Origin: Muribaculum sp.
GTDB taxonomy: Bacteria; Bacillota; Clostridia; Lachnospirales; Lachnospiraceae
DNA: 36,005 nt
Direction: 5' to 3'
Assembly (NCBI GenBank): GCA_023663735.1
Contig: JAMPGV010000026.1
Location: 1-36,005, forward strand
Shown here: in pieces, positions 1-36,005 of the stretch
How the letters are laid out: each line of letters begins with the position of its first letter
How positions within the stretch are numbered: position 1 is the first letter of the stretch
Position numbers and translations under genes: made by a program
The notes under the pieces: generated by a model
What the model saw: the letters and a program-made list of their open reading frames with translations, nothing else
Database searches by the model: none
What the model was told of the DNA's origin: nothing

Positions 1-1
1 T

Positions 2-229
2 AATCTTGGCGGCGTGCAGATGGACGCGCTCTTTGTAGATGAAGGCTTCGGAACGCTGGACCGCAAATCAATAGATAGTGCGATGGAAATTCTAATCAAC
101 CTAACCGGAAGCAACAAGCTGGTGGGAATCATCAGCCACAGGGAGGAACTGATGGAGAATATTCCACAGCAGATCAAGGTCAGGAAGACAAAAGTGGGAA
201 GTCAGATTCGCATTGAACGGGGGGTATAG
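2..229 (+). CDS. sbcC: SbcC exonuclease ATPase subunit, C-terminal fragment
   Basis: Only the last 75 codons are in the window; the frame is open to the left edge. The fragment has the Walker B/D-loop region of SMC-like ABC ATPases (LGGVQMDALFVDEGFGTLD) followed by the H-loop histidine in IISHREEL. This combination is characteristic of SbcC, the Rad50-like subunit of the SbcCD nuclease, which processes DNA hairpins and double-strand ends in the cytoplasm. The partner sbcD would be expected upstream, outside the window. Another Rad50-like ATPase is possible but the GGVQMDALFVDEGFG run fits SbcC closely. Confidence 0.9.
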   Translation, partial: NLGGVQMDALFVDEGFGTLDRKSIDSAMEILINLTGSNKLVGIISHREELMENIPQQIKVRKTKVGSQIRIERGV

Positions 230-422
230 TCTGATTGAATGAGAGATAGCGTATAAAACAGGCTGTTATAGTGAAATTTATTCAGAGACATTGCAAATAA
301 TTGTGGCAAAAATTAATAAAGCAAGCGTGTACAAAGCGCGGCGATTCTTGCCGGAACAGATAGATGCAAATTGTGATCCGGCTTATATAACTAAAAGAAA
401 ATAAATCATCCGGAAAGAAGGT

Positions 423-1220
423 ATGGATATGCAGTTTCTTGTTTTATTCTTGGTTGCGTTAGTAATCAGCTCTATCGGTTTTAAGAAGTTTGTGTGGTTT
501 ATATCCCTCGGATACGGGTTTTCCATTGCCGGCCTTGGCGTGGTGATGCTTGTAATGTTTCGGGGGAATCTGGCGCCTATCACGGTTCTGCTGGCTGTTC
601 TGTGCATGATCTATGGCTGCCGGCTTGGCGGCTATCTGTTGGTTCGTGAGAGAAAAAGCGCTTCCTATCAGAAGACGATGAAGAATGATATTAAGGATGG
701 TTCCGATATGAACCTGTTTCTTAAAATTGTGATCTGGGTAAGCTGCGCTTTGCTCTATTGCTGCGAAGTGGCGCCGATTTTCTTCCGGCTGCAGCATGAT
801 GCCCCTACAGATGTCATGGCGGTAATCGGAACGGTAGTTATGGCACTGGGAATTCTTCTGGAGGCTGCTTCTGATTATACGAAGAATCGATACAAAAAAA
901 CGCATCCGCAGCGTTTCTGTGATGTGGGATTGTTTCGGTTTGTGCGCTGTCCCAATTACTTGGGGGAGGTATTGATTTGGACGGGAGTTTTTCTGTCTGG
1001 GGTGACGGCGCTTTCCGGACCGGTGGAATGGTGCGCTGCATTGGCAGGATGGATCTGTATTGTCTATATCATGTTTGGCGGCGCCAGAAGATTGGAACTT
1101 CGCCAGAACAAAAATTACGGGGAAGATCCTGAGTATCAGCAGTATGTGAAGAGGACGCCAATTTTACTGCCCTTTATTCCGCTTTACAGCGTGGCAAAAT
1201 ATAAGTGGCTGGTGGGGTAA
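423..1220 (+). CDS. DUF1295-family integral membrane protein
   Basis: This 265-residue protein has hydrophobic segments across most of its length, about six or seven membrane spans. Its C-terminal half carries the family pattern RCPNYLGEVLIWTGVFLSG near residue 180, typical of DUF1295 proteins, which are related in fold to steroid 5-alpha-reductases and isoprenylcysteine methyltransferases. The enzymatic activity of bacterial members is mostly unknown, so no substrate is proposed. The ATG at 423 is preceded by a purine-rich GGAAAGAAGG. It stands alone between sbcC and the metal-export genes and is followed by a hairpin, so it is probably a single-gene unit. Confidence 0.85.
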   Translation: MDMQFLVLFLVALVISSIGFKKFVWFISLGYGFSIAGLGVVMLVMFRGNLAPITVLLAVLCMIYGCRLGGYLLVRERKSASYQKTMKNDIKDGSDMNLFLKIVIWVSCALLYCCEVAPIFFRLQHDAPTDVMAVIGTVVMALGILLEAASDYTKNRYKKTHPQRFCDVGLFRFVRCPNYLGEVLIWTGVFLSGVTALSGPVEWCAALAGWICIVYIMFGGARRLELRQNKNYGEDPEYQQYVKRTPILLPFIPLYSVAKYKWLVG

Positions 1221-1315
1221 ATTTTTATCCAGCTCCGGCCCTGCTGCTGTCTGGGATGATCGTCATAAGATTGCTGCCTGCTTTCATTATTTCATTGGGC
1301 AGGGATCAGGTAAAG

Positions 1316-1344
1316 ATGCCGCATGAAGCCGATTCATGCGGCAT
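1316..1344 (+). terminator. 12-bp hairpin after the DUF1295 gene
   Basis: ATGCCGCATGAA (1316-1327) and TTCATGCGGCAT (1333-1344) form a perfect 12-bp stem with a 5-nt loop. There is no long U tract after it (TTCTTGATTC), so it is a weak intrinsic terminator or an mRNA 3'-end stabiliser. It separates the DUF1295 gene from the metal-export promoter. Confidence 0.6.
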
Positions 1345-1386
1345 TCTTGATTCAGAAAATTTATTTCGAAAATCCACAGATTCCCC

Positions 1387-1414
1387 TTGACAAATTCCAT
1401 ATATATGATACGAT
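1387..1414 (+). promoter_or_regulatory. Sigma-A type promoter of the metal-export genes
   Basis: A perfect -35 box TTGACA (1387-1392) is followed after 16 nt by TACGAT (1409-1414), a 4/6 match to TATAAT. The predicted transcription start near 1420 lies inside the repeated operator described next, which is the arrangement expected for repression. Confidence 0.6.
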
Positions 1415-1457
1415 ATTCATATGAACAGTCATTCATATGAATACATGCTCATATGAC
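1400..1457 (+). promoter_or_regulatory. 16-bp-periodic ATATGA operator array, probably ArsR/SmtB type
   Basis: TTCATATGAA occurs exactly at 1416-1425 and 1432-1441. A third copy, CTCATATGAC, is at 1448-1457 and a diverged copy, TATATATGAT, at 1400-1409. All four start 16 bp apart. The two central copies also form an 11-6-11 perfect inverted repeat (1415-1442). The half-sites and the TGAACAG-N-CATTCA core resemble operators of ArsR/SmtB metal sensors, and the array overlaps the predicted transcription start of a metal exporter. Assigning the regulator to ArsR/SmtB is inference; no such gene is in the window. Confidence 0.65.
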
Positions 1458-1484
1458 AAAAATGATAAAATGGAGGAAAGGATC

Positions 1485-1703
1485 ATGAAGAAATCTTACA
1501 AAATCGAAGTGGACTGCGCCAACTGCGCATTGAAAATGGAGGAGGCCGCCAAGACCGTGGAAGGCGTACAGGATGTGGTGGTGAGCTTTATGACGCAGAA
1601 GATGAACGTGGAGTTTGCGGAGGGCGCGGATGACAAGGAAGTGATGAAGGCGGTTCTGAAGGCCTGCAAAAAGGTGGAGGACGACTGCGAGATCTATCTG
1701 TAG
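1485..1703 (+). CDS. Stand-alone heavy-metal-associated (HMA) domain protein
   Basis: A 72-residue protein that is a single HMA (ferredoxin-like) fold, with the metal-binding pair C11-x2-C14 in the context VDCANCALKME. The usual GMxCxxC methionine is replaced (VDC), as in HMA domains associated with Zn/Cd/Pb rather than copper transport. The start at 1485 is preceded by GGAGGAAAGG; an upstream in-frame ATG at 1437 falls inside the operator and lacks a ribosome-binding site. It is the first gene behind the repeat-operator promoter, 58 nt before the P1B ATPase, and probably hands metal to it. The ATPase itself lacks an N-terminal HMA domain. Confidence 0.9.
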   Translation: MKKSYKIEVDCANCALKMEEAAKTVEGVQDVVVSFMTQKMNVEFAEGADDKEVMKAVLKACKKVEDDCEIYL

Positions 1704-1761
1704 AGCGGGACGCGGATGCGGGCGGTTGTCTACAGTGTCATGAGAGATGGGGGAGATGGAT

Positions 1762-3717
1762 ATGACGAAGAAGCAGAAAAAAGTTTTCTGGCGCATTCTT
1801 GCGGCAGTGGTTCTGTTGGTTTTATTATATTTTGTACCCGTGGAAGGAATGCCGCGTCTGCTGCTGTACTTGATTCCTTATCTGGTGATCGGATATGATA
1901 TTCTGCGCAAGGCGGCGCTGGGAATTTTCCACCGGGAGATCTTTGACGAGAATTTTCTGATGGCGGTTGCCACCGTGGGAGCCGTTCTGCTGGGAGAATA
2001 TCAGGAGGGCGTTGCGGTTATGCTGTTCTATCAGATCGGTGAGCTGTTTCAGTCTGTTGCCGTGGGCAAGAGCCGTAGGAATATCAGCGCCCTGATGGAT
2101 ATCCGGCCGGATTTTGCCAATATTGAAAACGGGTCCGGCGGATTGGAACAGGTGGATCCGGACGAGGTGGAAATCGGTACGGTGATTGTGGTCTGTCCCG
2201 GCGAGAAAGTGCCGATCGACGGCCGGGTGGAGGAGGGTCATTCCACGCTGAATACCAGCGCCCTCACGGGGGAGAGTATGCCCCGTGAGGTGGCTGTGGG
2301 GGACGAGGTCGTCAGCGGCTGCGTGAACACAAGCGGTCTGCTGAAGATTCGGACGACCAAGGCGTTCGGGGAGTCCACGGTGTCGAAGATACTGGATTTG
2401 GTGGAGAACTCCAGCATGAAGAAATCCCGCTCGGAGAACTTTATCACCAAGTTTGCCAAATATTACACTCCGGCAGTCTGCTGCGGTGCGCTTGCGCTGG
2501 CAATACTGCCTCCGCTGTTTCTCCTGTTTACGGGAAAGCCTGCGCTTTGGAGCGATTGGATTATCCGCGCGCTGACGTTTCTGGTCATCAGCTGTCCCTG
2601 CGCGCTGGTCATCTCCATTCCGCTGAGCTTTTTCGGCGGCATCGGCGGGGCTTCCGCCCGCGGTATCTTGGTGAAGGGTTCCAATTATCTGGAGGCGCTG
2701 GCCAAGACGGGATGTGTGGTGTTTGACAAGACGGGTACACTGACAAAAGGCGTGTTTGAGGTAGCCGAGATCGTCCCCGCAGAGGGCTGGCAGCCCGTGC
2801 CGGAGCAATCAGGAACTGCGGTGCAGGATTCTGCGTCCGCCGGTTCGGAGCATTATCCGGAGGACTTGTCCGGCAGTCTGCTCTATTATGCGGTTCATGC
2901 GGAGAGTTACTCGAACCATCCCATCAGCAAAAGTCTGCGGGAGGCTTTCGGCAGGCCTCTCGACAGCGAGGCGGTGGCAGATGTGGAGGAGATCGGCGGA
3001 CATGGCGTGACAGCCGGTGTGAACGGCCATAGAGTGGCTGCGGGCAATGACAAGCTGATGCGCAGGGAGAAGATTTCCTGTGCGGAGCCTTCGGGAATCG
3101 GCACGGTGATCCATGTGGCGGTGGACGGAGCTTATGCCGGATATATTTTGATTGCCGACACAGTGAAGGAGAACGCAAAAGCGTCCATAGCGGCGCTGAA
3201 AGCGGCGGGCGTGAAGAAGACGGTCATGCTCACGGGCGATTCCCGGATTGTGGCAGATTCCGTGGCGGCGGATCTCGGTGTGGACGAAGTCTGTGGGGAG
3301 TTGCTGCCCGGCGATAAAGTGGAGCGGGTGGAGGCGCTGCTGGCCGCAAAGAGCCGGAAAGAAAATCTTGCCTTTGTGGGCGACGGCATCAACGACGCCC
3401 CGGTGCTGTCTAGGGCGGATATCGGTATCGCCATGGGCGCTATGGGATCCGACGCGGCCATCGAGGCGGCGGATATCGTTCTGATGGACGACGATCCGAT
3501 GAAAATTGCGCTGGCTATGAAAATATCCCGGAAATGCCTTCGCATCGTCTATGAAAATATCGTCTTTGCGCTGGGCGTGAAAGCGGTGTGCCTGATTCTC
3601 GGCGCGCTGGGAATTGCGGGTATGTGGATGGCGATTTTCGCGGATGTAGGCGTTATGGTGCTGGCGGTTCTCAATGCCATCCGCTGCCTGAAAGTAAAAG
3701 GATTGCGGGCGGCATAA
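1762..3717 (+). CDS. cadA: P1B-type heavy-metal-translocating ATPase (Cd/Zn/Pb class)
   Basis: A 651-residue ATP-driven metal exporter of the plasma membrane. Visible motifs: TGES (T169-S172, actuator), the metal-binding CPC at C278-C280 in SCPCALVISIP, DKTGTLT with phosphorylated D322, the P1B-specific HP dipeptide at H386-P387, and GDGINDAP around D541. The CPCALVISIP context suggests the Zn/Cd/Pb subgroup; the cadA symbol is a family-level assignment. The protein starts almost directly with the first membrane spans, so the soluble HMA domain is supplied by the preceding gene. The start at 1762 is chosen because GGGGGAG (1749-1755) is 6 nt upstream; ATGs at 1747 and 1756 are on or next to that site. 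It forms an operon with the HMA gene. Confidence 0.93.
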   Translation: MTKKQKKVFWRILAAVVLLVLLYFVPVEGMPRLLLYLIPYLVIGYDILRKAALGIFHREIFDENFLMAVATVGAVLLGEYQEGVAVMLFYQIGELFQSVAVGKSRRNISALMDIRPDFANIENGSGGLEQVDPDEVEIGTVIVVCPGEKVPIDGRVEEGHSTLNTSALTGESMPREVAVGDEVVSGCVNTSGLLKIRTTKAFGESTVSKILDLVENSSMKKSRSENFITKFAKYYTPAVCCGALALAILPPLFLLFTGKPALWSDWIIRALTFLVISCPCALVISIPLSFFGGIGGASARGILVKGSNYLEALAKTGCVVFDKTGTLTKGVFEVAEIVPAEGWQPVPEQSGTAVQDSASAGSEHYPEDLSGSLLYYAVHAESYSNHPISKSLREAFGRPLDSEAVADVEEIGGHGVTAGVNGHRVAAGNDKLMRREKISCAEPSGIGTVIHVAVDGAYAGYILIADTVKENAKASIAALKAAGVKKTVMLTGDSRIVADSVAADLGVDEVCGELLPGDKVERVEALLAAKSRKENLAFVGDGINDAPVLSRADIGIAMGAMGSDAAIEAADIVLMDDDPMKIALAMKISRKCLRIVYENIVFALGVKAVCLILGALGIAGMWMAIFADVGVMVLAVLNAIRCLKVKGLRAA

Positions 3718-3785
3718 AAGAATTTCCGCACATTCGGCGGGCGTGTGCATAGCATGATATTAATGAAATTTGCATGAGGGCTTCT

Positions 3786-5558
3786 ATGGATTTTTCTTAT
3801 GTCAATGCGGCCAATGTGGGAAATTGCAGGGAGAGTATTATCTCCGAGGACACTTATGATTTTATTACGGATTTTCCCCTGTCCAGTTTTCCCGGGACAG
3901 GGGAATCTTTTTGTTATGTGGACGTGGAGGGGCTTTACAACATCGTCTATGTGGACAAAAATTTTGTCTCTCCGCAGGTGGTGGAAACTTCGGCTTATCA
4001 GAGCGTGCCGAAATTGTACGGGCTGATGCAGCTGGGCGGAGCAAGGGGGTCGTTTAATCCCGATTCCCTGATTATCAGCGGGATCACGCAGATGCAGCGG
4101 CCGCCTTTGAATCTGACGGGCAAAGGTTGTGTACTGTGCTTTATTGATACGGGAATTGACTATACGATGGATGTGTTCCGGGACGCGGAGGGCGGGAGCC
4201 GGATTCTTGCGATCTGGGATCAGACCATTCAGACGGGAAACATGCCGGAGGGATTCTATTATGGAAGTGAGTACACAAGAGAACAGATCAACGAAGCCCT
4301 GCAGTCCGATCAGCCCTATGAGATTGTTCCCAGCAGAGACGTAAACGGGCATGGAAGCACACTGGCGGCGCTGGCGGCGGGCAGCTCGGTTTTAAGCCCC
4401 GACCGTTATGTGGGGGCTGCGCCCGACGCCGATATCGTGGTGGTGAAACTTAAGGAATGCAAGAACTACCTGCGGGAATTTAATCTGGTACCCCGTGGGG
4501 AGCCTGCCTATCAGGAAAATGACATTATGCTGGCGGTGAAATATGCCGATTCGTTTGCCGCCGTATTGAGCCGTCCCGTGATTATCTGTCTGGCTCTGGG
4601 AACCAATACGGGAGACCACGCGGGCAGTTCCGTGCTGTCCCGCTATATCGATATGGTGGCGGTGCGGCGGAGCCGGGCCATCGTGGTCAGCGGCGGCAAC
4701 GAGGGCAATGCCTCGCATCACTACAGGGGGAGGCTGACCCGCCCGGGCGTCGGGGACAGTTCCTCCGGCGCATCGGACGGCATTTCCGACGCAAATGTGG
4801 AAGTGCGCGTGGGAGAAGGATGCAGTGGTTTCGTGATGGAATGTTGGAGCAGTCTGCCCGATACGCTTCAGGTGGGTGTGCGCTCGCCGGGCGGGGAGTA
4901 TATTCCGTTTCAGCGGCTGGGACACGGGCAGAGCGTGAGTTATCGGCTGGTCTATGAGAGTACGATTGTCACGCTGAATTCCGTTTTGGTGGAACCGGCC
5001 TCGGGAGAGCAGCTGTACCGCTTCCGGCTGCAGAATCCCACGCAGGGCATCTGGACGTTTCAGGTGAGCTTTCCCGGAACGCTCTATAACGGAACTTTTG
5101 ACATGTGGCTTCCCATCACGGAGTTTCTGGACGCTCAGGTCTATTTTCTGCGCCCGGATCCCTATATTACGCTGACGGAGCCTTCGATGGCATCCTCCGT
5201 CATCACGGTGTCCTCCTATAATCCGGCCAACTTGAGCTTTGCCATCGACTCCGGCAGAGGCTATTCCCGCACGGGCGCAATCCGGCCGGATCTGGCGGCT
5301 CCGGGGGTCAATGTATCCACCATCGAAGGAATTCGCAGCGGTTCGAGTCTGGCGGCAGCGATCACTGCGGGAGCCATAGCGCAGTTTTTCCAATGGGCGG
5401 TGGTGGAGTGGCGTAGTCCGTTTGCCGAGACGCGGGAGTTAAAGAGCTTTCTGATCCGCGGCGCGGCGCGTTCGTCCGATTTGACCTACCCCAACCGGGA
5501 GTGGGGGTACGGCCGGCTGGATCTGGAGGGAGTCTTCGAGGCGCTGATCGAATCCTGA
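3786..5558 (+). CDS. S8 (subtilisin-like) peptidase of the Csp type
   Basis: A 590-residue subtilase with an intact triad by motif: D121 in FIDTGID, H189 in NGHGST and S521 in GSSLAAA (normally GTSMAAP). A long insert between H and S, rich in beta-strand-like sequence (about residues 320-450), fits the jelly-roll domain of clostridial Csp proteases. In those proteins CspB processes the spore cortex hydrolase SleC during germination, and CspA/CspC are inactive relatives. There is no signal peptide, as expected for Csp proteins. Lachnospiraceae have many paralogues, so a germination role is inference. GAGGG sits 5 nt before ATG 3786; an in-frame ATG at 3774 has no ribosome-binding site. It begins 68 nt after the ATPase with no clear promoter. 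Confidence 0.85.
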   Translation: MDFSYVNAANVGNCRESIISEDTYDFITDFPLSSFPGTGESFCYVDVEGLYNIVYVDKNFVSPQVVETSAYQSVPKLYGLMQLGGARGSFNPDSLIISGITQMQRPPLNLTGKGCVLCFIDTGIDYTMDVFRDAEGGSRILAIWDQTIQTGNMPEGFYYGSEYTREQINEALQSDQPYEIVPSRDVNGHGSTLAALAAGSSVLSPDRYVGAAPDADIVVVKLKECKNYLREFNLVPRGEPAYQENDIMLAVKYADSFAAVLSRPVIICLALGTNTGDHAGSSVLSRYIDMVAVRRSRAIVVSGGNEGNASHHYRGRLTRPGVGDSSSGASDGISDANVEVRVGEGCSGFVMECWSSLPDTLQVGVRSPGGEYIPFQRLGHGQSVSYRLVYESTIVTLNSVLVEPASGEQLYRFRLQNPTQGIWTFQVSFPGTLYNGTFDMWLPITEFLDAQVYFLRPDPYITLTEPSMASSVITVSSYNPANLSFAIDSGRGYSRTGAIRPDLAAPGVNVSTIEGIRSGSSLAAAITAGAIAQFFQWAVVEWRSPFAETRELKSFLIRGAARSSDLTYPNREWGYGRLDLEGVFEALIES

Positions 5559-5573
5559 GTGCAAAGGATTTTC

Positions 5574-5602
5574 TTGAAATATCAAAGCCTGTCCTCTATA
5601 AT
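5574..5602 (+). promoter_or_regulatory. Sigma-A promoter upstream of the MATE gene
   Basis: TTGAAA (5574-5579), a 17-nt spacer and a perfect TATAAT (5597-5602) form a strong vegetative promoter just after the protease stop codon. It would give a leader of about 130-150 nt containing the short repeats at 5689-5738. Confidence 0.8.
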
Positions 5603-5688
5603 AGTATCAATGGGCTGCGGAGAGCGCCCGTGAACTCGCAATAGAATCGGCAACGGAACTGAAAACGGGCTGAAAACGGAATCGGAGG

Positions 5689-5738
5689 CAGAACCGGAAA
5701 CAGAACCGGAAACAGAACCGAAAAGAACAGAACCGGAA
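5689..5738 (+). repeat. Short tandem repeat, unit CAGAACCGGAAA
   Basis: CAGAACCGGAAA occurs exactly at 5689 and 5701, with degenerate copies at 5713 (CAGAACCGAAAA) and 5728 (CAGAACCGGAA). The purine-rich sequence from about 5640 shows further decayed AACGGAA-like units. The last unit runs into the ATG at 5738. The region is the 5' leader of the MATE gene. Confidence 0.75.
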
Positions 5739-7198
5739 TGGGAAAGGCAGGCTTTGGTATGGCGGAAGTGCGGAGTGATATTTTCGAGAGGGTACCGATT
5801 CCCGCGGCGGTCAGGCGGTTGATGGTTCCCACCATTCTCGGATCGCTGGTTATGGTACTCTACAGCATTGCGGACACCTATTTTGTGGGACTTTTGGACA
5901 ATCCCGTGCAAAATGCGGCGGTGGCTTTGTCCGCTCCTGTGCTGCTCTCTTTTAATGCGGTCAACAATCTATTCGGAATCGGGTCTTCCAGCATGATGAG
6001 CCGTGCGCTTGGGCGCAAGGATTATGACACTGTGCGCAGAAGCGCTTCCTTTGGTTTTTACGGTTCGGTGTGCAGCGGACTGCTGCTGGCGTTGGCCTGC
6101 CTAATTTTCTTTTCCCCCCTGCTTGGACTGTTGGGGGCGGATGCCGAGACCTGGGACGCCACCGCGGGGTATATGCGGTGGGCGATCGTATTGGGAGCGG
6201 TTCCCGCCATTCTCAATGTGGTTATGGGGTATTTGGTGCGCTCGGAGGGAGCGGCTCTTCATGCCAGCATCGGCACCATGAGCGGCTGTCTGCTCAATAT
6301 TGTTCTGGATCCGATTTTCATTCTTCCATGGGGACTGAATATGGGGGCGGCGGGAGCCGGGATGGCGACCTGTCTTTCCAATTGTGCCGCCTGTGTCTAT
6401 TTTCTGATCTTGCTGCGGGTGAAAAAAGGAAAGACCTACATCAGCCTAAATCCCCGCCATTTCTGCCTGCGCAGGGAGATTGTGCTGGGGGTATGCGGCG
6501 TGGGCATCCCCGCATCGGTGCAGAATCTTCTGAATGTGACCGGGATGACCGTGCAGAACAATTTCGTGGCGGATTATGGCGCGTCGGCGGTAGCCGCTCT
6601 GGGAATCGCTCAGAAGATCCACATGCTTCCCATGCAGATTGCGCTGGGCGGTACACAGGGGGTAATGCCGCTCGTAAGCTATTCCTACAGCAGCAAGAAT
6701 CCCGGCCGCATGGAGGCCGCCATCCGGTATGTAGCGAAGATCCTGCTCCCGGCGATGGTGGTGATTGCGCTGGGCTATTGGCTGGGCGCCGGGCGTTTGA
6801 TTATGATTTTTATGAAAAATCCGGAGATTGTAGACTTCGGCAGGCTGTTCCTGCGGGGATTCAGCGCGGGTATGCCGTTTATGCTGGCGGATTTTCTGGT
6901 GGTGGGCGTATTGCAGGGGATCGGAATGGGCAGGAAGACATTTTATTTTGCCGTTCTGCGGAAGATTGTGCTGGAGATTCCGGCGATTGTCGTGCTGAAC
7001 GCCCTGTTCGGAGCGTCAGGCATCACCTATGCGGGATGCGTGGCGGAGATGATTCTGGCCGTTTACGGGATCTGGCTGCTGATGCGGATTATGCGGCGGT
7101 TTAGGTCGGACTGTGCGGCGGAGCCGTCGCCGCAGATAAAGTGCAGGACACGGCGAAAAGCTGATACGGATTCGTGTGAAAGACAGCCTGTAGAATAG
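5738..7198 (+). CDS. MATE-family multidrug/Na+ antiporter
   Basis: A polytopic membrane protein of 486 residues with about 12 predicted spans in two homologous halves, as in MATE exporters (NorM/DinF/MepA). Typical early signatures are PTILGSLVMVLYSIADTYFVG near the N-terminus and NAVNNLFGIGSSSMMSRALG near residue 75. It would export cationic compounds using an ion gradient; the substrate is not predictable. The start is uncertain: ATG 5738 directly follows the tandem repeat and has no good ribosome-binding site, whereas ATG 5759 (MAEVRSDIF) is preceded by GGAAAGGCAGG and may be the real start. The YitT gene follows 27 nt downstream, so both probably share the 5574 promoter. Confidence 0.88.
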   Translation: MGKAGFGMAEVRSDIFERVPIPAAVRRLMVPTILGSLVMVLYSIADTYFVGLLDNPVQNAAVALSAPVLLSFNAVNNLFGIGSSSMMSRALGRKDYDTVRRSASFGFYGSVCSGLLLALACLIFFSPLLGLLGADAETWDATAGYMRWAIVLGAVPAILNVVMGYLVRSEGAALHASIGTMSGCLLNIVLDPIFILPWGLNMGAAGAGMATCLSNCAACVYFLILLRVKKGKTYISLNPRHFCLRREIVLGVCGVGIPASVQNLLNVTGMTVQNNFVADYGASAVAALGIAQKIHMLPMQIALGGTQGVMPLVSYSYSSKNPGRMEAAIRYVAKILLPAMVVIALGYWLGAGRLIMIFMKNPEIVDFGRLFLRGFSAGMPFMLADFLVVGVLQGIGMGRKTFYFAVLRKIVLEIPAIVVLNALFGASGITYAGCVAEMILAVYGIWLLMRIMRRFRSDCAAEPSPQIKCRTRRKADTDSCERQPVE

Positions 7199-7225
7199 CA
7201 GAACGGCAAGTAAGGGAGGATGAGG

Positions 7226-8350
7226 ATGGAGCGGTTCCAAAAGATTCTGAGATCGTTGAAGTGGTCAAATTTTTTCTGTCTGACATTGGCGGGGGTGGTG
7301 AATGCCTTTGGCGTGATTCTGTTTATGGCGCCGGTAAAGCTGTATGACAGTGGGATTTCCGGAACATCCATGCTGATCTCGCAGGTCACGCCCGCTTGGT
7401 GCAGCCTGTCGGTGGTATTGATCGTACTGAATATTCCTATTTTTTTGTTCGGCCTAAAGCGTGAGGGGATTTCCTTTACGGTTTATGCCATCTATGCGGT
7501 ATTCGTCTATGCGCTGGTGGCGTGGGTTATCACGGATGTGCTGCCCGTGGACGTGAGTCTGGTGTCCCCGCTTGCAGGTTCGGATCTGTTTCTGTGCGCT
7601 CTGTTCGGAGGTATCATATCCGGCTGCGGGAGCGGTATGGCGGTGCGCTTCGGCGGAGCCATGGACGGAATTGATATTATCGCGGTGATGTTTGCCAAGA
7701 AATTGGGACTCAGCATCGGAAGCTTTGTCATGATTTACAATGTGATTTTATATGTGATCTGCGGATTTGTGATCGGAAGCTGGATTCTGCCGCTGTATTC
7801 CATCGTGGCCTACGCGGCGGCGTCCAAGACGGTGGACTTCTTTGTGGAGGGTTTTGACCGGGCGAAGGCGGCTTTTATCATTACCACGGAGCCGGAGGCG
7901 GTCTGTCGGGTGCTTTCAGAGGCGTTTGAGAACGGCATCACCACCATCCGTGCCAAAGGGTACTATTCCGATTCGGACAAGACCATGGTTTATTTTGTGG
8001 TCAACCGTTTTCAGGTGGGCAAGATGAAAAATTTGGTTCACGAGGTGGACGCCAAAGCCTATATCACCTTGAACGAAGTGGCGGATATTTTCCCGGCCAA
8101 TCAGGAGGAGCATCTGAGCCTTACTGCCGGGGAGACGGTTTCTGCGGCGAGTCAGGGGGCGGTGTGGACGGAATCTCCTGCGGAAAGTCAGGGGGCGGTG
8201 CAGGCGGAATCCTCTGTGGGAAGTCAAGCGGCTGGGGTGGAATCCTCTGTGGCGAGTCAGGCGTCCGGAGCGGAGCTGCGGAAAGAACGGGAGTCGGAAG
8301 CTGCGGCTGGAAGCATACAAGAGGAAGCCGAAAAGAACCGGAAAGTTTAG
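7226..8350 (+). CDS. YitT-family membrane protein with repeat-bearing C-terminal tail
   Basis: A 374-residue protein. The N-terminal half has five or six membrane spans typical of YitT/DUF161 proteins (for example GSGMAVRFGGAMDGIDIIA). A soluble DUF2179 domain follows at about residues 215-295, ending in KAYITLNEVADIF. The function of the family is unknown. After about residue 300 comes a tail rich in Ala, Ser, Gln and Glu, built from 12-residue repeats, which ordinary YitT proteins lack. GGGAGG lies 6 nt before ATG 7226; an in-frame ATG at 7220 abuts that site and is unlikely. It is probably cotranscribed with the MATE gene. Confidence 0.88.
   Translation: MERFQKILRSLKWSNFFCLTLAGVVNAFGVILFMAPVKLYDSGISGTSMLISQVTPAWCSLSVVLIVLNIPIFLFGLKREGISFTVYAIYAVFVYALVAWVITDVLPVDVSLVSPLAGSDLFLCALFGGIISGCGSGMAVRFGGAMDGIDIIAVMFAKKLGLSIGSFVMIYNVILYVICGFVIGSWILPLYSIVAYAAASKTVDFFVEGFDRAKAAFIITTEPEAVCRVLSEAFENGITTIRAKGYYSDSDKTMVYFVVNRFQVGKMKNLVHEVDAKAYITLNEVADIFPANQEEHLSLTAGETVSAASQGAVWTESPAESQGAVQAESSVGSQAAGVESSVASQASGAELRKERESEAAAGSIQEEAEKNRKV
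8150..8270 (+). repeat. 36-bp coding repeats in the YitT tail
   Basis: AGTCAGGGGGCGGTG begins at 8150 and again at 8186. Diverged copies begin with AGTCA at 8222 and AGTCAGGCG at 8255, giving spacings of 36, 36 and 33 bp. In protein the units read SQGAVWTESPAE, SQGAVQAESSVG, SQAAGVESSVA and SQASGAELRKE. Confidence 0.8.
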
Positions 8351-8360
8351 GCGGTAGTAT

Positions 8361-8389
8361 TTGTCAAACCGTATAAGTTATGGTAGAAT
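8361..8389 (+). promoter_or_regulatory. Sigma-A promoter of carB
   Basis: TTGTCA (8361-8366) and TAGAAT (8384-8389) are separated by 17 nt and lie just after the YitT stop codon. The leader to the carB start would be only about 35 nt, leaving no room for a pyrimidine-responsive PyrR attenuator. Confidence 0.7.
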
Positions 8390-8429
8390 GTTGAAGCAGA
8401 AGAGTGATAGCAATGAAGGAGGTCGCAAC

Positions 8430-11400
8430 ATGCCACAGAGAACGGATATCCACAAAGTATTGATTATCGGTTCAGGCCCGATCATTATCGGTCAGGCCTG
8501 TGAATTTGATTATTCCGGCACACAGGCCTGCAAGGCACTGAGGAAGCTGGGCTATGAGATTGTGCTGGTCAACTCCAATCCCGCCACCATCATGACGGAT
8601 CCGGAGACGGCGGACGTCACCTATATTGAGCCTCTCAATAAGGAGCGGCTGGAGCAGATCATCGCAAAGGAGCGTCCGGATGCGCTGCTTCCCAATCTGG
8701 GCGGTCAGTCGGGTTTGAATCTGTGTGCGGAGCTTGCGGGCGAGGGTATTTTGGACAAATACGGCGTGAAGGTCATCGGCGTGCAGGTGGACGCCATCGA
8801 GCGCGGCGAGGACAGGATCGAATTTAAGAAGGCTATGAATGCGCTGGGCATCGAGATGGCTCGCAGCGAGGTGGCTTATACGGTGGAGGAAGCGCTGCAG
8901 ATCGCAGACGGGCTGGGATATCCCGTGGTGCTTCGCCCCGCCTACACCATGGGCGGCGCAGGCGGCGGTCTGGTATACAATAAGGATGAGCTTCGCACGG
9001 TCTGTGCCAGAGGCCTGCAGGCCAGCCTTGTGGGACAGGTTCTGGTGGAAGAATCCATTTTGGGCTGGGAAGAGCTGGAGCTGGAGGTTGTGCGGGATGC
9101 GGACGGCAATATGATCACGGTCTGCTTTATCGAGAATATTGACCCGATGGGCGTACATACCGGAGACTCTTTCTGTGCGGCTCCCATGCTCACCATCTCC
9201 GAGGAATTGCAGAAGCGGCTGCAGGAGCAGGCCTACCGCATTGTAGAGTCCGTGCAGGTCATCGGCGGCACCAATGTGCAGTTTGCCCATGACCCCAAGA
9301 GCGATCGAATCATTGTCATAGAGATCAATCCCAGAACTTCCCGCTCTTCCGCGCTAGCTTCCAAGGCCACGGGATTCCCTATCGCTCTGGTCAGCGCCAT
9401 GCTGGCGGCGGGGCTGACCTTGAAGGATATTCCCTGCGGCAAATACGGGACGCTGGACCGGTATGTGCCGGACGGCGACTATGTGGTGATCAAGTTTGCC
9501 CGCTGGGCTTTCGAGAAGTTCAAGGGCGTGGAGGATAAGCTGGGTACCCAGATGCGCGCCGTGGGCGAGGTCATGAGTATCGGCAAAAATTATAAAGAGG
9601 CGTTCCAGAAGGCGATCCGGTCTCTGGAGACCGGGCGTTACGGGCTGGGGCAGATTGCGAAACTGGAGGAGAAGACAAAGGAGCAGCTTTTGCAGATGCT
9701 TGCAACGCCCTCCAGCGAGCGGCATTTTGCCATGTATGAGGCGCTGAAAAAGGGCGCGACTGTGGACGAGCTGCATGAGATTACCTATGTGAAAAAGTGG
9801 TTTATCGAGCAGATGAAGGAACTTGTGGAGGAGGAGCAGACGCTTCTCGCATGTAGGGGTGCGCTTCCCGCAGACGATCAGTTGATAAAGGCCAAGAAGG
9901 ACGGGTTTTCCGACAAGTATCTGAGTATTCTGCTGGATCTTCCGGAGCAGGAGATCCGCGAACGCCGCATTGCGCTGGGCGTGGAGGAGGCCTGGGAGGG
10001 CGTCCATGTGAGCGGTACGCCCGACAGCGCGTATTATTATTCCACTTATAATGCGCCGGACAAGAATCCCGTTCGCACGGATAAGCCCAAGGTGATGATC
10101 TTGGGCGGCGGGCCGAACCGCATCGGGCAGGGCATCGAGTTCGATTACTGCTGCGTACATGCGGCGCTGGCGTTGAAAAAGCTGGGATTTGAGACCATTA
10201 TCGTCAACTGCAATCCCGAGACGGTGTCCACGGATTACGACACTTCCGACAAGCTCTATTTCGAGCCTTTGACCTTGGAGGACGTGCTGAGCATTTACAA
10301 GAAAGAGCAGCCGGTGGGCGTGATTGCTCAGTTCGGCGGACAGACTCCCTTGAATCTGGCGGCGGAGCTGGAGAAAAACGGTGTGCGGATTCTGGGAACC
10401 TCTCCTTCCGTCATTGATCTGGCGGAGGACAGAGATCAGTTCCGCGCCATGATGGATAAGCTGGAGATTCCCATGCCGGAATCCGGCATGGCCACTACCG
10501 TGGAGGAGGCGCTGGGAATAGCCCATGAGATCGGCTACCCCGTGATGGTGCGTCCCTCCTATGTGCTGGGCGGCCGCGGGATGGAGGTTGTGTATAACGA
10601 CGAGAACCTTGCGGGTTATATGCAGGCAGCAGTGGGCGTGACGCCGGATCGGCCGATTTTGATTGACCGGTTTTTAAATCATGCCACGGAGTGCGAGGCG
10701 GATGCGATCAGCGACGGCACCCATGCCTTTGTACCTGCGGTGATGGAGCATATCGAGCTGGCCGGCGTTCACTCGGGCGATTCCGCCTGCATTATCCCCT
10801 CCAAGCATATCTTAGAGGAGAATGTGGCGACCATCAAGGAATACACCCGGAAGATTGCGGAGGAGATGCATGTGCAGGGATTGATGAATATGCAGTATGC
10901 CATCGAGAAAGGCAAGGTGTATGTGCTGGAGGCGAATCCCAGAGCGTCCCGCACCGTGCCGCTGGTGTCCAAGGTGTGCAATATCCGCATGGTGCCGCTG
11001 GCCACGGAGATCATCACGGCGGATATCACGGGGAAGCCTTCTCCCGTCCCCGGTTTAAAGGAGCAGGATATTCCTTATTACGGCGTAAAAGAAGCGGTCT
11101 TCCCCTTCAATATGTTTCAGGAGGTTGATCCCGTTCTGGGACCGGAGATGCGATCCACCGGAGAGGTGCTGGGATTGTCTGCTTCCGTAGGCGAGGCGTT
11201 TTTCAAGGCGCAGGAGGCGACCCAGACGAGGCTTCCTTTGAGCGGCACGGTGCTGATCAGCGTAAACCGCAAAGATAAGGATGAGGTGGTGGAAGTGGGC
11301 AGGGCATTTCAGGAGGCCGGATTCAAGATTTTGGCTACCGGGAATACCTGCGCGCTGCTGAACGAGGCGGGGGTTGCCGCCGAGCTTGTGAAAAAGCTTT

Positions 11401-11654
11401 ATGAGGGCAGACCTAATGTACTGGATCTGATCACCAACGGCGAAATCGATCTGATCATCAATTCTCCCGTGGGGAATGACAGCGTCCATGACGACAGCTA
11501 TCTGAGGAAGGCGGCTATCAAGGCAAAGATTCCTTATATGACGACCATCGCTGCCGCCAAGGCGACCGCGGAGGGCATCCTGTATGTGCAGAAAGCCGGA
11601 AACGGCGAGGTGCATTCCCTGCAGAGGCTTCACGGGCAGATTCAGGACAAATGA
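8430..11654 (+). CDS. carB: Carbamoyl-phosphate synthase large subunit
   Basis: At 1074 residues this is the full normal length. CarB makes carbamoyl phosphate from ammonia (channelled from CarA), bicarbonate and two ATP, feeding arginine and pyrimidine synthesis. The two homologous halves are plain: the first begins KVLIIGSGPIIIGQACEFDYSG, with an ATP-grasp domain at about residues 128-320. The second begins KVMILGGGPNRIGQGIEFDYC near residue 550, with an ATP-grasp domain at about 680-870. A methylglyoxal-synthase-like allosteric domain (FKILATGNTCALLNEAGV) forms the C-terminus from about 940. GAAGGAGG lies 7 nt before ATG 8430. The small subunit gene carA, usually adjacent, is absent from the window. 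Confidence 0.97.
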   Translation: MPQRTDIHKVLIIGSGPIIIGQACEFDYSGTQACKALRKLGYEIVLVNSNPATIMTDPETADVTYIEPLNKERLEQIIAKERPDALLPNLGGQSGLNLCAELAGEGILDKYGVKVIGVQVDAIERGEDRIEFKKAMNALGIEMARSEVAYTVEEALQIADGLGYPVVLRPAYTMGGAGGGLVYNKDELRTVCARGLQASLVGQVLVEESILGWEELELEVVRDADGNMITVCFIENIDPMGVHTGDSFCAAPMLTISEELQKRLQEQAYRIVESVQVIGGTNVQFAHDPKSDRIIVIEINPRTSRSSALASKATGFPIALVSAMLAAGLTLKDIPCGKYGTLDRYVPDGDYVVIKFARWAFEKFKGVEDKLGTQMRAVGEVMSIGKNYKEAFQKAIRSLETGRYGLGQIAKLEEKTKEQLLQMLATPSSERHFAMYEALKKGATVDELHEITYVKKWFIEQMKELVEEEQTLLACRGALPADDQLIKAKKDGFSDKYLSILLDLPEQEIRERRIALGVEEAWEGVHVSGTPDSAYYYSTYNAPDKNPVRTDKPKVMILGGGPNRIGQGIEFDYCCVHAALALKKLGFETIIVNCNPETVSTDYDTSDKLYFEPLTLEDVLSIYKKEQPVGVIAQFGGQTPLNLAAELEKNGVRILGTSPSVIDLAEDRDQFRAMMDKLEIPMPESGMATTVEEALGIAHEIGYPVMVRPSYVLGGRGMEVVYNDENLAGYMQAAVGVTPDRPILIDRFLNHATECEADAISDGTHAFVPAVMEHIELAGVHSGDSACIIPSKHILEENVATIKEYTRKIAEEMHVQGLMNMQYAIEKGKVYVLEANPRASRTVPLVSKVCNIRMVPLATEIITADITGKPSPVPGLKEQDIPYYGVKEAVFPFNMFQEVDPVLGPEMRSTGEVLGLSASVGEAFFKAQEATQTRLPLSGTVLISVNRKDKDEVVEVGRAFQEAGFKILATGNTCALLNEAGVAAELVKKLYEGRPNVLDLITNGEIDLIINSPVGNDSVHDDSYLRKAAIKAKIPYMTTIAAAKATAEGILYVQKAGNGEVHSLQRLHGQIQDK

Positions 11655-11700
11655 GTTCACGGGCAAAGCGTGGAAAACAGAGAATGGGAAAATGATAATA

Positions 11701-11714
11701 TGACCTGCAGGTCA
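11701..11714. other. Perfect 14-bp palindrome TGACCTGCAGGTCA
   Basis: The sequence equals its own reverse complement over 14 bp. It lies 46 nt after carB and directly abuts the left arm of the next hairpin. It could be a dimeric repressor site or an extra RNA hairpin. No function can be assigned. Confidence 0.5.
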
Positions 11715-11765
11715 AAATTGGAAACAGCGGCTTGGATCGGCGGATCCGGCCGCTGTTTTCAATTT
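11715..11765 (+). terminator. Long hairpin after carB
   Basis: AAATTGGAAACAGCGGC (11715-11731) pairs with GCCGCTGTTTTCAATTT (11749-11765) over 17 bp with one G-U pair. The loop contains a second small stem, GGATC/GATCC. The U-rich stretch lies inside the 3' arm rather than after it, so termination is plausible but not certain. It separates carB from the first ECF sigma operon. Confidence 0.6.
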
Positions 11766-11768
11766 GAC

Positions 11769-11794
11769 TGTAACGTTTTCGCTGAAGCCGTGTC
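11769..11794 (+). promoter_or_regulatory. Candidate ECF-type promoter of the first sigma/anti-sigma pair
   Basis: TGTAAC followed by a T-rich stretch (11769-11774) and TGTC (11791-11794), spaced by 16 nt, resembles ECF promoters (-35 with AAC, -10 CGTC). The leader length, about 57 nt, matches that of the second ECF gene. The -10 deviates at one base, so this is a moderate call. It would imply autoregulation by the downstream sigma factor. Confidence 0.45.
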
Positions 11795-11810
11795 ATATCA
11801 TATGAAGACC

Positions 11811-11824
11811 TGTAAATGTTTACA
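11811..11824. promoter_or_regulatory. cre-like inverted repeat TGTAAATGTTTACA
   Basis: This 6-2-6 inverted repeat matches 13 of 14 positions of the CcpA catabolite-response consensus TGWAARCGYTWNCA; position 7 is T rather than C. It lies just downstream of the predicted start of the ECF sigma transcript, where a bound protein would act as a roadblock. CcpA binding is inference. Confidence 0.4.
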
Positions 11825-11856
11825 AAAGCAAGCTGTGGAGAGGAGGGGATGCGTTT

Positions 11857-12381
11857 GTGGAGCTGGATGATTTATATGGTGAATATGCACAGATGATCTA
11901 CCGCTTCATTTATTTGAAGTGCCATGATAAAGAATTGGCGGAGGACATTACGCAGACCACCTTTTTAAAGGCCGTCACGCGGATTGATTCCTTTCGGGGA
12001 GCGTGCAAACTGTCCACATGGCTCTGCCAGATTGCCCAAAACGAATACCGGAACGAGTGCCGCAGACGCGGCAGGACACAGTCCTATGACGAATACGTGG
12101 AACACAGCGGGGAGCGGGCTGCGGCGCAGGAAGCGTATGTCCCTGATGTGATGATCGAGAAAATCATCCGGAAGGAGCAGGCGGACAGGGTCAGAAGCCT
12201 CATTCATTCCCTGAAGGAACCCTACAAGGAAGTTTTTATGCTGCGGGTGTACGGGGAGTATTCTTTCGGGGAGATCGGGGAACTGTTCCAGAAAAACGAT
12301 ACTTGGGCCAGAGTGACGTATTATCGGGCAAAGGCAAAAATCCTAGAGGCATTCAAGAAGGAGGATCCACATGAAATGTAA
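11857..12381 (+). CDS. ECF-type RNA polymerase sigma factor
   Basis: A 174-residue sigma-70 family protein with only regions 2 and 4. Region 2 (about residues 5-70) includes DKELAEDITQTTFLKAV and STWLCQIAQNEYRNECRR. Region 4 (about 115-170) includes the helix-turn-helix YSFGEIGELFQKNDTWARVTYYRAK. It starts with GTG at 11857, supported by AGGAGGGG 8 nt upstream. The last 11 nt overlap the start of the anti-sigma gene, indicating translational coupling. It would direct polymerase to a small regulon, probably including its own promoter. The inducing signal is unknown. Confidence 0.93.
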   Translation: MELDDLYGEYAQMIYRFIYLKCHDKELAEDITQTTFLKAVTRIDSFRGACKLSTWLCQIAQNEYRNECRRRGRTQSYDEYVEHSGERAAAQEAYVPDVMIEKIIRKEQADRVRSLIHSLKEPYKEVFMLRVYGEYSFGEIGELFQKNDTWARVTYYRAKAKILEAFKKEDPHEM

Positions 12382-13597
12382 TATTGCCAGAGATCTGCTT
12401 CCGCTGTATTTCGACGGTTTGTGCAGCGGGGAGACCGGAGCGCAGCTGGAAGAACATTTGGAACATTGCGAAAGCTGTAGTCAATTAAAGCGGGAATTGG
12501 AGTCCGAGCGGGAGTGGATCGAGGAAAGCCAGAGCTGGAATCCGCCCATAGCGCCGCTCAAAAAGATCAGAAAGAAGATGCGCAGAAAGAATGCCGCCAT
12601 TGCAGCCTGCGCCGGCCTCCTGCTCGTTCTGGCGGCGGCTGTCGCAATACTTGCCTACGGGCAGATCGCCCGGAAAGGAATTAGTTTTGAACTGTTATAC
12701 GATGCGGTGAGGTTCCGGCAGATCGGGCGGGAATTTGCGGACGGGAATATAGCGCCTTTGTATCGCACGCTTTCGACGGGCTATGAGCTGCAGGATGCGG
12801 AATCCAATGCGGTGCGCATGGCCTATACGGAGCGGGAGATCTACGATCAAGAGATGCAGGAAGCCATTCTTGAAAAATACCATCAATACTTTGACGGGAA
12901 GTCGCTGGCCTACCGCGGCATTGAGGAGATCGGGTATACGGAATCGGTGAGAATGGGCGGGAACCGCACGCTGGTGATCGTACTGAAATTCGAGGGAGAA
13001 GGGCCGATGGAGTATTATCTTTCCCTGTATAAGACGCTGGACGGGCAGTTTCTGGCGGACGATTATTTCGGTGCGCCATATTTGACTTATGCGCGCGGAG
13101 GGGCGCAGGAGGAACCTGACGCAGAATATACGGAGCCTTATCACACGGAGGACACGATTTTTTCCTGTCTGCCCAATCGGCTGAAAGAGGTGGATCTCTA
13201 TGTCATGCGGCAGATCGTTTCGGCTTCCGGGCAGCGCGCCTTGGCGGGAGACACGGTGCTGGCACAGAACGGACAGATGCGGTTAAACATCAAATCGGAA
13301 CAGGATCTGGCGGACGGCACGGATCTTCTGCGGGAGGAGTGCAACGAGCGCTTAAAGGATCTGGCCGGACAGGGTTATTATGTGACGGATATCACATGGA
13401 ACGTCAGAGACTATGACCGGGCGCGGCATCTGTACCGATATGAGATTACCGTGGAGCTGACCGATCAGGAGAGCCTTGAGCGGGTCAAGTCCGTCATGGA
13501 CTGCTACAGGCTTTCGGACACATTTGTGTATATTCCGGGAACCGATAAACGATATGTGGAAGATTCCACATCGGAACTTGCGGTGATGCCGAAGTGA
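12371..13597 (+). CDS. Membrane anti-sigma factor with zinc-finger (ZAS-like) N-terminus
   Basis: A 408-residue partner of the overlapping ECF sigma factor. The cytoplasmic N-terminus has the zinc-binding pattern C3 ... H29-x3-C33-x2-C36 of anti-sigma domains. A basic stretch is followed by one membrane span at about residues 75-96, and the remaining 310 residues are extracytoplasmic, without a domain I recognise. By family logic it holds the sigma factor at the membrane until an external signal releases it. AAGAAGGAGGATC precedes ATG 12371 inside the sigma gene. The large outer domain probably senses the signal. Confidence 0.87.
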   Translation: MKCNIARDLLPLYFDGLCSGETGAQLEEHLEHCESCSQLKRELESEREWIEESQSWNPPIAPLKKIRKKMRRKNAAIAACAGLLLVLAAAVAILAYGQIARKGISFELLYDAVRFRQIGREFADGNIAPLYRTLSTGYELQDAESNAVRMAYTEREIYDQEMQEAILEKYHQYFDGKSLAYRGIEEIGYTESVRMGGNRTLVIVLKFEGEGPMEYYLSLYKTLDGQFLADDYFGAPYLTYARGGAQEEPDAEYTEPYHTEDTIFSCLPNRLKEVDLYVMRQIVSASGQRALAGDTVLAQNGQMRLNIKSEQDLADGTDLLREECNERLKDLAGQGYYVTDITWNVRDYDRARHLYRYEITVELTDQESLERVKSVMDCYRLSDTFVYIPGTDKRYVEDSTSELAVMPK

Positions 13598-13695
13598 TTT
13601 CTGCGTATATTTTTGGGAAACGAACACATCCTATGATTCATAAAACAGTGTGTCCCGGCGTCGGAGGAAGACGGGACGTCAAAGGAGGATATGGG

Positions 13696-14127
13696 ATGGA
13701 TGCAAGTACGATCGAACTGTTGAAAGAGTGCAGCTCCGGCTGTCATATGGCGATGCAGAGCGTGAAGAAGATGCGGGAGTACACGAAGGATTCCAAGCTG
13801 AACGACCTGCTGGAGGCTTATGGGGAAAAACACCGGAAGCTGGAGGGAGAGATTGCCGATCGGTTAAAGAGCGGCGGCAAATACGAGAGCGAGCCTGCCA
13901 AGATGGCGGAGATCATGGCGGCAACCGAGATGAATGTGAAAATGTTCATGCATCCCGACGACCGTCAGGTGGCCAAAATTATGATGGACGGCTGCAATAT
14001 GGGGATTCAGTCCGTCAGCGGTTATGTGAACAAATATCCGGACGCCTCGAAAGAGAGCCGGGATATCGCAAAAGAACTGATCGACATCGAGGAGAATTTT
14101 ATGCAGGAGATGAAGGGATTTGTGTAG
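13696..14127 (+). CDS. Small helical, possibly ferritin-like protein of unknown function
   Basis: A 143-residue, strongly helical protein rich in Met, Glu and Lys, with four helix-like blocks at about residues 4-28, 31-57, 66-80 and 88-140. It resembles ferritin-like/DUF2383-type four-helix bundles, but I do not see a convincing di-iron ligand set. MHP and EENFMQEM near the C-terminus are the only candidates. There is no signal peptide or membrane span. The start at 13696 is fixed by AAAGGAGG 7 nt upstream. A GTCCCG/CGGGAC hairpin (13652-13677) lies just before that site. Its neighbours include rubrerythrin, which weakly suggests a stress role. Confidence 0.75.
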   Translation: MDASTIELLKECSSGCHMAMQSVKKMREYTKDSKLNDLLEAYGEKHRKLEGEIADRLKSGGKYESEPAKMAEIMAATEMNVKMFMHPDDRQVAKIMMDGCNMGIQSVSGYVNKYPDASKESRDIAKELIDIEENFMQEMKGFV

Positions 14128-14203
14128 TTCTTGACTCCCTTTTTAGGCATCTGCGCCGTTTTCGGGCATATATTTTAGAAAACCCAAATGCTCGGAGTGT
14201 CTT

Positions 14204-14680
14204 ATGAAAACCAAAATAGAATGGAAGCAGCTGGCGGCCAACATTGCGATTGCTCTGGGAGCGGGACTGCTCTCTACCGTGCTTGCGCCCGGTATCGCCC
14301 AATCCTACGAAACGCTGTATCGGCCGCCGCTTGCGCCGCCGGGGTGGGTGTTTCCCGTGGTGTGGAGCATCCTCTATGTGTTGATGGGCATTGCGTCTTA
14401 TCTGATTGTGCGCAATCCCACCGGGGAGGCGCGCCGGACGGCGTTGTATTACTATGGCGTCCAGCTTGTGGTGAACCTGCTGTGGCCGGTGATTTTCTTC
14501 CGGTTCGGAGCCTATGGCACGGCGTTTTTCTGGCTGCTGCTTCTGTGGTATCTGGCGTTTATGACCGGTCGGAAATTCTTTGAATTGAACCGTGCCGCGG
14601 GCAGGCTGTTTCTGCCCTATTTGGCATGGCTTACGTTTGCCGCTTATCTGAATCTGGCGATCGCGGTTGCGGAGCGGTAA
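14204..14680 (+). CDS. tspO: TspO/MBR family protein
   Basis: A 158-residue membrane protein with five predicted spans and the family signatures in order: YRPPLAPPGWVFPVVWSILYVLMG, then NLLWPVIFFRFGAYG, and WLTFAAYLNLAIA near the end. TspO proteins bind porphyrins and lipids and in bacteria are linked to tetrapyrrole and oxidative-stress control. The ATG at 14204 has CGGAG about 9 nt upstream. It lies 70 nt before the promoter-proximal region of rubrerythrin but appears to be a separate unit. Confidence 0.93.
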   Translation: MKTKIEWKQLAANIAIALGAGLLSTVLAPGIAQSYETLYRPPLAPPGWVFPVVWSILYVLMGIASYLIVRNPTGEARRTALYYYGVQLVVNLLWPVIFFRFGAYGTAFFWLLLLWYLAFMTGRKFFELNRAAGRLFLPYLAWLTFAAYLNLAIAVAER

Positions 14681-14690
14681 AATTAAGTGC

Positions 14691-14719
14691 TTTACTTTTG
14701 ATGTCCGGGAGAGTATGAT
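14691..14719 (+). promoter_or_regulatory. Candidate promoter of rubrerythrin
   Basis: TTTACT (14691-14696) and TATGAT (14714-14719) are spaced 17 nt apart, matching 4/6 and 5/6 of the sigma-A boxes. I see no PerR-box-like inverted repeat around it. Confidence 0.5.
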
Positions 14720-14750
14720 ACAGATAAATACTTGACAGGAGGACTGGATC

Positions 14751-15290
14751 ATGGCGAATTTAAAAGGTACGAAAACAGAGGCAAATCTTCAGGCGGCTTT
14801 TGCGGGCGAGTCTATGGCGCGCAATAAGTACAGTTATTTTGCTTCCAAGGCAAAGAAGGACGGTTATGTGCAGATTGCGGCGATTTTTGAGGAGACTGCG
14901 GCCAACGAGAAGGAACACGCAAAAATGTGGTATAAACTTCTCAACGGCGGAATCGGCAGCACGGCGGAGAATCTGAAAGCGGCTGCAGAGGGCGAGAATT
15001 ACGAGTGGACGGACATGTATGCGCAGTTTGCCAAGGACGCCAGAGCGGAAGGTTTCGAGGAGATTGCCAAGCTGTTTGAAGGCGTTGCGGCGATCGAGAA
15101 AGAACATGAGGAGCGTTACAGAAGACTCCTTGCAAACGTGGAGAACGGGTTGGTATTCTCGAAGGACGGCGACAAGATTTGGCAATGTTCCAACTGTGGA
15201 CATATCTGCGTGGGGCAGCAGGCTCCCGAGGTGTGTCCCGTGTGTGCGCATCCGCAGGCATATTTCCAGATCAAAGCCGAGAATTATTGA
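14751..15290 (+). CDS. rbr: Rubrerythrin
   Basis: A 179-residue cytoplasmic peroxide reductase of anaerobes. The N-terminal ferritin-like bundle carries the di-iron ligand region: E20 in AGESMAR, then the [10 protein letters not shown] segment (residues 47-56) and the paired IEKEHEERY segment near 115-123. The C-terminal rubredoxin-like module binds one iron through C146-x2-C149 and C162-x2-C165. Length and domain order are those of classical rubrerythrin. GACAGGAGGACT precedes ATG 14751. It is probably a single-gene unit, as a U-tailed hairpin follows at 15331. Confidence 0.96.
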
Positions 15291-15330
15291 TCGGCGCGGA
15301 CGATGGATCGGCAGGAGACTGCATCCCATG

Positions 15331-15358
15331 AAAAGGAGCGGTTTTCTGCCGTTTTTTG
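15331..15358 (+). terminator. Weak U-tailed hairpin after rubrerythrin
   Basis: AGCGG and CCGTT (with one G-U pair, extendable through further G-U and A-U pairs) enclose TTTTCTG, and the 3' arm runs into six T residues (15352-15357). The stem is short, so confidence is modest. Confidence 0.45.
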
Positions 15359-15400
15359 TCGGAAATTTTTAAAAATATTTAAATTTAGCACTTTTCATGA

Positions 15401-15425
15401 GGAACTTTTGCCCCCCAAAGGCGTC
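15401..15425 (+). promoter_or_regulatory. ECF-type promoter of the second sigma/anti-sigma pair
   Basis: GGAAC followed by TTTT (15401-15409), a total spacer of 16 nt and CGTC (15422-15425) is a near-ideal ECF promoter. It lies about 60 nt before the second ECF sigma gene and strongly suggests autoregulation. Confidence 0.8.
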
Positions 15426-15485
15426 TTATGATACAGAGCGATGATCTGTCGCCGGAGCGGAATACAATAGAAAAGGAAATAGGAC

Positions 15486-16046
15486 ATGAAAGATACGGAA
15501 ATTTTGGATTTATACTGGGAGCGCAACGAACATGCAATCGCCGAAACCCAAAAAAGTTATGGCAATTACTGTTACAGTATCGCCTACCATATTCTGCGCG
15601 CCAGAGAGGACTCGGAGGAGTGTGTCAACGACACATGGCTGAGGGCGTGGAACGCCATACCTCCCAGCCGTCCGCAGAGGCTGGCGCTTTTTCTTGGCAC
15701 CATTACCCGCAACTTGTCCTTCGACAGATGGAAGTATAAAAACACCTTGAAACGGGGGAATGGAGAGATGGAGGTCACGTTGGACGAGCTGGCGGAATGC
15801 GTGCCGGCAGCAGGAAGCACGGAGGATGCGGTGGAGGAAGCGCAACTCCAGAGGAGTCTGAATGTTTTTCTGGGTACTTTGAAGGAACGTGAGCGGAATG
15901 TTTTCCTGCGCAGGTATTGGTATGCGGAAGAGTATCAGGAGATCGCAGACCGCTACGGACTCAAACTCAACACGGTGAAGACCACTCTTTTCCGGGTGCG
16001 CGGGAAACTGAAGGCCTATCTGGAACAGGAGGGCGTCGTCTTATGA
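15486..16046 (+). CDS. ECF-type RNA polymerase sigma factor (second)
   Basis: A 186-residue ECF sigma factor. Region 2 (about residues 5-80) includes DSEECVNDTWLRAWNAIPPSR and LGTITRNLSFDRWKYKN. Region 4 (about 125-180) has LKERERNVFLRRYWYAEEYQEIADRYGLKLNTVKTTLFR split across the helix-turn-helix. It belongs to a different ECF subgroup from the one at 11857, which lacks the PPSRP linker. AAAAGGAAATAGG precedes ATG 15486. The stop overlaps the next start as ATGA, so it is translationally coupled to its anti-sigma gene. Confidence 0.93.
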   Translation: MKDTEILDLYWERNEHAIAETQKSYGNYCYSIAYHILRAREDSEECVNDTWLRAWNAIPPSRPQRLALFLGTITRNLSFDRWKYKNTLKRGNGEMEVTLDELAECVPAAGSTEDAVEEAQLQRSLNVFLGTLKERERNVFLRRYWYAEEYQEIADRYGLKLNTVKTTLFRVRGKLKAYLEQEGVVL

Positions 16047-17170
16047 AAATGACAGATCAGAAAAATGCGGATCAGAAAAACGCAAATCAAGCGGGGCGGA
16101 CGCAGGAGGCACAGGATAGAGAAGAGGTAAGGCGCAGGGAAGGGGCAATGCGGCTTTTCAGCGCACTCTCGGGTGTGGACGAGGCGTATCTTGCCGCCTG
16201 TGAGTCCGCCGGCAAAGTCTCGGCCTTTCCCGGGTTCGGCAGTTTGGCGCGCAGATACGGCGGCGCGTTTGCAGCGGCTCTGTGTCTCGCCGTGCTGGGC
16301 GTCGGCTATCTCACGCTGCGGACGCCTTTTGGGATAAAATATGCCAATGACATGACTTCTGAGAGTGCCGCCAGAAGCGGAGGGACGACTTATGAAGGTG
16401 TCGCCGGACAGCCTGAGGCGGCGGAGGACGCCGATGAAGCTTTGCTTGCGGCACAGTCCGCCAACGAGCCGAAAGCGGTGGAATCTCAATCCATGGCAGA
16501 GGCCGGGGGGAGCGGCGCCGCAGAAAGCCTGCAATCCTCGAAAGCACAGTCGGACAACGGACAATCGTCAAACGCACAGACGGACGGTCTGTCGCCGGAC
16601 AATAAGCTTGACAGGGAAGATACGACAGATCAACATGCAGAAATGAGGGAATTGACCTTGGAACAGGCCAAAGCGCTGGCGGTGGTCGGCGGCTATCTGC
16701 CTAAGGACTGGCCCGCACAGGGGGAGATCACGCATCTTGAGGGAGATGACACGGAGGGGGCTGAGCGGATATCCGTGACTTGGACCTATGCCAATCAATG
16801 GGATACCTTCCTGCTGTCGGTGGAAAATCTGGGGACGGAGCTTCCGTCCTATGTAAAAGAAGCGCTTGCGGACAAAGAAAAGCCCGAGACATATGATGAA
16901 AGCTTATATGACATTCCGTATGCGGAGACGGTTCCGAGAGCATATTGGACCGTGTTTCAAGATCCGGTTTTTGAGGAGGATGCCTTTGACAAGGATTGTG
17001 TGCGGGCCAGACTGCTCCCGCATTCCGGGGATGGCGGCGATACGGCGACGCCCGGAGGGCTTTTCAGCATCCTGTACCGGGCGGGAGATCAGTATGTGCT
17101 GCTGCGGTTCAACGGAAGGGGGAGCGTGGATGAGATCTGGGAGCTGTTAAATTCCATGGGCGGCAGATAG
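16043..17170 (+). CDS. Probable membrane anti-sigma factor of the second ECF pair
   Basis: A 375-residue protein with a short hydrophilic N-terminus (an imperfect DQKNADQKNANQ repeat and a helix LFSALSGVDEAYLAAC near residues 38-53). One membrane span follows at about residues 73-91, then a Ser/Ala/Gln/Glu-rich linker to about residue 215 and a folded outer domain. The ALSGVDE helix before the membrane span is common in anti-sigma partners of Clostridia ECF factors. There is no zinc-finger pattern, unlike the first anti-sigma. The assignment rests mainly on topology and on the ATGA overlap with the sigma gene. The outer domain is not recognised. Confidence 0.75.
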   Translation: MKMTDQKNADQKNANQAGRTQEAQDREEVRRREGAMRLFSALSGVDEAYLAACESAGKVSAFPGFGSLARRYGGAFAAALCLAVLGVGYLTLRTPFGIKYANDMTSESAARSGGTTYEGVAGQPEAAEDADEALLAAQSANEPKAVESQSMAEAGGSGAAESLQSSKAQSDNGQSSNAQTDGLSPDNKLDREDTTDQHAEMRELTLEQAKALAVVGGYLPKDWPAQGEITHLEGDDTEGAERISVTWTYANQWDTFLLSVENLGTELPSYVKEALADKEKPETYDESLYDIPYAETVPRAYWTVFQDPVFEEDAFDKDCVRARLLPHSGDGGDTATPGGLFSILYRAGDQYVLLRFNGRGSVDEIWELLNSMGGR

Positions 17171-17229
17171 GCCGGATCATGATCGGATGCCATACGGAAT
17201 CCACAGGGCGGAGAATACTCGATTTTTGC

Positions 17230-18135
17230 TCAGCGTTCCCAGCGGCCGGAAGCGCCGCAGGGCAGGATCAGGCCGGTTCCGGAGACGGGGAGTCCGATCT
17301 CTTTGGCCTCCACATGGCCGCCGAAACGTTTGGCGATGGCGGTGTGCAGCATATAGGAGAGTACTGCGGGCTGCAGCCCCGTGGTGTAGGAGTTGATCAG
17401 GAAAAAGAACGCCTGTTTGGAGAGCAGCCGGCTTGTCAATTCGATCAGGGGCCAGATATTCTCCTCAATTTTCCAGATTTCCCCCTTTGGTCCTCTGCCG
17501 TAGGAGGGCGGATCCATGATGATGCCGTCGTAGAGGTTGCCGCGGCGGATTTCCCGCTCCACAAATTTGACACAGTCGTCCACCAGATAGCGGATGGGTG
17601 CGCCGCTCAAACCGGACGCCGCAGCGTTTTCTTTGGCCCATCCCACCATGCCCTTGGAGGCGTCCACATGGGTGACGGCGGCTCCCGCGGCGGCCGCGGA
17701 GAGCGTTGCGCCGCCGGTATAGGCGAAGAGATTCAGCACTCTCACCGGGCGGCCGGGAGTTTCCGACAGGACGTTTCGGATTTTCCTGCCGAACCATTCC
17801 CAGTTGACTGCCTGTTCAGGGAAAAGTCCCGTGTGTTTGAAGCTGAAAGGCTTTAGGCGGAATGTCAGGCCGCCGTCTGCCGCAGGAAAAATTGCCTCGC
17901 CGGCATACCGGATGCTCCACTCGTCCGGCAGGTCGAAAAACTCCCACTGTCCGCCGCCCTTGGCGTTTCGGTGATAGTGGCCGTTTTTCCGTTTCCATCC
18001 CGGGTGGGAATGGGGCGTCGTCCAGATGACCTGAGGATCCGGCCGCACCAGAATATAATCTCCCCAGCGCTCCAGCCTCTCGCCGGAGGAGGTGTCCAAT
18101 ACTTCATAATCTGTCCAATTGGAGGCAATCCACAT
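17230..18135 (-). CDS. Class I SAM-dependent methyltransferase, RlmI/RlmK-like
   Basis: A 301-residue protein. An N-terminal region (WTDYEVLDTSSGERLERWGDYILVRPDPQVIW) is followed by a Rossmann methyltransferase domain. That domain has motif I LNLFAYTGGATLSAAAAGA, an acidic VDASKG motif II and IIMDPPSYGRG as motif IV. This pattern resembles RlmI/RlmK-type rRNA methyltransferases; the RNA target is inferred only from family resemblance. The start at 18135 (MWIASNW) is preceded by AGAAAGGA at 11 nt; an in-frame ATG at 18189 would add 18 residues and has no ribosome-binding site. It converges with the anti-sigma gene, 59 nt away. Confidence 0.87.
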   Translation of the reverse strand: MWIASNWTDYEVLDTSSGERLERWGDYILVRPDPQVIWTTPHSHPGWKRKNGHYHRNAKGGGQWEFFDLPDEWSIRYAGEAIFPAADGGLTFRLKPFSFKHTGLFPEQAVNWEWFGRKIRNVLSETPGRPVRVLNLFAYTGGATLSAAAAGAAVTHVDASKGMVGWAKENAAASGLSGAPIRYLVDDCVKFVEREIRRGNLYDGIIMDPPSYGRGPKGEIWKIEENIWPLIELTSRLLSKQAFFFLINSYTTGLQPAVLSYMLHTAIAKRFGGHVEAKEIGLPVSGTGLILPCGASGRWER

Positions 18136-18207
18136 CGTATCTGCAATCCTTTCTAAAATATAGATTCCAAATAGGCATTCCATGCTCAAAATCTTCTTAT
18201 GGCACTA

Positions 18208-18236
18208 ACTATACAGGATTCCAAGCCGGTTTGCAA
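18208..18236 (-). promoter_or_regulatory. Sigma-A promoter of the methyltransferase gene
   Basis: On the minus strand TTGCAA (18236-18231), a 17-nt spacer and TATAGT (18213-18208) give a strong promoter and a leader of about 65 nt to the start at 18135. Confidence 0.7.
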
Positions 18237-18279
18237 GGGGATTGGAAAACGGCTTTGTAACGCGCGCTGCGATTTTCTA

Positions 18280-18308
18280 TTGACTTGTGCCCCGATAAAA
18301 GGTAAACT
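18280..18308 (+). promoter_or_regulatory. Candidate promoter of putP
   Basis: TTGACT (18280-18285) and TAAACT (18303-18308) are 17 nt apart. The -10 is only a 4/6 match. It is arranged divergently from the methyltransferase promoter. Confidence 0.5.
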
Positions 18309-18375
18309 TTGTATAAAAATGTGCAGAAGGCCGCCTTCATTCCGGCGGCGGACGTGCGAATGAGGAGGAGCAAGT

Positions 18376-19923
18376 ATGACACAGGTTGTTTGGATGCTGG
18401 TGGCGTTTGCCGCCTATCTGCTGTTGATGGTGGGTGTGGGCGCATATTATTCCGGCAAAAACGCAAGCGCGGAAGATTATTTTCTGGGCGGCAGAAAACT
18501 GGGAGGATTCGTGGCGGCTTTGTCCGCGCAGGCCTCCGATATGAGCGGATGGCTTTTGATGGGGCTGCCCGGTTCCATTTATCTGGCGGGAGTCGGCGGA
18601 GACGGCTGGGTGGCGCTGGGACTCTTTGTGGGGACGGTTTTAAACTGGCTCCTGATTTCCAAAAGGCTGCGCCGCTATACGATCAGGGCGAACAATTCCC
18701 TGACCCTGCCTTCCTATTTTGAGAATCGGTTTCATGACAAAAAGAGGATTCTGATGGTGGTGTCCTCGGTGACGATCGTAATCTTTTTTCTGGTGTATTG
18801 CGCTTCCGCTCTGGCGGCGGGCGGACAGCTCTTTGAGTCGCTTTTCGGATGGGATTACAGGCTGGCTTTGACCATCGGAGCCATCGTTATTCTGGTTTAT
18901 ACGTTTCTGGGCGGATTTTCCGCGGTATGCGTGACGGATTTTATCCAAGGGATGCTGATGCTGGTGGCGCTTCTGGCGATTCCGATCATCGCCCTGATCG
19001 TGATGCGCGGGGACGGCTTGTCGGTGAGCGCGGGACTTGCGGCCAACACGCTGCCGGGGACTGCGGATGATTTTGTGAATATCATGAAGTACAAGAACGG
19101 AAATAACACGTTCATCAATATCATCTCCGGTCTGGGCTGGGGGCTGGGGTATTTCGGGATGCCTCATATTCTGGTGCGCTTCATGGCGGTTAAGGATGAG
19201 AAGGAGCTGAAAAAGTCCAAGGTGACAGCCATTATCTGGGTGGCTTTGTCCCTGTTTTTCGCATGTCTGATCGGTGTGATCGGGCGCGCGTTCCTTGCGC
19301 CGGATGCATTGGTGGAGTCCGGGAGCGAGAAAGTCTTCATCCATATGATCGTGGAACTGTTGTCGAACCGTTTGAAAGCGCCGTTTATCGCAGGGCTTTT
19401 CCTGTGCGGTATTCTGGCGGCGATCATGTCCACCGCGGATTCTCAGCTTCTGGTGAGCGCTTCAAGTGTGGCGGAGGATATCTATAAGGGGCTGGTGAAC
19501 AAAAAAGCCGACAATAAGAAGGTGCTTTTGATCAGCCGGATCACGGTGCTTGTGATCGCCGTGCTGGCCTATGTGATCGCGCTGAATCCCCAGAATACCA
19601 TCATGGGGCTGGTGTCCAATGCATGGGCAGGTCTGGGTGCGGCGTTTGGGCCTTTGGTTCTCATGTCCCTGTTCTGGAAGAGATGCAATTTTCAGGGCGC
19701 TGTGGCGGGTATCGTGTCGGGGGCTTTGACGGTGATCGTGTGGGATTATATTCCGCTGGTCGGCGGTGCAACCGTGGGTGCGGTGACAGGGCTGTACTCT
19801 CTGGTGGTGGGATTTGCGGTGAGTCTTTTGATGATCGTGGCGGTGAGCCTTTGCACCAAAGCACCCTCTGCGGAGATGCTGCAGGAGTTTGAGGACGTCA
19901 ATAACAATCAGCTTGCGTCGTGA
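18376..19923 (+). CDS. putP: Sodium/proline symporter
   Basis: A 515-residue member of the sodium:solute symporter (SSS) family with about 13 membrane spans. It contains the PutP pattern AQASDMSGWLLMGLPG near residue 55, following FLGGRKLGGFVA, and the conserved TADSQLLVSASSVAEDIYK segment near residue 355, which in the family contributes to the sodium site. It imports proline with Na+. Length and motifs fit PutP closely, though another SSS substrate cannot be excluded. GAGGAGGAGC precedes ATG 18376. The EamA gene follows after 31 nt and may be cotranscribed. Confidence 0.93.
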   Translation: MTQVVWMLVAFAAYLLLMVGVGAYYSGKNASAEDYFLGGRKLGGFVAALSAQASDMSGWLLMGLPGSIYLAGVGGDGWVALGLFVGTVLNWLLISKRLRRYTIRANNSLTLPSYFENRFHDKKRILMVVSSVTIVIFFLVYCASALAAGGQLFESLFGWDYRLALTIGAIVILVYTFLGGFSAVCVTDFIQGMLMLVALLAIPIIALIVMRGDGLSVSAGLAANTLPGTADDFVNIMKYKNGNNTFINIISGLGWGLGYFGMPHILVRFMAVKDEKELKKSKVTAIIWVALSLFFACLIGVIGRAFLAPDALVESGSEKVFIHMIVELLSNRLKAPFIAGLFLCGILAAIMSTADSQLLVSASSVAEDIYKGLVNKKADNKKVLLISRITVLVIAVLAYVIALNPQNTIMGLVSNAWAGLGAAFGPLVLMSLFWKRCNFQGAVAGIVSGALTVIVWDYIPLVGGATVGAVTGLYSLVVGFAVSLLMIVAVSLCTKAPSAEMLQEFEDVNNNQLAS

Positions 19924-19954
19924 AGAATACAGGTGATAGGGGAATTTTCATCGG

Positions 19955-20851
19955 ATGAATATACGGAATAGGAACATGCGCAAGGCGGCCCCGTTTCTGG
20001 TGGCCGCCGCTTCCGTTTTGTGGGGGCTTTTGTTTTTGTTTGTGAGAGAGTTGAGCGGGGCGGGATTCTCCGCGATGGACATTGTGTGCGTGAGGGCCTA
20101 TGGGAGCGTGCTGTTCCTTTTCCCGGGGCTGTTTGCGGCGAACCGGAAACTTCTGCGGGTGCATTTTCGGGATTTGTGGTGTTTTGTGGGAACGGGCGTT
20201 TTTAGCATCGTGTTTTTCAGTTACTGTTTTTTTAGCAATGTGGAGATTTCCACCGCCGCCTTTGCCTCAATTTTAATGTATACTTCCCCGGTGTGGGTCG
20301 CGCTTTTGTCCGCCATTTTTTTCAAAGAAAAGATCAATGGCAGGAAGGCGGCTGCGCTTGCCATGGCGCTGCTTGGGTGCGTCTTGGTCAGCGGCGTTTC
20401 GGGGGGGATGGATGCGGTAAGCCTCCGCGGTATTCTGCTGGGGATCGGCTCCGGCGTCGGCTACGGACTCTACAGTATCTTTGGAAGATTTGCCCTAAAC
20501 CGCGGCGCGCATCCCATGACAGTGGTGGCTTATACGTTTCTGTTTGCCTGTGCGGGGGTGCTGCCCTTTGTGCGGATTTCTTCTATTGTAAGTCGCTTTG
20601 TCGAAAATCCCCCGCTGCTGCTTCCGGCGCTTGCCATGGCGTTTTTCACCACGGCGCTGTCGTTTTCTCTCTACACGCTCGGGCTGCGTTATCTGGAACC
20701 CGGCCGGGCGGCGGTGCTGGCGACGCTGGAACCGATCGTCACAGCGCTGGCGGGGAGTGTTCTATACAAAGAGACGATCAGCGCGGCAATGGGGGCGGGA
20801 ATCGTGCTGGTGCTGGCGGCTTCCGTGCTGATTGTGAGGGCGGGAGAATGA
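19955..20851 (+). CDS. EamA/DMT-family transporter
   Basis: A 298-residue protein with ten predicted spans in two EamA repeats (about residues 10-140 and 155-290). The C-terminal repeat holds the family pattern LGLRYLEPGRAAVLATLEPIVTAL. Such proteins export metabolites or amino-acid-like compounds; the substrate is unknown. AGGGGAA lies 11 nt before ATG 19955. No terminator is evident before the S10 promoter; only a weak A-rich ATTGTAT/ATACAAT pairing follows the stop codon. Confidence 0.88.
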   Translation: MNIRNRNMRKAAPFLVAAASVLWGLLFLFVRELSGAGFSAMDIVCVRAYGSVLFLFPGLFAANRKLLRVHFRDLWCFVGTGVFSIVFFSYCFFSNVEISTAAFASILMYTSPVWVALLSAIFFKEKINGRKAAALAMALLGCVLVSGVSGGMDAVSLRGILLGIGSGVGYGLYSIFGRFALNRGAHPMTVVAYTFLFACAGVLPFVRISSIVSRFVENPPLLLPALAMAFFTTALSFSLYTLGLRYLEPGRAAVLATLEPIVTALAGSVLYKETISAAMGAGIVLVLAASVLIVRAGE

Positions 20852-20859
20852 TTGTATGC

Positions 20860-20928
20860 AAAAAAATACAAAAAAAATACAATTCCGGTAAAAAAATGCT
20901 TGCAAAGCAGCCTAACTCCATGTATACT
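20860..20928 (+). promoter_or_regulatory. Strong promoter of the S10 operon with A-tract upstream element
   Basis: TTGCAA (20900-20905), a 17-nt spacer and TATACT (20923-20928) form the core. Upstream are three A tracts of 7, 8 and 7 A (20860-20866, 20870-20877, 20890-20896), an UP-element-like arrangement expected for a growth-regulated ribosomal promoter. The start site would be near 20935. Confidence 0.8.
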
Positions 20929-20965
20929 AGATTTTGCTGTGGCATGATAGCTTTGAAGCGTGAGG

Positions 20966-20997
20966 TTGCTGATAATCAGCAATGGTTATCAGGTTTT
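20966..20997 (+). promoter_or_regulatory. Mutually exclusive hairpins early in the S10 leader
   Basis: TTGCTG/CAGCAA (20966-20971 with 20977-20982, loop ATAAT) competes with CTGATAA/TTATCAG (20969-20975 with 20986-20992, 10-nt loop). The second form is followed at once by GGTTTT, giving it a weak terminator-like look. Such alternative pairing is typical of attenuators; this function is inference. Confidence 0.4.
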
Positions 20998-21010
20998 CCG
21001 TGGAGCGAAT

Positions 21011-21232
21011 GTCAAGTTAGGAAACTGACGACAAGTCACTGTACCAGGAGAAGGAATTCTCCGATGGTCTGTCCGGACAGAGCGGGTGAAAGCCCGGCAC
21101 CGGCGGAAACGATGTGTAGGTTGAGGACCCGAGATACGTTGCTAAGGGTTCGGGACACACACGGGAGAGTGTACAGTCACCGCTTGTCGTACTGAAAGCA
21201 GTCGGCCGTCTGAAAGCAGAGCGCTGGGACGG
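21011..21232 (+). ncRNA. Highly structured 5' leader RNA of the S10 operon, family not identified
   Basis: An outer helix closes a multibranched domain: ACGACAAG (21028-21035) with CTTGTCGT (21183-21190), continued by ACTGTAC (21038-21044) with GTACAGT (21171-21177). Inside are GGAGAA/TTCTCC (21047-21062), the palindrome TCTGTCCGGACAGA (21068-21081), CGGG/CCCG with loop TGAAAG (21083-21096), CCCGA/TCGGG (21128-21154) and ACAC/GTGT (21159-21172, competing with the outer helix). Before it is GTCA-GTT/AAC-TGAC (21011-21029). After it come two hairpins with the same CTG-AAAG-CAG motif (21191-21202 and 21206-21232, the latter closed by CCGTC/GACGG). There is no credible ORF. It ends about 30 nt before the rpsJ ribosome-binding site. 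I considered a ribosomal-protein autoregulatory leader and a group II intron domain I remnant. No domain V or maturase is present. Confidence 0.7.
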
Positions 21233-21277
21233 AAGAAGGCTTTGAATCAAAAGTGCGAAAAGGAGGCGACTTTTTTT

Positions 21278-21595
21278 ATGGCAAGTCAAGTAATGAGAAT
21301 TACACTGAAAGCTTATGAGCATCAGCTTGTGGATGCATCTGCCAAGAAAATCATCGAAACGGTAAAGAAGAACGGTTCTCAGGTGAGCGGACCGGTTCCC
21401 CTTCCCACCAAGAAGGAGGTCATCACGATTCTGAGAGCGGTACACAAGTACAAGGACTCCAGAGAGCAGTTCGAGCAGAGGACCCACAAGAGACTGATCG
21501 ACATCATCGCGCCCACCCAGAAGACGGTGGATGCGCTGCAGAGACTCGAGATGCCCGCAGGTGTATACATTGACATTAAGATGAAGAATAAGTAA
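21278..21595 (+). CDS. rpsJ: 30S ribosomal protein S10 (NusE)
   Basis: The 105-residue protein begins [25 protein letters not shown] and contains [35 protein letters not shown] split across its length, diagnostic for S10. S10 belongs to the 30S head and also acts as NusE in antitermination. AGGAGG (21261-21266) precedes the ATG by 11 nt, including a T-rich stretch. It is the first gene after the structured leader. Confidence 0.98.
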
Positions 21596-21625
21596 AACAA
21601 GCAAACCTCTACTTAGACGTATGAA

Positions 21626-21664
21626 CGGATTTTGGAAGCGCCGCTTCCGCAACGTAAAGATCCG
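21626..21664 (+). other. Intercistronic hairpin between rpsJ and rplC
   Basis: GGAAGC/GCTTCC (21634-21648, 3-nt loop) is enclosed by CGGAT (21626-21630) and ATCCG (21660-21664). It fills the middle of the 101-nt gap before the rplC ribosome-binding site GGAGG. Confidence 0.5.
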
Positions 21665-21696
21665 GTCCGCTATGTAGAACAAAAACGGAGGTAAAC

Positions 21697-22368
21697 ATGA
21701 AAAAAGCAATTTTGGCAACAAAAGTCGGAATGACTCAGATTTTTGGCGAGGACGGAACGCTGATCCCCGTAACCGTACTGCAGGCAGGCCCCTGTGTGGT
21801 AACGCAGATTAAGACCCCTGAGAACGACGGTTACAGCGCGGTGCAGGTCGGTTTCGTGGACAAGAAGGACCGGTATGCGGACGGCAGCAAGGAAGTGATC
21901 CACAGACATGGCGTGAACAAGGCTGAACAGGGTCATTTCAAGAAGGCGGGCGTAAGCTCTAAGCGTTATGTGCGGGAGCTGAAGTTCGAGAATGCGCAGG
22001 AGTACGCGCTGGGCGCAGAGATCAAGGCCGATATCTTTGAGACGGGCGACAAAGTGGACGCCACCGCGATTTCCAAAGGTAAAGGATTTCAGGGCGCAAT
22101 CAAGAGACTGGGACAGCACAGAGGTCCTATGAAGCACGGTTCCAAATTCCATCGTCATCAAGGTTCCAACGGTGCGTGTTCCTCGCCCAGCCGTGTGTTC
22201 AAAGGCAAAGGGATGCCCGGACATATGGGATGTGTGAAAGTAACCGTTCAGAATCTTGAGGTGGTCAGAGTGGATGCCGACAAGAATCTTCTTCTGGTAA
22301 AGGGTGCAGTACCCGGAGCGAAGAAGGCGCTGGTGACCATCAAAGAAACCACGAGAGTGGAAGCATAA
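21697..22368 (+). CDS. rplC: 50S ribosomal protein L3
   Basis: A 223-residue L3 with the N-terminus [19 protein letters not shown] and the family pattern [26 protein letters not shown], split here by position near residues 148-175. L3 is an early 50S assembly protein near the peptidyl-transferase centre. GGAGG lies 6 nt before ATG 21697. Confidence 0.98.
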
Positions 22369-22370
22369 AA

Positions 22371-22389
22371 GCACGTCCGGCGGACGTGC
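22371..22389 (+). other. Intercistronic hairpin between rplC and rplD
   Basis: GCACGTCC (22371-22378) and GGACGTGC (22382-22389) form a perfect 8-bp GC-rich stem with a GGC loop. It starts 2 nt after the L3 stop codon and ends just before the rplD ribosome-binding site. Confidence 0.6.
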
Positions 22390-22410
22390 GGCGAAAGGAG
22401 GGCCAATCAG

Positions 22411-23031
22411 ATGGCAAACGTATCTGTTTATAATATGGAAGGCAAGGAAGTCGGCACAATCGAATTGAGCGATGCGGTATTTGGTGTTAAGGTAAACGAA
22501 CACCTGGTACACATGGCGGTTGTGCAGCATCTTGCAAATAATCGTCAGGGAACCCAGAAGGCAAAGACCCGTTCCGAGGTATCCGGCGGCGGAAGAAAAC
22601 CTTGGAGACAAAAAGGAACCGGTCATGCGAGACAGGGTTCGACCAGAGCGCCTCAGTGGACCGGCGGCGGCGTCGTGTTCGCTCCCGTTCCCAGAGACTA
22701 TTCCTTCAAGCTCAACAAGAAAGAGAAGCAGGCAGCGCTGAAGTCCGCTCTCAGCGACAAGGTGGCAGGCAGCAATCTGCTGGTGCTGGATGAGCTGAAA
22801 TTTGACGAGATCAAGACCAAGAAGTTCGTGAATGTGATGAACAACTTAAAGGTCGAGAAAGGTCTGGTGGTCATTGCGGAGAACGACGCAAACGTTGTAA
22901 TGTCGGCAAGAAACGTGGCCGACGTCAGCACCAGTCTGGTCAACGAGATCAATGTCTATGACATCATGAAAGCAAAGACGGTGGTTCTGACTAAGGACGC
23001 CGTGGCAAAGATTGAGGAGGTGTACGCATAA
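22411..23031 (+). CDS. rplD: 50S ribosomal protein L4
   Basis: A 206-residue L4 (also called uL4). The conserved extended-loop region [24 protein letters not shown] is present near residues 48-72, where L4 reaches the exit tunnel. In gamma-proteobacteria L4 represses the S10 operon by binding the leader. Whether that holds for the leader here is untested. GAAAGGAGGG precedes the ATG; the stop overlaps the rplW start by one base. Confidence 0.98.
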
Positions 23032-23330
23032 TGGCAGATATTAAATACTATGACGTAATCCTCAAACCGGTGATTACCGAGAAGAGTATGGCCGGCATGG
23101 GCGAGAAGAAGTATACGTTTCTGGTTCATACACAGGCCAATAAGTCCCAGATCAAAGAGGCCGTGGAGAAAATGTTTGAGGGTACCAAGGTGAAGAAGGT
23201 AAACACCATAAACATGGACGGCAAGAATAAGAGACGCGGCACGGTGACGGGCAAGACGGCCAAGACCAAGAAAGCGATCGTGCAGCTCACTGAGGACAGC
23301 AAAGAGATCGAGATTTTTGCAGGCCTGTAA
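23031..23330 (+). CDS. rplW: 50S ribosomal protein L23
   Basis: A 99-residue L23 with [17 protein letters not shown] and the loop [22 protein letters not shown]23 lies at the tunnel exit and is the docking site for trigger factor and SRP. Its ATG overlaps the L4 stop (TAATG), indicating coupled translation. Confidence 0.98.
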
Positions 23331-23368
23331 AAATCCCGGAAACCTCTGCATGTGTCAGGGTTTAGGTA

Positions 23369-23390
23369 TGCGGCGCATATGCGCTGCGCA
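23369..23390 (+). other. Intercistronic hairpin between rplW and rplB
   Basis: TGCG-GCGC, loop ATAT, then GCGC-(TG bulge)-CGCA gives an 8-bp GC-rich stem in the 89-nt gap, about 30 nt before the rplB start. Confidence 0.5.
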
Positions 23391-23419
23391 AAGAATCAAG
23401 CAGAAAAGGAGAAAGAACA

Positions 23420-24262
23420 ATGGGAATCAAGACATATAATCCCTATACACCATCCAGAAGAAATATGACCGGTTCCGATTTTTCCGAGATTACCAAGAAG
23501 ACTCCCGAGAAGAGTCTCTGCACGTCTCTGAAGAAAAACGCCGGACGTAACAATCAGGGTAAAATTACCGTGAGACACCGCGGCGGCGGATCCAGAAGAA
23601 AATACAGAATCATTGATTTCAAGAGAAATAAGGACGGTATTCCCGCAACCGTAATCGGTATCGAATACGATCCCAACAGAAGCGCTAACATCGCGCTCAT
23701 CAGCTATGCAGACGGGCAGAAGGCATATATCCTTGCACCCGAGGGACTGACCGACGGCATGAAGGTGATGAACGGTTCCGAGGCGGAAGTGAGAGTCGGC
23801 AACTGTCTGCCGCTTGCCAACATTCCCGTCGGTACGCAGGTACACAACATTGAGTTATATCCCGGAAAGGGCGGCCAGATGGTTCGTTCCGCCGGAAACA
23901 GCGCACAGCTGATGGCAAAGGAAGGCAAGTACGCAACCCTGCGTCTTCCCTCCGGCGAGATGAGAATGGTTCCCTTGGTCTGCCGCGCTACGGTAGGCGT
24001 GGTAGGAAACGGAGACCACAACCTGATCAACATCGGTAAGGCAGGACGCAAGCGCCACATGGGCATCCGTCCCACTGTCCGCGGATCTGTCATGAACCCC
24101 AACGACCATCCTCACGGCGGCGGCGAAGGCAAAACCGGTATCGGACGTCCCGGTCCTTCCACTCCTTGGGGCAAGCCTGCTCTTGGTCTTAAGACCCGCA
24201 AGAAGAAAAAGGCTTCCAACAAGTTGATCGTGAGAAGACGCGACGGCAGGGCAATCAAATAA
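23420..24262 (+). CDS. rplB: 50S ribosomal protein L2
   Basis: A 280-residue L2 starting [20 protein letters not shown]. The C-terminal [24 protein letters not shown] region includes the conserved histidine stretch ([10 protein letters not shown]) near the peptidyl-transferase centre. Full expected length. AGAAAAGGAG precedes the ATG. Confidence 0.98.
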
Positions 24263-24281
24263 TTGAGGAGGAGAAAAGACA

Positions 24282-24563
24282 ATGGCTAGATCACTGAAAA
24301 AAGGACCTTTTGCAGATGCAAGTCTGTTGAAGAAAGTGGATGCTTTAAATGCAGCAGGACAGAAGCAGGTCATCAAGACCTGGTCCCGCCGTTCGACAAT
24401 CTTCCCTTCTTTTGTGGGGCATACGATCGCCGTTCATGACGGCAGAAAGCATGTTCCCGTATATGTGACCGAAGATATGGTAGGACACAAGCTCGGCGAG
24501 TTCGTAGCCACCAGAACCTACAGAGGCCACGGAAAAGACGAGAAGAAGTCCAAGGTAAGATAA
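24282..24563 (+). CDS. rpsS: 30S ribosomal protein S19
   Basis: A 93-residue S19 with [18 protein letters not shown] and the C-terminal pattern [18 protein letters not shown]. It contacts S13 and the tRNA-facing part of the 30S head. GAGGAGG lies upstream of the ATG. Confidence 0.98.
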
Positions 24564-24595
24564 GTCAAAAATAGAAATTGGGAGCTATAAACGCA

Positions 24596-24651
24596 GCGCC
24601 GCCCGGGAGGGCGCGTCACGGGCGAAATTTCCCGAGTCCATACTGCGGCGC
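24596..24651 (+). other. Structured spacer between rpsS and rplV with alternative pairings
   Basis: CGCCC/GGGCG with loop GGGA (24600-24613) competes with a long-range stem of GCGCCGC (24596-24602) and GCGGCGC (24645-24651). CGGG/CCCG (24619-24634) sits between. The gap of 140 nt is unusually long for this operon position. No ORF with a ribosome-binding site is seen in it. Confidence 0.45.
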
Positions 24652-24703
24652 AGAAGCCGTAGCGGATGCGTTTTCACATGAGTCTGAAAAGGAGGACAAA
24701 TCT

Positions 24704-25093
24704 ATGGCTAAAGGACATAGATCACAGATCAAGAGAGAGAGAAACGCGCAGAAGGATACCAGACCTTCCGCAAAGCTGTCTTATGCAAGAATATCCGTTC
24801 AGAAGGCCTGCTTCGTGCTGGATGCAATCAGAGGAAAAAATGTGCAGACCGCACTGGCCATTCTGGAATACAATCCCAGATACGCTTCCGGCGTAATCAA
24901 GAAGCTGCTTCAGTCAGCGATTGCAAACGCCGAGAACAACAACGGTATGAATACCGAGAACCTTTATGTTGCGGAGTGCTATGCAAATAAAGGACCTACC
25001 ATGAAACGTGTGAGACCCCGCGCACAGGGCAGGGCTTACAGAATCGAAAAGAGAATGAGCCACATCACCATCGTGCTCGACGAGAAGAAGTAG
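24704..25093 (+). CDS. rplV: 50S ribosomal protein L22
   Basis: A 129-residue L22. It contains the conserved ARISVQKACFVLDAIRGK near residue 28 and the tunnel hairpin end KRVRPRAQGRAYRIEKRMSH near residue 100. The start at 24704 is set by AAAAGGAGG; a longer in-frame extension to 24578 reads through the structured spacer and is not L22-like. Changes in the L22 loop are known to confer macrolide resistance; nothing unusual is seen. Confidence 0.97.
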   Translation: MAKGHRSQIKRERNAQKDTRPSAKLSYARISVQKACFVLDAIRGKNVQTALAILEYNPRYASGVIKKLLQSAIANAENNNGMNTENLYVAECYANKGPTMKRVRPRAQGRAYRIEKRMSHITIVLDEKK

Positions 25094-25112
25094 GGAAAGG
25101 AGCAAATAGTAA

Positions 25113-25772
25113 ATGGGACAGAAAGTTAATCCTCACGGCCTGAGAGTCGGTATTATCAAAGATTGGGATTCCAGATGGTATGCAGAAGGCGAATTCGCCG
25201 AGTATCTTGCAGAAGACCACAAGATCAGAAAATATCTGAAAAAGAAACTGTACAGCGCGGGTGTTTCCAAGATTGAGATCGAGAGAGCATCCGACAGAGT
25301 AAAGGTGATCATCTACACCGCAAAGCCCGGCGTTGTCATTGGCAAGGGCGGCGCTGAGATCGAGATCACCAAGAACGAGTTAGCCAAGATGACCGACAAG
25401 AAGGTTCTGGTTGACATCAAAGAGATCAAGAGACCGGACAGAGACGCACAGCTTGTGGCGGAGAATATCGCACAGCAGCTGGAGAACCGTGTATCCTACA
25501 GACGTGCCGTGAAGTCCTGCATGGGCAGAACCATGAAGGCGGGCGCGCTGGGCATCAAAGCGGCATGTGCAGGCCGTCTGGGCGGTGCAGATATTGCGAG
25601 AAGCGAATTTTACAGCGAGGGTACCATTCCCCTTCAGACCTTGAGAGCAGACATCGATTACGGCTTTGCCGAAGCGGACACCACCTATGGCAAGGTAGGC
25701 GTTAAGGTTTGGATTTATAAAGGTGAGGTACTTCCTACAAAAGCAAATCAAGAGGAAGGGAGCGATAAATAA
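25113..25772 (+). CDS. rpsC: 30S ribosomal protein S3
   Basis: A 219-residue S3 with [22 protein letters not shown] and the KH domain [16 protein letters not shown] near residues 72-90. It lines the mRNA entry channel. GGAAAGGAG precedes the ATG; the stop shares one base with the rplP start. Confidence 0.98.
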
Positions 25773-26200
25773 TGTTAATGCCGAAGAGAGTTAAGCGCCG
25801 TAAACAGTTCCGCGGTTCCATGTCCGGCAAAGCCCTGAGGGGCAACACGCTCACCTACGGTGAGTTCGGTCTGGTGGCTACGGAGCCTTGTTGGATCAAA
25901 TCCAATCAGATTGAGGCAGCGCGTATTGCACTTACCCGTTATACGAAACGTACCGGTAAAGTCTGGATCAAGATTTTCCCGGATAAACCTGTAACTGCGA
26001 AACCTGCCGAGACCCGTATGGGTTCCGGTAAAGGTACTTTAGAATACTGGGTAGCGGTTGTGAAGCCCGGCCGTGTGATGTTCGAGATCGCAGGCGTTCC
26101 GGAGGAATCCGCACGCGAGGCGCTTCGTCTGGCTATGCACAAACTCCCCTGCAAGTGTAAAATCGTTTCTAAAGCAGATTTGGAAGGCGGTGTATCATAA
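25772..26200 (+). CDS. rplP: 50S ribosomal protein L16
   Basis: A 142-residue L16 starting [17 protein letters not shown] with [19 protein letters not shown] near residue 80. It stabilises tRNA binding in the A site. One-base overlaps with both S3 upstream and L29 downstream indicate coupling. Confidence 0.98.
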
Positions 26201-26403
26201 TGAAATCTAGCGAATATTTGAAAGAGTTGAAAACCAAGTCCGATGCAGAGCTGGCGGCAGAGTTGACGGCAGCCAAGAAAGAACTTTTCAATTTGAGATT
26301 CCAGAACGCGACCAATCAGCTGGACAACACGGCAAGAATCAAGGAAGTGAGAAAAAACATTGCCCGGATTCAGACCGTGATCACTGAGAAGGCCAGAGCG
26401 TAG
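26200..26403 (+). CDS. rpmC: 50S ribosomal protein L29
   Basis: A 67-residue two-helix protein, with [19 protein letters not shown] and [18 protein letters not shown], typical of L29. It overlaps the L16 stop by one base and sits in the conserved order L16-L29-S17. Confidence 0.97.
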
Positions 26404-26447
26404 GAATTGCCAAGGCAATTCAGGAAAATCGTTTCCCGATTTGCCTG
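26404..26447 (+). other. Two tandem hairpins between rpmC and rpsQ
   Basis: GAATTGCC-AA-GGCAATTC (26404-26421) begins directly after the L29 stop codon. Next, CAGG-A-AAATCG (26421-26431) pairs with CGATTT-G-CCTG (26437-26447), 10 bp with one mismatch. They lie just before the rpsQ ribosome-binding site AAAGGAG. Confidence 0.6.
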
Positions 26448-26475
26448 ATATAGAAAAGGTGAAAGGAGAATCATC

Positions 26476-26730
26476 GTGGAAAGAAATTTGAGAAAGACAC
26501 GTACCGGCAAGGTTGTTAGCAATAAGATGGACAAAACGATTGTTGTGGCAATCGAGGATCATGTAAAGCATCCTCTCTACAACAAGATCGTGAAGAGAAC
26601 CTATAAGCTGAAGGCACATGATGAGAACAACGAGTGTAACATCGGCGATACCGTTAAGGTGATGGAGACCAGACCCCTGTCCAAGGACAAGAGATGGAGA
26701 CTGATCGAAATCGTAGAGAAAGTGAAATAG
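26476..26730 (+). CDS. rpsQ: 30S ribosomal protein S17
   Basis: An 84-residue S17 beginning (from GTG) [21 protein letters not shown], with [23 protein letters not shown]. It is a primary 16S rRNA-binding protein. The GTG start follows GAAAGGAG. Confidence 0.97.
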
Positions 26731-26741
26731 GAGGTTAGGTC

Positions 26742-27110
26742 ATGGTTCAGCAGGAGACAAGATTGAAAGTTGCCGATAACACCGGTGCGAAAGAACTGCT
26801 CTGCATCCGCGTTATGGGCGGCTCTACCAGAAGATATGCGCAGATTGGCGATGTGATTGTTGCTTCCGTCAAAGATGCAACACCAGGCGGCGTTGTAAAG
26901 AAGGGCGATGTGGTAAAAGCGGTTGTGGTCCGCACCGTGAAAGGCACGCGCCGCAAGGACGGCTCCTACATCAGATTCGACGAGAATGCGGCCGTAATTA
27001 TCAAAGATGACAAGACCCCCAGAGGAACCCGTATCTTTGGGCCGGTTGCAAGAGAGCTTCGTGAGAAACAGTTTATGAAGATCGTTTCTCTGGCTCCCGA
27101 AGTATTATAA
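26742..27110 (+). CDS. rplN: 50S ribosomal protein L14
   Basis: A 122-residue L14 with [22 protein letters not shown] and the C-terminus [24 protein letters not shown]. Full standard length. GGAGG precedes the ATG. Confidence 0.98.
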
Positions 27111-27121
27111 GGAGGTGCCAT

Positions 27122-27433
27122 ATGTCAACAATGAAAATCAAAAAGGGTGATACCGTGCGGGTAATCACAGGCAAAGACAATGGCGCAGAGGGCAAGGTTC
27201 TCTCTGTAGACGTAAAGAATCACAGGGTTCTGGTGGAGGGAATCAACAAGATCACCAAGCATCAGAAGCCTTCTCAGGGCAATCCAAACGGCGGTATCGT
27301 CGAGAAGGAAGCTCCTATTGATATTTCAAACGTGATGCTCGTTGTAAAGGGCAAGCCCACCAGAGTCGGTTTCAGAATGGAGGGGGACAAGAAAGTCCGC
27401 TATGCCAAGGCTACCGGCGAAGTAATTGATTAA
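27122..27433 (+). CDS. rplX: 50S ribosomal protein L24
   Basis: A 103-residue L24 with the KOW motif [20 protein letters not shown] at the N-terminus. AAGGAGG precedes ATG 27122; an ATG three codons later (27131) is also possible. It initiates 50S assembly. Confidence 0.97.
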
Positions 27434-27456
27434 TCGATGGGAAGGAGGAAAAACAA

Positions 27457-27996
27457 GTGGCAAGACTGAAAGACTATTACAATAACGAAATCGTTGTGGC
27501 AATGACCAAGAAGTTCGGTTACAAGAACGTGATGGAAGTGCCTAAGCTTGACAAGATTGTAGTGAATATGGGCGTCGGCGAGGCGAAGGACAATGCGAAG
27601 GTTTTGGAGAACGCCGTTTCCGATATGGAGACCATCACTGGACAGAAAGCCGTTCTCACCAAGGCAAAGAATTCCGTGGCAAACTTCAAGATTCGTGAGG
27701 GCATGGCAATCGGATGCAAGACCACGCTGCGCGGCGAAAAGATGTATGAATTCCTCGACCGTCTGGTGAATCTGGCGCTTCCCCGTGTGCGTGACTTCAG
27801 AGGCGTCAATCCCAACGCGTTTGACGGCAGAGGAAACTATGCGTTGGGGATCAAGGAGCAGTTTATTTTCCCCGAGATCGAGTATGATAAGATCGACAAG
27901 ACCAGAGGCATGGACATCATTTTCGTAACCACCGCCAAGACCGACGAAGAGGCGCGCGAGCTGTTGAGATTGTTCAACATGCCTTTCGCTAAATAA
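27457..27996 (+). CDS. rplE: 50S ribosomal protein L5
   Basis: A 179-residue L5 with a GTG start, [12 protein letters not shown], and the C-terminal [19 protein letters not shown] region. It binds 5S rRNA and contacts P-site tRNA. AAGGAGG precedes the GTG. Confidence 0.98.
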
Positions 27997-28013
27997 TAAG
28001 GAGGTAAATTCTG

Positions 28014-28199
28014 ATGGCTAAAACATCTATGAAAATTAAACAGCAGCGCAAACCGAAGTTCTCTACGCAGGCTTACACCCGTTGCAATATTTGTGGTCGT
28101 CCCCATTCAGTTCTGAGAAAATACGGAATCTGCAGAGTTTGCTTCCGTGAACTGGCATACAAGGGCGAGATTCCCGGCGTGAAGAAAGCAAGCTGGTAA
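28014..28199 (+). CDS. rpsN: 30S ribosomal protein S14, zinc-binding type
   Basis: A 61-residue S14 of the short, zinc-containing form, with C24-x2-C27 and C40-x2-C43 ([20 protein letters not shown]). The zinc form is usual in anaerobic Firmicutes. AAGGAGG precedes the ATG. Confidence 0.98.
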
Positions 28200-28216
28200 G
28201 AAGGAGGAAATAGACA

Positions 28217-28618
28217 ATGACAATGAGCGATCCTATTGCAGATATGCTGACAAGAATCCGTAACGCAAATACTGCAAAACACGACACGGTTGACGTTCCC
28301 TCTTCCAAGATGAAACTGGCTATCGCGCAGATTCTTTTGGAGGAAGGCTATATCAAGAAATATGACATCATTGATGACGGAAGTTTCAAGACCATCCATA
28401 TTACCTTGAAGTACAATGCGGACAAGACGGAGAAGATCATTTCCGGTATCAAGAGAATCTCCAAGCCCGGTTTGCGCGTGTATGCGGGCAAGGAAGAGCT
28501 GCCCAGAGTACTCGGCGGACTTGGCATTGCGATCATTTCCACCAATCAGGGCGTTATCACCGACAAGAAGGCAAGGGAGTTGCAGGTTGGCGGCGAGGTT
28601 CTGGCATTTGTCTGGTAA
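28217..28618 (+). CDS. rpsH: 30S ribosomal protein S8
   Basis: A 133-residue S8 with [16 protein letters not shown] and the C-terminal [22 protein letters not shown]. In enterobacteria S8 represses the spc operon. ATG 28217 or 28223 is possible; AAGGAGG fits the first. Confidence 0.98.
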
Positions 28619-28620
28619 CA

Positions 28621-28680
28621 CGACAAAAAGAATTTCTAAGGCGTCAAAGGACGCCGCCTAAGAAATTCTAAGTTTCGTCG
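28621..28680 (+). other. Long hairpin in the rpsH-rplF gap
   Basis: AGAATTTCTAAGGCG (28629-28643) pairs with CGCCTAAGAAATTCT (28655-28669), 14 of 15 positions, and CGAC/GTCG (28621-28624, 28677-28680) closes it. An alternative inner stem, GGCGTC/GACGCC, is possible. It starts 2 nt after the S8 stop codon. No U tract follows, so it is not a standard terminator. The rest of the 178-nt gap to rplF has no ORF and no convincing promoter. Confidence 0.6.
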
Positions 28681-28796
28681 GTAGTACGGTTGTCGGATGG
28701 AGGGATTGATACTCTAAGATGGAGCGATTCTTCCGGCGGCGCGGCTATAGAATGGAATGAAGTGGATTTAGTAAACAAAATATAGGAGGTACGGGC

Positions 28797-29336
28797 ATGT
28801 CACGTATAGGAAGAATGCCAATCGCGGTTCCCGCAGGCGTAACTGTGGAAATTGCAGAAAATAACAAAGTGACCGTAAAAGGTCCCAAGGGTACCCTCGA
28901 GAGGGTACTGCCCGCCGAGATGGAGATCAAGCTGGAGGGCGCAGAAGTTTTGGTAAGCAGACCCAATGATTTGAAGAAGATGAAGTCTCTTCACGGCCTG
29001 ACCAGAACACTGATCAACAATATGGTTGTCGGTGTTACGGAAGGCTATGAGAAGAAACTGGAGGTAAACGGCGTCGGTTACAGAGCCGCAAAGTCAGGCA
29101 AGAAGCTGACTTTGAGTCTGGGCTACTCCCATCCCGTGGAGATGGAGGATCCGGAAGGGCTGGAGACCACCGTGGAAGGCAATATCATTTCCGTAAAGGG
29201 TATCGACAAGGAAAAGGTTGGACAGTTTGCCGCCGAGATCAGAGACAAGAGAAGACCGGAGCCTTACAAGGGCAAGGGTATCAAGTATGTGGATGAGACG
29301 ATCAGACGCAAGGTCGGCAAGACCGGTAAGAAATAA
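28797..29336 (+). CDS. rplF: 50S ribosomal protein L6
   Basis: A 179-residue L6 with [15 protein letters not shown] and the C-terminal [16 protein letters not shown]. It binds near the sarcin-ricin loop. GGAGG lies 7 nt before the ATG. Confidence 0.98.
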
Positions 29337-29356
29337 TAGATAAGGAGAGTGTGAAG

Positions 29357-29725
29357 ATGGTTAGTAAAGAATCAAGACAAAAGGTTCGTGTGAAAAAACA
29401 CATGAGAATACGGAACCGCTTCAGCGGCACGGCCGAGAGACCGCGTCTTGCCGTGTTCAGAAGCAATAATCATATGTATGCTCAAATTATCGACGACACG
29501 GTCGGACACACGCTGGTAGCCGCCTCCACCGTGGAGAAGGATATCAAGGAGCAGCTGGAGCAGACGAACAATGTGGCGGCTGCAGCATACTTGGGAACCG
29601 TAATCGGCAAGAGAGCAGTCGAGAAGGGCATCAAGGAAGTCGTTTTCGACAGAGGCGGTTTTGTCTATCATGGCAAAGTTGCAGCATTGGCTGAGGCGGC
29701 CAGAGAAGCCGGCTTGGAATTCTAG
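29357..29725 (+). CDS. rplR: 50S ribosomal protein L18
   Basis: A 122-residue L18 with [25 protein letters not shown] and [25 protein letters not shown], each in its family position. It binds 5S rRNA. The ATG at 29357 is preferred because AAGGAG is 9 nt upstream; a GTG at 29351 is too close to that site. Confidence 0.97.
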
Positions 29726-29745
29726 GAAAGGAAGAGGAATACACC

Positions 29746-30255
29746 ATGAAACATACGATCATAGATGCAAGCCAGTTGGAGCTGACAGACAAGGTTGTTA
29801 CCATCAAACGTGTAGCCAAGACCGTAAAGGGCGGCCGGAACATGCGCTTTACCGCTCTGGTGGTTGTCGGAGACGGCAACGGTTATGTAGGCGCGGGACT
29901 TGGCAAGGCAGTCGAAATTCCCGAAGCGATCCGCAAGGGCAAAGAAGACGCGATGAAGCATATTGTGAAGATCGCACTGGACGAGAACAGTTCCATCACC
30001 CATGACTTTATCGGCAAGTATGGTTCGGCAAACGTTCTGCTGAAGAAAGCTCCCGAAGGTACCGGTATCATCGCCGGAGGTCCTGCCCGTGTGGTCTGCG
30101 AGCTTGCGGGCATCAAAAATATTCGTACCAAATCTCTTGGTTCCAACAATAAGCAGAACGTTGTTCTGGCTACCATCTCGGGCTTGAGCCAGCTCAAGTC
30201 TCCCGAAGAGGTTGCAAAGAGCCGCGGAAAGTCTGTTGAAGAGGTAATGGCATAG
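29746..30255 (+). CDS. rpsE: 30S ribosomal protein S5
   Basis: A 169-residue S5 with [19 protein letters not shown] near residue 20 and the C-terminal domain [22 protein letters not shown]. It affects decoding accuracy and spectinomycin binding. AAAGGAAG precedes the ATG. Confidence 0.98.
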
Positions 30256-30269
30256 GAAGGAGAACGATC

Positions 30270-30455
30270 ATGGCAGATAAGAAGTTAAAAATTACTTTGG
30301 TAAAGTCCACCATCGGCGCCGTGCCTAAGAACAAGGCGACCGTAGAGTCCATGGGACTTCGCAAGATTGGCCAGTCCATTATTCTTCCCGATAACGACTC
30401 TACCAGAGGGCAGATCCGCAAGGTTGGCTATTTGTTAAAAGTTGAAGAAGTTTAA
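30270..30455 (+). CDS. rpmD: 50S ribosomal protein L30
   Basis: A 61-residue L30 with KITLVKSTIGAVPKNKATV and GLRKIGQSIILPDNDSTRGQ, the short bacterial form. GAAGGAG precedes the ATG. Confidence 0.97.
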   Translation: MADKKLKITLVKSTIGAVPKNKATVESMGLRKIGQSIILPDNDSTRGQIRKVGYLLKVEEV

Positions 30456-30476
30456 TCAGAAAAGGAGGTGCCAGAG

Positions 30477-30914
30477 ATGGAATTATCCAATTTAAGACCC
30501 GCTGAAGGTTCCACACACAGCGATTTTAGAAGAGGCCGCGGACATGGTTCGGGCAACGGCAAGACCGCGGGCAAGGGACACAAAGGCCAGAAGGCTCGTT
30601 CCGGAGCGCCCAGACCCGGTTTTGAAGGCGGTCAGATGCCTTTGTACAGACGTATCCCCAAGAGAGGTTTCACCAACAGAAATTCCAAGGAGATCGTCGC
30701 TATCAATGTGAGCATTCTGGAGCGTTTTGACGACGGCGCTACGGTGGACGTGGATACGCTCATTGAAGCAGGTATTGTGAAAAACCCCAGAGATGGCGTC
30801 AAGATACTCGGAAACGGAGAACTTACCAAGAAACTCAATGTGAAGGTCAATGCCTACAGCGCATCTGCGAAAGAAAAAATCGAGGCTCTTGGTGGAAAAG
30901 CTGAGGTGATTTAA
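30477..30914 (+). CDS. rplO: 50S ribosomal protein L15
   Basis: A 145-residue L15 with [21 protein letters not shown] and the basic glycine-rich segment [23 protein letters not shown] 30477 is 8 nt after AAAGGAGG; an in-frame GTG at 30468 overlaps that site. The stop shares one base with the secY start. Confidence 0.97.
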
Positions 30915-32227
30915 TGCTTACGACACTCAAAAATGCATTGAAGATCAAAGAGATCAGACAGAAGCTTTTGTATACTTTCGGAATGCTGGTGATTATCAGA
31001 CTGGGTTCCCAGCTGCCTGCGCCGGGTATTGACGGCGATTTCTTCAGAAACTGGTTTTCCAGTCAGGCGGGCGATGCATTCAGCTTCTTCGACGCGATTA
31101 CCGGTGGTTCCTTTTTGAGTATGTCTATTTTTGCATTGAATATCAGCCCGTATATTACTTCCTCCATTATCATGCAGCTCTTGACCATTGCGATTCCCAA
31201 ACTTGAGGAGATGCAGAGAGACGGTGAGGACGGCAGGAAGAAGATTGTGGCCATTACCAGATATGTGACGGTTGTGCTGGCTTTGATTCAGGCGACGGCA
31301 ATGGCAATCGGTTTTGGGCGTCAGGGTTATCTGACAGATTACAATGCGCTGAGTGTAATCACCGCAGTCGCAGCGCTCACCGCGGGAAGTGCATTCCTGA
31401 TGTGGGTAGGCGAGAGAATCACCGAGAACGGCGTGGGAAACGGTATTTCCATCGTGCTGGTGATCAACATTATTTCCAGACTGCCTGAGGATCTGAAGAA
31501 CCTCTACAGCCAGTTCGTGGCGGGCAAGGCTCCCGCGACGGCGGTTCTGGCGGCAGTCATCATCTTGGCTATCATTGTGGGCATGGTCGTACTCGTTATC
31601 ATCTTAAACGACGGCGTGCGCAAGATTCCCGTGCAGTATGCCAAGAAGGTACAGGGCCGCAAGATGGTGGGCGGACAGACCACGCATATGCCTTTGAAGG
31701 TCAACACCGCGGGCGTGATTCCCATTATTTTCGCACAGTCGATTATGCAGATGCCTATCATGATCTGCACCTTTATCGGCTATCAGGGAACCGGCGTGTG
31801 GGGCCATATCTTGAGAGGCTTAAACTCCAGCAACTGGTGCAAACCCAGCGAGCCTGTGTATTCCATCGGTCTGCTGCTCTATGTGGTGCTGGTGATCTTC
31901 TTTGCTTATTTCTATACGTCCATCACCTTTAATCCGCTGATGATCGCGGACAATATGAAGAAGCAGGGCGGCTTTATCCCCGGCATCAGACCCGGAAAGC
32001 CCACCAGCGATTATCTGGACAAGGTTTTGAACTATATCGTGTTCATCGGCGCGGTAGGACTGACGATCATTGCGGTGATCCCCTATTTCTTCAACGGGGT
32101 GTTCGGCGCAAGCGTGTCCTTCGGCGGCACCAGCTTGATCATTATTGTCAGCGTGGTGCTGGAGACGGTAAAACAGATCGAGTCCCAGATGCTTGTCCGC
32201 AACTACAAGGGATTTCTGGAGGCGTAA
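30914..32227 (+). CDS. secY: Protein translocase subunit SecY
   Basis: A 437-residue, ten-span channel subunit of SecYEG. The family regions GSQLPAPGID (first loop), ISPYITSSIIMQLL (near residue 75) and PVQYAKKVQGRKMVGGQTTHMPLK (cytoplasmic loop near 240) are present. It overlaps the L15 stop by one base (TAATG), so it is coupled to the ribosomal genes. It is the last gene before the terminator. Confidence 0.98.
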   Translation: MLTTLKNALKIKEIRQKLLYTFGMLVIIRLGSQLPAPGIDGDFFRNWFSSQAGDAFSFFDAITGGSFLSMSIFALNISPYITSSIIMQLLTIAIPKLEEMQRDGEDGRKKIVAITRYVTVVLALIQATAMAIGFGRQGYLTDYNALSVITAVAALTAGSAFLMWVGERITENGVGNGISIVLVINIISRLPEDLKNLYSQFVAGKAPATAVLAAVIILAIIVGMVVLVIILNDGVRKIPVQYAKKVQGRKMVGGQTTHMPLKVNTAGVIPIIFAQSIMQMPIMICTFIGYQGTGVWGHILRGLNSSNWCKPSEPVYSIGLLLYVVLVIFFAYFYTSITFNPLMIADNMKKQGGFIPGIRPGKPTSDYLDKVLNYIVFIGAVGLTIIAVIPYFFNGVFGASVSFGGTSLIIIVSVVLETVKQIESQMLVRNYKGFLEA

Positions 32228-32259
32228 AGGCTTTCGGGGCGGACGGTTATTGTTTTATC

Positions 32260-32294
32260 AAGAAGGCGTACTCATAAGAGTATGCCTTCTTTTT
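32260..32294 (+). terminator. Strong intrinsic terminator after secY
   Basis: AAGAAGGCGTACTC (32260-32273) pairs over 14 bp with GAGTATGCCTTCTT (32278-32291) with one G-U pair and an ATAA loop, followed by a T tract (32290-32294). It ends the S10-spc transcription unit here and uncouples adk, which is often cotranscribed with secY. Confidence 0.9.
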
Positions 32295-32342
32295 GACTGC
32301 CCTTCCATTGTTTTTTCATTTTGAATATTTTTCCATTTGATA

Positions 32343-32371
32343 TTGCAAACTTTCCACAAAGAAGTTACAAT
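32343..32371 (+). promoter_or_regulatory. Promoter of the adk-map-infA unit
   Basis: TTGCAA (32343-32348), a 17-nt spacer and TACAAT (32366-32371) lie just downstream of the secY terminator within AT-rich sequence. The leader of about 55 nt contains a hairpin, CGCAGAC/GTCTGCG (32385-32409). Confidence 0.8.
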
Positions 32372-32432
32372 AAGAACAAGTATGCGCAGACGCCGCGGGG
32401 ATGTCTGCGGATTGCAGGAAAGGGGTATCGGA

Positions 32433-33077
32433 ATGAAGATCATTATGTTAGGCGCGCCCGGCGCCGGAAAAGGCACACAGGCGAAGATGATTGCGGAGAA
32501 ATACGGAATTCCCCATGTCTCCACGGGGGATATTTTCCGTGCCAACATCAAGAACGGAACGGAGCTTGGCATGGAGGCGAAAAAGTATATGGATCAGGGG
32601 CTTTTGGTTCCCGACGAGCTGACCGTGAAGATTCTGCTGGACAGAGTGGCCCAGCCGGATTGTGAGAAGGGATATGTGCTGGACGGTTTTCCCAGAACGA
32701 TTCCGCAGGCGGAGGTTCTGGATAAGGCGCTCTCGGAGCTTGGCGACGCCATTGATTATGCGATCAACGTGGACGTGCCTGACGAGAATATTGTGAAGCG
32801 GATGTCCGGCAGACGCGCCTGTGTCACCTGTGGAGCGACTTATCATATTGAGCATGTTCCGCCCCGGAAAGAGGGCGTCTGCGACAAGTGCGGATCGGAG
32901 CTTGTGCTTCGGGACGACGATAAGCCGGAGACCGTTCTGAACCGCTTGAAGGTGTATCATGAGCAGACACAGCCTTTGATCGAGTTCTACACCGCCAAGG
33001 GGGTGTTGAAAACCGTGGACGGCACGGTGGATATGCAGGATGTATTCGGAGCGATTACGGACATCCTCGGGGCGTGA
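32433..33077 (+). CDS. adk: Adenylate kinase
   Basis: A 214-residue enzyme converting ATP + AMP to 2 ADP. The P-loop is GAPGAGKGTQ (residues 7-16). The long lid carries the zinc site C130-x2-C133 and C150-x2-C153, typical of Gram-positive Adk, and LDGFPRTIPQAE at about residues 83-94 is the family signature. The start at 32433 follows GGAAAGGGG; a longer frame to 32337 crosses the leader and promoter. It is the first gene of the unit after the secY terminator. Confidence 0.98.
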   Translation: MKIIMLGAPGAGKGTQAKMIAEKYGIPHVSTGDIFRANIKNGTELGMEAKKYMDQGLLVPDELTVKILLDRVAQPDCEKGYVLDGFPRTIPQAEVLDKALSELGDAIDYAINVDVPDENIVKRMSGRRACVTCGATYHIEHVPPRKEGVCDKCGSELVLRDDDKPETVLNRLKVYHEQTQPLIEFYTAKGVLKTVDGTVDMQDVFGAITDILGA

Positions 33078-33131
33078 GGCTCCCGCCGGGGATGAGAGGG
33101 CTGTAGCGTTGGGGGATTCATTTCGGATGAT

Positions 33132-33161
33132 TCATCTGCGGCCGGATGCGGCGGCAGATGA
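33132..33161 (+). other. Hairpin between adk and map
   Basis: TCATCTGC (33132-33139) and GCAGATGA (33154-33161) form a perfect 8-bp stem with a 14-nt GC-rich loop, a few nt before the map ribosome-binding site AAAGG. The 102-nt gap has no other feature. Confidence 0.5.
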
Positions 33162-33179
33162 GAAAGGCGTGGTTATACA

Positions 33180-33938
33180 ATGGCTATTTCAGTCAAATCA
33201 GAGCGGGAAATCGGGCTGATGCGGACTTCCTGCAAGCTTCTTGCGGACGTATTTCAGAATTTGGAGAAAGCCGTGCGGCCGGGCATGTCAACGCTGGATA
33301 TTGACACGCTGGGGGAAAAGCTGATCCGCGGACACGGCTGTGTGCCGAATTTTCTACATTATAACGGATATCCGGCCTCTATCTGCGTATCGGTCAACGA
33401 CGAGGTGGTGCATGGCATCCCCAGAAAAGACCATATTTTGCAGGAGGGAGATATCGTGAGTCTGGATGCGGGCTTGATTTACAAGGGATATCATTCCGAC
33501 ATGGCCAGAACCTTTGGCGTGGGCGAGATCGACGAGGCGGCAAGGCTTTTGATCGAACGCACCAGACAGAGTTTCTTCGACGGTATAAAGATGGCGCGGG
33601 CAGGCAATCATCTCTTTGACATTTCCAATGCCATTGACGCGTCCATCCGGCCGCACGGCTATGGGATCGTGAGAGATTTGGTGGGGCATGGAATCGGCAC
33701 CAAACTGCATGAGGATCCTCAGATTCCCAATTTTGCGCAGCGCAGGCGGGGGCCGAAGCTGCAGGCGGGTATGACGCTGGCCGTGGAGCCGATGATTAAT
33801 ATGGGAAGAGCGGATGTGGAGTGGCTTGACGACGACTGGACGGTGGTGACGGAGGACGGCTCTTGGTCGGCTCATTATGAGAATACCATCCTGATCACGG
33901 AGGGCGAACCGGAGATCCTGACGCTGTACGAGGGATAG
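33180..33938 (+). CDS. map: Methionine aminopeptidase, type I
   Basis: A 252-residue enzyme removing the initiator methionine. The five metal ligands are in place: D96 (SLDAG), D107 (HSDMARTF), H170 (LVGHGIGTKLHE), E203 (AVEPMI) and E234 (HYENTI); H79 in EVVHGIP is the substrate histidine. Length and the absence of an N-terminal extension fit the short bacterial type I. The ribosome-binding site (AAAGGCG) is weak and preceded by a hairpin. Confidence 0.97.
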   Translation: MAISVKSEREIGLMRTSCKLLADVFQNLEKAVRPGMSTLDIDTLGEKLIRGHGCVPNFLHYNGYPASICVSVNDEVVHGIPRKDHILQEGDIVSLDAGLIYKGYHSDMARTFGVGEIDEAARLLIERTRQSFFDGIKMARAGNHLFDISNAIDASIRPHGYGIVRDLVGHGIGTKLHEDPQIPNFAQRRRGPKLQAGMTLAVEPMINMGRADVEWLDDDWTVVTEDGSWSAHYENTILITEGEPEILTLYEG

Positions 33939-33968
33939 GAGAGACGGACGGGAAACGGGAGAGGAAGC

Positions 33969-34229
33969 ATGATTGGACAGTTTGTGACCTCCAAGGCGGG
34001 ACATGACAAAGGCACGCTGTATGTGACGATCGCCGAGGAAGGAGATTTCGCGGTACTCTGCGACGGCCGGAGAAAGCCTGTGGAGCGCCCCAAGAAAAAG
34101 CGGAAGAAACATATTCAGCCCATTGCGGAGACGGTGGAGGAAAAACTGGTGAATGACCTGATATGGAACCGCGCCACCAACGAACAGATCAAATATGCCA
34201 TCAGGCAGTATCAAGAAAGAAATAAATAA
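33969..34229 (+). CDS. KOW-domain RNA-binding protein (L14e-like)
   Basis: An 86-residue basic protein starting [20 protein letters not shown], a KOW-type SH3 fold resembling the archaeal/eukaryotic ribosomal protein L14e. A lysine-rich stretch (RPKKKRKKH, residues 38-46) follows, then a helical C-terminus. In Firmicutes such a gene is regularly found between map and infA and is assumed to bind RNA; its role is not established. GAGAGGAAGC precedes the ATG. Confidence 0.85.
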
Positions 34230-34272
34230 AGAAATAAATGAGGAAAGAATTCAATCAAGCGGGAGGGAAAAT

Positions 34273-34491
34273 ATGTCAAAAAGTGATGTAATCGAAATCG
34301 AAGGAACCGTTGTGGAGAAACTTCCCAATACAATGTTTCGTGTGGAGCTGGAGAACGGACACCGGGTGCTGGCGACGATCAGCGGCAAGCTGCGCCAGAA
34401 TTTTATCCGGATTCTGCCCGGCGACAAGGTAACTCTTGAGCTGTCTCCCTACGATTTGAGCAAGGGACGTATCATCTGGAGAGACAAGTAA
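34273..34491 (+). CDS. infA: Translation initiation factor IF-1
   Basis: A 72-residue OB-fold protein with [19 protein letters not shown] and [27 protein letters not shown] split across residues 28-55, matching IF-1. It occupies the A site during initiation. The start at 34273 follows GGGAGGG; an in-frame extension to 34195 overlaps the KOW gene and is not IF-1-like. Confidence 0.98.
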
Positions 34492-34494
34492 AAG

Positions 34495-35814
34495 ATGAAG
34501 GCGGATTGGAAGCGGGTTCTCCTGCATATGGCTGTGATGCTTGCCGGAAGCGCCCTGTCCGGCACGCTGCTTCTGACGCTGGCGTTCTGTATTCCCACCG
34601 GCCGGATCAGGGAGCATGTGGCGGAGTCCGCAGACCGGGTGCTGGACGGCGGACAGCCCGGGGATCATGCCTTTTGGCGGCATATCAAACAGCATAAAGA
34701 GAGCTATACGGATTCCATCATCGCGCAGTACGCTTTTGAGAAGATAGAAGGTAAAAACGCTTATGAACATGCCATGTGGGCATGGCACTATGATCTGGAG
34801 GAAGAAATCTGGGCGGCGGAGGACTCCCTGCGGGCGGTACTGGCCGGAACGGATCCCTCGGAAATGCATCTGCGGGAGTATTCCCGGTACTGGCACGGAT
34901 ATCTTCTCTATGTAAAGCCGCTGCTTTTGCTGGTTTCCTGGGAACAGCTGGTGTGGCTGGAGCTGGCGCTGGAGGCGTTCCTGCTGGCGGCGGCGGTCGT
35001 CTTGTCTTTTCGCAAAAAGTGTCCCGGCGTGGCGGCTGCTTTGGCAGCCGGACTGTTGTTCATGAAGCCGGAATTGATGATGGCGTCTTTGACGATGTCG
35101 GTCTGCCTGCTGATTCTGCTGGCGGCGGTGCTTGTCCTGCTCTTGAAGGGCGGATGGCTGCGGGAGAAAGGGTATTTTCCGGAGTTCTTCCTGTGTATCG
35201 GCATCTTGACGGCGTATTTTGATTTTTTGACATACCCGGTGGCGACGCTGGGCGTTCCTCTGTGCGTTTATTTTCTGCTCTCGCAGCGGGAGCGCATATC
35301 CGCGGCGTTAGGGCGCATCGTGGGATACGGGTTTTGCTGGGGCGTGGGATATGCGGGCATGTGGGCCTCCAAATGGGTGATCGCGGATGTGACGCTGGGG
35401 ACAGGCACCATCAAGGATGCGTTGTGGAATGTGCTGGGAAGAACCGAAGCCATCGGCGGAAGACCCAGACTCAATGGCGGACAGTATGTGATCTCCTTGA
35501 ATCTGCAGGAATATGACTCCCGATTGTACGGGATTGCCGCCGGAGCATTGGCGCTCTTTGCGCTTGTGGCGCTGGTGTGGGCGCTTGGCCGGAAGACGCC
35601 GATGAAGGTTCTCTGGGAGGCGGCGTTCCCCTTTTTGGCCATTGCGGCGATTCCTTTCGCATGGATTGTGATAGTGCAGCACCACTCGGCATTGCACGCG
35701 CGTTTCACATTCCGCATTCTGGGGGTGGCGGCTATGGCGCTGTGCGGTATGGGCATCCGGATCGGGCGGACATGTATCCGGGAGCGGAAGAGCGCTGTGG
35801 ATCCCGGGGAATGA
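34495..35814 (+). CDS. Polytopic membrane protein of unknown function between infA and rpmJ
   Basis: A 439-residue protein not recognised as a named family. One membrane span (about residues 12-33) is followed by about 100 mostly polar residues (with a repeated WHYDLEEEIW-like, Trp/Tyr/Glu-rich pattern), then eight or nine spans from about residue 138. The last loops hold Trp, His and Arg (QHHSALHARFTFR). The early large outer loop recalls GT-C-type glycosyltransferases, but no DxD-like motif is convincing. The start is 3 nt after the infA stop codon and has only a weak ribosome-binding site (GAGAGACAAG), suggesting reinitiation from infA. In related genomes rpmJ usually follows infA directly. 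Confidence 0.75.
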   Translation: MKADWKRVLLHMAVMLAGSALSGTLLLTLAFCIPTGRIREHVAESADRVLDGGQPGDHAFWRHIKQHKESYTDSIIAQYAFEKIEGKNAYEHAMWAWHYDLEEEIWAAEDSLRAVLAGTDPSEMHLREYSRYWHGYLLYVKPLLLLVSWEQLVWLELALEAFLLAAAVVLSFRKKCPGVAAALAAGLLFMKPELMMASLTMSVCLLILLAAVLVLLLKGGWLREKGYFPEFFLCIGILTAYFDFLTYPVATLGVPLCVYFLLSQRERISAALGRIVGYGFCWGVGYAGMWASKWVIADVTLGTGTIKDALWNVLGRTEAIGGRPRLNGGQYVISLNLQEYDSRLYGIAAGALALFALVALVWALGRKTPMKVLWEAAFPFLAIAAIPFAWIVIVQHHSALHARFTFRILGVAAMALCGMGIRIGRTCIRERKSAVDPGE

Positions 35815-35854
35815 AAATAGGTAATTGCGAAACTCTATTTTTCGGGATTTGAAT

Positions 35855-35876
35855 GGTAAATATCTGGTAAATATCT
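35855..35876 (+). repeat. 11-bp tandem repeat upstream of the rpmJ promoter
   Basis: GGTAAATATCT occurs twice without a gap, at 35855-35865 and 35866-35876. It ends 11 bp before the -35 box and is AT-rich, so it may act as an UP element or protein site. ATATCTT/AAGATAT (35871-35888, GAAA loop) is also a perfect hairpin. Confidence 0.6.
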
Positions 35877-35887
35877 TGAAAAAGATA

Positions 35888-35916
35888 TTGCAAATCCAAA
35901 AAGGCCGTGTTATAAT
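35888..35916 (+). promoter_or_regulatory. Strong promoter of the rpmJ operon
   Basis: TTGCAA (35888-35893), a 17-nt spacer and a perfect TATAAT (35911-35916). It would drive rpmJ and the following ribosomal genes from a start near 35923. Confidence 0.88.
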
Positions 35917-35933
35917 ATAAAACGGTCTTTTTT
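35898..35933 (+). terminator. Intrinsic terminator overlapping the rpmJ promoter
   Basis: AAAAAGGCCGT (35898-35908) pairs with ACGGTCTTTTT (35922-35932) over 11 bp with one G-U pair, and the T run extends to 35933. The loop contains the -10 box TATAAT. Transcripts from the adk-infA unit would fold and stop here; transcripts starting near 35923 lack the left arm and could not form it. Confidence 0.8.
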
Positions 35934-35949
35934 GAAAGGAGGGTTTAAC

Positions 35950-36005
35950 GTGAAGGTTAGATCATCAGTAAAACCGATTTGCGAGAAATGCAAAATCATC
36001 AAGAG
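35950..36005 (+). CDS. rpmJ: 50S ribosomal protein L36, N-terminal part
   Basis: The frame from GTG 35950 reads MKVRSSVKPICEKCKIIK (the initiator read as Met), the invariant start of zinc-type L36 with the first CxxC pair. It runs off the right edge after 18 codons. GAAAGGAGGG precedes the GTG. rpsM, rpsK, rpsD, rpoA and rplQ would be expected to follow. Confidence 0.97.
   Translation, partial: MKVRSSVKPICEKCKIIK

Follow-up and report, generated by a model that had tools for sequence, protein, structure and literature searches.

A conserved domain apparently inserted into the S10 leader of Lachnospirales, with two mutually exclusive pairings near the Shine-Dalgarno sequence

In the leader upstream of rpsJ, the gene for ribosomal protein S10, a known ribosomal protein leader motif is followed by a conserved domain that appears to be inserted between this motif and the Shine-Dalgarno (SD) sequence. 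The leader was analyzed in a contig assigned to Muribaculum sp. (JAMPGV010000026.1, positions 1 to 36,005; this whole stretch of 36,005 nt is called the window). By comparison with related sequences, the Rfam motif RF03136, the inserted domain, a covarying closing helix, a covarying hairpin (P5) and a conserved complementarity to the SD were identified. We cautiously favour the reading that this is an autoregulatory ribosomal protein leader with a bistable, SD-masking switch specific to the order Lachnospirales. To our knowledge, the control of the S10 operon outside the gamma-proteobacteria is poorly understood. The coordinates of the features are given in Table 1.

Ten proteins of the window were scanned, and S10, L3, L4, L23, L2, S19, S3 and the downstream SecY passed the NCBIfam cut-offs. 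As originally predicted, a leader of about 340 nt lies between a sigma-70-like promoter match (20900-20928) and the ATG of rpsJ (21278); one match to this promoter pattern was found, compared to 0.8 expected in shuffles. Unusually strong structure had also been predicted, and indeed none of 100 dinucleotide shuffles folds as well as the leader (z = -3.13). The spacing from GGAGG to the ATG is 11 nt (21267-21277), including a well-conserved run of about seven T, and long SD spacing is recurrent in the order. A reading frame of 43 aa (21064-21195) is located inside the leader insert, and by eye no counterpart was seen.

Table 1. Features of the rpsJ leader and their positions in the window
Feature	Position	Strand	Basis
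Sigma-70-like promoter match, TTGCAA / 17 nt / TATACT	20900..20928	+	consensus match only
Candidate 5'-terminal helix, 5' strand GGCAU (partner AUGUC, 21009-21013)	20941..20945	+	sequence
RF03136, S10-Clostridia ribosomal protein leader, hairpins P1 and P2	20945..21034	+	91.1 bits
Closing helix, 5' strand: CGACAAG, UC, ACUGUAC	21029..21044	+	covariation; window coordinates
Variable part of the inserted domain, hairpins GGAGAAGGAATTCTCC (21047) and GGGTGAAAGCCC (21084) window-specific	21045..21156	+	folding; string search
b1 = ACAC, candidate stem of a pseudoknot with GUGU (21169-21172) as possible partner	21157..21160	+	sequence comparison
b2 = ACGG, possible partner in relatives: a CGUG-like strand further upstream (P4)	21161..21164	+	sequence comparison
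c = GUGU, possible partner of b1	21169..21172	+	sequence comparison
Closing helix, 3' strand: GUACAGU, CACCG, CUUGUCG	21171..21189	+	covariation; window coordinates
Anti-SD strand AGUCACC, partner of the closing helix (AGU) or of GGCGACU at the SD	21175..21181	+	covariation; folding
Hairpin P5, 5' strand CGUACU (partner AGUGCG)	21188..21193	+	covariation
Two copies of CTGAAAGCAG (21192 and 21210), looped out by P5	21192..21219	+	string search; folding
Hairpin P5, 3' strand AGUGCG	21252..21257	+	covariation; window coordinates
SD GGAGG (21262-21266) within GGAGGCGACU	21262..21271	+	alignment; folding
Conserved T run ahead of the ATG, seven here	21271..21277	+	alignments; sequence
rpsJ (30S ribosomal protein S10)	21278..21595	+	NF001861.0 and TIGR01049.1 over cut-off

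At gathering scores, RF03136 is the sole family found by cmscan with Rfam 15 in the whole window. The match reaches 91.1 bits (gathering score 35.1), covers the complete model (positions 1-81 of 81) and is located upstream of rpsJ, like the family itself; at E <= 5 the region 20850-21300 contains only one further match, RF02211, which is a chance match. The Rfam scan suggested as a check thus revealed a known family. The original statement of no recognised family does not apply to the 5' third of the leader (20945-21034), and it stands for the approximately 240 nt downstream, which are conserved and unmatched in Rfam. Among 41 genomes of relatives, 29 carry RF03136 at E <= 0.001 and 28 exceed the gathering score; across the phylum the same threshold gives 106 of 249 genomes, 61 of them over the gathering score. 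According to PMC7247131, an S10 leader of Firmicutes was already known and many examples from Clostridia were added; its name suggests that RF03136 is the family deposited from this study.

The Rfam model includes neither the insert nor the SD pairing, and it stops at CGACAA, with which the closing helix of the insert starts. Its lower P2 stem (UGUC/GACA) uses the GACA that belongs to the closing helix here. A switch by competition between these two pairings was considered and dropped because L024 and L225, in which the GACA stretch is changed, keep the closing pairs and not the P2 pairing of Rfam (by eye). The candidate helix at the very 5' end, GGCAU/AUGUC, lies outside the model save for its first base and shares GUC with hairpin P2. 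Related leaders carry GACAUU/AAUGUC as its counterpart (by eye).

For comparison, 80 rpsJ loci were collected, plus RF03136 loci of relatives. The leaders of most relatives run on past the Rfam model in the order CGACAAGUCACUGUAC, variable part, GGACACACACGGGAGAGUGUACAGUCACCGCUUGUCGUACU, variable part and AAAGUGCGAAAAGGAGGCGACUUUUUUUAUG, with variations. From 20 sequences, a covariance model named R1 (145 positions, 20 pairs) was built for the 3' domain; at E <= 0.01 it recovers 91 of the 97 sources, L007, L019 and L050 only in part. In the order, R1 was found in 170 of 246 genomes and in 148 of the 185 good-quality ones, with one match listed per genome and one exception with two; drafts and strict filters may account for some of the 76 genomes without a match. 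Across the class 27 of 196 genomes showed a match, the 20 from the 188 genomes outside the order being weak (27 to 48 bits), and across the phylum 4 of 299, namely the window's own genome and three from the same family. One genome, G489, carries two S10 leaders (L189, L190), each with rpsJ; its contamination estimate is 5% and it may be a mixed assembly. That homologues stay at rpsJ was borne out at all 92 R1 loci checked in the order (a set that includes the window and a few duplicate-fetched genomes) and at all 20 R1 loci elsewhere in the class.

At the RF03136 loci outside the order (L147-L172), the motif directly abuts the SD in 23 of 26 cases (by eye), and for this reason the domain looks inserted between motif and SD. 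The minimal leaders carry a second hairpin, typically GUCCG..CGGGCGA, after which SD and start codon follow at once (by eye). L150, L158 and L164 are the three of these 26 loci with an insert, and closing helices in a similar place with different sequence were seen in L150 and L158 (GCGACUUUAAGAC/GUCUUAAGUCGC; GCGACACGGGGAA/UUCCCCUGUCGC; all by eye). Conservation is seen in the closing helix, in the ACACACGG..GUGUAC motif, in the hairpin CGUACU/AGUGCG and in the SD region. Three rpsJ leaders (L066, L072, L085) are strongly reduced or degenerate, with little left beyond an ACACxCG..GUGUA motif.

A closing helix had been predicted at 21028-21044 with 21171-21190. It is present at 21029-21044/21171-21189 and covaries; it consists of two parts (CGACAAG/CUUGUCG and ACUGU/ACAGU) with a 2 x 5 internal loop. 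P5 is a short hairpin adjoining the SD, its first two bases are common to the closing helix, and changes on both sides occur in 4 of its 4 modelled pairs. The proposed covariation test on rpsJ-upstream alignments was run with 93 sequences picked for diversity (A3) and with a set reaching across the class (32 matches from 39 sources), and closing helix and P5 covary in both. Both alignments were fitted to the R1 structure and relatedness inflates the covariation counts, which for closing helix, b1.c and P5 jointly amount in A3 to 96.9% standard pairs, both-side changes in 11 of 20 pairs (3.4 shuffled) and 22 both-side-change cells (6.9 shuffled; 0/500 shuffles as high), and in the 32-sequence set to 92.6% paired, 10 of 20 pairs (4.5 shuffled) and 25 cells (8.0 shuffled; 0/500 as high). 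Control helices slid along the 93 sequences were only 3-52% paired. The topmost closing pair, which is shared with the SD pairing (A11-U124), is broken in 14 of 30 cells of the 32-sequence set; 13 of these failures are class loci outside the order, which are also without the AGUCACC strand (by eye). An RNAalifold consensus for 25 short domains aligned with MAFFT reached only -7.6 kcal/mol and was set aside.

Within GUACAGUCACCGCUUGUCG, the 3' strand of the closing helix, lies AGUCACC, which has an alternative partner in GGCGACU (21265-21271), a string that overlaps the SD core GGAGG by two bases at the 3' end of the core. In the compared leaders, complementarity of this strand to an SD-overlapping GGNGACU is conserved. 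In the resulting SD helix the first T of the T run (21271) pairs with A21175. SD pairing and upper closing helix are mutually exclusive and clash at A21175-U21177. In A3, which was not fitted to the anti-SD pairing, 98.2% of its cells are paired, compared to 97.0 +/- 0.2 in shuffles. Both-side changes were found in 2 of 6 pairs (0.2 shuffled), a value reached by 4/500 shuffles; further pair types were as high in 8/500 and the covariation score in 0/500, with two-sided changes in this helix being few (4 cells). Departures from the common anti-SD and SD strands occur in 20 of 93 rows. Ten of them are changed in one strand only, nine on the SD side (GGCGGC, with a U.G wobble) and L191 on the anti-SD side (with wobbles), and the other ten are changed in both strands with complementarity kept. 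Examples of two-strand changes are AGUUUC/GGAAC (L231), AGCACC/GGGGCU (L024) and ACAGUC/GGCUGU (L025, L230). The weakest SD duplex, with -3.0 kcal/mol, is AGGG/CUCU in L022 and L222, where the closing pair at U124 is lost and the SD pair is kept. Cognate SD duplexes have a mean of -5.71 kcal/mol, compared to -4.78 kcal/mol when re-paired, and 72 of 20000 permutations are as good; this comparison uses 20 distinct strand combinations from 154 sequences, which are not independent and include three hand-entered rows.

For the window, the best folds have -123.2 kcal/mol unconstrained, with the closing helix, and -123.0 kcal/mol with the SD helix enforced. The pair probabilities are 0.32 for the closing helix and 0.63 for the SD helix, or 0.08 and 0.86 with slightly different ends. 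Among the 135 of 158 sequences covered by the bistability scoring (23 unscored), both pairings reach a probability of at least 1% in 105, and a probability above 0.5 is reached by the closing helix in 100 and by the SD helix in 23. The thermodynamic model thus favours the closing helix in most sequences (median 0.89 vs 0.07). No clean contrast between an open and a closed SD was obtained between the states of the window leader with the folding models: enforcing the closing helix leaves GGAGG unpaired with a mean probability of 0.41, enforcing P5 as well gives 0.24, the enforced SD helix gives 0.29 and the free fold 0.30, and the unconstrained best fold places the SD inside a local hairpin (loop 21265-21270). 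From the covariation and folding results, the two pairings, which exclude each other, both look selected.

An autoregulatory ribosomal protein leader, as had been suggested, is probable, since the structure covaries and is located at rpsJ in all R1 loci checked; a covarying RNA structure in the 5' UTR of a ribosomal protein operon is one of the features expected of such leaders. From the two pairings we infer that an operon-encoded ribosomal protein may control the leader and that the masked state would be the repressed one. Formation of the closing helix would free the SD from the AGUCACC strand, and rpsJ would be translated. If the closing helix were disrupted, AGUCACC would pair with the SD and initiation would fall. 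A ribosomal protein of the operon in excess over rRNA would bind the RF03136 motif and shift the leader to the masked state, the putative ligand being S10, L4 or another operon protein. The minimal leaders of other Bacillota, with the motif against the SD, may act by simple steric blocking, to which Lachnospirales would have added a structural switch.

In autoregulatory ribosomal protein leaders, similarity to the rRNA binding site is frequent and not required. The suggestion of an rRNA mimic was not supported at the sequence level: neither R1 nor, once the 22 string-by-rRNA tests are taken into account, any of 11 consensus strings gave a significant match in 16S or 23S rRNA. R1 reached at best 7.7 bits (E 0.25) in the 16S and 23S loci of a genome of the same genus, and the best string, CGACAAGTCACTGTAC, was found with 3 mismatches in 23S, with 24/3000 shuffles as good, which is not significant after 22 tests.

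It is possible, if on the whole rather unlikely, that the insert began as a transcription attenuator with a leader-controlled terminator, of which the Lachnospirales would have kept the frame and mostly lost the terminator. Of 27 class loci tried from outside the order, 25 were usable, and 8 of these have a terminator-like hairpin with a U run after P1, compared to 0.8 expected in shuffles. In the order, 134 loci were tried and 107 were usable, of which 11 show the same pattern (1.4 expected); however, the pattern scan is crude, two of these 11 matches (L072, L085) precede the leader, and L203 and L205 are near-identical. The window insert is without a terminator-like site, and the sole one in 20800-21750 is the P1 hairpin (1.1 expected). 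As these hairpins exceed expectation after P1, attenuation is retained as a possible ancestry. The loci outside the order with a terminator-like region after P1 are L106, L108, L111, L164, L243, L246, L247 and L248.

The core motif of the insert, ACACxCGG-4 nt-GUGUAC, allows b1.c (ACAC/GUGU) along with the helix of b2 and the upstream strand. In 131 anchored sequences, several of which are visibly mis-anchored (e.g., L010, L014, L045, L046 and L091), all four pairs of b1.c are standard in 110, while 16 have three such pairs and 5 have fewer, and the upstream helix P4 is better than shuffles (p < 0.05) in 52, with a median p of 0.085. The core is unanchored or missing in 27 of 158 sequences, some of which have kept the closing helix. 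A pseudoknot conserved throughout the order was dropped as a claim, since in the wider set the part of the motif that pairs with the upstream strand differs between families; for the same reason an H-type pseudoknot in the insert is kept as a possible candidate only.

Around this core, the inserted domain could also form the binding site of a second ribosomal protein or another ligand, with the SD pairing being secondary, which we regard as doubtful. It would be built round the H-type pseudoknot (a.b2, b1.c), with the ACACACGG..GUGUAC core as recognition element. The ACACxCGG..GUGUAC core belongs to the most strongly conserved stretches, outside the order too (by eye), and the counts for b1.c and P4 given above are in line with such a site. 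L150 has both stems in unrelated sequence (GCUGG/CCGGC and UAAAC/GUUUA; by eye), and L072 and L085 retain little beyond this core. However, b1.c is mostly invariant and one of its four pairs is broken in the 14 sequences with c = AUGU, some families pair the upstream strand with b1 instead of b2, which is a plain hairpin, and the core is absent or unanchored in the sequences mentioned. Equally tentative is a two-part regulator, in which an old motif would bind a ribosomal protein, and a pseudoknotted insert would sense a second signal and let one strand alternate between its closing helix and the SD; the SD helix would then be kept imperfect deliberately. None of the 8 sequences with GUCGCC carries the perfectly pairing GGCGAC, though GGCGAC is present in 80 of 154 sequences.

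A constitutive structure to which no regulator binds, acting on mRNA stability, RNase processing or a fixed translation rate, appears improbable. It would agree with the preference of the thermodynamic model for one state in most species and with the nearly equal SD accessibility in the states. The distribution of RF03136 across the phylum argues against it, as do the compensatory changes that preserve two mutually exclusive pairings.

Several features of the original description belong to the variable loops. The strings GGGTGAAAGCCC and GGAGAAGGAATTCTCC fold as hairpins with pair probabilities of at least 0.85 and were found in no other fetched locus, which indicates that the striking features are largely a window-specific expansion of these loops. 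The R1 domain of the window has 253 nt and is the third longest of the 91 matches. Two hairpins with a CTG-AAAG-CAG motif had been described; the string does occur twice (21192 and 21210), but the hairpins do not form, with a CUG/CAG pair probability of at most 0.002. CTGAAAGCAG was also found in three other loci (L040, L044 and L125). The closing helix encloses three hairpin loops in the best fold (21052, 21087 and 21133) instead of four or more hairpins. Leader, promoter match and closing helix thus stood up, in contrast to these two sets of hairpins. A degenerate group II intron, with which the leader shares being a large structured RNA and short strings such as GGGTGAAAGCCC, can practically be dismissed: no group II model matches at E <= 5 (cmscan), GGGTGAAAGCCC is confined to the window among the fetched loci, the leader is single-copy in its genome apart from a 16-base match (assembly 87% complete), and it is located at rpsJ in all loci checked. 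Of the earlier interpretation, the large, conserved, rpsJ-linked leader was retained, and both the group II intron and the absence of any recognised family were given up.

A second conserved and covarying hairpin, without an Rfam match, is located between rpsJ and rplC (21612-21674). In relatives its core reads CUAGnAUG-stem-CCGCUGUAG, followed by the SD of rplC; the window has the variant CUACUUAGACGUAUGAAC..GGUCCGCUAUGUAG. A CCGCUGUAG-like string with at most 2 mismatches occurs in 136 of 161 gaps, in a set that repeats the window. The strict CCGCUGUAG form was found in 67 of the 161 gaps (59 distinct) and the window's own form, TAGACGTANGAAC, in 15. Covariation was analyzed in those 44 of the 59 distinct strict forms that have a length of at most 44 nt, the window copy not being among them. 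In these gaps 98.0% of the cells are paired (79.2 shuffled), with 72 both-side-change cells (22.1 shuffled) and a covariation score of 0.565 (0.187 shuffled), and for each value 0/500 shuffles were as high. The number of pairs with both-side changes, 5 vs 3.8, is not unusual (82/500), and the three outer pairs are invariant. In 21560-21740, Rfam yielded nothing at E <= 5 but two chance matches to lncRNA families. The hairpin is a candidate for a separate leader of rplC and the genes after it.

Among known systems, the L4-controlled S10 leader of E. coli is likewise long and structured, lies before rpsJ and controls the operon (PMC10931766). A leader of this type gave no Rfam match at E <= 5 here, a result whose weight depends on Rfam including such a model. 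For Peptostreptococcaceae, the rpsJ motif RLC-47-1 was reported in 2024 and suggested to be a ribosomal leader, and like the present leader it lies in the 5' UTR of an S10 gene of Clostridia (PMC11109978). RLC-47-1 may overlap the class-level form of the inserted domain. Beyond the cited papers, no longer or switch-like S10 or rpsJ leader and no rplC leader were found in the literature covered, which includes few subscription papers.

In view of the hairpin on the rplC side, control of S10 in these bacteria may be separate from that of the remaining operon. In a proteome study of C. difficile (PMC3933415), rpsJ of this species is predicted to be its own transcription unit and E. coli-like L4 control is doubted, which fits a separate control of S10. 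The Rfam model of the Clostridia leader ends where the conserved inserted domain starts. If the SD-masking switch is correct, a minimal ribosomal protein leader would have gained a switch through a domain inserted between the site that binds the protein and the one that binds the ribosome, and the two states would be separable by well-defined compensatory mutants.
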